A stretch of DNA of 64,000 nucleotides from Cyclospora cayetanensis. Its lineage: Eukaryota > Apicomplexa > Conoidasida > Eucoccidiorida > Eimeriidae. The stretch lies in NCBI RefSeq assembly GCF_002999335.1, contig NW_020312579.1, positions 124,001 to 188,000 of the forward strand. The letters run 5' to 3'. The notes below the pieces were generated by a model that saw only the letters and a program-made list of their open reading frames with translations, searched no databases and was not told the origin of the DNA. Position numbers and translations under genes: made by a program. Below, in pieces: positions 1 through 64,000 of the stretch (its first letter is position 1; each line of letters opens with the position of its first letter).

Positions 1-193
1 TATCCCCGCTCGGACACTGTGTCATCGGACATAAATCGAACCAGTAAGTTCTTCTGCACAAGTATACCAAGTCAAGTCGTAGCCACTGTAGAAGCGCGTG
101 GGATGGGAAGACAGAACTATTTGCAGCGGCGGAAAAACATGTGTCCAGCGGTCTCTTGAGTGTGTACGCGCTTAGTGCCTGTGAGGCATGTAG

Positions 194-2363
194 CTGAAGA
201 AGCTGGACCATTCATGAGAAGAATTATCTCCACCACTCCAAACACCTATCAGCAGGTCTGTAAGCGGCTCGGTTGGACCAGTATACGCTTGCCACAGAAC
301 GCGGAGGAAGCACAAGCTTTTGCCGAAGCCTTGCGTGGTAGGTGTGATGTATGAAGAGACCGTTATATGTACAATAGCTTTGCAGCGGAGTGGCAATCGA
401 AACTATGAACGACCTTTCTGCGGGTTCCATTTTGTATCAGAGGTGAGAGCACTCCAAGGACCTGTAAAGAAGTGGATATTGGCCCTCCAAAACCAGGTGC
501 CTGACTCCATGACCTGGGGTGAGATCAGGACAATTATCGACCCGGCACATGGTGGGTAATATGCAAAGTTGTGAACCCTTTTAGACTGAACCACTGCCTC
601 AGGCGTGGACGGAAGCAAGTGCTTTCGCCTTGCATAAGGCCGGCAGCTCACCAACTGCGTTGTGCTGAAAGCTGAGCTGCATGTGTCAGGCCCACATACC
701 AAGGTTCCTTTTTTCTTGCCATCATCCGGTAAGTAACTTTGTCATTATCCTTGCAGCAGTAGCTGCTCTGCCTAGGAAAAGAAATAAACAAAGTGAAATG
801 CGAATCGGCCGTTGCGCCACCTATAGGTTTGAAGCCAAATATGTTTTAAAACCTCCATTACTCTGCTGAGAAAGCCTAGCCAAATGCATAGCGCGCAGAA
901 ATTTGGTGTAAATAGATGCTGTGTCGCTACTTTCAGGCAAATGCCAATGTGTTCGGTCGGCTGGCCGCAATCGCTGCTATATTGATGCTCTAAAATCAAT
1001 TGAAGACCTTATCTTTAGGTTGTCGCTTCTGTTGCCAGCAGCGCTTGCTAAATATGTCACCAAGGACACTAAAGAACTGAGTACAGACGCAGCTGCCCTC
1101 TGCGCGGCAACTGGTGTCTTCGCTAGCGCTTGGCAACAACAGCAGGTCGAGGCCGGATTCGCGCATGCCAACAGCCGCCTTGCCCACTCGATGCTCGTGG
1201 AAAGACTGAAGAAAGCGGGAGACTACAGTCTAACGGAAATAAATGAACACGGTCTTGAGAATACTGCTGAATACACTAAGCGGAAAAAGATGCTCAACAA
1301 TCGTTTCTCAAGTTCGTTATTCAGTCGTTCCGACAAAGTGTCACAGAAACTCTCGCTTTGAATGAACATTTGTTGCAAAATTGCCTTCAATAAGCCATAT
1401 CTCTCTGTTTCTGTGTTGGTGCGTTTAGGTGGAGCAATGCGAAAATGTCTCAAGCTCGGTAGGTACTGAGCTACGAAGCCAAAGTTTTAGAATTGGCCTG
1501 GTGGTAACAACTACTTTAAAGGAGCCTGCAGGTGTGGCTGGCTGCTGTGTTGCCTCAGTGAATGTTGGTGGAAGTGTCGCCCACACACCGGCTGGGGGAA
1601 GTGGAGCAAAAATGGCTGCACGATCTCTCTACGGTGGCATAGTCAACACTGTCGGCGTCAGCGCAGTTCAAGTAGACCATTTCATGCAGACGTTGACAGC
1701 ACTTGGAAGCAATGCAGCTCGGTCCTCGCATCGAACCCATCCTCTTTTAGGCCTTCTTGCAGCTCTTCGTATTACCCAGAGATTCAAAGACTGCTTTGAT
1801 GAGGCCAAGGACATCACCTTCCGGTCCTGGTACCTCATGCATCTAGAGGGTGACGCAATTATTGGCCGCCTGAATAGTCGCGAATTCGACGCACAGTTTG
1901 CATCACGTACTTACAAGTTTGCTGAACATGCCTCCAGCCAAGCATTCGGTAAAATAGACACTGCTCAGCGTGCCTTATGTTGCTTTCCAGTAACTTATAA
2001 TATTGACCCCTAAATAAATTGCAACGATGCCTATTTCCACATTGCGGAGTGTATACAAATGTCTGGAGTGCATTTGATGCTATTTTGGGGGGAAGTAAGC
2101 CTCACTCCGCATATTCATGCAATATGCCTGGTGTCGTTGCAGATAAAGCTTTTAAAACTCTAATGGCCACTGTAACTACCCAGTGGGAAGATGCAGGCGC
2201 ATTCAAGCTGTTAGTGGATGGGGTGTCGGGTACGGGAGGCATTCAGATTCCAGAGACTGCGCCTGAAGACTTCGATACTCCTGTGGATACGCCTTTGCAA
2301 ACTGTCTTGGAATACTCCCCGAGTCTTGGCAACCAGCTCATTTCAATTCCTCCGGGCCATTGA
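194..2363 (+). CDS. unrecognised multi-exon gene, 3' part
   Basis: I do not recognise this protein. Exon-like blocks read in one direction and several join in phase. Block 194-337 ends at a gtaggt donor and continues in phase into 378-551. Block 937 (or 1019)-1337 joins 1429-1948, which joins 2143-2363 after a 194-nt intron (1949-2142), the split codon restoring Asp; the last exon ends with TGA at 2361-2363. The link from 551 to 937 was not resolved because the obvious acceptor at 602 leads to a stop. The last 250 residues are soluble, mixed helical sequence with a Gly/Ala/Val-rich stretch near 1530-1660; I see no membrane segment or catalytic motif. The 5' end may lie outside the window. The gene is collinear with the dynein gene downstream and about 1.9 kb from it. 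Alternative: parts of the first two blocks may be chance open frames. Confidence 0.45.
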
Positions 2364-4289
2364 AGGCTCTTCGAAGCACATTTTTAACGCCCTATTCTTG
2401 CTTCGGAGTGCAGAAAGCCTTGGTGGATTCCACCCACTTTCAGTACTTGCTTATTATGCTTTGAGAAGAGCTTCTGCCCAATTTAAATGGTTTTTTACAT
2501 CATAAAGGATTTTAAGCGAGCATCACGGATGCGACAGACTGCAATCAATTCTAAAACAGTAGACAGCTGACAGTTCAAAACAAACCGGTAACTTGCAGAT
2601 GACTGAATTAGGCTGATGTCCACATATTAAGGCCACAAAAAGGTAGGGTACAAGACACGTGTAGATATTTCAAACAACAGTAGGTAAAATAACAACCTTT
2701 GATATCATTGCGGCACTGCGAACACAATTCCACACACTAAGTTGAAGTGCATGGGGAAAACTTAGCTCATCTATTACTGATACTCTTCAAACAATTCCTT
2801 TTAGGTGGCCTCGCTTATATTAGCTCTTTGTACATATAAACTCAGTTGTTTATATTACGTTGCACAGTATACCTCTCGCATCCCGCTGACCCCACTATTC
2901 GAATCGCAACTGTCGAGGCCCCGGCGTGATAAGTTCCGGAAGATTTTCTTAGAAAGAATCGCCTAATAGAGTGTTAAGTAATGTGCACATAGGTTTGAAT
3001 GCGATAAGAGTCTGCGAATACTAATTATTTTGTCGCATAGTGACAGGTTCTAATCGTGGGTTGGTACAGCTTGCTCCAACCCTACCTGACGTTGTGCTCG
3101 ACCATTGTAGTGCCTGTGGTAGTGAGGCACCTCAGGCTCAGAGGTTTAGATCGCAAAGGTGTATGAGATAGATTATAGTTTAAGGAAAATGTGGATGCGA
3201 TTTCGAAATAATATCCCCATTCAAGCATTGGCAGCTGCTGCTACACCACTGCTAGAAGCTGTCAGTTGCCACGTACAGCACCCATATGCCCTCTTTTTTA
3301 ACGTCGGGCTCAGGCCTATTGCCGTTCTGGTTCCTACAGGCTCCTGAATGATTACCCTGCCCTGCCAACACTTGGTCTGGATGTGTACGCTTGTACCACT
3401 CCCCAGAGTAGCATAATTCAACATGTATTTCTGGCAACAGCTACAAGTGTACAATTTAAACACATAAAATCGTCTAGAGAAGCGTGGTTAGAGAAAGATG
3501 TACTTTCGGCTATAGTCAAATGCCACACGTGCCCTGCAGTGCCTGTGGCCCCACTCCTGTCGAGGATAGCTAGCGTTTTGAATGCATTTACTCCTTGCTT
3601 TCACCTTTTGATAGAACAAATCGCAACACTTACACTGAGAGTTATTAAAAAGTACAACTACCTCTTCGTGAATCATGTGTGCTCTCTATTACTGGAGCAC
3701 TGACTGACGTGCGCTAAAACAGTAGATAGGGCGCGGCTGCTTGTTCTGCAGTGTGATCTATGGGAAGACTGCGCTCAACTAACAGAAGATATGTATGATT
3801 TCACTCATTATACACTTAAAGCCTCGAATCTGAGCTCCAATAAGACTACTGTCCAAAGTAACCCTGGGCAGCCCCGTTTGATGACAACGAATTCCTTGCT
3901 GCTTTGCTCACTTTTCGACCAGTCCGCAAAGCATTGAGTCCGCAGACCCGGCAAAAACCGGAATACGGCTCAACCGTTGCTTCATTTGGTTGTTGTTCCT
4001 AAGCACCCATGCTCACTTCACATTCCTGTCTCGATGCAGGACGAAACAGGCAGGTCTTTGTGGCGTCCTAGGTCACTTGCAATAACGTAGTCTACGTCAT
4101 ACGGGTACTCCCGGGCTGAAAACACGCATGCACGAGACAGTCAGAGATTAACTCGTGTAAAAGCCATCTTAATACTTTAACGCAGTCCTTACATGAGCTA
4201 AATAGCGACGTTTTGTGCTGCAGCGCCAAAACCCACTTACTTAGCATACCAGGAGTGTTTCCTGCGTATTTCTTGGACACTTAAGCCGG
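2364..4289. other. intergenic stretch, no supported gene
   Basis: About 1.9 kb between the unrecognised gene and the first candidate dynein exon. Open frames here are short and lack convincing splice partners or protein-like composition. It presumably holds the 3' untranslated region of the upstream gene and the promoter of the dynein gene, but no specific element could be recognised. Confidence 0.5.
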
Positions 4290-7200
4290 ATGGGCAAACT
4301 CTGTATCTCAAAAGGCGTAGTCTCAAATACAGAGACTCCAACGGCCAATGCCTTTGACCCTTGGAAGCTAAAGATACCACTGTCCTTTTTGAAGAGGCTA
4401 AATGCCATCCACGCACCACTGTTAGGAGCAGCAGCCACAACAACCAACTATAATACTAGGCTACGAGGCTTTCGTTAGGACTAGTACACCTGGAGGTAGG
4501 CTGCCTTGCACAAGCCGTGAGAAAAACAGATGTACGTCATGTGCTGTGGCCGAATCTGAAGCTCATACGACGGTCTAAGTCTCCGATACGAAAGACCCCG
4601 GGGGAGGGGCTGAAGCTGCTTTGCGCCGAACTGTCTGGGGAAGGACGTCTGCATGGAGTGAAAATGAGCTGCTGCCACGGGTCTTCCAACTGTCCAGGAG
4701 ACCGTGACCCCACATGCCCTATGCCTAGCGTGGGACTAGCGGGACAGGACTACATGGAACGGGGTGTTTACTCAGAGGCCCTCAGGATTCACCACTCACA
4801 GGCTTCCAGGGTGAGACACTCAGTCTCTGCAGCCTGTTTCGTGATGGATTAGTGGTAGGCCGAATGAAGGGGCACTTCACTGACAAGGGATGGCAGTAAA
4901 GCCTTCCCAATTTGACTTTTGATTGCAAGTTTCTTTTGAAATCATTGGACTGGTGTTATGCTTGCTTTTCAGGTTAGTTGTAAGTGTAGCACATGTATCT
5001 AAGCATGCTATTATACCAGGAATTACACCTCAGCTAGCGGCTTGAAGGCATTTTATATTCTTTTGAGTGTTTCATAGCGTCTAGTACGTGCTATTTTTGC
5101 AGCAGGCATGGAGGGGTCCTCCAGAAGAGGCAAGAGACCAAGAATCCACTATGATATCCACCATTCCTGCCACTTCATTTCAGTGTGCTGCCACAGCATT
5201 GAAAGGTTTGTACAATGCAGTAGGAGCTTTACTCTGGGGTCAAACAGCATGTGCTAAATACAATTAATTACGCGAAGCTCGATTAAAGCCGCCCTTGGAG
5301 CCCCTGCATATACCGCACAGCATAAATGCACTCATAGAATCTAATGTACCTAATCAACCAACCTCCATTTTCGCAGTTAAATTGTCTTATGGGTAGGATA
5401 ACGACTTGCGCATGTAGGTAGTTCGTTGGTAGTTCATTAGCTCGAATCTTCATTTGGGAAGCGATGTGATCTATTATAGGACTTTCAAATCCACTTGATT
5501 CTGACACCGCCCCAGTGGAGCCCAAAGTAATTGCGTCGAAAGACCACCGCCCTGCCAAGGCGCCTCGTCAGGTATTGGTCGAGCGCAAACGTAGGGTCTT
5601 TGAGGCCCTGGATATAGAACAACTGCTCGCCGAAAGGGGGATCAACTACGCAGATCCATGTTTTGGAGCCAAGAGTTGGTCAGCTTCAACCAATGTCTAG
5701 CAAAAATGCTGAAAGCCGCCTCATCCGTAGTTACGAAGATAACGGGGCAGTTGTAAACCGGGAGAAGTCTGCTACAAAATTGTTTTGGCAGTTTATGGGT
5801 AGAACATTCTTGGGTCCACGTGACACAGTAGTTTGCTGAAATCATGCCTATTGAATGGCCGCTGTCATTAGCTCTTTCCACAGGCTACCCTTAGAACCAT
5901 TCGATGACACTACTTTCGATGATCGCTCTCCAAAAGAATGGATGGCTCTCAGCAAAGGCCCGGATGGCTCATTTTTGCCTTTGGCTGGAAAGGTATACTC
6001 TTTGGCTGTTGGAAGCAGGCATGAGAAAAATGAAAGCTTTGCCGTTCTTATTTCAAAATGAGGATCAATACTGCCACTGTGATAACCACTGGTCAAACTC
6101 AACAGAGGCGTCTGATGTTTGGGTGCACGACATGAAAGGGTCGGCCGCCACCAGCATCTCATTTTGTCATTTTGCAACGGCAACACTGTCTGTGCTGGCG
6201 CTTGTGGTCGTCAGGGTCTTTTTCAGCCCCCATATGGGGGCTACAAATGGGAACCGTGTCGGGTCTTAGCGTATGACGAGAAGTCTAATATGTTTGAGGT
6301 CCAGTGGTGCGACCATGGCGAAAAATCCAAGCTGCTGCGTACTGAACTACTTTTTAAGGTATTGCTCCGTGTTTGATGTAAAGAAAATCTTCAGATCGGG
6401 AGGCTTCAGTATATCGGCCTTGTTACCTCATAACGGACAAGGTCAGGTGCGCTGCTGTATGCTCTGCAGTGCGAAGACCCTATAAAATTTGCTGACCGTC
6501 TTCAGGCAGCACACCTGTCAAGGTAGGGAATCAGCGATAGGCAATCTGCTCTGCCCTTATCTCGAGCTACCTCAAGACACAATCATTGAACTGATTTGCT
6601 GCATGTAGAATAATTGCCAACGGAGCTCTGCGCACAGCCGCAGGGCAAGGTTTGTTTGTGTTCCAAAGATGCTACTTTCTGTTCTATAGGACGGCTGCAG
6701 AATGCCTTATTCAGTATAACTACTACATAGACAGCATGCCTACGAGTGACATCCCGGGACTGGGCAAGTGCAGCTACATGTTTCCATTCATGTTCAAAAT
6801 CCCCTGCTTGGTAACACCACGGTAAGAGTTCGCACTACATTGCTCTTTGCCGCCATTTTGTGAACTGCAAAGGATTTCACTGATGAGTGAATGCAGACGA
6901 AGTGCAACGCAAACGCGTGATGGAGAAGGCGTTGAGCTCCCCCCGTATGCGCCTCTACAAGCAACCCACAGTAGATTTTCTACTGAAGGAAGTAAACACC
7001 TGCTTTGCTCGAACGATGAACAAGATTGCGTTTGACATGTTTATGGGGCGCAATACGGACAAGAGACTGCATATGGACCTACAGTTACCTTCACCAACCA
7101 AGCCTCGCGCAGTTGCATGGTGAGAAGGCCCCGCCTTGAAGCGTTTGAACACCATTGAAAACCAGATGCCGAGCCTTAGGACAGCTGCTTTAGCAATAAC

Positions 7201-10200
7201 CTGTAAGCTGAATACAACACCCAAGTGTGCACGGAGCGCGATATGCCGTCTTTGACTCCACTCAGGTGCGCCTTGGTCCACGTTCCTAGATATGACTTCT
7301 GCAGAGCTTTTGCTTCCTTTTGTTCGTCTTCTCTTTACGTAAAGAAGGAAGTTATACAAGCCTTGGTCAGCATTCGTGGGGAATGCGTCGACATGCTGAA
7401 CAAGCGCATCTTCAACACATCGTTTTCAAAAGTAAGATGTAGTGCCTAATATATTCTGTCAAAGTACAAAACGACTATTAGTCTATCATTAGCTCTGAAA
7501 GGCTCAATGCTTGTCCTGTGTGGCTCTTATAAGTTTTGATGGTTCAATGACGGACCTGCTTGCGGCCACATTTTTCAGGCGCTGAAGCTTGATGAGTACC
7601 GGCAAACGCAACGGGTCTCGATAAGTCAGGTCGGTAACAAGACTCATTCGTATTCCTTTTGCATGGAGACTGAACTGAGAGCACAGGAACTGATGCTTGC
7701 AGGACTCTCACTGCAGTAACTCATTGCTGTTCAAGAGCATTTGGTTTGTGCTGGAGCCAGGTAACCTACTTCCTACAGGAGGCATGGGCCACCAAACTGC
7801 ATGAAATAATTGAAACAAATCTGCGCCATGTTGGAAAGGGTTGGTTCAACATACACCACTTCAACAAAGAGACATATGAATACGGTAAAGTCAAACGGAT
7901 GCTCATCCTGACCCGCCTGCTCATGAGGGACGCTCTTCGGTAAGCTTTACGACATGTTCTGTCTCTCGATTATTTTTTGTCCAGTTCAAGGTGTACTATC
8001 CACTACCAGTATGAAGGTATCTTAACGTATGAAGCATCGGTTATATTCTCTGCGAATTGCTCAGCGAGATGACAACACGATCAATAAATGATTTTGTCGA
8101 GCTGTTCCGCACCTCAACGCCTAAGACCGTGAATATTATGTCCCTCTCAAAGGTTCAAAACATCTATGAGGAAACCAAAGTCCAGTCATTAGACCGAGAA
8201 CTCTCATGGAACGGCCTTTTCCTCCTAGAAATTGTTCCTTCCCCAGACGGCTCGCAATTTATGTTGACACCGCAACCAGAGGGGTTTTCGGAAGCGACCG
8301 ACGAGCTGTTAGAGAAAGGGCAAGTCTAAGAGCACCACGAAAGCATTAGGCTCACGTGTATAATGTACTGCATTTCACTAGGCGTAGAATTCTACCATGT
8401 GATGCGCTTTCAGGATTACGCGGATGGGAGATATTCCTCATCCAGAAACCATTGTTCTTCCACACCTTTTCAAGAGTCAGCAAAAACATATTGCCATGCC
8501 GATAACTCTGGACGAAAGCCTTGTGCAGGTAGAGCCAAATCAACGCTGGCCAATGTTCCATGACATTTAAGAGTGCACGGGTTTCTATTTACTTACTCGT
8601 TCTTGCCGTAGCCATAAGGGTCCACGAGCTTTCAGCCATTGCTGGAGTAGTGCCCTCTCTCTCCGGAGATAACAACTGCCCACGCCTACAGCAGCATCCC
8701 ATACATCGAATCTTTATTAAACTAGTATTACAGGCCTTATCTCCATGCGCTTTCATGAGTTTTGTGAGTTCAGGATAGTAAAAAAACTATTTTGCGCCTC
8801 ATTGAATCACATACCCCTTACCTACAGCTGTTTCTCGATCAATTCCACCCGTTTGTTGACGTCCTCTGCCTCTCCTTAACAGACGTCGTTGAGGAGACTG
8901 AACAGCGAGCCACAACTGAAGACGTTGCCGAGGCATTCAGGCATGCAATTCATAGTTTTCACGAGGTAATCAGGAGCCAAGAATCCGCATCCATAAAAGG
9001 TTTCGAAGTTAACCAACAGTGCCACTAAAAGCGTTCAGCCCTGAGGATGGTAGCTGCCTTCCAATGTATATCGCATTGCCCACTGACTCTGCATTGATCA
9101 CAGAGGAGTAGACAAATAGACGACGAAATCCCGAATTCAGTCTCCGTCGGCGTGTTTCGGGTCTCTTGTGAAGAAATCAGGGGCAACTTAAAGTCAATAC
9201 TACGAGGAGCTTCTCAGCTCCTTCTCGATGCACTCGCAAAACGGTAAGTTGCATGTCCATTCCCTCTTCATGCTAAGAGAGCACCATTGCTGCGTACTGT
9301 ATTCGACGTTTGGGATTCTTCACAGTAAGGTATTATATGACATTTTCTGGCGTATGCCTAGTTCTGTGTACTTCTCTTCCCATGTGCTTTTGGCGTGTAT
9401 TGGGTGTAGATTGCTGGAGTTCCAGCTATCTCATGCAAGTTCGGTTCAACGGGTCCTGCTTTGTGAATCAGTTTCCGCGAGCAGTGCAATCAGACCCTTG
9501 AGGAGTTTATGCGGATCTCCACTACGCTGTTGAGGCGGCCAGGTGGAATCGAGGAACTCACCGAATTACGGGAGTATATGGATGATATTCCAACGAAGCT
9601 TGAGGATCTTGCAATCAAGATCAAATCGGCCTTGCACATATTCGAAGTGCTGGAGGCTTTTAAATATAGAGTGAGGGTAATATCGGGTATTTTCGGAGGG
9701 GCATGTGGCAAGTCGTCGGAGCTCTAGTTTTTGCAGGCTGCTTAGAGCGCTGTAACTCATAATTTATGTGTGGCGTGTGTGGGAAGGCTGGTGCAGCAAT
9801 AATCAGTTTACCTGCTAAAGTTGCTTATAGCTAAGCGCCTGCCTATGTATTTTGTTACTAGTACAGTTACTTGTCGAGGACTACAATCTGCGCTGGCGCC
9901 TCTACGGGTCCCCTGCTCATATTCTTGAATTGATGAATGAAGCATCTGCTGCATTTATCAAAGACAGAGCAAGGTTCCTTGATGAGATGCTTGTGCAGCA
10001 GGTAGTTTAGATCGCACCCTTAACGCAATCCTCACTTGTTCCCTACTTGTTGATGCCCCTGTTTATGACGCCATCAGCTCAACATATAGATTACAGCACA
10101 GCGTTCACCCTCAGCTGCACAAGGACAAGTATACCTAGTGTTATCTGGCTTTTGGTTCTTGTCTGGTTTCCAGTGCGAGTTTTCAGCTACCATCACCGAC

Positions 10201-13200
10201 GTCGCTGACGTGGTAGCGAGTTTTGCCACCTTTACTGACACATCAAAGCTAGCGGAAGCCAACGACAGCGTCCTGGCTGTCAGCGAGCGACTTGAAACAA
10301 GTATTCAGCAAGCCAAATTGTTCAATCACAGAGAGCGGCTTTTTGGACGAGAAGTTACAGACTACTCTTCTCTCGCGAAGCTGCAGAAGGTCAGCAGTAC
10401 GTTGCGACAGTACACATCACAGAGCTACCTGCAAAGATAACTATGTATTGTGGTTTAACGGAGGAGTGCGAATAATACTCAGGAATTTGAGCCCTACTCC
10501 ATCCTCTGGCGTACTGCGTATCAATGGAGCATTACACGAGATTCTATCTATACTGCTACACTCGCTGATTTGGATGCTTTTGACATTGAGAGGCAGGTGT
10601 GTAATCCTCCACTTTTGAAGCTAAGTGCATCCCTAGCTTCCTAGCCAGTGGCAGACGTATTTTCCCTATATTCCACACATTTTATTCTTTGTTTGCTGCT
10701 GCTTCAACGGAGAAAAGTGCTTTAAGAAGCATTCGTGCAATGTCTGTTTCTGAATGCCGACATTCCTGCAGGTGTGTGGAGGTATCAAGGCGCTCCGTCG
10801 GGTGGAAAAAATTTTCCAGGAGCGCAGCCTACCTGCTGTATTTGAGAAGGCTTCAGAAATTACAACCGAACTGAACGGCTTCAAGCCCCTTGTTCCCATC
10901 ATTGTGTCATTGCGAAACGATGGAATGCGCGAGCGACACTGGAACAGAGTAAGCTACGTTTTCTCTATTGACTGCTTCCAACGAAAGACATAGGATAATA
11001 CCTAAACAAAGCGCAAATGCCGTTTCCTGAGGTACAAATTTTGCTGAACGTTTTTTGCCTCTGTATCCCTGCCCTGCAGCTTTTCGAGCGCATTGGCAAG
11101 CCGCAGCTTCACGACGGGTCCACCTTAACATTAAATTCTCTGCTGGCTAAAGGCGTGGCCGACTGCACAGAATTTGTTGTAGAGCTTGGAGAACTCGCTG
11201 AAAAGGAAAGCTACCTAGAGAAGGTAATCAACGAGAGGCCGAGAAGACTGCTCACACTTATTATGGCCAGTGTTAATGGTTAGTCAGAGGAACTGCCGCA
11301 GAGCGGCTTTGGCAGTACGCTCACAATAAAAAGCCCAAGTAACTATGGAGTAATGTGTGTGCTCCAATCAGGCCCTACAAGCAATGAAAGCTGAATGGGG
11401 ACAAGTCGTTTTCGAGTTTAAAGAGAAATATAAAGACACAGATACGTATATTCTGAAAGGGACGGATGAAATTGTTGCTCTGCTTGACGAGCACATCTTG
11501 ACCACGCAAGGCCTACAGTTTTCGATATATAAAAAGCCCCTGGAGAGAGAAATCGATGAATGGGCTAATTTGATAATGAATGTGAGCACATCCTTAATTA
11601 AGAGGCATTCCCGCACTACCACTTTAGTACAAATTGAGCCACAGGACTACACTTGTGCAGGCACACTCATGTTCTCAGGCTTCCGAAACTCTAGACGAAT
11701 GGCTCAAGTGTCAGAGAGGTTGGCTGTATCTGCAACCAATTTTCAATTCGCCTGATATAGCAAAACAGCTGCCAGCGGAGACAAAGAGGTTAGTCGAGGT
11801 ATCCAGGACCATTCCATACTCGTGATATCAAACACCTTGCACCTCGTAGGGCGCAAAATATTAGCTGATGCACTGCAATGCGGCAGCTCGAAACGCGTTC
11901 AGGTTTTTCACTGTTGACACTGCTTGGAGAGTGCTAATGCGTCATACATACGAAGAACCTCAAGTGCTACCTGCTTGCTCAACACCTGGCTTGGTGGAAA
12001 AGCTTCGTGAAAACAACCGCCTCATGGAACGCGTACAGAAAGAACTGGAGTCATACCTTGAGCTCAAGCGTAGCCAATTTGCTCGTTTCTACTTCTTATC
12101 AAACGATGAACTACTTGAGATTTTATCGGAAACTACTGACCCCCTTAAGGTCCAGCCCTTCCTGTGCAAAGTCTTTGAGAACATGAATAATCTCGAGTTC
12201 TCTGAGGATCTTGTGGCTACTGCAATGCTTTCTGCTGAAGGTGCGCTAATTTAACTTTGTAATGTTGTGTGCCCACATCCGTGGCGCGAAGGCCAGCATG
12301 ACCCAAAAGACGCTATTACATTGCGCATGCAGGCGAGAGGATGGCATTTGTAAAGGGTCTTGTAACCTGTGGGAAAAGCGTCGAAATTTGGATGAAGGGT
12401 CTCGAGCAAACAATGAAGCTTTCCGTCAGAGAGTCGCTCCATGCTTCTATACGTGAGTATCCGACGACGGAGCGGACTTCATGGGTGACACAGCATGCTG
12501 GGCAGTGCGTGTTAAACGGTAGCCAGGTTCACTGGACTGCAATGGTAGAAGATGCCATTCAAAATGGGCAGCTGAAAAATCTTCTAAAAGCGCAGACAAG
12601 CCAGCTTCTGGACTTGGTAAGAATATATCACGGCCCTAGGAAACCTAGTATACTGCACACAAACAGCATTATCATGGTTAGGCAAAGTATATACGGGCCC
12701 GAGAATGTCTACTTGCCATTTCCGTTTCCCAGGTTTCGCTGCTGAGAAAGGGCCTTAGCACCATGCAGAGCATTACCATTGGAGCATTGATTGTCATTGA
12801 CGTCCACGCCAAAGATATTGTACAACGCCTTTGGAAGGAAGAGGTCTCCAGCGTGGAGGCGTTTGAATGGATTGCGCAACTGCGGTACTATTGGAGAGAT
12901 GATAATTGCTGGACTCAATGCGTGCAGACAGACTTTCCCTATGGATATGAATATCTAGGAAATACGTTCCGGCTCGTTATTACTCCACTAACGGACATGG
13001 CATACATGACGTTGATGGGGGCCCAACAGTTAAATCTTGGTGAGCAGGAGTGTGAAGCACTTCTTCCTTCCCCAAAATCCCATTCGCTACCGTCCTAACC
13101 TGGCCTTCGAGCTACAAGTATAACTCTGCCAGCACCTCCGGCCTATGTGAGAATGATCTCGTAGGAGGATCCCTCGCAGGCCCTGCAGGAACAGGCAAAA

Positions 13201-16200
13201 CCGAGACCACAAAGGACTTGGCAAAGGCTTTGGCAACTCAGTGTGTTGTATTCAACTGCTCGGAGATGATGGACTTTATTATGATCGCAAAATTTTTCAA
13301 GGGCTTGGCATCATCAGGGGCTTGGTGCTGCTTTGATGAATTCAATCGTATCAACATCGAGGTTTGTGAAGTTCACCCCAATATTATCCCAGCAAATTTT
13401 TTCTGGGCCTGGTTAAATACTGGTCCGTGGCAAAGCGCCAGCACTTTCGCCTTTACGAAACTGTTTTGACTGCTCCTGACAATCAGGTAGCCTTCTACGA
13501 TGCTTTTTTCAGGTTTTATCTGTTATAGCTCAGCAGCTTATAGTCCTCTTTGGTGCGAAAGCTCAGCTCTTGAGCTACCAATCAACGTTGGAGGTTGATT
13601 TTGAAGACTCACAAATTTTGGTGCAGCCAACATTTAATGTATTTATTACTATGAATCCTGGATACGCAGGCAGAACAGAACTCCCTGATAACTTGAAGTG
13701 CCTATTTAGACCGATGGCTATGATGGTGAGGCATTTGCTTTTCACTGTCTCCGCATCGCATTCAAATACTCCTTACTTGTATAGGCGCACAGCTGCCTGA
13801 CGTGTGACTCTAGCGCTGGCTTCATCTATAATTGTTCCACTCCTCCACGAGCACGTCCATACGCAGGTGCCAGATTACTCTATGATCGCGGAGATCATGC
13901 TATACAGCTTTGGATTTGACCAAGCACGGGAGCTCGCAACAAAGATGGTTGCAACCTTCAAATTGTCTTCAGAACAATTATCCTCTCAAGACCATTATGA
14001 TTACGGGATGAGAGCTGTGCGATCGGTTATCAACGCTGCAGGAGTTTTAAAGCGCAAGTGCAAGAGCATGGATGAGCAGCAACTCCTGCTGCAAGCCCTC
14101 CGCGATGTCAACGTTCCAAAATTCTTGTCTCATGACCTGCCGTTGTTTGAAAACATTGTTGCAGATTTGTTCCCTGGAGTTGAGGTGCCGCGATCCGACA
14201 ACCAGCTCCTTCAAGAAGCCCTTAGACTCCAATCTGAGGCGCTTCGGCTGCAGCCAATTGAGCCTTTTATGGCAAAGGTGATGCAGCTCTATGATACTGT
14301 TCAGGTCCGCCACGGCATTATGCTTGTAGGGCCTACGGGTGGAGGAAAGACAAGCAGTTATCGCTTGTTAGCGGCTGCCATGACTGAACTTCATAAAATC
14401 CCGGGATTCGCACAGGTGCGGTTGATTCCCTTCTCAGCTATCGATGTTTCAGTAATCCAGACTTCTCTCTCTATAGGTTTACTTTTCGATTCTGTGTAGG
14501 TAGCCGCAGTTTTCCTTGCCCTTATTGTTGCGCGAAGGTGCACTTAGATGTGCTGAACCCTAAATCCGTGACCATAGGCCAGCTCTATGGATGCTTCAAT
14601 GAAACAACGCATGAGTGGACTGATGGTTTGGCCGCCGCCCTCATTCGTCAAGCAATCCGTGATACAACGCAGGATCAGCACTGGATTATGTTTGACGGTC
14701 CCGTAGACGCTCTGTGGATTGAAAGCATGAACTCTGTTCTGGACGATAACAAAAAGCTCTGCCTCAACTCAGGAGAAATTATTGCCCTCACTAATAGACT
14801 GGTGGTGATGTTCGAGGCAAGCAGAATACGCACATACAACATGCCTATTTTACAGCTCACTAGTAGTATGCCTGGTGAAATCTGTGCAACTTCCAACGCA
14901 CCCGTACGATGGTACGCTCTCAGGTGGAGGACCTATCTGTAGCCTCGCCGGCTACTGTAAGCCGATGTGGCATGGTGTATATGGAACCTGACGTCCTTGG
15001 TTTCCCTCCACTCATTAATTCATGGTTGAAGGGCCTCCCTCCAGTGTTCAAGGATGAGCACAAGACACTTATTGATGACCTCTGCTGCACCTTTCTCCAC
15101 AATGGGCTTTGCCTTCTTAGAAAGCAATGCAAGGAAATCATTGCGACAGTAAATTCCAATCTCTGTATGACTTTTCTCCGAATGTTGGGCTCTGTATGCT
15201 CGCGCTACCGTCAAGTAAACAGCACAGTCAACGAGGAAACGGTCGACACCCTCTTTGCCAGAATACCGGCAGCTTTCATTTTTAGTTTCATTTGGTCTTT
15301 TGGCATCACAGCAAATGGTAAGTAGACACCCGTTTTCATAAAAGTACACCACTGGGGCTCCTCAGGGTAAGCAGTGCGTAGGAGATTTAGCCGGAGCTAA
15401 GATGAGTGTTTGCGCGCTGTTGCGCTGCAAGGGAGTGGTAGGCAAGTCATCGATCAATGGTTACGAAGCCGTGTGAAGGAACATGGGCTAGATATTGGGA
15501 CCATACTACCTGATGTTAGCCTTTACGATGTCTGCTACGAAATCAACAACCATCGATGGACTCCTTGGGTGGATACCGTACCGTCGTTTGTTGTTCCAAA
15601 AGGCGCGGCATATGAGAATATTGTCGTTCCTACCTTGGACTCCATCCGTTTAGCCCATACATTTTCTTTGTTGCTCCTCAATGGTCACCCTGTTTTATGC
15701 GCTGGCCCGAGTGGTACTGGAAAGTCAGTTATTTTGACGGATCTGCTGTTATTGACGTTACCGGAGAACTACGAAACACATATAATGACGTTTTCTGCAC
15801 ACACTCGCGTAAATCAGGTTCAAGTAAGCTCTAGTGCACTCTCAATTCCTTTTATCAAAGTGAAGAATTGGCGAACAAGCTTTGAACCATAAGCCGTTTG
15901 CGGTCTCCTAATCCACCTTCATTTCTTATCTGACTACCCAATACGAGCGGATGTTCTGCCTTTTCGGGAATCATGTACTGATAGGACTTGCTAGAAGCAA
16001 AACTCGAGAAGAGACGCAGAGGAATCTATGGTCCACCTGCAGGTAAAACTTGTATTTTCTTCATCGACGATCTCAACATGCCACGAAAAGAAGAATTTGG
16101 AGCCCAGCCACCGCTGGAACTCTTGCGGCAATGGTAAGTGGAGTCTTGTGTACAACCTAGCATGTGAACTGGGGATTTCCTTTACGCTCCCGCCCCTACT

Positions 16201-19200
16201 GGATACACTCTAGCTGCTAACAACTTGACGTGGCCTTGCGACATTTCAAAAATTATTGCCTAGGTTTGATCACAAAGGATGGTATGATCGCAAAATGCTA
16301 GCCTTTCAACAAGTAGTGGAAGTGGGCCTCGTCGCTGCCATGGGCCCCCCTGGGGGCGGACGTAACGAAATATCTGCTCGATTAATGAGGCATTACTGCA
16401 TCTTGGCATTTGATGAGCTTCAGCGAGCTTCAATAACGACAATTTTTCAGACATTGAATAGGCACTGCTTTCAGCACTTTTCGCAGGACATTCAGGTTAG
16501 ACGAGACAGTTCACTAGCTAAAAGATCACTGACATTTGCAGAATTCGTCGATCCGAATCTTTGAAGCAGGAGCGTGAAACCATAACGCATGGGATCACGG
16601 CATTTTGCATAATTCATGGACAGCCATCGCTAAGACCACGTCTGAGCACTTAATACCTAGAACAGGTGCTATCGATTCTCCTATTTGGTTATTTGGGTTG
16701 GAACTCAGGCCCTCACAGACTCTTTGGTGTGCGCGACAACTGACCTCTACTCAGAAGTCACTATGACCTTGCTTCCCACACCAACGAAATCTCATTATAC
16801 ATTTAACCTGCGAGAAGTTTGGAAGGTGTTCCAGGGTCTTGCGCCTTTGTCCCCAAAGGCAGTAAAGGAACCGAAAGCGGTGAGCGAATTCTAGAGGTCT
16901 ATTGGAGCTCGGTCACTCATAATCATTTATCGAATCTTACTAAAACGACGTGTACTGAATAAGCTAGATGCTTGTTGTTGTTTAAATGAGTGAACACTCC
17001 CGAATTATCGAGGACTTTTACAAACTACATGAAGGAAAGTGGAATACAATAGAACTACTTCCGAAAAAACTCAAATAGTGACCAAACAAATGTAGTATAT
17101 GCGATGCCGCAATATGAAATATAGCATATAGTCTTCCTCAATTCCTCAAAACCTCAACTTCTTTACTCTAAGTTCACGGAAAATAGCAGCTTCCTGAACA
17201 GTGCCCATTTCTCCACAGCGGAGGCACGTCCTGTAAGATAAACCTCAGCGCAGAGCTGGCGGCATGACCAAACCTGAAGGGAGTACTTAACTTCACATTT
17301 AATTACATTACATCCGCTTGAACAATCCTACTAAGGTGAATGCAATGGAGGAAGGTATGTCAACCGATGCTTGCATCCGCAATGCCTGGGTAATGCAGGT
17401 TATCCGATGCTGGGTCCATGAGACCTGCCGCGTATTCTGCGATCGTTTAGTTGACGACATAGACCGCGAATGGTTCCACGAAGCCCTGCACCGACACATT
17501 AAACAAGCTTTTGGCATTGAGTTTGCCAGTGCTAAGGAAATTTCATCTCTGATTTTTGCTGACTTCACAGAACAGACGTCCGAGCGGCATTACTTGGTAT
17601 GTCTAGCTGCACCCATCACTTCAAGTATGCAACATAGACGAGAGGCCAAATATTGTGTTACTAGGACCAGCGCTTCTTGGGGTGTTCCTCTTGGTCAATC
17701 TACTAATTGCTAACAATGAGATGTTCTGTATCCATCGTCCTTTTTCCTGTGAGTTAGGAAGTCACCTCGCCTGCAGAATTAAAACGAGTAATCGAAGATT
17801 ATATGCAGGAGTATAATAATGCCTCATCAGTTCCAATGCAGCTCGTGATGTTCGCCGATGCATGTGCTCATATCACGAGGATATGCCGCATACTTCGGCA
17901 TCCCTCTGGTCATGCACTGCTTCTTGGAGTGAGAGGATCAGGGAGACAGTCTCTCAGTCGCCTTGCAGCGTTCATTATGGACACAGAATACTTCAAAGTT
18001 GAATCTGGCAAAGGTAATTCAAGCGCAGCGGCGGACTTCTTAAAGTAACGCTTCGGGATCCTGGTTTTGTGCTCCGTGCAGTGCGTGCACTGGCGTGTCT
18101 CCTTATGCCAATATCCACTTTCATTCTTCTCAAATGAATCGATTCGGTATTTGCAGGTTATGGAATGGCTGAATGGCGCGAGGAACTAAAGAAGTGCTTT
18201 ATGAATTCGGGTTTGGAAGGAAAGGTGCAAACACTCGTTTTGTGCGATTCCGAAGTACTTGGGGAACCTATGCTCGAGGACATTAACAGCGCCCTTAGCT
18301 ATGGAGACGTCCCCAATTTGTATAAAAAGGAGGACATGGAAGAGATTATGAAAGTTTTTAGGTGGGCTTTATTCTTAGTGTCTACTTAGCTGAAGATCAG
18401 TGTAAAACAGTTTCGTGCAGTGTTTTCTTGGCCCGTAGTGCGCTATTCCTAGTTCGCTTATGCGCCTTCAGGTTGTACTGCAAGCAGCAGGGTATAAACC
18501 CATCAAGAGGAAACATCTTTAACGCTTACGTGAAAAAAGTGAAGGCCAATCTTCACATCATTATGGCAATGAGCCCGTTGGGGGAATATTTCCGTACTTG
18601 GCTCAGAATGTTCCCTTCATTAACAAACTGCTGCACGATTAATTGGTTTTCCGAGGTAATTATGTTGGCTTACGATAATTTGAGGGAGTTTATTAAACAA
18701 AGATCTTTTTATTGGACGCTCCGGACAGAGATATGCTCAAAAAGACTGTTATCTGAGTGAAACTTCACACAACCAAAGAAGAAAATTTGCGTCACTATCT
18801 TTTTGTTGCTGCTGCTGTCTTTCAGTGGCCATCAGAGGCGCTAGTCTCTGTTGCTCAGATAGAAATGGAAAAATGCGAAGTGTCAGTTGATTCTCAAGAG
18901 CAGGTTGTAGATGTCCTCCAGGCCATGCATCGCGGCGTTCAAGAAACTGCTGCAAGCTATAGGGAACAGCTTAATCGGGCCATGTATGCGACTCCAACAA
19001 CGTTTTTAGAAATGCTGAAAGCCTTTATTCACCTCGTTCGTTCCAAACAAGTGGAGCTAGTTACTGTACACGAACGCTTTGAAAAGGGAATAGGAAAGCT
19101 GGAAGAAACAGCGGATCAAGTAGCTGAAATGCGGGCCCAGCTTCAACAATTACAGCCTGTTCTACACGCTACGTCTGAGGAGGTAAATTTCTTGAGCAGC

Positions 19201-22200
19201 ACAGGAAGAAACCAAGTACCTGGACACACGAATTTTTCTATCGGGAGTAAAAGTCTTCCCCAATTAGATGGATGTACTGTACCTATGCCCTACAGATGCA
19301 AATAAGTGGCTCTCCAAACGATAGTTGAAGTGCTGTCCCAAAACTTAGGTGGACGGCGATATTGCTACGGCGCAACAGCTGTTTCTCAAAAACAAGGTGT
19401 TGCGCTTTTGCAGGTTGAGAAGACTATGATACAGATTCAGAAAGACCACGCTCTTGCAGACGAGACCAAGCAAGTAGTAGCGCATGATGAAGCGGTCGCT
19501 TTGAAAAAAGCAAAAGAGACACAGGCTCTCAAGGATGATGCGCAGCGTGATCTAGACGAAGCACTTCCGGCACTTGAAGAAGCTGTTGAATGCGTTAAAA
19601 AGCTGAAGTCTGATCATATACGAGAGGTTAAAGCCCTAACAAAGCCACCCTCGGGCGTCATTCTTACGATGGAAGCAGTCTGTATCATGTTTGGGGTAAG
19701 TCGCGAGCCTACTGATTTCAAAACGATATGTGCGCCAAAGGGCTCAACATTGGACTACACAAGCCTTCGTGGTCTCGAGCGTTTTCACCATTCTAGGTTC
19801 TTCCAGTAAAGAAGCCAGACCCTTTCAAACCTGGTGTAAAGATTGAGGACTACTGGGAATCAGCTCAACACAGGCTTTTAAAAGATCCCAAGAAGCTTTT
19901 GGAAGATCTTTTGAAGTACGATAAGGTCAGTATCACTAGGATGGAAGAACCAGTCAGACTGGTCAAGTGTCAAGTTTAGCTTAGGTGAACGACAATTTTT
20001 TGGCTTTTGGCACCCGCCTCTGCAATTCGTGTCAGAGTAACAGCAAGTCTATAGCTTCCCCAAAGCCCTCACTGTGGTTTCAACAGGACAATATTCCAGA
20101 TTCAATCATTGCAACAATCAGTCCTTATATTGATAGAAGTGATTTCGATCCAGCAGCTATTCGGAAGGCATCGGTAGCTTGCGAGGCGATCTGCATGTGG
20201 GTGCGGGCGATGTTCAAGTACTACAACGTCGCAAAAACCGTAGCACCAAAGCGAGTCAAATTACGGCAAGCTGAAGAAGAGCTGCGCGCAACAATCGAGA
20301 ATCTCGAGAAAACAAAGGCCAGACTCAAGGAGGTAGAGGATAAAATTGAGCGGCTCGCAGCGGATTTTGCCCTAGCCGTTGATAGAAAGGTGATCACACA
20401 AGCATCACTAATTGATACAGCTATACTCTGCACACCGAGCCTTCTGTGATAATCTAGCTAGCCACCGACGGCTGCCTGTTTAAATAATGCGAGGCCCGTG
20501 TAGGAAAAACAATTATAAAGCTAATGCAGGCATTAACTGAAGCCACTGAGAATACCCGCTTCCAACAAATATACTATAGTGATACACTGTAGTGACGCCT
20601 TTTAAATGGCCTTACTGATAGGATAGTGAACGCGCAACACGTCGGCTTGAGCGCCTCCCGTGCATGAACATGCGAACGAGACCCTACAGATAAACAAGCC
20701 AATACAGATTATGTGGGGACACAGGAACAACTTACCATAGATATTCAAAGCTGCAAGAAAAAACTGGAAAGGGCCGAACCACTTCTGGTGGGACTGGCAG
20801 ATGAAAAGCACCGTTGGGGGGAACAGGCACGCCTATCAAAGGATAATTTTCGCTACATCTCAGGTCGGTTAATTGTCATTTTTTGGAGCGTTTCACAAAG
20901 CGATGACATGAGAGGAAGAGTATTCTACTTATATCTGTCTTATTTTCATTTTTTGTGCTCAGGACACTCTCTTATCAGTGCTGGAATGCTCACATATGCT
21001 GGGCCCTTTACAGCGGCATATAGGGGAGAGCTTAATACTCAGTGGTCTCAGCGGCTGCTTTTGAACCATCTGCCATTCAAACCTACATGCGGGCTACAGC
21101 AGTTCTTAGGTAAACAGTAGACAGCATTTACTACGCTGGTGTAGTATGCGCTGTAATGGCGGCAGTCATAGAATTAATTTGTGTACAGGCTTCACTTTGC
21201 GGGTACAGGCGACCCTGTAGTTATTAGGCAGTGGACAGTCTGGGGGCTACCAAATGACGAATTTTCTATCCAAAACGGAATCATTATAGATAAATCAAGG
21301 CGATGGCCACTAATGATAGATCCCCAGGTGCGCCAGAAAGCTGCAAGGAGTGTCAGGATGGCTGAGCGGCGCATGTTTAAATCACTAGTGAATGCTGCTG
21401 CACCCAATTTCGTCTTGCATCGCGCTTACACACAACGTTTCGAACGGGCGCGTTATTCCCAGGGACAAGCGAACCGCTTCATTAAGAAAACTGGAAAAAA
21501 CACAGATGTTGGATTTGAAGTTCTGAAGTTATCGGATGCAACTTTCATGCGGGAACTCGAGCTTTCTGTTCAGTTGGGAAAATGGGTTTTAATTGAGCAC
21601 GTATCAGAGACGCTTGACCCTTCTCTTGACCCCATTCTTCTGCAGCAAAGGGCCAAAAGTGGATCAGGTGGGAATGGCAGGAGGCACTTATGTGAGCAGT
21701 CTTCGAGCCAGCACAATTGGCCCTCAATAAATGGTGATATCGAGTTTCAGTTATGGCGCATTATTTGCTATAGGCTACACTATTATGCTAGGAGACAAGC
21801 CTATTCCATGGGGCCCTACTTTTAAACTTTTTCTAACCACGAAGCTTCCCAACCCCAAGTTTCCCGTGGACACGTTTGTCAAGACCACGGTTGTTAACTT
21901 TGCAATTACCCAGGAAGGTGGCATTACACTGTGGCACACGTTTCCGAAAATTGCATAACAGGCTGCTAAGGGTATTTCGCAAGCTTTGGCCATCGAATCC
22001 TCGGGGTAGGAATTTCTCCAACAAGTGTTCCTTCGGCATCCTTCGCTACTTCAGGCTTAGAAGACCAAATGCTGGGCCTCGTTGTGACCAAAGAAGCCCC
22101 ACAGCTAGAAGAGCGAAAGGCTGCGCTAGCACAAAGTAGCGCAGATATGCGTCGTGAGCTCAAGGGAATCCAGGACAAAATCCTTCAAGTCATATCACAG

Positions 22201-25200
22201 TCGCAAGGGAACATTTTAGATGATGAAGTATTATTGACAACTCTAGCCGCATCGAAGCAGACTTCGGAAGAGATTCAAGAAAAGGTTCGGGAAGCCGAGT
22301 TAACTGAGCACGAGATTGACGAAGCACGGTATGATTTACAAAACTTGGTACAACTCGTGCTTCTTGGTACCTTCCGCCTTCCAGCATATGCAATGTTGTG
22401 AATGGCTAATTTCTTTCGTCAGGCAATGCTACAGGAAAGTGGCATCGCGATGCAGTCAACTCTTCTTCAGTCTCGTCGAGCTGGCGTGCATCGAGCCTAT
22501 GTATCAATACTCTCAGCAGTGGTTCCAAAATTTGGTTTCTGTAGGCCTAAGCGAGGTCAGGAGGGGTTTGGGGATATAGTACTCGGCAGTGTCCAACTGG
22601 TTCAAAAGCTCTTTGCGTGCTGCATAGCCCTGTATTATATTCTCCAGTTGGCACCGCAACCTGTCAGGCAGATAGCTCTATGGTTGTTTTTTGTCGCGCT
22701 GTGTCCAGGCTTCCCCAACTTCGAATGTAGAGCAGCGTACCCTGTCGCTGGTGGAGCATATCTCATACTTAGTGTACCAAAACGTATCTAGGTCTCTCTT
22801 TGTGCGGCACAAACTCTTGTTCGCATTCGCCCTCAGCCTGCGAGTATGTTACTTATATCTTTCTCTTTCCCTTTAATGTTAAATATACTGGTGTGAATGT
22901 GCAAGTGAAGCACCCAGTCACTATATTTGGTAAGCAGGAATCCAATCTCGGCTGCTCAGAAAATATCCAAAGGAACCCATGTATAGATACTATAGCCCGT
23001 AGGCAGTCTTTCCCTTGACAGGTTCAAGCAAAAACTCCAGTGGATCCCGCAGAGCTACGATTCTTACTGACGGGAACAATAACTGGAGCAGGCTCAGAGG
23101 AAAACCCTATTTCGTGGCTAACGGATAAGCAGTGGCAGGCCATTTGCGAGCTCTCGCATCTGCCTGCTTTCAATGGACTCGCGGCTTCTTTTCATGCTAA
23201 CGAAGAAGGATTCCAGAGGGTTTTCGACTCACCTCAAGCAGATCAAGAGCCATTACCCGGTCGTTGGCAATCTCTTAACCCCATTCAGGTATGTTTCTAA
23301 AACCTGACCCTTCGCGCAGTCATTACAAAACCGTATACGCAAATTTGCATGAGCATCAATTTTGAAACATGTGGCATTTAAATGTTCCTATTCCCTGGCT
23401 GTTTACTACCTTATTTTCAGAAAATGTGTATCCTGCGGATACTTCGCATGGACTCCCTGACAGCTGCTGCAAGCAGCTATGTGGCCATGGAGCTGGGTGC
23501 TCGCTTTCTGGAGCCACCTCCATTTAATTTATCGCAATGCTATAAGGACTCCACTCCACAGACTCCGTTGATATTCATTTTGTCGCAAGGTTCTGACCCA
23601 GTATCTGAGCTCCTTAGCTTTGCAAAGGAAATGAAAATGAGCAGGCGCTTTGAGTCCATATCCCTCGGTAAGAACCCCACCCAGCACAATAGTTCGCGCT
23701 AATTCTGGTGTGAGCTTTTTGAACACTATCTAGAATTCGTCTCTGTTATGATCGATGCCCTTCTCTATTAATAAATTTGTTTGCGCATACTTCGGTAGAC
23801 GTGCTCTATTATCTGCAGGTCAGGGCCAGGGACCGAAAGCAGCAAAACTTATAGAGGATGGCTGTAGTAGAGGAGGATGGGTTCTCCTGCAGAATTGTCA
23901 TCTTGCTGCTTCGTGGATGAATGAACTAGAACGGATTTGCGCGCAGTGGAATCCCGAAGAAATACATCGAGATTTTAGGTTTGATGCATTAATTCACTGT
24001 TGTTTTTTGTGTCCTTTGCAAAATATACGAAAGCTAAGTTTGTACCCAAAGGCTAAAAAACCGATACCGACAGTTGTTTTTTGTTGTAGGCTCTGGTTAA
24101 CATCTATGCCATCGTCTTCGTTCCCAGTATCTGTTCTACAAAACGGCGTGAAGATGACTAACGAGCCTCCAAAGGGTCTGAAGGCCAACTTGCAGAGGCT
24201 ATACTCTAGCATAGACAACCGCCAGCTCAAAGCAACACAGAAGCCTTCACAGTTCAGAAAGCTGCTTTTCGCATTTTGCTTCTTCCATGCAATAGTTCAG
24301 GTCAGGGCTTGTTAGCAACAGGCCTCTGCTCCCTCGTTTGATGATCCTCTCCTATTCTTGCATAACAGCGTTTATACATCCATCCAGGCAACTTTCTTCT
24401 TGAATATTTTCCCTTGTCACGTTGTGCAACACTGAGAGCCTGTTTTATATGTTTTTTCTTCCCCCTAGGAGCGCCGACGTTTTGGTCCCATAGGATGGAA
24501 CATTCCCTACGAGTTCACCCAGGATGACCTGGTTGTCTGTCAAAGACAGCTAAAGATATTCCTGGATGTAAATGAAAAGATTCCATACAAGGTAAAATAC
24601 CGAAAGTCGCGAAAACCCTGAGCAATTAAAGAACAAGCGGTTGAGCACAGACCGAACAGCTGTCTGAAATTCTACGGGCTGAAATACGCAGCCATCCAGG
24701 GTCTGTGCGTCAACAGGTACTGAGATTTTTGGGGGCTCATATAAACTACGGCGGGCGTGTTACTGACGCAAATGACAAACGGCTCATCGATGCCATCCTT
24801 AGCACCTATGTCAACGAGAGGCTTATTTCCGAGGTTTGTTAGCTCTATTAATAATTAGTTTTTGAACTGCCATACCAAGGGCTGTCACACAAAGAGACCG
24901 ATGCAATACTGCCCGCGCTGCTAGTTTTTCGACCTCTTAGGGTGAAGCATTCAAATTTTCACGTTCCGGAATTTACTATTGCCCCGATGAAGAGGACATA
25001 GAAGGTTTCAACAAGTATATTCAATCACTGCCGCCGAACGCTCAACCGGAAGTGTTCGGCTTACATGAAAATGCGAACATTAACTGCGCTAAAATGGAGG
25101 GAAAGGTATGCTAGACATCTCACGGTGATGCTAGTGTATCCTCGCCGTCGGGGTATAGGTCAGCCAGGAAGCTCTTGCTCATTGGATTTCAAGGCGCTTT

Positions 25201-26714
25201 CAACACAGCTGATAAGCACATCTTGGGCTTGTTTTGATGCGCATGTGCACAGGAGCTACTTGACGGGATTCTCTCGATGGTCCCACAAAGCCGTTCGGCC
25301 GGTTCTTCTTGCCCCGAGTCCACTGTTTCCGATCTTGCCGCATACGTGCAGTCTTTGCTGCCTGAGCCATTTGATGTGGAAAGTGTCGAAGAACGATACC
25401 CTACTCGTTACGAGGAGTCAATGAACACACTGGTTGTGCAAGAATCTATCAGGTTAGCACGGTTTGACACGTTTTGTATCGGAATACGACAGCTTTTATC
25501 AACAGAGCGTCAGAGAAGGGCAGCCAGCTTCTAAGAAACGAGTAACAGGAAAAGGACTAAATAGAGCATGAATAATGCTTGAAGCTCCCCTATTTTGCTT
25601 GGTGTCCAGATACAATGGATTGCTAGCAGTCATAAATAAGACGATGAACGATCTTCGCCTGGCACTTAAAGGGCGCATTGTAATGACGGAAGAACTTGAA
25701 ATGGTCTCGGAGGCTCTTTTTAATAATCAGGTGAGATAGTATCTGCAACGTTGTAGGTGTACCGAGAAAAATGCCAGCATAAGCGCAGCAAGGGGAATGC
25801 GGAAATGGTGAAACTGGATTGATGTACGGTTCAGGTCCCTAAAGCGTGGTCAGACAAAGGATTTGTATCCATGAAGCCGCTTGCCTCCTGGCTGAAAGAC
25901 CTAACCGCAAGGCTCACTTTTATCCATACCTGGATCAATCAAGGCCCACCCAGGTCTTATTGGATGTCCGGATTCTTTTTTCCCCAGGTGGGATATTGAC
26001 CTCAGTTAATCTAATGCACCAAATCCAATCGCAGATTCCTGATAGCGGAGTCACAGGAAGTTTTAGCGTCTGTCAAAGTCGATGTGCAAGTTTCCTGGTC
26101 TCAGGCTTTCCTCACTGGAGTGCTCCAAAACTATGCACGAAAGTATCGTGTTGCCGTCGATAGGCTGTCGTTTGCATTCATCGTGCTCAAAAACACAGAC
26201 GAATTGTCGTTGGAAGCACGTGATGGATGCCTCGTCCACGGCATATTCCTGGAAGGATGCCGATGGGATGCAGAACTGGGGACGCTAGTACGCCATGTAT
26301 TTCTTGTAGCTGGATTAGTTGTAATGATCCACGCTCAAATATAAATTAGCTCAAGATCCGGCGGCACCTGGCAATATAAAGAAAAAGGATATCACCGCAT
26401 GTTGGCACATACCTAGTGTAGGAACACTAAATAGTCGTCTTTTGCTGTTGCATTCCTCTCTGCAGGCTCCTTCCCGCCCGAAAGTGCTCTTCGAGGAACT
26501 TCCAGTGCTATGGTTTCTTCCTCAAAAGGACCGCGTGCCGGAGTCTGCTTCAGTCTACATGTGCCCTTTATATAAGGTGCCTAGTCGTAAAGGAACACTC
26601 TCGACAACAGGTCACTCAACAAACTATATCACTAGCATTGAGCTTCCATGTGTGGGCTCACCTGATGTGCCAGTAAAAGCGGGCGTAGCGGCATTGCTTT
26701 CACTTCAAGATTAG
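4290..26714 (+). CDS. DNAH1: axonemal inner-arm dynein heavy chain, DNAH1 class (62 exons)
   Basis: Motor subunit of a flagellar inner-arm dynein: it hydrolyses ATP and drives sliding between outer-doublet microtubules. Sixty-two exons read in phase give about 4,070 residues, normal for the family. Visible landmarks: the N-terminal tail with [14 protein letters not shown], the linker with [13 protein letters not shown], and P-loops of AAA1 ([13 protein letters not shown], about residue 1420), AAA2 ([12 protein letters not shown], about 1705), AAA3 (GPSGTGKS, about 2050) and AAA4 (GVRGSGRQS, about 2395). The stalk and microtubule-binding domain lie at about 2670-2960, and the C terminus has [12 protein letters not shown] with TAG at 26712. 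The [15 protein letters not shown] segment near the N terminus and overall similarity favour DNAH1 over the related DNAH3/6/7/12 group. The ATG at 4290 is a candidate: its exon (4290-4473) joins 5480 in phase across a 1-kb intron. A short family segment (about 25 residues) between exons 8414-8528 and 8828-8965 was not found. Confidence 0.95.
6764..6896 (+). other. DNAH1: probable GC-AG intron in dynein gene
   Basis: The exon 6690-6763 ends after MPTSDIPGL plus one base. The next bases are gcaagt, the GC-donor consensus. Both possible acceptors (AG ending at 6887 or 6896) start the next exon in phase 1, which fits only this donor. The GT donors nearby (6811 and 6822) give phase 0 or 2 and break the frame. 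Confidence 0.75.
8320..8413 (+). other. DNAH1: probable GC-AG intron in dynein gene
   Basis: The exon 8065-8319 ends in ELLEKG with the final Gly codon split GG|G, and the intron begins gcaagtct. The following exon (8414) starts in phase 2 with [11 protein letters not shown]. The alternative GT four bases later (gtctaa at 8324) ends in phase 0 and would put the next exon out of frame. Confidence 0.75.
13165..15317 (+). other. DNAH1: dynein AAA1-AAA2 exons
   Basis: Exons: 13165-13361, 13513-13725, 13867-14415, 14538-14816, 14924-15317. AAA1, the main ATPase site, has Walker A GPAGTGKT at about 13178, Walker B CCFDEFNR at about 13330, and [18 protein letters not shown] at about 13648. AAA2 has Walker A GPTGGGKT at about 14329, the Walker-B-like [14 protein letters not shown] at about 14683, and [10 protein letters not shown] at about 14947. 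All key residues for nucleotide binding at AAA1 are intact, so the motor should be active. The exon pair 14538-14816 / 14924-15317 is joined across a probable GC-AG intron. Confidence 0.95.
14817..14923 (+). other. DNAH1: probable GC-AG int­ron inside AAA2
   Basis: The exon ends in LVVMFE and the next begins [17 protein letters not shown], a junction that is near-invariant in axonemal dyneins. The intron starts gcaagc directly after the GAG codon, ends ctctcag, and is 107 nt. Without splicing, the frame runs on into unrelated residues and a stop at 14940. Confidence 0.85.
15432..18655 (+). other. DNAH1: dynein AAA3-AAA4 exons
   Basis: Exons: 15432-15823, 15985-16133, 16264-16495, 16709-16879, 17399-17596, 17758-18013, 18157-18361, 18472-18655. 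AAA3 has Walker [11 protein letters not shown] at about 15703, the [19 protein letters not shown] block with Walker B at about 16022-16080, and [10 protein letters not shown] at about 16339. [15 protein letters not shown] (about 16770) precedes AAA4, whose P-loop reads [16 protein letters not shown] (about 17918) followed by VLCDSEV (18239) and [17 protein letters not shown] (18273). AAA3 and AAA4 are regulatory nucleotide sites. The largest intron of the motor region (16880-17398, 519 nt) lies here. Confidence 0.92.
18826..20863 (+). other. DNAH1: dynein stalk and microtubule-binding domain exons
   Basis: Exons: 18826-19182, 19414-19695, 19797-19925, 20087-20389, 20725-20863. The first encodes the ascending part with helices rich in Glu, Lys and Gln, and the second has [19 protein letters not shown] followed by [18 protein letters not shown], the entry to the microtubule-binding tip. 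The third and fourth carry [11 protein letters not shown] and [15 protein letters not shown], and [14 protein letters not shown] leads into the descending coiled coil ([20 protein letters not shown]). The tip contacts tubulin and the antiparallel coiled coil passes the signal to the AAA ring. Confidence 0.92.
20963..26714 (+). other. DNAH1: dynein AAA5-AAA6 and C-terminal exons
   Basis: Exons: 20963-21109, 21209-21327, 21463-21667, 21774-21917, 22055-22328, 22423-22555, 22709-22843, 23022-23288, 23421-23667, 23819-23978, 24090-24300, 24469-24591, 24717-24833, 24941-25105, 25253-25452, 25610-25730, 25835-25987, 26105-26287, 26466-26714. Landmarks: [15 protein letters not shown] (AAA5 entry, 20978), [15 protein letters not shown] (21223), [11 protein letters not shown] (21832), [10 protein letters not shown] (22497), [18 protein letters not shown] (23551), [15 protein letters not shown] (23819), [12 protein letters not shown] (23884), [21 protein letters not shown] (start 23976), [10 protein letters not shown] (24741), [10 protein letters not shown] (25053), and the final [12 protein letters not shown]. 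The 21328-21462 segment is read as an intron, but it is a multiple of three and has no stop. Confidence 0.92.
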
Positions 26715-29502
26715 GAGCATGGGTATGTCGGTAGTGTTCCTGGGCCCAAGTTCCTACCAAATCCAAAATATTTAAATAAGGCCAAGTATTCCTTTGGATT
26801 CATGAGCTCAGCGGCATACGCATCAGAATCAGCATGTAGCGACCATTGTCTACCCTAGAACTTGGTTTCCGTATTGGCATATCTGCAATAGGATAAACTA
26901 CAGACATGTCCTTCTACGCTTCGCTTCTGTGTGTCTGTAATAGATGCAATAAAAGATCGGGACGGTTTCGCGAAATCGCGCACTTGTACTCCCGGTTTGT
27001 TTTACCACTGGCAATAGTTTAGTGGATTTGCCTGGAAGGTTGTTGGCAACAAAATACGATGTGTTGCTAAGTGCCACACTAGAATGATCACAGTAACAAA
27101 CAAGTGTACAGGGTAATAATGCTTAAGACAGAACAGTCTCAGGCAGCCACATGGTATAGCTTGGGTCTAGTCAAACGGCTTTCAGATACCGTCTCGGCAG
27201 ACGATACAGCTCCAAAACGCACACTATTGGAGACTTTCAAAATGAGTAGCATTAAAGGCTTGTTAAAGGCATGTGCAGCACTACTGGGGAACTACAGTTA
27301 ATATGAATTAGACACGTAGGCTGTTTGCCACGAAAGGTACTGATACGTAAGGGTCAACGCATGGTCCCCCATAGGCATTTGCCTTGTTAGATACCGACAC
27401 GGGAGCCCTGTATGGTCAACGACCCTAGCACTTAAAAGGTTTGGTGGATGCCTCCATCTCGCAAGACTACGTTGAATGCATTCAAGGTTAAAATTCACAT
27501 ATGCTTTCCGATTGTTGCATTCTCTATGTACTGCACTCAAACAGTTTACTGGTTCCCATGTAGCTGCTCATCTAGCTATGTAAAAGTGGGTGCATCTATC
27601 AGCCCTCACGTGGCCAAAAGCTTTTGGGGTCCAGAGGTCTACCTTTGTCGTACAACGAGATTTTTTCTTATTACCTAGCCAGACTTGAGTAAAAACCTTT
27701 CCTCATCACATTCACTCTACCTGGATGTCAGTCTCAGCATCTCTTGAAATGCCAATTTCAGTAAGCCCCCGAAGCCAGCAATGCTATATAACCTCGCAAA
27801 ATGTGCGAAGGAATTCCTCTAACCCTAAATTTAGAAGCTTCTTTAATTTTTATTGAGGAAGATTGTACAATATGGAGACTGTCAGAAAGGCAATCATACA
27901 TGCCAAAATATGTCTTCGTGGATTTGCATGTGTTGCAGTTGAAGTACCACCCTAGCAAATCTACGAAGGTGATTCTGCTAAGAAAATGTTGGAACAACAT
28001 CCTATTGCAAGCTTTTTAATGTGTAGCTTCTAACTCCAACAGCTTTCGCAGACCAGCTAACAATCCAGCACACAGGTAGTGGAGAGGCAAGTATTAAAGA
28101 ATTGTCGACATCCACCGTAGTGGATTTTACCTCCGTAACTGTGGGCTCCCGTGTTACTCTGAACATAGTGTATATCTAGCTTGCGTACTCCAAATGGAAT
28201 TTGTACAGCTCATCATAGGGTCTTCTTACAATGACCTTTGCCGCAAACCCAATATTAGAAAAACGCAACCCCCTTTTCTTGCCCCCATCCTACATGCTTC
28301 CAGTATGATAGCATATGGGGCAACTCGGGTGCTCATTGCTGCACCCTCAAGCCAGTGCCAGCATTCGTTCTCAGATAGACATAGCAACAAGCTCACAGGC
28401 AGACAAGTTTCACTCTTTGCGCGTTCGGTCAACCCTACTGTGTAACCAATATCAGGAGCCAATACACACTGCAAATACACGAATCGATAGTAATTTTTAA
28501 ATAAACATAATCTTTGTAGTAAGAAGTCCAGCGTGGCCCAGTAGGGGATTTGCGAAGCATGCTACCCAACGTTTTGGGAAGAACCTTAAACGATCAATAT
28601 GAGGGGCACAGAGTACTTTCATTTCATATTCATGAATGATAAAGAGTAAACACCTATAAAAGGTAATATCCGTCTCCATAGGGAAGGTAGCTTTGGCCTT
28701 GACGGTTCACTCCACCATTGGGGCTGTCCGCGCATGCACAGGCTGGTCGATTGCGAAAACCCTTGCATTTATTTCACATGCATTCATCCTTGGGCTCCAA
28801 GTCTGCTGCTAAAGGGATATCGGGGCTACATTTGATGCCTGTATGGCTGAAAAGGGTTACTTTACTTAGCCCTAGCATCCGCAGACGCACCTAGCCCCAG
28901 GAAACCTAGGTAAAGCCCTTAGGGTATGCCGGCCGTTGCGGTGCAACCACCTATCTGTTCTTTCCTGGTTTTACAAAGCTGTTGTAGAACCTTGGCAGAT
29001 TAACAAAACAAAATCACTGCATTCTTGTAGTATGATGCATATACAGCTATGTTCCATAGTGTAGATGTTGGGTTGGCGGTCGCGCAGAATACACTACACT
29101 GGTAGACTCCTACCACTCTTCTTCTGCTGCTTCCTTCGTATCAGCAACTTACTGGGGTGCATGCATGCGAGTTCATTACTGGCCGCTTGGACTCTAGTCA
29201 GCAAGTCTGGTAACAACTCCCTACAACCAGGGAAGGAGCGCGGCTCCAATATGTAATCGAACGAAATGTTTGCACTCTCGGACTCAACACTACTGGCATA
29301 AAGTTTCAAATCTTGACACTCTGTGGCATCCAAACTCCTGTATTAATTGGTCTTTTGTGACTCAAGTGTGTCTGAAGTGGATACTTACTGCATGATGAAC
29401 GTGCCATCGAAGGAAGGGCAACTAGTGGCTTACACCATAGGGGAGTGCATAGATGGCGTACCGCTGTCAATTTAAGGAAGAGCTAGTGCGTAGCACTCCG
29501 GT
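26715..29502. other. intergenic stretch, no supported gene
   Basis: About 2.8 kb between the dynein stop codon and the first ATG of the cullin gene. The longest open frames (for example about 84 codons on the minus strand near 28226-28480) lack family similarity and splice partners. No RNA gene or repeat array was recognised. Confidence 0.55.
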
Positions 29503-32500
29503 ATGCAGCGTGGTGCACAGCATACTTGTGAAGAGGCAGGTAAATCGGATAGCCAACCAACCCAAAGGAAGCCCATGACACAACGGGGCGCTTCTTCGAC
29601 TCAGGGGCCAGGAACAACCCGACGAGCAACTAAACGGCAGAGGCAGCGTTCCGTGGGTGGCTCACCAAGGGAGGGACTGCCAAGCGCACGGCAGCAAGTC
29701 CCAGATCCCGAGCCAGCGCGGTTGGCTCTGTCGTCAGGTGTACGCACGAGGCGCTCTGCCGCGACAGAGCTCCCTTCTCCACAGCTCCCAAAACAGTCTC
29801 ATACGCTGGAGCACCTAGAGCAGCAGCAGCTGGAGACACCGGCGCATTCCGCGTGTGTCGTTCGGCAGTCTCCCCAGCATCATGCGGCCAACGCTCCTTC
29901 AGAAGCTGAATACTCCCTTCAGCAAAGAATAGCTCATGTATCGAGGCCTAGCGTAAAGCCTCCAACCAACAGAGAATGGGTCCCTGATTTATCTGGGCCT
30001 ACTTTGAAAGCCGAAGCGCCGACGAAAACACCTGCTAGACGCCACCGACGGCGTCGTGGAGGCACTCGGCGACTGCATAGGTGCCCGGAAGAGCCACCTG
30101 CCTCATTAGAGCAAGAGCCATTGCCACCTGAAGCCAGCGGGCCCTCACGCTGCCTTCGCCCTGACGACCAATCCTTTGACAGCCTTCGCAGTCCCACCGT
30201 AAGGGGCCCAGGATACTCTGCTTACGAGAAACTACTGCTGTCAGAGGAGGAGAGAGGGAAACAGCTGCTACGGCTGCTGCATCGAGCCCGCTCAGTTCTG
30301 CTTGAGCCCCTTCTGGATATCGCTGCTCACCTGCCGCCTAGTGGAGCTTGTGCGACAGGAGGAGCAGCTTTCCTAGACTCATCCGAGGAGCCAACCGTAT
30401 GGCATCGTGATCCACATGGAGGAGCCTCATACCTGAGAGTATTCAGCGGTGCTACCTATCTCTCGCACAAGCACGTGGCTGCCCTCTCTCAGACGGCAGC
30501 AGGTATGACATTCTTGATTACGCCCTACTGCAGTATGCTTAACAGCCAAGTTGATATCTCTATGAGTGCTACACCCCATACCACCGTCGCACACTGCCCT
30601 CAGGATAAAGCCATACCGTTATTTGCTGTGGCTGATGCTCCAATTTGGTTTTGTATGCTCCAGGTTTGCACTCATTAGTACAGTCACCCGCGGCAGCACG
30701 ATGCCACTTTCTATTTTTTTGTTGTGTCCTGGTTCGCTGCGCTGTCACGGAGCGTGTCCGTTATGGGCTCGATGTCAGGGCAACTGCTTCAGCTGGTAAA
30801 GCGGCTACTCAAGCTGGGGACTTTCTAACTCAGTGTGTGAGGGCCTGGAAATCTTACACGCTGTCACTGCTGCTTCTCAAATACTTGTATGCCAGGGGTG
30901 CAGATGCACTCTCTCACCAACAGCCAGCCTTCCTCGGAGCTTCCGTGAGCCTTCAAACGCGTCTTGGAGGTGTAGCTGCTGAATCGCTATTGGCGGCTGA
31001 AGCAGCAGGGATACAAAATACAACGGCTTGTAGAAGTACAGCAAATGAAACAGCCAAGATTTTATGTCAGGCTACATCTATCGATGAAGCGGCTGTCATA
31101 ATCTTCGGACGCTTCGTCAGCAAAAACCTCTATCAAAAACTTTGGGTTGTAGATATAACGCTGTGATTTAACACTTTGCGGCGGCATGGGGAAGCTTCCG
31201 TGACCTTACTGTTCCACACATACCCGTCGTTCATCTAAATCGGATCTATTTTGTAGTTTGCGTGGTCATTAAAGTTTTGAAGTCGACGCTAGCTTGACTG
31301 CGTTGGTCTTGATGTTAGGCACTCAATGGACTAGTGGAGAGACTGCGGCTAGAAGCGTGGCAACAATTGGACCACTTAAGACGTGGCTGTGCCATGGCTG
31401 TCACTGCAACAGCACTAAGTACTTCTGTGTCCCAAGCAGCAGGCCGCCAGCAGAGTGCAGCAGCAGCTACTCAGAAGCCGCATGCTCATAGACAAAGATG
31501 CGCAATAATCCGTCATTATTTGAAGCCTTCTCTGCATCAAGAGCTTCAAGTGCCTCAGCAGCATCCCGGGCACCAAGGCGCCCAGCATGTTAAGCCACCA
31601 CCCGAACTACTGGACTGGAACGAGGCTCCCAAAACAGCACTAGAGGATATAACGCAGCTTCCTCAGGGGCAACAATGCGTAATGGAGCAGCACAAATACG
31701 CAGAGCATCAGCTTCATCAGTTTGAACAGCATGATGCCCTGCTAGTAAGATTACTTGCAACAGAGGTTCGTACGGCTGGAGCCCAGGACACGATGCACCA
31801 GTTTTCTGCTGAAGGCCCTCCTTTCGTGCAGTCTCAGCTTCCTTTCAACGTAAAGGAGATGTGGCGAGAGCCTCATCATACTGTGGTTTCAGCTTTCCCT
31901 TCGCCTGAAGTAGTAGCGGGGACCTTCGAACCACCAGTTTCATCAAAATTCGCAGGCCCATCGCTGCACCAGGGCAAGGCCAAACCAACAGGAGCAATAC
32001 AAGTCATGCATTCATCAAGGCCGTCAAAAACAAGAGCCCAGCTCGCAGTACCCTCATTGCACCTGCAATGGATTCGCGAGGCCTTGATATTGTTGAGAAG
32101 AGTTGACGATCCCTTAAATGCGCAGCTGCAGCGCCGACGAAAATCAGCCATAACTGCAATGCCATTTGCTCCTGGAGTGCAAACTGGGAAACTGGTGGCG
32201 AATTCGGGCTTTTCGGAGGAAAAGCCATGTGGAATAACCATCGCAGGAAACGGATCAGGCTCTCAGAGAGGCCATTCACCGATTCACCAACGAAGCAACC
32301 GCTTGTTGTATGTGATGTGGATAGGGGCAGGAGGGGGACCTTGGGGCGGATGTTCAAACACGTGGTTTAAGCAGAAGAGGTACGCATGTTCACTATAATA
32401 CGCAAAGCACATTTAAAGGTCGGCTAAGTCCGGACTGTGAATGGCCTACGTACAGGGCAACGGAATGCGGATCTGTTCCTCAGGATGTTATTGGAGACGG

Positions 32501-35500
32501 TTACTGCCGCACACACTGATGCAACTGATCAGATGATAGCTGGTGGCGTTGAGCTGCGAGCATTTCTTGATGCAGTTGACGCGCTAACTGCTGCAGAGCG
32601 AGCTCTTACTGAGGCCTGCTTTGGGCCCACCTTAGGCATGTCGTCATATTCCATTGTGGTCACACGTTCATAAGGCTCTTTGCTTACCAGTACATGTATC
32701 GAGCGTCTAGTTAACTGGGCTTTCTTAGGCCGAATCACCTGCAACATTTGGGCCAATTTCGTGTTGCCACGCTTGTCTGCACGTGCAGCTGAAACTGCAG
32801 TCCAGGTGGCACACCAGGTTTTACTGAGGAAAAGTTTTGGCAAAATATTGCTTTTACAGCCTTCCCTGCTTTGCTTGCTGCAAGATAACGACTGGAGTGG
32901 CAAGTTTTCACACAAAAAGTTGACAGAGCTCTGGTGATGTTTTGTGTACTACATACTGCAAGTTTTTCAACGTGTGCAACAATACGCAGTTTATAGCAGA
33001 CGGTTGGTTTGCAAGCTTTTGAGGTGTTTGTTTGCTCTGCTAGGGTTATTATGAATGCTGCTGCAGTACTGGTGATACTCCTGCATTGGGTTAAAGAGTG
33101 GCCCGAGTGTCTTGAGAGCATTGCACATCAGCTCCGCGTGTACTGGGACTCATCTCTTAGAGATTTAATTCAGTACGAAAAACCGATTCGGCTTTAGACA
33201 ATTTCAAACTCACCGAGAGTGTTGGCATGGAGCACAGTTGCCCTCTACATAGGATTAGCTGGCATGAGATTTCTAAGTTGCGGTGTGGAGCTGGCCTTCA
33301 AACTCTAAATCACCAGTTCTCTGGTGGGGTTTGATGCTTTTTCTGGCCTCTACAGACGTGCAACCAAACAGTGGGACCTTGTATGTGCAGCTTGTCGAGA
33401 AGGACAGCAGCTTCTTTTGCAGCAATACACAGATGGGCACAACTCAGACTTGTCTAGTCCGGAAAGCGCTGATGCAAATGAGCAGCAACACAAGAGTGCT
33501 ACTTTTGCATCAGCTGGTAAAATTGACACTGACGTCTGTCAGTTGTCAGAACTAGAAGAAACGCTACTTCAAGAAGATGCGAGCTCAAGAAAATTTGCAA
33601 CAACTACAAGAAAACAGTGCGAATTCTGTCCACTGCGTGGGGAAATGTTTGTATTTTTGCTCCTTCAATACTTGAAACGGTCGGACCTGCAACTATCAGT
33701 ATTTTGCAAAGATATGCCTGCCATCGTTGAAGCCCGAAATCAGGTATAGTTGCTTATTCTGCAAGTTAGCGGTTAGCACTGCTGCCATGCTGAACTGCTG
33801 ATCTTCCCATTCTTCCCCTTCATCTAGCTATTTGATCGCCAGCTGTCTCTCGCTTGCTCATTGTAGGGTCAACCAGGCAATCTCAAGCTATGGGAGCCCG
33901 TATACAGTACTCCTATGCATTCTGTATTGACTGCAGGTTTTCGATAGAGCAATTTCCGACCCTCTGATTGCAAAATGTCTGGGGTGTCCTCTTGGCTACT
34001 CCAAGCTCATCTTGACAGTAGAAGAGGCAGTAGCCGTTTACATGGACTTACAGCTTAGGCGGGCCGCTTTCACACATTCTCCAAAGTGCGACGGGGAAAC
34101 CGTGGAGATCGACAGCTGGGAAGTATGCCATTACTCCTCTCCGCTAATTCTATCTTGCACAATCTTGACACACTTTAATAGCTACATCTACTTTTATAAA
34201 TGCAATTACTTCTGCAAGTGCTTTCCTCAGGAAAACGTGGCTCGTCTCTGCTCTCGACTCCCCTTCTCCGAGCGTCTCCTGGCTTGCTACTCAAGACTAC
34301 TAGCCTCCAGATTGCTGCCGCAGTACGTCACGTGGGGCCTTGATGGTGCGACGCCTGGGACACCGCAGCAAGGTTCCCATGTCAATGATGTGGAGGGGAC
34401 CCCGCTTCACATTCGACTAGCGCGTGCGCGAAGCGCAGTCGGGACAGCGAATGCTGCTTACCTGCCTTTCTTCGAACCTGCTAGGATCAAGGATAACGAG
34501 GAGGCCATGTGTACTTTAGACATCTTTTCTGAGGCAGCAGAAAAAGTTTGTGCCTTGGAGCTGAAGGTGTGGGAAGCAATGCAGCATGCGTTTGAAGCAC
34601 GTTGCTGCATTCCACCAGAGGAGCAGTGGCGCATCAGGCAAATGATATCAGACGTTGCTTCAGCGCATGAAACGCTAGCCCTATATACCAGACATATGCA
34701 GCAGGATAGCTTTACTGCTTCGGCGTCAGTATCAACTTCAGCAGTACAGGGACAGACATTTAAAGGACAGCAACAGTGCATGCAAGATGAAACACCACCA
34801 GTTGCTGACAAAGATAATTCATTTGACAACCAGGGAACTGTTGCTCAAAGAAACACAGTAGCGAAACCTGAATGTAAATGTACATGCGCATTTGAAGCAT
34901 TGGTTCTCACAAAAACCGCCTGGGAATCGCACTTTCCTGTCGGGGCCACCGCTACTACTGGACCCCGTGTCCCACCCCCAGACGCCAGTGTGCCGCTCTG
35001 CCAGCACAGCCGGCAGTGGAAGGATATTGATGGTTTGAAGATTCCCCAGCAGCTGCAGATGCACTTGGAGGTGAGTAGCTCCGCCAGTGAGCGAGTCCAA
35101 AAACAGGCCTCCCATTTCTTTCCCCATCTACTGCTAGGTTACCAAATATAGGGCCGTATCCGTGTGTTATAAACTAACGCTACTAGACCTACCTTAGTTG
35201 GTTGCTAGCTTTGTCTCCTGTATAGTTTCGTTTAGAGAGCCTTCCTTATGCAGTTGTATAAATGCTTCTTCTTTTGCTCACACCGCGACTGCTAGCATTG
35301 CTGGTGGCAAACGTGCGCAGCCATTTAAATATCAGATAGTCTCATTCCTGCTAGCGTTTGTGCTTCTATAGGCATTCGGTAGTATGTACAAAGCACACTT
35401 CCCTGAACGGAAGCTTGTTTGGCTGTGGAAGGCCGGTCATGCAGATATGACTATTCGGGTCGAAGAACATCCACACTACTACGACAGCAAATGTGGTAGC

Positions 35501-36626
35501 GCTGATTGTTGTAGCACAAAGACTAAATGCTTCCGCATCTGCCTGAAGGCAGCACTCGTGCTGCTTCTCTTCAACGAGTAAGAATTTTCTTCACAGCTTG
35601 AAAATGCTTCTGGTGCTACCAGTAAATCGTGGAAGGCATACAGAACTTGTGACCAAGAATCGCAATAGAAGGTATAATAAGACTCGAACTTTCCCGTTGT
35701 ACATTAAGATTCTATGTTGCGACGCTTGTTTTTGCAGAATGTCATCTGTCTCAGCCCAGACAGCAGCCTATCTGACTGGCCTCTCTTATTCAGAAGCTCT
35801 ATCCATCCTAGAAGGACTCCAGGTCAAGCCTCAAGACCTTCTGGTGTGCAAAAGTTAAATAGCACGTTTAACATTGTGCAAAGCACATGAAGGGGCGTTC
35901 CGGCGGGTGTAGCACAGTATGAAGGCATAAAGTTAATATAATTTGAATGAATGGTAAAATTCTTATGCTAGACTGATGCAGCACGTATCTTGTTCCTCTT
36001 CAGTGCAGGCCCTCAAGAGACACTTCTCGAATGTTCTGCAGTAATCTTGAGGTGGATCTCACGCGGCTCCCCCCAAAAGTGTGTCCTCTTGTTTCTAACT
36101 GAGACCCAATGTCACAAATTTACATGTTTCCTTTGGAAACAAGCAGACAATAGCAATTACACAGGACACATTTTGCAATGCTTTTAGCCTTGTATTAGAG
36201 AGCCTTTTTTGCAGGTGGAACTGGCAACCACTATTAAATGTCCACCAACAATTCGTGGAAAGGTCAAGGACCCACTGGATCCAGAAGCACGAGGCAGGCT
36301 TGATGCTAAAGTTGTCAGGCTTTTCAAACAGCATCGCCAACTAACACATCAGCAGTTGCTGGAGTCATTGCAATTACCAATGGCACCTTCGTCTCAGCCC
36401 AACACTTTGGAACCCAAGGAACAACGTCAAATTTGGCCTCCAGAAGCTGTCAAGCTATGTCTCGAGGGCCTTATATCCAAAGAGTACATTGCTAGAGACG
36501 AAAGTGACCGGTAGGTAGACGCTCATGCTGCTCTACTCAAGCACTTTACCGGATTTTCTGCGTCCTGGATGTAGCTATCCTATAGCTGCTATGCGCTGCA
36601 GAAACTTGTACCTCTACGTCCCGTGA
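29503..36626 (+). CDS. cullin, neddylatable ubiquitin-ligase scaffold with long N-terminal extension
   Basis: Cullins hold a substrate adaptor at the N-terminal repeats and a RING protein at the C-terminal domain. The C-terminal half is clear: FPERKLVWLWKAGHADMTI matches the cullin-homology strand region, ALVLLLFNE the following helix, and VVRLFKQHRQLTHQQLLESL the winged helix with the neddylation lysine in place (about 36326). SKEYIARDESDR followed by NLYLYVP is the usual C-terminal end. Exons: 29503-30502, 30664-about 31148, 31319-about 32379, about 32456-32640, 32729-32933, 33044-33172, 33356-33743, 33937-34122, 34231-35070, 35372-35577, 35738-35843, 36004-36078, 36215-36510, 36602-36626. 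From 33044 on, all phases agree; borders between 31148 and 32729 are unsure. The first exon (333 codons) is a Gln/Pro/Ser/Arg-rich extension with a basic run RRHRRRRGGTRR that could be a nuclear localisation signal. Subtype (CUL1/3/4) not decided; APC2 is less likely because the Nedd8 site is kept. Confidence 0.85.
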
Positions 36627-36942
36627 GGCGCTTTAATTGCTTCACTAGCAAGCGGGTCTTTCTTTCTCTATGCGGAGGCTTTTCACACCGTTTCTGTCGA
36701 AATAACTTGCAGTCACCTCCGTAGCGTGGCGGCAAAATCCGAAGACAAATTTTCTGGTGCTCGTTGTCTTCCTTATTGGATAGCCCCTGAAAAAGATTGT
36801 TGCGCTTTCCCAACTCACAGATAATGCCTGTTACTTCGGTACTTACTCCATCAAGCTGCTTTTCTGCTGTGGTGCTCGATGGTGAGACAAAAATTTTGTA
36901 AGTGTATTCTCCTGCGGGCTTCAGCTCCGATTTAGATTTCAT
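36589..36942 (-). CDS. possible small single-exon gene antisense to the cullin 3' end
   Basis: A 117-codon frame with ATG at 36942 runs leftward and stops just past the last cullin exon, overlapping it in antisense. The product is polar and Lys/Arg-rich with no signal peptide or membrane segment, and I recognise no family. Its composition looks protein-like, but nothing else supports it; chance is a serious alternative. Confidence 0.2.
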   Translation of the reverse strand: MKSKSELKPAGEYTYKIFVSPSSTTAEKQLDGVSTEVTGIICELGKRNNLFQGLSNKEDNEHQKICLRILPPRYGGDCKLFRQKRCEKPPHRERKTRLLVKQLKRLTGRRGTSFCSA

Positions 36943-39453
36943 CAGGATAAACGCCTTACAGACCAGTAGGTTTACTTATTGTGGCCTTCAGGTGGTGTGC
37001 GTTTGCACTTACGGGGGACCTAGCCTATGCATTTTGTTGTGATATTTGCTGCGGAATCGTTCAACCGCCAACTAACAGTGTGGCGGTGAATGCTCTAGTC
37101 CCAACATAGGTTGGCTTTGTTTCAAACCCGCGGTGTTGATTGCTGCGTTTTTCTAGAACATGGACTTGTTGAACATTTAGTTACACCCTCCTAAGCTGGG
37201 AACGCTGAAAGCCACGACAGTGCTAGCGACCTATTGTTGTACGACGCACATTCTTGCACTCTATGAGCTACCAACGTGCAGTATATCATTTATGGATATT
37301 ATGCATATTGAAGTCAGATATACTCGGAAAAGCAAACAGCTTCAATCACTGAAACTTTGTGTCCTACATTTTCCCAAATTTATAAACCACAACTTCGTTT
37401 CTAAACGCTGAGATATTAAGGTAATCACGGCCCATTTATGTACTTTTCAGTTATCCGTACCGAAACTCCCCCAATTTGTACGAGCATTACAATGCTGGGC
37501 CTACCATAGTCCAAGTCCGAATCGCATCACAATAAGAATCTCGGTGCAGTATTTCCGCTATATCGTGAACAACTCGTACATGCCAGCGGAGGAGTATTCG
37601 ACCGTGTAGGAAACGTGTTGTAGACTGTTGAATCCTGGACTACAGAACAAATCGTTACCTGATACAGCTACGTTATGGTGGCCGTATTTCAATATGGCCA
37701 CAAGGCCGGGCAAACACCATGTTCCATCTCTATGGAACCGCATGACATCCAAGATAGTGGTGGCCGAGTCATGCATACCCTCGTGCACCAGTGAGTGAAG
37801 GAGTGTCTAATGATGAAGCATCCCACAGAGAAAGATTCTTAACTTACCACACATGCGAAATGCACATTATCCTACCCTTCTCCATGCAGGCATAACATAC
37901 TAACCCTTGCTCACAGTCATTGTTATTCGAGCCTAGAGAATCTAGATTTGCCAGGGAAGGCAGTTTGTATAACAGCTACGTTAGCTGGCGTAACGCCACT
38001 CAGTGCAATCGACTCTCCCGCATGCAATAGGGACTCCTGTAAACTTGTTAAAGTCATCCCCCTCTTATAGACTACTCAGCCCACACTAGTGCATAAAGAC
38101 TTCTACACTTGGGTGATACTTGCATTAAAGAATGCTTATCTCACTGACGAGGCATGCAAATGCGCTTTCAAAGGGGAATCCATAATTCTCTTGCTCACCA
38201 GATACAATGAAATATGCATGGCAATAATTGGTTGAAACAATGGATCTAGCAATTTTATACAGGATCTAAATGACCTGGGGAAGGTGCAGCAGGAAAATAT
38301 GGCCCACGTTATACCAGCTTGTTTTCTAAAGCCGCTGAAATTCTATATGACGCGGCGTTCTTAAGTATGAGACAAACAGTACAGGTTTATAGGCAATGCA
38401 TGACACTCCTGCAAGGAAAATCCAAAAGCATTAGGGTCATTTGAGGGCAAGTCTGACACTTTCACCTACGGTTCAGTAGGTAAGGAAGGCAAGCTACCGC
38501 TACGTTTGCCAAGGCCATCTTCAATGTGTCATCAGCAGTTTGTATTTCGTGAGTTTTCACGGAAACTTCGGGCTTAAGACTTCGCGGGAGCTCCTTTCCT
38601 TCCGCTTAGGTAAACTGTTAGCATGTGGGTCTGAAGCCGCCGGCCAAATTTGACTCTCGAAACAGATTCAGATCTCCACAACAGGGAGCAAGTAACTTCT
38701 TTGGGCCATGAGTCTAGCTATATCAATATTTCATGGGAATTTGGATTAACAGCGACTAATTCGGGAGGGACAAGCCTGCCTTCCAATGGGTACATCTGCA
38801 CAATACAAAGTCAGTAGGCTCATTCTGGGCCTCGAAAGATATGCATGTACGTTGTGCACACCCCTCCCCGTGACCATTGACAGCAATATCAAATCAAAAG
38901 AGTCAATATTCGTCTCGCAAGGAGTCGGCGATGAATAATCCATTTGGGGCTGTTTGCATGCATTAAGTGGTGTCTATGCGCACAGGCGCCACTTTGAATA
39001 AGGTTTTTGTTAACCCGCATGCAGTAAGCAGTAAAAAACGGAGCAGTGCTCTGAAGATACCCACTTCCCGATAGCATCACTGAAGATTGTAAATTCTTCA
39101 TAACTTCGTGTCTTTCCTTAAACCATTGCGGCTTTCGTGGCCATTCAGTTCAATGAAAATAGTGCCGCTTTCCACAGTCCTCTCAACACTGTCATTGACC
39201 GCTTTTACCACATCATGGAACAATATTTCTTGATGACATTCCATGCCATGGATATAGCTTTTGAGCACGGCTACACATACACAGTTTGGCAAGTGCGCGT
39301 TCGTGCTTAAGCCCACAGTAGTCAATATGTTGAGGACGAACTACAAAACTTGCATGCTATACGAAAGAGGCTAAATAGATACATTAACATGGAATCAGAG
39401 AAGGTATTCGTGGAGTACCGCATGTCAATACTGTATCAATTTGCGTGGAAGCA
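36943..39453. other. intergenic stretch, no supported gene
   Basis: About 2.5 kb with only short open frames on both strands and no convincing splice chains. It presumably contains the promoter of the calnexin-like gene. No repeat or RNA gene was recognised. Confidence 0.5.
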
Positions 39454-42400
39454 ATGATGGAGCCCTGTACCCATCGACTTTTGGCACTCTGCGTTTGTGT
39501 GTGTTTTCTGGTTTGTCTGCGAATATTGTTACCAGTAGATTCCTTTCCATTATATTTAGAAAACCATTCATCTCAGTCTCACATACCACTTAGACACCGG
39601 CAGGAAAATAAAGAAAAGAGACGAGTGACGGCCGACCGTGATACGGACGCTTCCTTTGGAGGAGCACCAGCCACAGCCGACCCCCCAGTGCATGCAAGCG
39701 AGAGGACACAAGATGTGCATCCGGCATTTACTGTTCAGAGAGCTAATCACAAAAATTGGAAACTTCACACTTACTCTCTGCAGCACAGCCCTCAGCAGTC
39801 TGTCCCATTGCAGCATAGGGTACTTACTCACCCAAATGAAAATGTTGTATCGCTCATACCTTCCTGGCGCATACTCGAATTGGAGGTACCAAGGGGACTG
39901 CCAAAGGATCTTAGTAACCTTAACAAGGGCAATGAGCGACCATTTTATGCAAAGCATCAGGTATGGCTCGATCAAACGGGGGGCAGAAGGCAGCACTTGA
40001 GGAACCATAGTTTGCCGGAATTAGGCAGTCTCAAAACACAACCACTCACTGATTTCTATCCAGAACGATGGGGCTTTTCAAAAAAACGAGGTTTGTTCTC
40101 AGAAAAGCCTATTGTTTCACTGCAAAAGCCATATGTCTGGACTTTGTTCTTCAAAGACAACGGAGCAAAATTTATCAGATGGGCATCTGTATGGCCGAGC
40201 GTCCAGAACTCGAGTACAGCAAAGTGCTTCCGGTAGTGCTGCATCTGTAAGGAACAGCCTTAAAAGCAATATCAAAGCTGGTGAGGCTGAGATCTACGCT
40301 GGCGTAGGCATTGAATCGGCAAGGCCCCATTTCGAAGAGAGTGTCGGCCGACATGAGATGTATGAGCTGCTTAAATGGAGAATGCAGCAGCGTGCTCGGC
40401 TTTCCATGAACCAGAGTATGCGTAATCGAGATGAAGACGAAGATCCTCCGCCAGACCCTACAAAGGAGCTCCTTCTTAGCCCTGAGTCGGAGAAGAAGGC
40501 ATCTCTTCAAGCTTCAGTTGATTTCGGCCACAATCTGGTTCTTACACCGGACGAAAAGAAAGAGCTGATACACCGAGTGAATAGCGAACTTGCTAAGATT
40601 CCCAGGGTACATCGTATATTCCCAAGTGTGGAAGGCTTGCTATTCGTTGAGACCTTTGAAGGGTCAGATGTGTTTAGCTCTTGGATTACTTCCAAAAGTC
40701 CTACACATACCGGTAGGCGTGACCTTGTGGTCGTAATGCCAGTCTTGGTAGGCTGATGTGATGAATTACCGTGGACTTGTTGAAAGGGTAGTGTACGAGA
40801 TGGTAGAATGATTGGCTTTGTGGCGCAAAGAACGCTTCGCGTCACCTTCAGAGAGTGCAGCCTCAACTAATCCTGCTGACGTCGTACCATTCTCTGCGTG
40901 GTTCATATTTCTTTGCGCAAAAGCCTAATGCCATATCTAAACCTGCACTCCTGCGGCTGGCAGTACCGCAGTCACTTACGGATTCCTGCACACGATGATG
41001 CGACCGACTGTTCAACACTCCGCAGGTCAGTGGCGTCACATGCTGCGTCCCCCACAAGCAATTGAGGAGGACCACGGCATCATGGCGGCTTCGCAAGTAA
41101 GATGCCTCGTGTTATACTCTTTGTGCGTAGCCGCATCTGCGTATTCTATGTTATTCACGCAGTTTAGCACAGAGTTGCACCGCTACACTTAAACTGCTGG
41201 CTGTTAGTCACCAAGTTAAGCCTCTCCGCTCACGATCAACCTGATTCTGAGCGCATCGGTGAATATTAATTTCAGGGGTTTCGTCATGCAATTAGTACTT
41301 TGCTACCTTCGCGCTCCTTGCCTTCTCCCGCTAGGCCCTTAGTAATTCAGTATGAGCTGCAACAGTATTATCCGGATTTTGAATGCGGAGGAGGCTATCT
41401 GACTTTCTTTCAGTCGGATGGAAAACTGTCACTTTACCGCTTCAATGGTGACACTCAATACACACTGAGATTTGGTGCCGACCAATGTGGCATCCGACGT
41501 GAAATACTCCTTAAGATCACTCGGGTGTGCCCAGCTACTGAAAGGCGGTAAGCATCCTTTCTGCTGTTGCTCAGATCTGCTAAATCTGTCTTTAAAAAGA
41601 GGTCAATGGAGCTAAGAATTCCTAGTGTGTATCTCTGCATGCTTTTCAGCATCGTGCATTCGTTGCACCCACCTCTGGCACTTCCCTATAGCGACCGCAC
41701 ACGCTTAATCACTTTTATCTTAAAACCACAGGGAACATTCAGGATCCTTTTAGACGGAAGGACGGCTCGCAAGGTGACCTTTCCACCGCAAATAATGTAA
41801 CTGTCGATAGAACCTAGCTACCAAAATTATTGCTGCTATATTTTTGCTCATGACCACCTGCACTCAGGGGACTTTATTTGATGGTCTCAAGCCGCCGTGG
41901 CCAAGATCAAGCCAGATGCTTGAAGTACACACAATCTCAGCTAAACCTCGATATCCTCCAGCCACCCAACCGATCATGATTTAACAGATTACGAGCGATA
42001 ACTAAGCGCACGAGTTTATAGCAACCATTTGCATGCGTACGCTTGCTATAAACGCTCACATCACCTTGGATCATACAAAGTTTTACGGTTGCCTTCAGGT
42101 GCTGCCAATTGATGTTCTTAGCTTTAATGCTGTTGGCTTGACATTTATGGCGATTGATACGGGCACATTATTTGATAACATTATACTAAGCGACAATATC
42201 TCAGCAGCTCAGAGATTTGCGAGGGAAACCTTCTGGGTGGGCAAAGAGGAATCGTTATATCTCACGCGGGCTTCTGAACTAGAGTGAAGTGCCACATCAC
42301 CAGTCTGAACACTAGGCTGCCTAATGATGTGCATGTTTACAAAAATATTACTAATATAGTTAAAGGGGCTCACCCAGGTGTATGCACTCTGACACCCTTG

Positions 42401-42836
42401 TTAAAACTGGTGTTTCGCTGTTGTGGGGATTCAGAAGAGAACAGAAATAGAGCATCAAATGGCGTCAGTAGCCCTCAAAACGCGGAGTGCTGTCCGTAAA
42501 GAGATCCGAAGAAGGCAGCAAGAAGCGGAAGCGCTCAACGTAGTCGCCTCTATATCTAGGACTGCATCCTATAGCTCTTCAGATACTGGCACTAGGAAAA
42601 GCACGAGTGCATCAGAGAAGACGCATCCAGAAAGGCTTCTCAAGAAAGAGGCAGAGAACTTGCATTCAGGAAAGGCGAATTTTAGTGAAAAGCAAACTAA
42701 GCAGGCAATCCTTCAGGATCTAAGAGGAGGTAAAGCGACCAAAAGTTGTCGGGCTTCCAGTTGGAACGACCAAGACACCATTGCGGATACCATCTTGGAT
42801 GGCTTCTTACTACTTAGTTCACTGCTATTAGGGTGA
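39454..42836 (+). CDS. calnexin/calreticulin-like ER protein lacking the P-domain
   Basis: Family members are ER lectin chaperones for glycoprotein folding. The ATG at 39454 begins a signal peptide (LLALCVCVCFLVCLRILL). Exons: 39454-39960, 40220-40712, 41026-41096, 41276-41547, 41650-41773, 41868-41924, 42099-42236, 42435-42836; all phases agree, giving about 687 residues. After a unique region of about 280 residues comes the lectin fold: LLFVETFEGSDVFSSWITSK, then GQWR, RHAIST, PLVIQYELQ, FECGGGYL and TLRFGADQCG with both cysteines of the conserved disulfide, ITFILKPQGTFRILLDG, and finally AVGLTFMAIDTGTLFDNIIL. The arm of Pro/Asp repeats that should sit between the last two segments is absent. 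The tail (134 residues) is basic and ends in FLLLSSLLLG; no KDEL is seen. The TGA at 42834 overlaps a perfect gtgagt donor, so another exon completing a membrane anchor is possible. Confidence 0.8.
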
Positions 42837-45536
42837 GTAGGCCTCGCAAGGCACCAGGCTATGATTTGCTCAGCCTTTCAAGACAACCCAACCTCGCTTA
42901 TACCCGCGATGGCAACTAAACAGAAGAGTTCATTGTCGCCAACGAGCACCTATGTACATTGTTCATTTCCCTAGTTCAGAATTTTGTTGCACCACAACTC
43001 TGGGACCCTGCCTTACTCCCATCTTTTATTGCGAGTAGGCTTGGACTCTTTTGGCGATGCAACGGGGTCCCCGCATTCCGTCAAGGAAACACCTAAGACA
43101 TGTCATCTTGGTCCTCAGTAAGGTGCTCATGCACTAAACTACAAATCATCTTCCTTCGTGTGCGGACATAAGGCTCATTATGAGGAAACCTTGATATAGT
43201 AAAGAAATTGCAGATGTACTTGTGTTTGAAAGGATTCTTCTTATAATTACCTGCCTTTATATATCGTGGCATGCAAACATATTTTTTGTCTCGTAGATAC
43301 AGCGGCAGGTTCGTGCTACAATAGGCCTGCTATGTGTATGCTATTTTTGGTTGTTGGGCTGATGCAACTTATTTACTGCACGCCTGTTCTTTCGAGGCCC
43401 TAGGCAACTGCTGTAGAGTATGTGTAAGCTTTACCCGCTTGCATGGATGCTGTATCCCGGAAGCACCGACACCTCTCCAATGTTCAGCCCTGCATGCAGA
43501 AGCGAGTTCACATAAGCATGGGTGAACTCATTTGGCCTGGCACATGCTCTTGTAGACAAAGCATATTTCCTATTCATTGGCCTGGTTACGCTTTACTAGG
43601 CTTTGATTCTAACCCTATATATCTGCCAGTGAACCACGGGTCACTCAAACGAGTCTTACAGTATTGCTCCTGCGTAGTGCCAAAAGGACAATTGGGGTGA
43701 CCGCTTAGCGTGCTTTGGATATATGGAAGGAACAAGCCAGCTATATTTATCCCTGCAGTGAATATCCAATGCGTCAAAATTCCTTGCTTTACCTCTGTTC
43801 ATAACTGCGCTCTATAGCAGTCTTGAAATTCGTTGTTTCAGACAGTGCCTTTGGTTGCACGTTGGTAGAAGAACCGTCTCCGAAACCACGTAGAAATTCA
43901 CGGCTTGCGCAAATGAGCGCTCTCTGTTTTGTTTGCACGAATCAAAGCTCCATGTCATGGCCGCAGAAAAGTAACAAAGTGCATGACATATCGAGTACAG
44001 ACCATGCCAAAACTGTATGCGAACGGGGGACGAAGATGCGCCTACGCAAAGGGCTCTGAATTGAAAAAAAGGATTCCGACGTCAGCTCGCGTGTAGCTTC
44101 GAGCAAATATAGCTTCCTCCTCACATTGAGATTTTACTGAAAGGCCGAAGACATCAATTACTGTCAAAAGTTTGGGAGGGGGAGCTGTACGCATCCGAAT
44201 TTGAGGTTCCCGGCAAAACCTCGAGAGCCACCCTCTAATGCGCAAGGAGCTTATATTCAGATTATTGAAATCGTGTTTCTTATTCTAATACATGACGTGT
44301 CTGTTGGCCTTTGGTTTTCCCTTTGCCGGTAAGCCCCGCGGCTGTCTGCGATGCAGTAAACTAACAGTACTGGCTCTTATGCATTTCAGTGAGAAATATC
44401 ATTGTTATAATGCAATTATTAAGCAAAACAATTTGTTACATATCGCATATCCTATTGCCTTAGCCCTAAAAGCAGCATCGGGTCCCTCCATGCAGCGAAC
44501 TGGGCTGAGGGCACGATCGTGCACCGCCTGGAACAGGCAGCCCTCTGCTGCTAGCATTACCCTGCCAGAATGCATTTTAACCATTACTAAGTATGCAGAT
44601 TCCATATCTAATATAAGAACTAAAGTATTTTTATTCATTTGAACACATGGGGTAGGTCTGCATGCTGATTTACGTCGTCTCCTGGCATTCTTGCATCGAG
44701 AAAGTTCTACATTTATAGTTGGTCCCTGCAGCTGTTCCTCCCTTACTTGTAGATTTAGAAGAATCCGGTAGGACTAGGTGCGCTGTAGGTGCCGATATAT
44801 TTTAGATGGAATGCTCAGGTAAGGGTACCAGACTCTCATGGAGTGGCGAGTGATCGCCAGGACGAGTCTCATGGTACTTGCAATCTTAAAGCCTTCCCAC
44901 TCCAGTTCGGTGAAGCGGTATTAACCGTGTAATTAGAACTCGCATTTGTGGTCGTGTGACTGTATGGACGTCCTCAAGGTGCCGAGCAGCGCCATCCCTA
45001 GAACATACTACCGTACTCAGGAACGCAGTTTTGCACTCAGTACATTCGTTGTGCCGGTTCCATGGCGTGCTCTTCGGGTCCTGCATGTCAAGCAGAACTA
45101 TTTAGATTGTACATTCTGATAAGCAGTGTACTGCATTTTAGTAATCGGCGCGCAGCTTTGGTTGCTGCGAGTACACATTTAACGACATACCACGCACATT
45201 TAGTACATGCCTCAAAATAGTTTGCGTATGTGATCGTAGCCTAGACATCACACAATAGCCACCCTAGTGTGTAATATTACAATTCTTAAGGAATAGCTTC
45301 TTCACATGTTTTTAGATAAATAGGTGGGTATCTGTGGTGGGAGGGCGTTCACTTGAAGATTTGGGTGGCGTTTTAAGGCTCCTGTCTAAATTTCTGGTTT
45401 GATTCTCTAGCGCAAGCACACCGCACGGATTACACCGATGTTTGTCAGGACTCGAAGCGTCTTATCAAGCTGTAGTTCAATTGTACTGGAAGTGCTCCTC
45501 AGCTCTTCCCACATTTCCGTATAAAGCTACAACTAG
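42837..45536. other. intergenic or intronic stretch, no supported gene
   Basis: About 2.7 kb. An open stretch near 42980-43120 could be a further 3' exon of the calnexin-like gene, reached from the donor at 42833, but no family similarity supports it. Elsewhere only short frames without splice partners are seen. Confidence 0.4.
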
Positions 45537-45965
45537 CTTTTATATGTGGGTCGATTGCAATGCATCACGATGCAGTCCAACGACTCAATGGCGTGTTCAA
45601 TGCGGATTTTCCTCAGCGCCAGTCACTGTGGAAAGGATATGGCCAGGTGGACCGACTGCATCCGTTTGAGGTGGGCTGCAGGCCAACAAACACACCAAGG
45701 TGAGTATCAAACTTAAGCGAACCACCTTGAAAGAGTGGGACTTTTTAGTATCCTTTGCGTACAAAAATGTGCCACCTTAGCATTAAATGTTGAAAGGCGG
45801 ATTCGTAGTCTTATCTAGATCAGTTGATGAGGCGTGGCAGTGTTGCTCCGCACCACAGTTCACTTCGCTAACGCCCCCTATCAGCACCCAACTGCTGTCG
45901 CTCCAGATGATCTTCAAAGTTGGGAAACCCTGATCCCGGCTAGGTTTGGAAGCTTTGTTGTGCAG
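45537..45965 (+). other. exon-like blocks upstream of the EF-hand gene
   Basis: Two blocks look coding. One ends at 45699 with a gtgagt donor and reads DAVQRLNGVFNADFPQRQSL then WKGYGQVDRLHPFEVGCRPT. The other ends at 45965 and reads TTVHFANAPYQHPTAVAPDD then LQSWETLIPARFGSFVVQ. Their junction phases were not reconciled. They are on the same strand as the EF-hand gene and may be its 5' exons or a separate gene; I do not recognise the sequence. Confidence 0.4.
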
Positions 45966-46502
45966 GTTTATTCAATTCAAGACCATGGACAGTCTGCGTT
46001 GCAGCCCCGCTAACTGCGGCATTCATTATATCCGGTCGTTTCTGACCACGTGGACTCATAAGTGAGTTTCGGGATTTGCTAGCCTCTTATCTACTTTCAG
46101 GCCGATGAGAGCGTGGTCACATGCTTTCCATTAAAGCCTACATGAAAATGTTACGGTATTCATCATCCTGGAAAATAGCTTCCAAGATCACACTGCTGCC
46201 AAGCATGGCTGATTATACGTTGTCAATGCAACCAACACGGAATTGTCACTTTTCTATACTACATCGCCAGCCCAATACAATGTCATGTTAAATAGTGGAC
46301 AACCCACTCTCTCTAGCCCTTGACTAAATTAAAGGGTGATTCTCTCTCCTTCAGCTTTTTTTTCGAGGAAGTCGGTGTTTCCAGATTACAGTATCGGAAG
46401 CTGTTGCTTGCTGCTACTGTTCCCCCAACTAGTCAATTAGCTTGATTTCTGCACCTGTACTGCACAGTATATAAACTATTCTGGGTGTCTGATGTGTTTC
46501 AG

Positions 46503-49500
46503 TTATTTCCACCGAATCCAATATTTAGGCCTGAGTCCGCAAACAGGCGAACACCTGTAAGGACCCAGGGACTTTGACCTTTGTGCTGTCCTGGAACAGC
46601 GAAAGCGCTTATTTCAGCTCGAAACCAGATGAGCTACGCATGGCTCATGTATTAAGCGTAGATTTGATTCCTGGTATCAATAGTATACATCTCAAGTATC
46701 AGCGCGTCGCTAATATTTTTATACTGAAAAGCCAAATGCTGATGCTAGGCAGCGTCAGTCGCATTGCACTACACGCTGGCCATCTGGACACCATAAATGG
46801 CTGCGGGCTGCCATTATCGTTTTCACACCTTAGGAGAATCAGATACAACTTTGCTTTATTTGATAGCATGTAATCTACACACTCGCTACGAAGTGGTTTG
46901 GTTGTAAATTCGTTTGTGTGACACAGCTTTGACGTGACCTTCTGCAAACTTACGCCTGATAAACCCATCGCAGATGTCGAAGCTACCGTTCACTTCATTT
47001 TATCATCCGGTTGGATGAATAAATTGCAGATGAAATGGCAGCATCAGGGTAATTGCACGAGCCAACGAGATACTCCTCGTAATGAGCTTGTACAACAAGC
47101 AGGGAAATCTATTGTACCAAAAACCACAAACCAAACGTACAGAAATTCAAAACATACTGTGCTTACGCATGGCTTTCCAGACAATCCTTGCTCGATGACG
47201 CTAGGTAGCCAGCTTGAAATGCAACTGACTGGCGAAACAGATCATTTAACCCTCCGCTTTGAGGGCCAGCATTTAACTCACACTCCTAGCAGGACACTTC
47301 CGGCTTCCAAGTTCGAATGCTGGCTAGACAGGTAAAGATCCAGCATTGATCAGGACGTATACAGTTTGGGATGGAATCTGCAAGCGCAGCAAACCGCTGA
47401 ACAGTGTCGTGACGGAATGTGTCTAGTGGTTGTGAGTAGGATTCTCAAGAACAAAAGAGAGTTCAGGCGTTCACTGCAGCTGCAGACACCGTGAGACAAT
47501 ATCAGACATCTTTCTGATCACAAAAGTTATCGGTTTTAGCTCCATACTGTGTGAGGTATATCGAACTGGAAAATTTGCAAGTGCTTTCAGCTTCGAGCAG
47601 ACGCGCATGATGGCACAGCTCCAGAAGGTTGACGAACTGCTGCTCCAGCAGAAGGATGCTCTGTTGAGGCAGGAGCGGGAGCAAAATCAGAAGGAAACCA
47701 AGTGGAAATGTCAAGAAAGTAGCATGCAGCATGAAGACACCTCTGATCCACGTGCGACATTAACACCGCGAATGAGCTTCGAACGCCAGCTAACCGATGT
47801 ATTACTCAAGGAGCTCCTTGAGAAAATGTTTGAAGCCGCAGACGAAGACAAAACAGGCACGCAAGGAGGAGGCAAAATGCACATGAGATATAATGCTACG
47901 CCCTTGCTGTACTTTTCCTCGATGGAATAATCGAGTATTTCAATATTCTGTTTAATTTATTAAGCTGACTTACCGGACTCTGCAGGTCACTTGCAACATC
48001 GGGAGGTGGCAGCCTTACTCTTTGCGTGCCCATTGGGTCTCTCCAAGTGGGAGGGCGTGCAACTCTTGGCCGCTGCGCATGAGGATCCAGAAGGATGGAT
48101 TGACTACGCACACTTCATGAGGGTCAGCAGGGAATTAGGCTTGCACGGCATTCCTGGCAGTCAATCTGACGGTGAACAGCTGCTTAATTTAGTTGCGCTA
48201 CGAACGAAAGTCAACCAAAACTACATAGATGTCGGCATGCAACTGGACAGCTATTGCCTGAAGTGGTTGCATAATTGCTTTGCTTCACAGAACATTCCAA
48301 AGCTGCTCGACCTGTTGAGGGACAGGCGGGAGAAGGCCCAGCTACGGTAAGGCCGAAGACACTCGCTGGGTAGCAAGGAGGGCATTAAACTTTTGACTGA
48401 AAAGGCTGCACACGATGAAAAATGCTTACTTGTTATCGATATCTGGGGACAAAGAATTATCGAACCTATGCAGGCAGACAGTTCAAAGAGTGACAACAGA
48501 TGCAGTACTGCTTCTTTATAAGGAAGAGATAGAGGAGACATTCAGGTGGGCATCGCATCTACAATTATAGATAGCAGTCATTTCACAGTCAGGCGCAGAA
48601 TTATCGCGTTTTCTATCATGTGTGGAGTGGCTCGCTTCGACAACAGGGTCACACGCGAGATGCTGGAAGCTTTGGGGAGTCATGCGGCCTCAACAGGTGC
48701 TGAAAACACTTGCCTCTGTTCCTGGCCAGACTGTAACTGCTTTCAGTATGTATACAAACGGGCTCTTTGGGATACAGGACCAGGGCTACTCTAATGGACT
48801 GTGGTGTGGACAGGCTTGGTGAAGCGCCAAGTGCTATGTGCAGCTATGGAACGTAGCGACCGGTAAGTCTCTTACGAAAAAGAACTTCGACGTATCCACA
48901 CGTATACTGCGAGTCCTGAACTGTTCAGTCACAGTGCAGCAATGTCGTAATCCTGCGATCAATGTCTTACTCAGGTATTCTAGACAAGATAAAGCATTTA
49001 TCATGCAAACGGTTCCAGGAAACGATCGAGGAGATGTCGAATACGCAGCTCTACCCACACTGCTTCACATTCTCAGGTGCGTTGATGCACACTGGAAAAT
49101 TGAGTGCTATTCGAGGCGAAAGTAAGCTGAGAGAGGAAGGGAGCTTGCAGTTTGATTAAATTTAGGCGAGAAAGTGTTAATAACTCGGTTCTCGAAGTCG
49201 ACAAGGAGGCAATCAAGGAGGAGCTAACGAGAGTTTGCGTAGTCGTGTGAGTTACAGTGTCCCAAAAGAGTACACATTTCCCGCGTCCCGTATCCCCCCT
49301 GCGCGATGGGCTTTTTTCTAAAGGCCAAGGCTACACTTAGCTACTTTGGTCTCTCATAGGTTACTAGCCAGCCGCCATTTGCTCCTGGCATTCGATTCTT
49401 CATTTTATGCACGGTGACGGCCTTCTGTAGGCTTCGATCGGAATGGCAGCCCAGCGCGAGGCAAGCCTTTTGTGATGCCTTCAGAAGCTTAAAAATCTTT

Positions 49501-51421
49501 CTCCTTCAGTCCGTGCTACTGCGAAGGGCATGTGGCTTTGCATTTCACAATGCAATGAGTAAGGTGTATAAGCATGCGCTGGCGTGCACTGCCACATTTA
49601 GTCGTAGGCGTGTATGCTATAATCGAGTTTTGTCGCAGATGGGCACTGAGCCTGGTGGTCTCATACCAGTGTGGACGCTACGAGATCTTCTCGACAAAAG
49701 CGATTTATGCCTATCTAGGATGCACATACATGTTCGCGTCTATCCAGTCATCGTTAGCCAGGAAGTAGCGACACCGCGTTCGCACCCTTCCCCCCTACCC
49801 CGCCTCTACGGTCATTAGAACCCACCAGTATTATTGAAAGCACGACATGCGCCCTGCAAAACCTTACATTAGCGTGTGCTGAAAATGGCACGGCTGAGGC
49901 TGCTAGGTACTGCCGCAGGTGCTTCTCTCGTTGACTTCAATGAACCGTCAAGGCCAAGTGGAATGGAGCGATTTCGTGGAGGTCTGGGCCTCACTTGCAA
50001 TACCATATCCTTTGCTGCTGCTGTAAAAAATTTAAATGCTATGGGGAAAAAAGGTTAAAACTGTCCAGATTAACGGAATGCCTTCGTCAGTATACTAACT
50101 TACCATCTAGGGCAAAACACGCATCAGCAAGAGAGTGCGTCGTTTTCCTTTGGTAGAGCCACACGGGACTTAAAAAATTCGTATTTTCACAGGTTGTACA
50201 AAGGGTTTTGCCTCTCCTCTTTGACAGCGATTTGTTTATGGAAACAGGTGGGCGTTAATTCTGGCTGCTGATCAACTGTGGTCGATTTGATTAGCAAGGC
50301 TTGAAATAAAGGAATGAGTATAAGCCATCTTCTCTTCAGCTGCTTTACAGGTTGTTTTGCCCTTTCTCGTCTTTAGTTGGTGCACTGAAGTGTGTTAGGC
50401 TGCGATGCGATATGTAGCAAACCAAATAAGCAAGCTAGTCGCTGATGCCGAAGCGCAAGCAGAGTTCGAAGAATTGCGCGGGCTCTCAGCCACAGCTGCA
50501 AAGCAAAAGCAGAGAGCAAGCCTTGCAGCGCGTCGTCGCAGCAAATCGCGTGCCATCCCCCAAATCCAGATGCCCGAGCAGGTTGACGATAGCGAGCAGG
50601 TGAGCCTGTGAGCCACGACGCATTACCCATGTGACGGCTACCTGGACTCCCTTTCAGGCAACGACGGCATCAAAGACGTGTTTTCTGCCATTGCGGATAA
50701 ATTAGGGTGATGCGCCAGATCGCGAAAGCGTTGAAAAGACCCTTGCACATCTTTTCACTGTGCTTGATGACCGCCGGAAAGGTGCGCATCATTCCCCTGT
50801 GCACGCAGTCATTGGGCATGCGTGGAGTGCGTGCTTAACCACAATGGTGTCGGTTCGCTTCGTGGGTCTTTGCTTCAGGATCAGTGCCTGCTCATGTGTT
50901 CGTTGGAGTTATGCATTACTGGACGAGTCGCGGTGGTGTCCATGCACCTGAGACAGGCGGAATATCGCTGCCTACATCCGCGACATCAGCCGGTGGAGGT
51001 GCTGCTTTGGCAGCAGAGCGCCGATATGCAGATATAGTGCTAAGCTGCCGCTTGACACCCTCGGAAGTTACGGGCTTTGTTGCGGAGGCAAAAGTAGACC
51101 CCCATGCACAGGAAATAAGTTATGCTGAGCATATCAAGGGGTGGATCGGTTCGATATTCGAAATTAGGTAATTACAAGTGCATACGCTGTAAGATTTCCT
51201 ACGATTGGAACGTATTGCATGACCCCCTTAGCATCCTGTTGCTTCGGTTCACAACTAATTCTTCGTTCCGTACAAAACAATTAAAGTGAGGTGTGATCGC
51301 TTAAATTGGCAAATCCCAACGGATACCATAGGTTTTACAAGTTTGAGCAATGCGCAGGCGTTCTCATTTATGGCGCAAAGTCATTCACAATGCGCATCGT
51401 GAGGACAACGCTCTGAGATGA
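46503..51421 (+). CDS. EF-hand and coiled-coil protein, probably flagellar
   Basis: Not assigned to a named family. Phase-consistent exons: 46927-47331, 47591-47856, 47986-48346, 48474-48545, 48647-48696, 48814-48862, 48975-49076, 49166-49246, 49431-49563, then 49639 to about 49750. Further exons: 50399-50599, 50706-50781, 50879-51167, 51358-51421 (TGA at 51419), also in phase with each other; 46503-46556 and blocks between 49750 and 50399 are unresolved. A coiled coil (LQKVDELLLQQKDALLRQER) precedes a good EF-hand (FEAADEDKTG then HLQHREVAALLF), with a second loop HEDPEGWIDYAHF. Weaker EF-like motifs follow: GNDRGDVEYAALPTLL, GTEPGGLIPVWTLRDLL, VLDDRRKG and the terminal EISYAEHIKGWIGSIFEIR. 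The first part is beta-rich (DVEATVHFILSSGWMNKLQM) and might be an Ig-like fold. Calcium binding is expected for the first pair. A flagellar role is inferred from motif style and neighbours only, and two adjacent genes rather than one remain possible. Confidence 0.6.
47857..47985 (+). other. possible GC-AG intron splitting an EF-hand loop
   Basis: The exon ends in ADEDKT plus G at 47856 and the next exon starts GT CAC at 47986, restoring the loop DEDKTGHLQHREV. The intron would begin gcacgc, a weaker GC donor than the ones in the dynein gene. No GT donor of the right phase lies downstream before the stop. Confidence 0.55.
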
Positions 51422-53711
51422 AGTCGTGGAAGGACCGAATCAGCGATTGAATTTAAAGTTTGTTTCCGCTGAGGACGGCCGCAGTGATGCCATTCGCTTG
51501 TAGTATCAAGCGAGCATTACAGTATCTAAAATGCAAGGCATTGACAGCGGCTAACCGATAGATCGCTTACGTGTGGTGAAACCTTTATGTTTAAACACAC
51601 CAGCACATCGCTATCGTTTGCTTTCCTTGGCCTGTAACGGTCATACAACTTCTGGGAGGCCACAGATAATACTAAAGAAGACATACTGGAATCCCTTGCA
51701 CGAAAGCGTCTTGTGCGAAGGGACTTCTGCGGTGCGCTTGCAGTCGGCGCCCACTTGAACTTTAGTGAAGCTAAGTTTCACATGTCGAAAAATTGCTAAT
51801 CGGGTAAGACTGAATTCTGCTTGTGTCAGTTCGCAATGTACTCATGCGCTCCTGCGTCGCAGTAAATGGTAGTTTGTGTGCCTTCGTGTAAATTCCTTCT
51901 GCCTGCCCTGCCCCAAATGTATCCCACTTACACGTGGTAGCTGATCCTCTTCCGCATCCTGCGGATACAGTGATGTATTCAAGTGCTTCGTCGCTTCTGG
52001 CATCTGCTTAAACAAATAATTTATGTCGATCTGTTTGGACCTACTGAGTACCCATGACATATTTCTCTATGAAATGAAACTCCTTCCTAACTCGATAAAA
52101 CCGCGTTTCCAATATTCCGAGATATCAATAAGGCGGCATTTTTTGACGAATCAATCCAGGTAGATAACACTTCTGATGGAAGCCTCAAAGCTTGATGCTG
52201 GTCTATGGAGCATTATTCTCCCGATTGAAAGCATGTAACGTAACACATTGTTCAAGTGGGAGGAGCAGCGGTGAAGTTTTGCTCCAGTGCAAATAGTAAA
52301 TCTATGAAATGCAGCCTAACCCAGATGACTATACGAGTTTTAATATGTCCATTAGTGTCTGGTTACAATTTGTGCAGCACAAAAGGGTTACTGGTTCCGA
52401 TGTAGCCTAGACTTCTGCTAGCTTGTCGATAGACTATCCTTGGATTTTAAAGGCTTATTAGACCTTCCTCTCAGCAAAAGCAAATAAATGCAAGGTTGAA
52501 CCTTTCATTGGTTGGTATAACCGGGATCCACCTAAATTTTGGTGCAAGGCTCCGTGAGATCGGCTGCCTTGCCACACTCTGCATTCTTCGGCATATTGAA
52601 TTTTTTTAATATTAGATCACCCCGTCAATCTAAGGCAAGCGTCGTTTGCATGCTAAGCTAGAGCGCGTAGAAGCTTTCAATCAGGCCAGCATTAAATCTT
52701 CCCCAGGATTTGCGCGGGTGTTTTTCGCTATTCTTACAGGCACGCAAAATGCAGGGAAACTGAAAACCAGCCGTACATCGAGGCTTTTACATTGACAATT
52801 CTTTCATATAGACGCTATCAACTAAATCCATATCCATATGCACTTTCGTTTGCTCTTGGGTTTAGCGGAGAATGCCTATTATTAGCTCATGGCGATGCTG
52901 CGACAACAAAATACCGACTCACCGCGTAAAGGCTTGAAATGTTGGAGCGAAAACGTGGCATCAATATACTTGGTCATTTTCCTAGGCTTATGCTCATTTA
53001 GGTTCTTGTATTGTTTGTCTTAAATGTTGATTGCAGAGTGAATTGCACCCTTGCCAGGGGTTTTACCCCAAAAGGCGTTATACTTGTATTCAAACGGTTA
53101 CACATCTCACCGCGAGAACGTCGTGCAACCTAGAATCGGATCACTCAGGGAGATCTCAGTGTTTTTTAGCTCCACTTTCCGTCTTACCCGCATCCCAATG
53201 CTAGTGTGGTGAAACGCGGGCTGCAGGCGGCATTGGAGTCTGGCCTCAAGCAGCCACAGCGTTCAATTTCCTCTAGCACAAAATGGTCTAGATCCTTCAT
53301 TTTGACCCAAGCCCGAAATGCGGCAGCTCTGATGCTAACTGCTTCCCTCGTGCCACTGGGGTTGGAGGGGTTTGCGAGGGGGGAACGCCAGGGGGACTCA
53401 CGTGTTGAGATCCCCAGAAATCCCCAGGAAATTCGCGACAGGCGCATTTCCTGCAGTTGGCGAAGGGAATCGCTTACTATTTATACTAAGTCCTTAGCTT
53501 TGACTTTGTTTTTTTGTGTCTGGAAGGAGTGCGAAGAGGGCTGGAATGCTCTGCTCCTGGAGGTGTTGGCAGTAGCACTCAAGCGATGCGTCAGCGTTGA
53601 AGTCATATGCGCCCTAAATTTCATATCACATGTCCCATGTATAAAGGATGCTGCATTAGCATAAAAATAATGGTCATCGGGTAGAAAAGACAAACTACCT
53701 CCGGCTCTTAC
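51422..53711. other. intergenic stretch, no firm gene
   Basis: About 2.3 kb between two convergent genes. Open frames on both strands near 53184-53664 overlap each other; the minus-strand reading WVKMKDLDHFVLEEIERCGC could be a 3' exon of the docking-complex gene, but this was not joined in phase. The rest shows nothing recognisable. Confidence 0.4.
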
Positions 53712-56202
53712 CTCGAGGCCAAGCTGCATGAGCTTTGCATTGATGCTGGCTGCGCAACGCTTCGCCTCCTCCGCGCCCTCAAGGGAATGTTCCGGCAAGC
53801 TGCACCTGTATATGCGCGCTAAAGCGAATTTAAATACATGGTGTACAGCATAGTGACTGCATTGACTGAAAACTGCAAGACACTGTGGGCCCCGATATTT
53901 CCTGCCTAGATCCTTCTACGCAAACTCACCGTGCATCATAACTATGCAGGCCTCTATTCCACGACTGAGCATGGGCATCCAGCGCCTATATCGTCCCCAA
54001 CAGAGCACATTCAGTCCACCCTGAGGCCCCTGAGACGGTTTGAAACCTAGAACACAAGGGCTAGGTGCATATGGCCTAATGCATTCCAGACATTGCCCAG
54101 CGCTTGTTTTGTATCCATCTTGACTTGGAACATGCGAGGAAAAGGTCTAGCTGGTAAGCAGCTTACTGCATACAGACTTCTTATGTGGGAACAGCTTCCC
54201 AGTGCCAGCTCCTCCACAGCCCGCCGGACTATCTCGTGGTATTCCTTTCTTGATCCCTGAAAACGTAGCCAGCCACTCTTTGATCGAGTACAATACTATG
54301 AGGCCTCTTTCGTAAAGCAGGTCTCATAGGCTTTGATTCAAAACCAAAAATTCAAGGTGCACAACCAAGTGATATATGGTCCGGCTTGCAAACGGCTACA
54401 CAATGTAGTGGCCTTTGCGCTGTTCGGCGCGAATAACATGATTGCACTCACCTCAAGATTCCTTTCAGCCTCCACTGCCAGTTGCTTAAGCTTCTGATTT
54501 TCCGAGTCGCGATTTAGAAACTTGCTGACGATTTCCATTACATCAACCAGACCCTGAGCCAATAATCGATGCTGCTGCCGTAGGAACACAAGTGTAACTA
54601 ACGGCAGTTTTCGGAATCTGGAAGAGAGGACCAGTTCATGAATAGTATATTCGAATTCTGCGCAGTGGGATTGTTGGGTTAGGGCAACACTGGCGCCTGT
54701 AGGGTCTAAAGCATACGGTTGCTTCACGAATTTTCTGGAACGTGTCTTCTGTGTATTGCCACTTCTCTACGTTATTAACGTTTGACTTCTGCAAGAAGTT
54801 TGCAATAAGCTTCTCGATGCACAGCATCCTTCGCCACTTTCCTGACGACGCGGAGAGCGCCACGGCAGCTGCGTTGGCCACTACTGACTTTTGCCATTCT
54901 GCAAGCCTTTGGCTGAAAAAAATGAAATGCAGAAGGGTCTGAGTGCGGAACTTTCCGCATACGGCTACTTTAAAATGAGCACAAGGATAGATTGATATAG
55001 CGTTCTCCGTTTTCCCCGAGGCAAGCAACTGGGTGAACAAATAGTACACAGGGCAAGCTCTATCCGAGTCCACTACGTACCTCTTCTCGACTGCAGCCTT
55101 TTTGAGTACAGTTGCCTCTTTTATGCCTTTAAAGCCTTGTTCGCGAACAAGCCGTTCTCTTGCTAGCCCCTAATGGTGAGAAGAATGTGCAAGACTTTCG
55201 GGTCCCGGAATTTGGGAAAAGCAGTAGCAGCCATAGCCACGTGGTCCAATAATGATAAACATGCTTAAAGCCTAACCTGCTCAAGTTCGTTGAGTTCACA
55301 TGTAGCTCTACATTTTTTTGTTCGCTGTTTTCTGTGGAGGATCGCAGAGAGGAGCTTCGGAGCATCCATAATCACCGACTCCTGACATCACCCCAGCACT
55401 GTATGCTGGCAATGCTACTCTCAGAGTACAAATCGGATGGTTTCTGTAGACGCACTCCAGTGCACGATGCCCATCCTTCAATTCAAGACCCAATGCTCTC
55501 AGTTTGCTTTGTAGCAGCAAGTTCTTCTGACGAACCATGTCCTTTTCTTGCTGAAAGCGGCAAAATACAAGAAATTCAGGGAGTCTGAAGCAGTGTGCAC
55601 CAGAAAATAGATATATAACTACTCCCGGCTTAGTATCAGGGTGCTGAAGTGTCACTGCGGAATCACCTTGGTCCTTTGGAGCACATGTAGGTAGGTTTTC
55701 TTGGTGTGAGCAGCGTCTGCAACTCTTTTACTGAGAGCCGTAAGCGATTGCGTCAATTCCTCGGTACGCTGCAAACACAAAGCAGTCTACTCTAGGCTGC
55801 TGTACATTAGAGTCGCCTCTTTGGTGTAGGTGCTACTCTTTGTGCTGCATATTTTTGGGGTCGGAGTCATAAACCTTGTCATCTGACCTGTCGTACGCGA
55901 TCCCTATCGCTTGTGATTTGGTGCTCAGCAGAATCTGCCTGACGGATTCCCTCCTGCAAAGCGGCATTACCATCAGATGCCAGGGATTGTGGGAATGCTG
56001 ATCCGCGTCCTAGTGCAGGTGTTGTGCAAGTTCGACTTGCGAATGTTTAGCGAAGCTTATTTCCACCTGATAGTAGCGTTTTTACTTTATATCTGGCGAA
56101 TTCCTCGCCTCTTCTCTTTACTTCGGCGTGGACATCGTCAAATCGCTTACGCAGACTTGATAGAAGCTGTTCTACCTTTGTCATCGGGTCGGACTGCGTA
56201 GC
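53712..56202 (-). CDS. outer dynein arm docking complex coiled-coil subunit (ODA1/CCDC63/ODAD1 family)
   Basis: Docking-complex proteins fix outer-arm dyneins to the A-tubule of axonemal doublets. Minus-strand exons in transcript order: 56202-56086, 55953-55888, 55768-55667, 55550-55452, 55169-55081, 54912-54717, 54553-54452, 54256-54167. All eight join in phase and encode almost continuous coiled coil (TKVEQLLSSLRKRFDDVHAE, LTQSLTALSKRVADAAHTKK, MVRQKNLLLQSKLRALGLEL). Exons six and seven join to give the family signature EDTFQKIREATGLVDVMEIV followed by SKFLNRDSENQKLKQL, matching the conserved F-x-K-I-x-x-A-T-G segment of CCDC63/CCDC114. The C-terminal end is uncertain (exon-like blocks near 54021-53931 and 53805-53712). 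The N-terminal start is not defined; blocks at about 56735-56345 (KLEGAKLQLLEAK and LQQLDSFTRAVNQSIQGLY) may be earlier exons. Confidence 0.75.
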
Positions 56203-56305
56203 CTGCTAACAATACATCCTCCCAAAGCAGAAAGTCAGTCCTTAGGGCCTCTATGTACTCTGAAGTTGTGCAGAGCAGTAGGGCTCTGGACTTTAGCAAA
56301 CCAGC

Positions 56306-56737
56306 TTATCCCGGTGGTCCTACACTGTTCTTATGGGCAGCGACCAGCTTGCATGAGGCCATACGCACATAAAGGCCCTGGATGCTTTGATTCACAGCTC
56401 GTGTGAAAGAATCGAGCTGCTGCAAACTTGCTGCATCCTTCTTCATAGGCGCCTTTGCTCCCTTGCAACCATCTGCCTCTTGTAATGAAGTCGCGTTTGT
56501 CAAACTAGAGTCTGTCCCTTCCACTGGCGCCGAAGGACCGAAAGCAACAAACCTGGTGCACTGAGATAGCACGCAACGAAATAATGCCAGCGTTACTAGG
56601 GAAGTACAAAGTATACTAATGGGAACCAAGCGATAAGAAGATGCCATTGGTGCATTCAAGTAATGACTACATTTTGCTTCCAAGAGTTGCAATTTTGCCC
56701 CTTCAAGTTTCTCCACGATGCAAAGGGACGTGACCAA
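56306..56737 (-). other. possible 5' exons of the docking-complex gene
   Basis: Minus-strand open frame with two exon-like parts: one containing EKLEGAKLQLLEAK, the other preceded by ctatctcag (acceptor) and reading from CTRFVAFGPSAPVEG to GLYVRMASCKL. They lie directly upstream of the first firm exon and have coiled-coil-like ends. The hydrophobic stretch between them (ISILCTSLVTLALF) would be intron. Linking phases were not established. Confidence 0.4.
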
Positions 56738-59700
56738 GCCTCCCCGATTTTAAATAATCGCAAAATTTTACTAAATTTTCGATTCATATAATGAGCTTCA
56801 AAGGTCTGAGAGAAGGACCATTCCATAGTTTTAGTAGTTCTGCCACGTGTCAGTGTAGTTTAGCTTGCTTTGTCTTTCACGTTGACAAGTCGGGAACCCG
56901 CCCAGGTTAGGGGAGAGCCGGTCCGTTTGGGCATTTTTGAATGTGGCGGAGCTTGTATTCTTAGCGAGTGAGGGTCAGATCAGGAGTAGGTACAGTTGTA
57001 GCTTCAGTTTTACTGACTACACAGTATAGCGGTGCGAAGAATAAGCAAATAATGCTTCGAGCTCCCGCATTCTCTTCAGTCGTCACTAGGCATAGTACAG
57101 AACTGCAGCGTCTGCCGAGAGGCAAGTGAACACTTCGGGTAAGCGGATGCTGCAAGCTGACACAACTCGGAATCGGAAGCAGTCGATAATATCCTGACTT
57201 CGTGAAAATTCGCTTACGCCTCGAGGCAAGTTTCTCTATGGAGTGGGTGAACGAAAGGAATGGAACAGTTTTAAGCTAATTGGAATGCTCTTCGGCGTTA
57301 GAAGCTCTACCGAAATCTGTTTTCCATGCATTGAACGCCCCAGCTACACACAATCCAGAGAGCGATTGCAGTAGGCATACTAGCAATTGTGCAAGCATTG
57401 AAGCTGTGTTAAATTCGGGATTCTATAGGTAAAGCCCAAATTTTGTAGAAATCCAGTGAACGATGTAAAAAGAACGGTCATTTCTGGGTGCAGGTGCGCA
57501 TTATTCATACACTACTTGGGGCTTACGTTCTCCACCATGGCTAAAGGCGCGATACATGGTGGATATGAGTGCTGCTTCATCGCGTTTTGTTGCTTAAGTA
57601 GCCATTATTTACAGCAATACAGCTAGAATGCGAGAGTAATAGCTCAGAGCCGCGAATTGCACGCGGAGCAGCTGCGCTGGCCCTGCTCACCCACAGCGCC
57701 TTTTTAAGAAAAACTATCTTGCCAGTCGCTATAGCCCCTACCAACACAGCAATATTGATAAGTTCCTAGAAATCAGCTGGTAGATTGCTTAGTAAATGGA
57801 CAAGGTCGATAAGTTCTTTCTGCAGGTATAGAAATAAGTGGGTCACTTTGCTGAGCACAACAGGAACAACTCATTTCAGGGCTGCATACATTGAGCAGGA
57901 CGAGCCACCCAGAGCCAGAGGCAGTGCAGCGTGGAAAGCTGATGAGACATCACCTTTAACAGTGAAGTGCCAAAGCACTCAGAGCAGCAACGGGAGCAAG
58001 TTCTTTATGATGTGCTTCGAATTGAAAATTGAACAGGGGTTTACTGCGTTGCAGAACACCGAGCTAGCCCCCTGCATCCGAGCGATCAAATCTAAACGAC
58101 ACGAGCGTCCGGGTTGCACAAAAAGCATCCAGAGCTTCTATAACTGCCTACCTAAGTGATTTAATATCGGTTTTCATGTCTTGCTATCTCCGACTGTGAT
58201 AATATATATAGAGTCTCAGCATGGAAAAACTGGACTCCAGATATAATACGTCGTTTATAGAGTAGCTAAGTGCACCCACAGAGCTGCTTTCTCCCCACGG
58301 TCTCGTTTATCAGAGTTTCCTTCATGTGAGGCGAGGGAAAGCTAGAGAACGCGTAGCTGCATATCCTCCTGCAGAGGGCTAGGCTACGTAAAACAATTTC
58401 TTCTGTACAAGTTACATACAAAGAAGAATTGGCGCAAAACTCATTAATTGAACTTTTTCAGTAATTCTTACATAATGCAAAGCACTGTTGGCTCGATGTA
58501 AGGAGGCATATTGCTGTCAATGCATGCGCTAGTTTGCCATGTATGACTAGCTGTGAATGCTCAGAATGCGTACAATGTGTGGCTACGTGCACCCTAGCTG
58601 TGCCTATACTCTCATCTCCAGGAGTCTCAGCCGCGGGCAGGAGAAAGCACTTTTTGAGAAAACATTCGATTTTATTCTATCAAGTTTGTATTTGGTCTGC
58701 AGTTAACTTTCTCTTTTGGAAAGCCTCAGAAGAAGCGTTCAACCTGTGCACTGGGAGCATTCACGTCTGGTTGCACATTATACCTAGTGCACATACCGAA
58801 ACACGTACATAGCACTGTGTTGTCCTGCATCGAACTAAAAGTACTCTGCGAACAAGATTTGCGAACAGGCGAACGAATTAATCGATTCTGTACTGTTCGC
58901 AGTGATATTTAACTAGCAAAAAGTGGTCAAGTGTGGCCTTACCCGCTAACTCGATTCAGAATCAGCCAGTAGCTCTCTTCCCCTCGTAAGGTAGGTGTGG
59001 AACGACAGCACCTTCTAGCGAGCTCGCGATAATAGTGGGGTAGGGAATTGTGGGGGAGCGCTCACACCTGCTTACTCTCTCGGAAAATATTAAGACTCAA
59101 TAATCAAACCGGAATTGGCGAACGGGTTTCTATGCAATCGCCATGTGGCTGAGCACCAAAACAATGGATAGCCTAGACGTCTTTATCTCGAACCTCGAGG
59201 GAGTTCTACCGTCTCTAGTTGGCGCTCCATCGGACTGTATGCAGTTTTGTATCATGTCGTTCCATGTAATTTCTTGAGTAAAGTAGGTTCTTTTGGTAAC
59301 GCACAATGTGCCAGCTGGGCTCGGGGTTACAAAGAGAGGCTGTATCACTGCAGGGCTCGCATGTTATTGCGGACTGTAGTGGAGACCCTAGGTAACGGGC
59401 ATTTTTACCTGCACTGCTCCGTAACTAAAGTAGTTTTTAAGCGCTCGTTGTGGGCTCGTGGTTTACCCGAATTGAATGCCGACAAGAGATGGGTGATGTA
59501 GTGAAAAGCACTCGTGTGTCCTCTGTTCACCTGTACCCGTTTTCTTCCATTAACAACAACGTACTGTAGCACTAAAGCCACGCCTTTCACTGCATCAAAG
59601 CAGCCGCGGCATTTCTTAATGCGTATAACTCCATTATTTACTAGACTGAGGGCAAGACTCAGGGGTCGAATGTAAGGGTCATTAAGATTGAAAAGACGAA

Positions 59701-62700
59701 GCTACACCAAAGCGTCTAGAAAAACATTACAAATACCTGAGTCCCAAACCGTGACTTAGTTTATCGACGTAAACGTAATGCGGCAAGAATGTGCAACGAG
59801 CTTAAGCAAATGTATTATTTTGACCTTGATTTTACAGGACGTTTCTATGCAAAGGAAAAGGGAATATGTTCGCTCACAAAAGTCATGTCACTTCACCCGA
59901 CATCAAGCCTGAATGTGCACGGAAGGTTGAAGTGGGGATAGCTTTTGTTGCAAAGTAACTAAGGTTTGGGTATTAAGCTGTACTCTTCTGCTCTTTGTGT
60001 GACTACTGTACTAGGAAGAACTCCTTCGTCAATAGGTTTTGCTTTTATTCAAACCGCTGCATCTTCTTACACTGTAGAGCAGCGGCCAACCAAAAGGAGC
60101 TTAGCTGGATACGTATCACAGTTTCGTGCATGTTTGTAATCTTTCAAAAGGTATTTTATGTACTTGATTGCTCTTGTGCTGCCATGTGCCCCTTTCGAAG
60201 CTGTATCTCCTAGTGATTGGTGGTGGGAGTGGCAGTTTCTGATGTTCTTGGGAGCATTGCCTTGCTCCCAACGCAGCAGGATGCACGTCTTAATACCCCG
60301 AGAAACTTTCTGGCTCAAGAAGTCTCAGCAAGCTGCCTGGTTGTGCGCTGATCCATAAATCCTTTTGGTGTGGGGAAGGCTTGAATTTTCTTTGAAGAAA
60401 GGACACAGGAACAATATTTTTCGAGGCTGGCCACATTGTCTACGGATTAATCGACCCACCTTGCAAAATAAAGATCAAACGGCTATCATGAATAACTTTT
60501 GAAGAAATTCTTTTTGAATTTCTTCAAAAGTTTGATGCAAGAGGAACTGAACGAAGATGAGTATGATTCTCAAGTTGTTATGTGGTCTTGACATATATTT
60601 TCCGGCTTAACGTTGAATAGCACGCATCTTCAGGATCTCCATATAACTTGATAAGCTAGTTTATTAGCTGTACTGTCGGGTTTGGGCAAACCATATATAG
60701 GATATTTGGACGCTGCAGCGGCAGCTTCAGCAATAGCAGCTAGACTACAGTGCAGTGCTCATCTCGGTAGGTCAAGGCTGTACTTGCCATTCACCTTCGA
60801 CTTATCAGTACCTTAGGGTTCCACGCATAAACATTTGACTTCACAAATCTACACGGAGCGAGAGCTGCTGGCAGAGGGCAGTATGTCAACAAATGCCAAT
60901 GGGGACAGAACAAGCCAACAGAACTGAAGCATTCAACTACCTGCAGGCGGCAAGCCGTAAGCCTGGGGAAGGCCTGAGATAAACGAACAGATTCAGACTT
61001 GGAACCATACTAAAAGGAGTTTACGATAGGTGCTGGATTGCAGCGATGCCCCCTCGGTTCTCTGTAATTTATTTGAGGCTTTATCCACGAACTAGTATGA
61101 GGCGACTCTTGTACCGAAGGCAGCTGAATGTTAGGGGCACTCACGTCAAAAACCTATACGCTTACTGCAGAAATAACAAGCGAATCCACATTAGACGAAT
61201 TCTGTAAACGTAGCAGGAATGAGACTTCAGTCTCCTCGTATATAGCTTTCTACTGTATTTGAACCCTTATAGATGTCAAGGATTTAACACGCCTGGGGCC
61301 ACAACACCTGTCCTGATGTGCGATTGTAGAAAACAGCTTGATCTGCATGTTACGAGGCATATTCGGTCAGGTACACAACAAAAAGGCGGCATAGCAACGT
61401 ACGCTCTTGGTTGCCTTAGGATACCGACTCTATCTTTCGTTGAACTATTAGACTGAACTATTTTTTGTTAACAAACGCCCTCCCTACACAGTGCCGGAAC
61501 GTTCCTTACTGTGATTACTAACATTGTAAAAAGTATCTCTAAGGCAAGAATAGATGCCTATCGAAGGCCTCCGAGGGCTTAGTCGATAAGCTGCCAAAGG
61601 GTAGTCCTGCAAGAGGGCAAAGGCCCCCAATGGCCAGGTGCTTGCAAAGGCTGAAGTACAGCTTCAGGTTTTACGTTCCTCACAACAGTCAGATGCAGCC
61701 ATGCCAATCCTACTGCATAAATGCCCCTCTGCGTTTATCGCAAGTCAATGAGAGAAACCAGTGGTTCTCCTTATTTTCTGCACATAATGCCCGTAGAATA
61801 GCTTGCTTCGGGCAGTGAAGTCGTAGCTTCTTTTAAGGGGCTACTGCAGCTGCTTAACACGCAGGGGTGACCCAAGATGTACTTGGAAAGCTTTGGCTTA
61901 TTGTCATGGTGACGCAAAGGCACTAACATTTAGCTAGCCATCTTTCACGAAAAACAACAACAATAGCATTTGATAGCCTGAGTTCATAGCCGGTGTTCTG
62001 CATGCTTCAAGCGTAAAACTTTCTGAAACATACACTCAGTACAAGGTCATCTTTGCCAAGCTCGCCTACAGCAACGCTAATTGCGAATCGAGGGCTAGTG
62101 GCATACTCGGTGAAAAGCGAAAGCAACTCCCTAGGTCTACTGAGCCAGCTACTACAAATCCAATAATGAGCAAGGCACGCTCGTCCCAGGCCTTTGAGAA
62201 AGCATTAAACTTTGCAGGCATGAGCCTACTAATCATTGGTTGTCCTAATGCAAAATCTATTCACATTTACTCATCAAACTTGGCATTCTGATAAGTCCAT
62301 GAATAGAAAATTTTAATTGGAGCAGGCGGACCGCTATTCTAACTTGCACAGCGCTAAAGATCAGAGCTTAGTACTCAAGTACTTCGAGCTGCAACTAACC
62401 AGGTGAGACACGCAGCAATAACTAGTAGCAGAAATTTTGTAATACCGGGAAGTACACAGAGCACATATAGCCTAACGAAGATCAATCCGATTGCAGCAAT
62501 TCTTCCTGTATTAGCTCTTAAATGCAAAGCCGTGCAGTAGGGCCACGCTTCTCAGAAAGCATAGAAGCAGGGCCGGCCCAAATCACATGCAAATGACCCT
62601 GTCAGCTTCGTCTCTTTCAAACCCTCCAACCACGAGTTCCCGCCATGTGCAGCATTTATATGTCTTGGGGGGTCTGTTTTGGCCCTGATGGACAGCGCCT

Positions 62701-63852
62701 GCGACAGCTCAGTGGGCACTCACCAATAGCTACATTTTTATGCCAAGCACCTCTTGGCAGCACAAAATATGAGGCTGCGTAAGCACTGCCAGCTATTGGC
62801 AATGCATGGTCAAAATAATCTACACTGATGAGTTATGTAGAGTCCTATTTCTGACCGCCAAACACTAAGAGCCATGATACCAGTGTTACGGGCTAATATA
62901 GCTATCATTCACACTACAGTTGCATTTCTACCCTCTGTCGCTGCTTGATATCTTGTTAAATAGTAGACTACAAAAGATCATAGTGGGCACAGCCTCATTT
63001 TACGGCAGCCTGCTCTCTGCACATTGACCATTCTCGCTGAAATTTAGGTCGGCTGTATGGCCTGATTCCCTCAGTTAAATACAACAAACAAATCCGCCAT
63101 GTCATATATTAGCAACTGCTTCCGTAAGGGTGTTGGTGTACGGCTTTAAGCCCCAGACAAAAAGGGAGAGTTTGGCTTCCAAGAATCAGCGGGAAAGAAC
63201 TAGTGAACACGGGTGGAATTTGAAGCTACCGACAGCAGCCACTGCTGAGCTGAGCACAAGTAGATATAAGTGGCCGGTTATCATATCTGTTCAAATTAGG
63301 GAAACTGCCGTAGGATCCAGCTGGATGATCGTCGCATGGCTTACAGAGATCCACGACCTGACGCCGAATAGCGAATATCTTATTTTTCGGCCCATACCCA
63401 CAAGCCTTGGTTTGAATTTCCCTGGAGATATATCCTTCCTGGTATGTGCTGAAATATTACCGATGAAACAGTTCAACCTACGCACGCCTAGAGGCGTAGC
63501 TGCACCAATGGCATGAAAGGGGTCCAAGGTGACCCCACAAATCTTGGGTTCCAGATCCCTTCTTACGGCGTATAGTGCGACAAAAATTCTTCTAATCGCT
63601 AGTCTAGACAAAATCGAGATGATTATTGTGGTGGGAAGGCGCCTCAGCGTCACAAGATGTGCCTAGGTTTTTGCTCTTCGTCACTACCGTCCGTAGCCCT
63701 GCATTTATCTGAACCAAATGTCTTTCAGCGTGGTTCGCTACCCCCTTTCAGCGGCAGTGCCGATGACTATGGGAGCATGCATGAGTCTTTCTGTGATGTT
63801 GTTTTGTATTCTTGTGCTTGTTCTGTACCTAAAGTGTTACTGTGAGCTAACG
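56738..63852. other. long stretch with no supported gene
   Basis: About 7.1 kb in which open frames are short on both strands; those of 124 codons near 57785-58159 and 128 codons near 63130-63516 have no family similarity or splice partners that I can defend. No tRNA, rRNA or tandem repeat was recognised. The only clear structure is the hairpin at 60494-60532. The stretch may hold fast-evolving or non-coding genes that cannot be seen by eye. Confidence 0.5.
60494..60532. repeat. perfect 17-bp inverted repeat with 5-nt T loop
   Basis: The left arm (60494-60510, AACTTTTGAAGAAATTC) and the right arm (60516-60532) are exact reverse complements, separated by five T residues. The RNA from either strand would form a stable hairpin. 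It lies in the gene-poor stretch far from any supported gene, so a transcription terminator role is not implied. It could be the relic of a small inverted-repeat element, a small-RNA precursor, or an extruding palindrome. Confidence 0.9.
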
Positions 63853-64000
63853 ATGCTGCATAGACTGCAGAGCTGCCTGCGGGTGTTGCTAGTGGTGCAG
63901 ACTTTCCTCACAGTAGCGGCGGTTGTAGTCCTCTCTGTTGCGCCTACTGCATCAGGCCATGCATCGGCTACGTTTTCTAACATTATCGCGAGTCGCCAAG
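63853..64000 (+). CDS. N-terminal part of a secretory-pathway protein, cut by the window edge
   Basis: The ATG at 63853 opens a frame that runs to the last base (49 codons). It begins MLHRLQSCLRVLLVVQTFL and continues through TVAAVVVLSVAPTASG: a short basic start, a hydrophobic core of about 20 residues, then small residues around a likely cleavage site, which is a classical signal peptide or signal anchor. The rest of the protein lies outside the window, so no function can be given; in coccidia such leaders are common on surface and organelle proteins. Confidence 0.55.
   Translation, partial: MLHRLQSCLRVLLVVQTFLTVAAVVVLSVAPTASGHASATFSNIIASRQ

What the first reader, a model, noticed from the sequence alone, without database searches (positions are those of the whole stretch)
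41868..42236. Calnexin/calreticulin-like protein with the P-domain deleted
The lectin domain is read through ITFILKPQGTFRILLDG and then, after only about 20 residues (GTLFDGLKPPWPRSSQMLE), resumes with AVGLTFMAIDTGTLFDN, the segment that normally follows the P-domain. The intervening intron is just 174 nt, too short to hide the usual Pro/Asp repeats. The P-domain is the arm that recruits ERp57-type oxidoreductases and cyclophilin B, so this protein should not work as a standard chaperone.
Basis: partly seen in the sequence, partly recalled or inferred. Interest (0 to 1): 0.8.

Follow-up and report, generated by a model that had tools for sequence, protein, structure and literature searches.

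The report
Calnexin relative missing its arm
A gut parasite's calnexin-type folding helper has lost the long arm that normally recruits partner enzymes, and most of its sugar-binding residues too; its relatives in Eimeria and Toxoplasma lack the arm as well, so this looks like an old evolutionary change rather than a sequencing error.

Summary
Seven exons (40133-42836, +) splice in frame at GT-AG sites into a calnexin/calreticulin lectin domain with 36 residues where three ordinary calnexins have 167-168 and two calreticulins 127-129. The 174-nt intron at 41925-42098 has an in-frame stop; the window has no N and no match to three P-domain patterns in six frames.

The window is Cyclospora cayetanensis: NCBI protein P0001 is encoded here letter for letter, though its model omits exons 4-5. 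It is not an artefact: eight of eight coccidian proteins that pass the joint (Cyclospora, three Eimeria, Besnoitia, Toxoplasma, Neospora, Cystoisospora) lack the P-domain.

The fold is predicted intact. No second family member and no UGGT were found in this genome.

Best reading: a relict calnexin, unable to recruit ERp57-type partners and, in Cyclospora and Eimeria, probably unable to read glucosylated glycans. Its present activity is inferred, not shown.

The parts
39454..40236 (+). Upstream open frame starting MMEPCTHRLLALCVCVCFLVCLRILL..: possible signal-peptide first exon (uncertain)
   Evidence: Open frame and hydrophobic start seen; joining to the next exon not established. The four sarcocystid relatives have a hydrophobic N-terminal stretch.
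40133..40712 (+). Exon 1 (start as in the NCBI model): N-terminal extension, pre-lectin helix-like segment, first lectin strand GLLFVETF..THTG
   Evidence: donor ACCG|GTAGGC. A helix-like segment precedes the lectin domain in the nine coccidian proteins printed (by eye); helix 209-224 in the E. stiedai model.
41026..41096 (+). Exon 2: QWRHMLRPPQAIEEDHGIMAASQ (lectin domain)
   Evidence: aligned with relatives
41276..41547 (+). Exon 3: lectin core with Cys pair (CGGGYLTFF ... YTLRFGADQC)
   Evidence: PF00262 hit at this exon in the genome scan, 1.1e-10
41650..41773 (+). Exon 4: ..RTRLITFILKPQGTFRILLDGRTARK
   Evidence: absent from NCBI model P0001 but aligned in E. stiedai P0002 and E. flavescens P0027
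41868..41924 (+). Exon 5: GTLFDGLKPPWPRSSQMLE, the segment that normally leads into the P-domain
41925..42098 (+). 174-nt intron at the place where the P-domain would be encoded
   Evidence: in-frame stop, no P-domain repeat seen in six frames
42099..42236 (+). Exon 6: VLPIDVLSFNAVGLTFMAIDTGTLFDNIILSD..FW, the lectin half that normally follows the P-domain
   Evidence: matches residues 321-363 of a diatom calreticulin
42435..42836 (+). Exon 7: long helix region, then C-terminal hydrophobic stretch ILDGFLLLSSLLLG and stop
   Evidence: start 42435, after ..ATTCAG; helices 483-523 and 589-616 in the E. stiedai model

Best explanation
Shown by sequence: this is the Cyclospora cayetanensis member of a coccidian branch of the calnexin/calreticulin family whose sampled members all lack the P-domain. 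Simplest reading: the arm was lost before Cyclospora/Eimeria and Toxoplasma/Cystoisospora parted. In Cyclospora and Eimeria the residues that bind the terminal glucose and mannoses of Glc1Man glycans were then lost too, while the beta-sandwich, the Cys pair and the calcium-site Asp remain. Inferred: it is held in the ER membrane by its C-terminal hydrophobic stretch. It cannot recruit ERp57, cyclophilin B or ERp29, because the arm tip is absent. In Cyclospora and Eimeria it no longer reads glucosylated N-glycans. It most likely survives as a glycan-independent polypeptide-binding or scaffold module of the ER (my estimate for this last step: 0.4). In the Toxoplasma group the lectin site is kept, so there it may still bind glucosylated glycans, but without handing the client to an arm-bound folding enzyme.
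Against: No transcript or protein data were seen. ER location is not tested: the NCBI Cyclospora, E. stiedai and E. flavescens models start without a strong hydrophobic stretch. With all rows in, coccidian monophyly was not resolved. 19 thioredoxin-domain matches and a GH31 enzyme with WIDMNEPSVF exist, so parts of ER folding and glucose trimming may persist. Non-detection of GH63, its N-domain, ALG6/8 and ALG10 is inconclusive: for three of these four models no control rang, and GH63 rang only in three prokaryotes. Control genomes that rang were prokaryotes throughout, so the UGGT result has no eukaryote control either. The residues that replaced the sugar site are not clearly more conserved than the rest: 6 of 9 changed positions are the same in Cyclospora and E. 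stiedai, against 58% overall.
Confidence: 0.65

Rival explanations
1. A lectin with changed specificity: the eimeriid pocket no longer takes glucose but binds another ER glycan (for example unglucosylated Man5-6GlcNAc2), acting as a sorting or retention lectin like ERGIC-53/VIP36.
Against: Nine of the 14 listed sugar-face positions are changed in Cyclospora, among them K to T, M to R, I to K, E to T. L-type lectins stand far below calreticulin (14 against 31). E. flavescens and E. praecox have His for Tyr165.
Confidence: 0.2
2. A decaying gene: once UGGT was lost, arm and lectin site eroded and the protein has no important function.
For: Long stem branch of the eimeriids (1.33 and 1.5 changes per column against 0.72 and 0.56 for sarcocystids). 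UGGT not found. Replacement residues at the sugar face are no more shared (6 of 9) than the rest of the domain (58%).
Against: Open frame and splice sites kept across seven exons. 58-60% identity over the lectin domain with three Eimeria. High-confidence predicted fold for the E. stiedai orthologue.
Confidence: 0.12
3. A gene-model or assembly artefact: a P-domain exon is missed.
For: No RNA evidence here. NCBI's own model of this gene is wrong elsewhere (drops exons 4-5).
Against: The intron is 174 nt with stops; no N; no match to three P-domain patterns in six frames of the window. Seven orthologues in other genera lack it. A diatom calreticulin with a full P-domain finds only two exons of this gene, outside its P-domain, in the whole genome. 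KP(D/E)DWD pattern hits: 13 against 9 for the reversed pattern, with no cluster.
Confidence: 0.03

Closest known systems
Calnexin (e.g. dog calnexin, PDB 1JHN; Pecten P0040; Penicillium P0036)
   Different: No P-domain (36 against 167-168 residues); sugar residues K167, M189, I204, E426 and W428 replaced; long N-terminal extension; no tail in the eimeriid models.
Crystallographers' calreticulin lectin-domain constructs without the P-domain (3O0V, 3POS, 5HCA)
   Different: Those were engineered and come from sugar-binding proteins; here the deletion is natural and the site is changed.
Toxoplasma/Neospora/Besnoitia/Cystoisospora calreticulin-family proteins (P0033, P0034, P0028, P0035)
   Same: P-domain absent, helix-like segment before the lectin domain, one clade with this gene.
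   Different: 63-70-residue linker with a leftover NPAYF/NPSYF; key lectin residues intact; hydrophobic stretch plus tail of 22-72 residues in three of four.
L-type ER lectins ERGIC-53, VIP36, Emp47
   Different: 8-10% identity; the only Pfam family matched is PF00262.

Membership tests
Calnexin/calreticulin family | Calreticulin-family lectin domain by sequence (PF00262) | tested here: met
   1.3e-28, profile 1-198 of 369; seven coccidian orthologues at 1.9e-15 to 6.3e-60
Calnexin/calreticulin family | Jelly-roll lectin fold | tested here: met
Calnexin/calreticulin family | P-domain arm with type I and II repeats and the Met-Asp-Gly tip | tested here: not met
   36 residues at the joint, no repeats. 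[quoted passage not shown]
Calnexin/calreticulin family | Sugar-binding residues Lys111/167, Asp317/Glu426, Met131/189, Trp319/428 | tested here: not met
   T, T, R, M in Cyclospora; none of the four kept in any of four eimeriids (one gap); all kept in four sarcocystids. Positions from PMC9744295 (passages).
Calnexin/calreticulin family | Cys pair at the lectin site and calcium-site Asp328/437 | tested here: met
   C161, C195 and D437 present in Cyclospora
Calnexin/calreticulin family | Binds monoglucosylated N-glycans; recruits ERp57/CypB/ERp29 | not testable with these tools
   Needs biochemistry
Calnexin (membrane subtype) | C-terminal transmembrane helix and cytosolic tail | tested here: inconclusive
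   Hydrophobic end in the Cyclospora, E. stiedai and E. flavescens models with 0-1 residues after it; a GTGAGT donor at 42833 could continue into an exon that was not identified. Toxoplasma, Neospora and Cystoisospora have stretch plus tail.
Calnexin (membrane subtype) | Groups with calnexins rather than calreticulins in a tree | tested here: inconclusive
   Coccidian rows form their own group, 98/92; 9 calreticulins one group, 100/100; 12 calnexins 84/87, not decisive; groups named by me

The most novel reading that the evidence does not exclude
Coccidian parasites carry a natural calnexin that lost the P-domain once, in their common ancestor. In the Eimeria/Cyclospora line the only remaining family member has also given up glycan binding and kept the fold for another job: a calnexin turned into a non-lectin, arm-less ER module. 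(Lowered from 0.5 after a recount: the replacement residues at the sugar face are no more shared, 6 of 9, than the rest of the domain, so a new conserved face is not shown.)
Probability: 0.45. Interest if true: 0.72.

Novelty: new variant of a known kind. Interest (0 to 1): 0.62.

Why it matters
The P-domain tip is described as absolutely conserved in the family (PMC7687155, passage). A naturally arm-less lineage separates the two halves of the lectin-chaperone idea: Toxoplasma keeps the sugar site without the arm, Cyclospora and Eimeria keep neither but keep the fold. That makes it directly testable what a calnexin fold does without glycan or co-chaperone recruitment, in a group where Toxoplasma is reported to lack quality control of glycoprotein folding (PMC12019905, passage). 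It also shows that database names such as 'calnexin' or 'calreticulin' on these coccidian proteins promise functions the proteins may lack.

Tried and rejected
Missed P-domain exon: rejected on intron content, six-frame pattern scan and orthologues. Second normal calnexin or calreticulin elsewhere in this genome: PF00262 gave one candidate, this gene; no control genome rang. A diatom calreticulin gave two matches, both exons of this gene. A stramenopile protein with a calnexin-length arm (P0041, named Calreticulin by one source) gave one match at 3.8e-4, this gene; two more at E 0.2-0.4 fall on its C-terminal tail. KP(D/E)DWD pattern: 13 hits at up to one mismatch against 9 for the reversed control, no two near each other; of the 13, 8 were read, and 2 of these encode a KPEDW, with no repeat around either. 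For the other coccidian species I did not search for a second member; the three protein searches listed one family protein for each, among candidates limited by length and shared words.

Co-loss of glycan glucosylation with loss of the lectin site: attractive but not shown. UGGT domain PF18404 not found, with two prokaryote controls ringing. GH63 not found, with three prokaryote controls ringing, two over the cut-off. GH63 N-domain, ALG6/8 and ALG10 not found, but no control rang. A GH31 gene is present. That need not mean glucose trimming: in Cryptosporidium a GH31 orthologue occurs even in species said to lack terminal glucoses (PMC9713705, passages).

A tail exon after the GTGAGT donor at 42833: no convincing candidate among the 15 acceptors listed. 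First tree with all 33 rows: a long-branched Barthelona protein fell in with the coccidia; the AU test did not reject coccidian monophyly (p 0.436). Four long-branched rows (P0057, P0041, P0046, P0054) were then left out, giving 29 rows. P0004 (E. mitis, 260 aa) ends before the joint and P0001 lacks exons 4-5; both were left out of the joint counts and of the trees. Joint counts for P0027 (39) and P0003 (17) rest on their own gene models and differ from the 36 of Cyclospora and E. stiedai. In one search the printed line for the last intron used a wrong exon-7 start; the same call gives the right one, 42435.

Papers: ten searches. Among the listed titles and abstract beginnings none was on P-domain loss in coccidia; several listings were capped (for example 15 of 2,521). 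'Toxoplasma' with 'calreticulin family protein' gave 0. The library lacks most subscription papers, so this does not show that nothing is in print. A reference title seen shows that recombinant T. gondii calreticulin has been made by others; I have not seen that paper. Passages of PMC8200641, PMC13076163, PMC10242045 and PMC4628283 and PMC6939170 held nothing on a coccidian calnexin.

Full report
What is there. The window (64,000 bases, 46.8% GC, no N) lies on contig C347 of a 43.2-Mb, 392-contig assembly. The NCBI protein 'putative calnexin [Cyclospora cayetanensis]' (P0001, 483 aa) is encoded here letter for letter in five pieces between 40133 and 42833, so the window is C. cayetanensis. My gene model has exons 40133-40712, 41026-41096, 41276-41547, 41650-41773, 41868-41924, 42099-42236 and 42435-42836, all introns GT-AG and one frame throughout, 547 aa before the stop. 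The NCBI model differs: it ends exon 1 at 40663, starts exon 2 at 40965 and jumps from 41527 to 42102, so it drops exons 4 and 5 and the edges of exons 3 and 6, about 68 residues. The E. stiedai orthologue aligns through those stretches (145 of 251 positions identical over the lectin core), which supports my model. The start and end of the gene are less sure: an upstream open frame at 39454 begins with a signal-peptide-like stretch, and a strong donor at 42833 may lead to an unidentified last exon.

The P-domain is absent. Counting residues between the end of the ..VDG/N strand and the G(L/F)xxW strand gives 36 in Cyclospora and E. stiedai, 39 and 17 in the E. flavescens and E. praecox gene models, 63-70 in Besnoitia, Toxoplasma, Neospora and Cystoisospora, 167-168 in three ordinary calnexins and 127-129 in two ordinary calreticulins. 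The intron between exons 5 and 6 (41925-42098, 174 nt) has a stop in the frame that enters it and no P-domain repeat visible in any frame; three P-domain patterns match nowhere in six frames of the window. In the four sarcocystids the linker ends with NPAYF or NPSYF, which aligns with the last repeat end of ordinary calnexins (IPNPAYF in Penicillium P0036). This looks like a remnant of a once complete arm.

Relatives. Protein searches returned the same family from Eimeria stiedai, E. flavescens, E. praecox, E. mitis, Besnoitia besnoiti, Toxoplasma gondii, Neospora caninum and Cystoisospora suis. Counting Cyclospora, eight of the eight whose sequence passes the joint lack the P-domain; E. mitis (P0004) ends before it. 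On lectin-domain columns with the joint removed, the eight form one side of a branch with support 98/92 against 12 calnexins and 9 calreticulins (groups named by me), after four long-branched rows were left out. With those rows in, a long-branched Barthelona protein fell in among them and monophyly was not rejected (p-AU 0.436). One loss of the arm before the two families parted is the simplest reading; closer outgroups were not available. The nine coccidian proteins printed also show, by eye, a helix-like segment just before the lectin domain, modelled as a helix in E. stiedai and T. gondii.

The sugar site. PMC9744295 lists 14 conserved positions of the carbohydrate face (passages read). Read off my alignment, Cyclospora and E. 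stiedai keep 5 of 14 (C161, Y165, Y186, D193, C195) and E. flavescens 4 of 14; E. praecox keeps 2 of the 11 positions it covers. C. suis keeps 14 of 14, Besnoitia and T. gondii 12 of 14, Neospora 11 of 14. Canonical controls score 13, 14 and 13 for calnexins (the 14 is P0040, on which the positions were located) and 10 and 9 for calreticulins, because the reference letters are calnexin's. At the four positions K167, M189, E/D426 and W428, all 5 controls and all 4 sarcocystids keep every one, and none of the 4 eimeriids keeps any (E. praecox has a gap at M189). PMC7687155 (section 5 read) states that Lys111 (=K167) and Asp317 (=E426) are required for binding and that Met131 and Ile147 (=M189, I204) form the base of the glucose cavity. 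Loss of glucose recognition in the eimeriids is therefore a strong inference. The calcium-site Asp and, where aligned, both Cys are kept.

Genome context of the pathway. In this assembly PF00262 finds one candidate, this gene. A diatom calreticulin finds two places, both exons of this gene, and a stramenopile protein with a calnexin-length arm one place at 3.8e-4, again this gene, plus two at E 0.2-0.4 on its tail. The UGGT catalytic domain was not found. STT3 was found in three pieces, a GH31 enzyme with WIDMNEPSVF at one locus, and 19 thioredoxin-domain matches. Glucosidase I was not found with two models, nor ALG6/8 and ALG10, but for three of these four models no control rang, and the controls that rang in any of these searches are prokaryotes, so these absences are left open. 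Completeness of the assembly is not given.

How it works. Shown: the arm is gone and the sugar site is altered; the fold is predicted intact for an orthologue. From the review PMC7687155 (passages): the arm tip is the shared docking site of ERp57, cyclophilin B and ERp29, and arm-truncated calreticulin suppresses aggregation less well. Inferred: the eimeriid protein neither recruits these partners nor reads Glc1Man glycans, and most likely serves as a glycan-independent holdase or scaffold tethered to the ER membrane (0.4). Alternatives are a lectin of changed specificity (0.2) and a decaying gene (0.12). Against decay stand the kept frame and splice sites and 58-60% identity to three Eimeria. 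The sugar face itself does not settle it: 11 of 14 positions are identical between Cyclospora and E. stiedai, but 5 of these are ancestral; of the 9 changed positions 6 are identical, about the 58% of the whole domain.

Literature. PMC12019905 (passages) says T. gondii has ER glucosidases I and II and lacks quality control of glycoprotein folding; the word calreticulin does not occur in its main text. A 2026 paper on T. gondii PDIA3 notes that the calreticulin-interacting tail of SERCA is absent there (PMC13170237, passages). [quoted passage not shown] I have not checked that it is P0034. PMC7016017 (passages) describes calreticulin and calnexin as patchily distributed outside animals. None of the listings of ten searches (several capped) showed a paper on P-domain loss in coccidia; subscription journals are largely outside the library.

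Verdict. The finding is wider than stated: a coccidian branch of arm-less calnexins, with a second step, loss of the sugar site, in Cyclospora and Eimeria. It is a new variant of a known kind.

Noticed in passing
40663-42102: The public NCBI model of this gene (P0001) ends exon 1 at 40663, starts exon 2 at 40965 and jumps from 41527 to 42102, so the deposited protein lacks about 68 lectin-domain residues (exons 4, 5 and the edges of 3 and 6) that E. stiedai retains.
   Followed up: yes
42831-42840: The stop codon of the last listed exon lies inside a strong splice donor (GG|GTGAGT), and the E. stiedai and E. flavescens models also stop right after the hydrophobic stretch; a missed last exon with the rest of a membrane helix and a tail is possible.
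   Followed up: partly
39454-39580: Open frame with a signal-peptide-like start (MMEPCTHRLLALCVCVCFLVCLRILL) upstream of the annotated start; may be the true first exon.
   Followed up: no
13801-24312: Pieces of a dynein heavy chain (AAA_6, AAA_7, AAA_8 and Dynein_heavy matches) on the + strand.
   Followed up: no
P0057 (Barthelona sp. PCE): A calnexin-like protein with a shortened P-domain (by eye about one repeat of each type), perhaps an independent, milder reduction of the arm.
   Followed up: partly
G000 C358:79898-83699 (L007-L010): GH31 glucosidase pieces (WIDMNEPSVF) in the same genome; glucosidase I was not found, so glucose trimming in Cyclospora may be unusual.
   Followed up: partly
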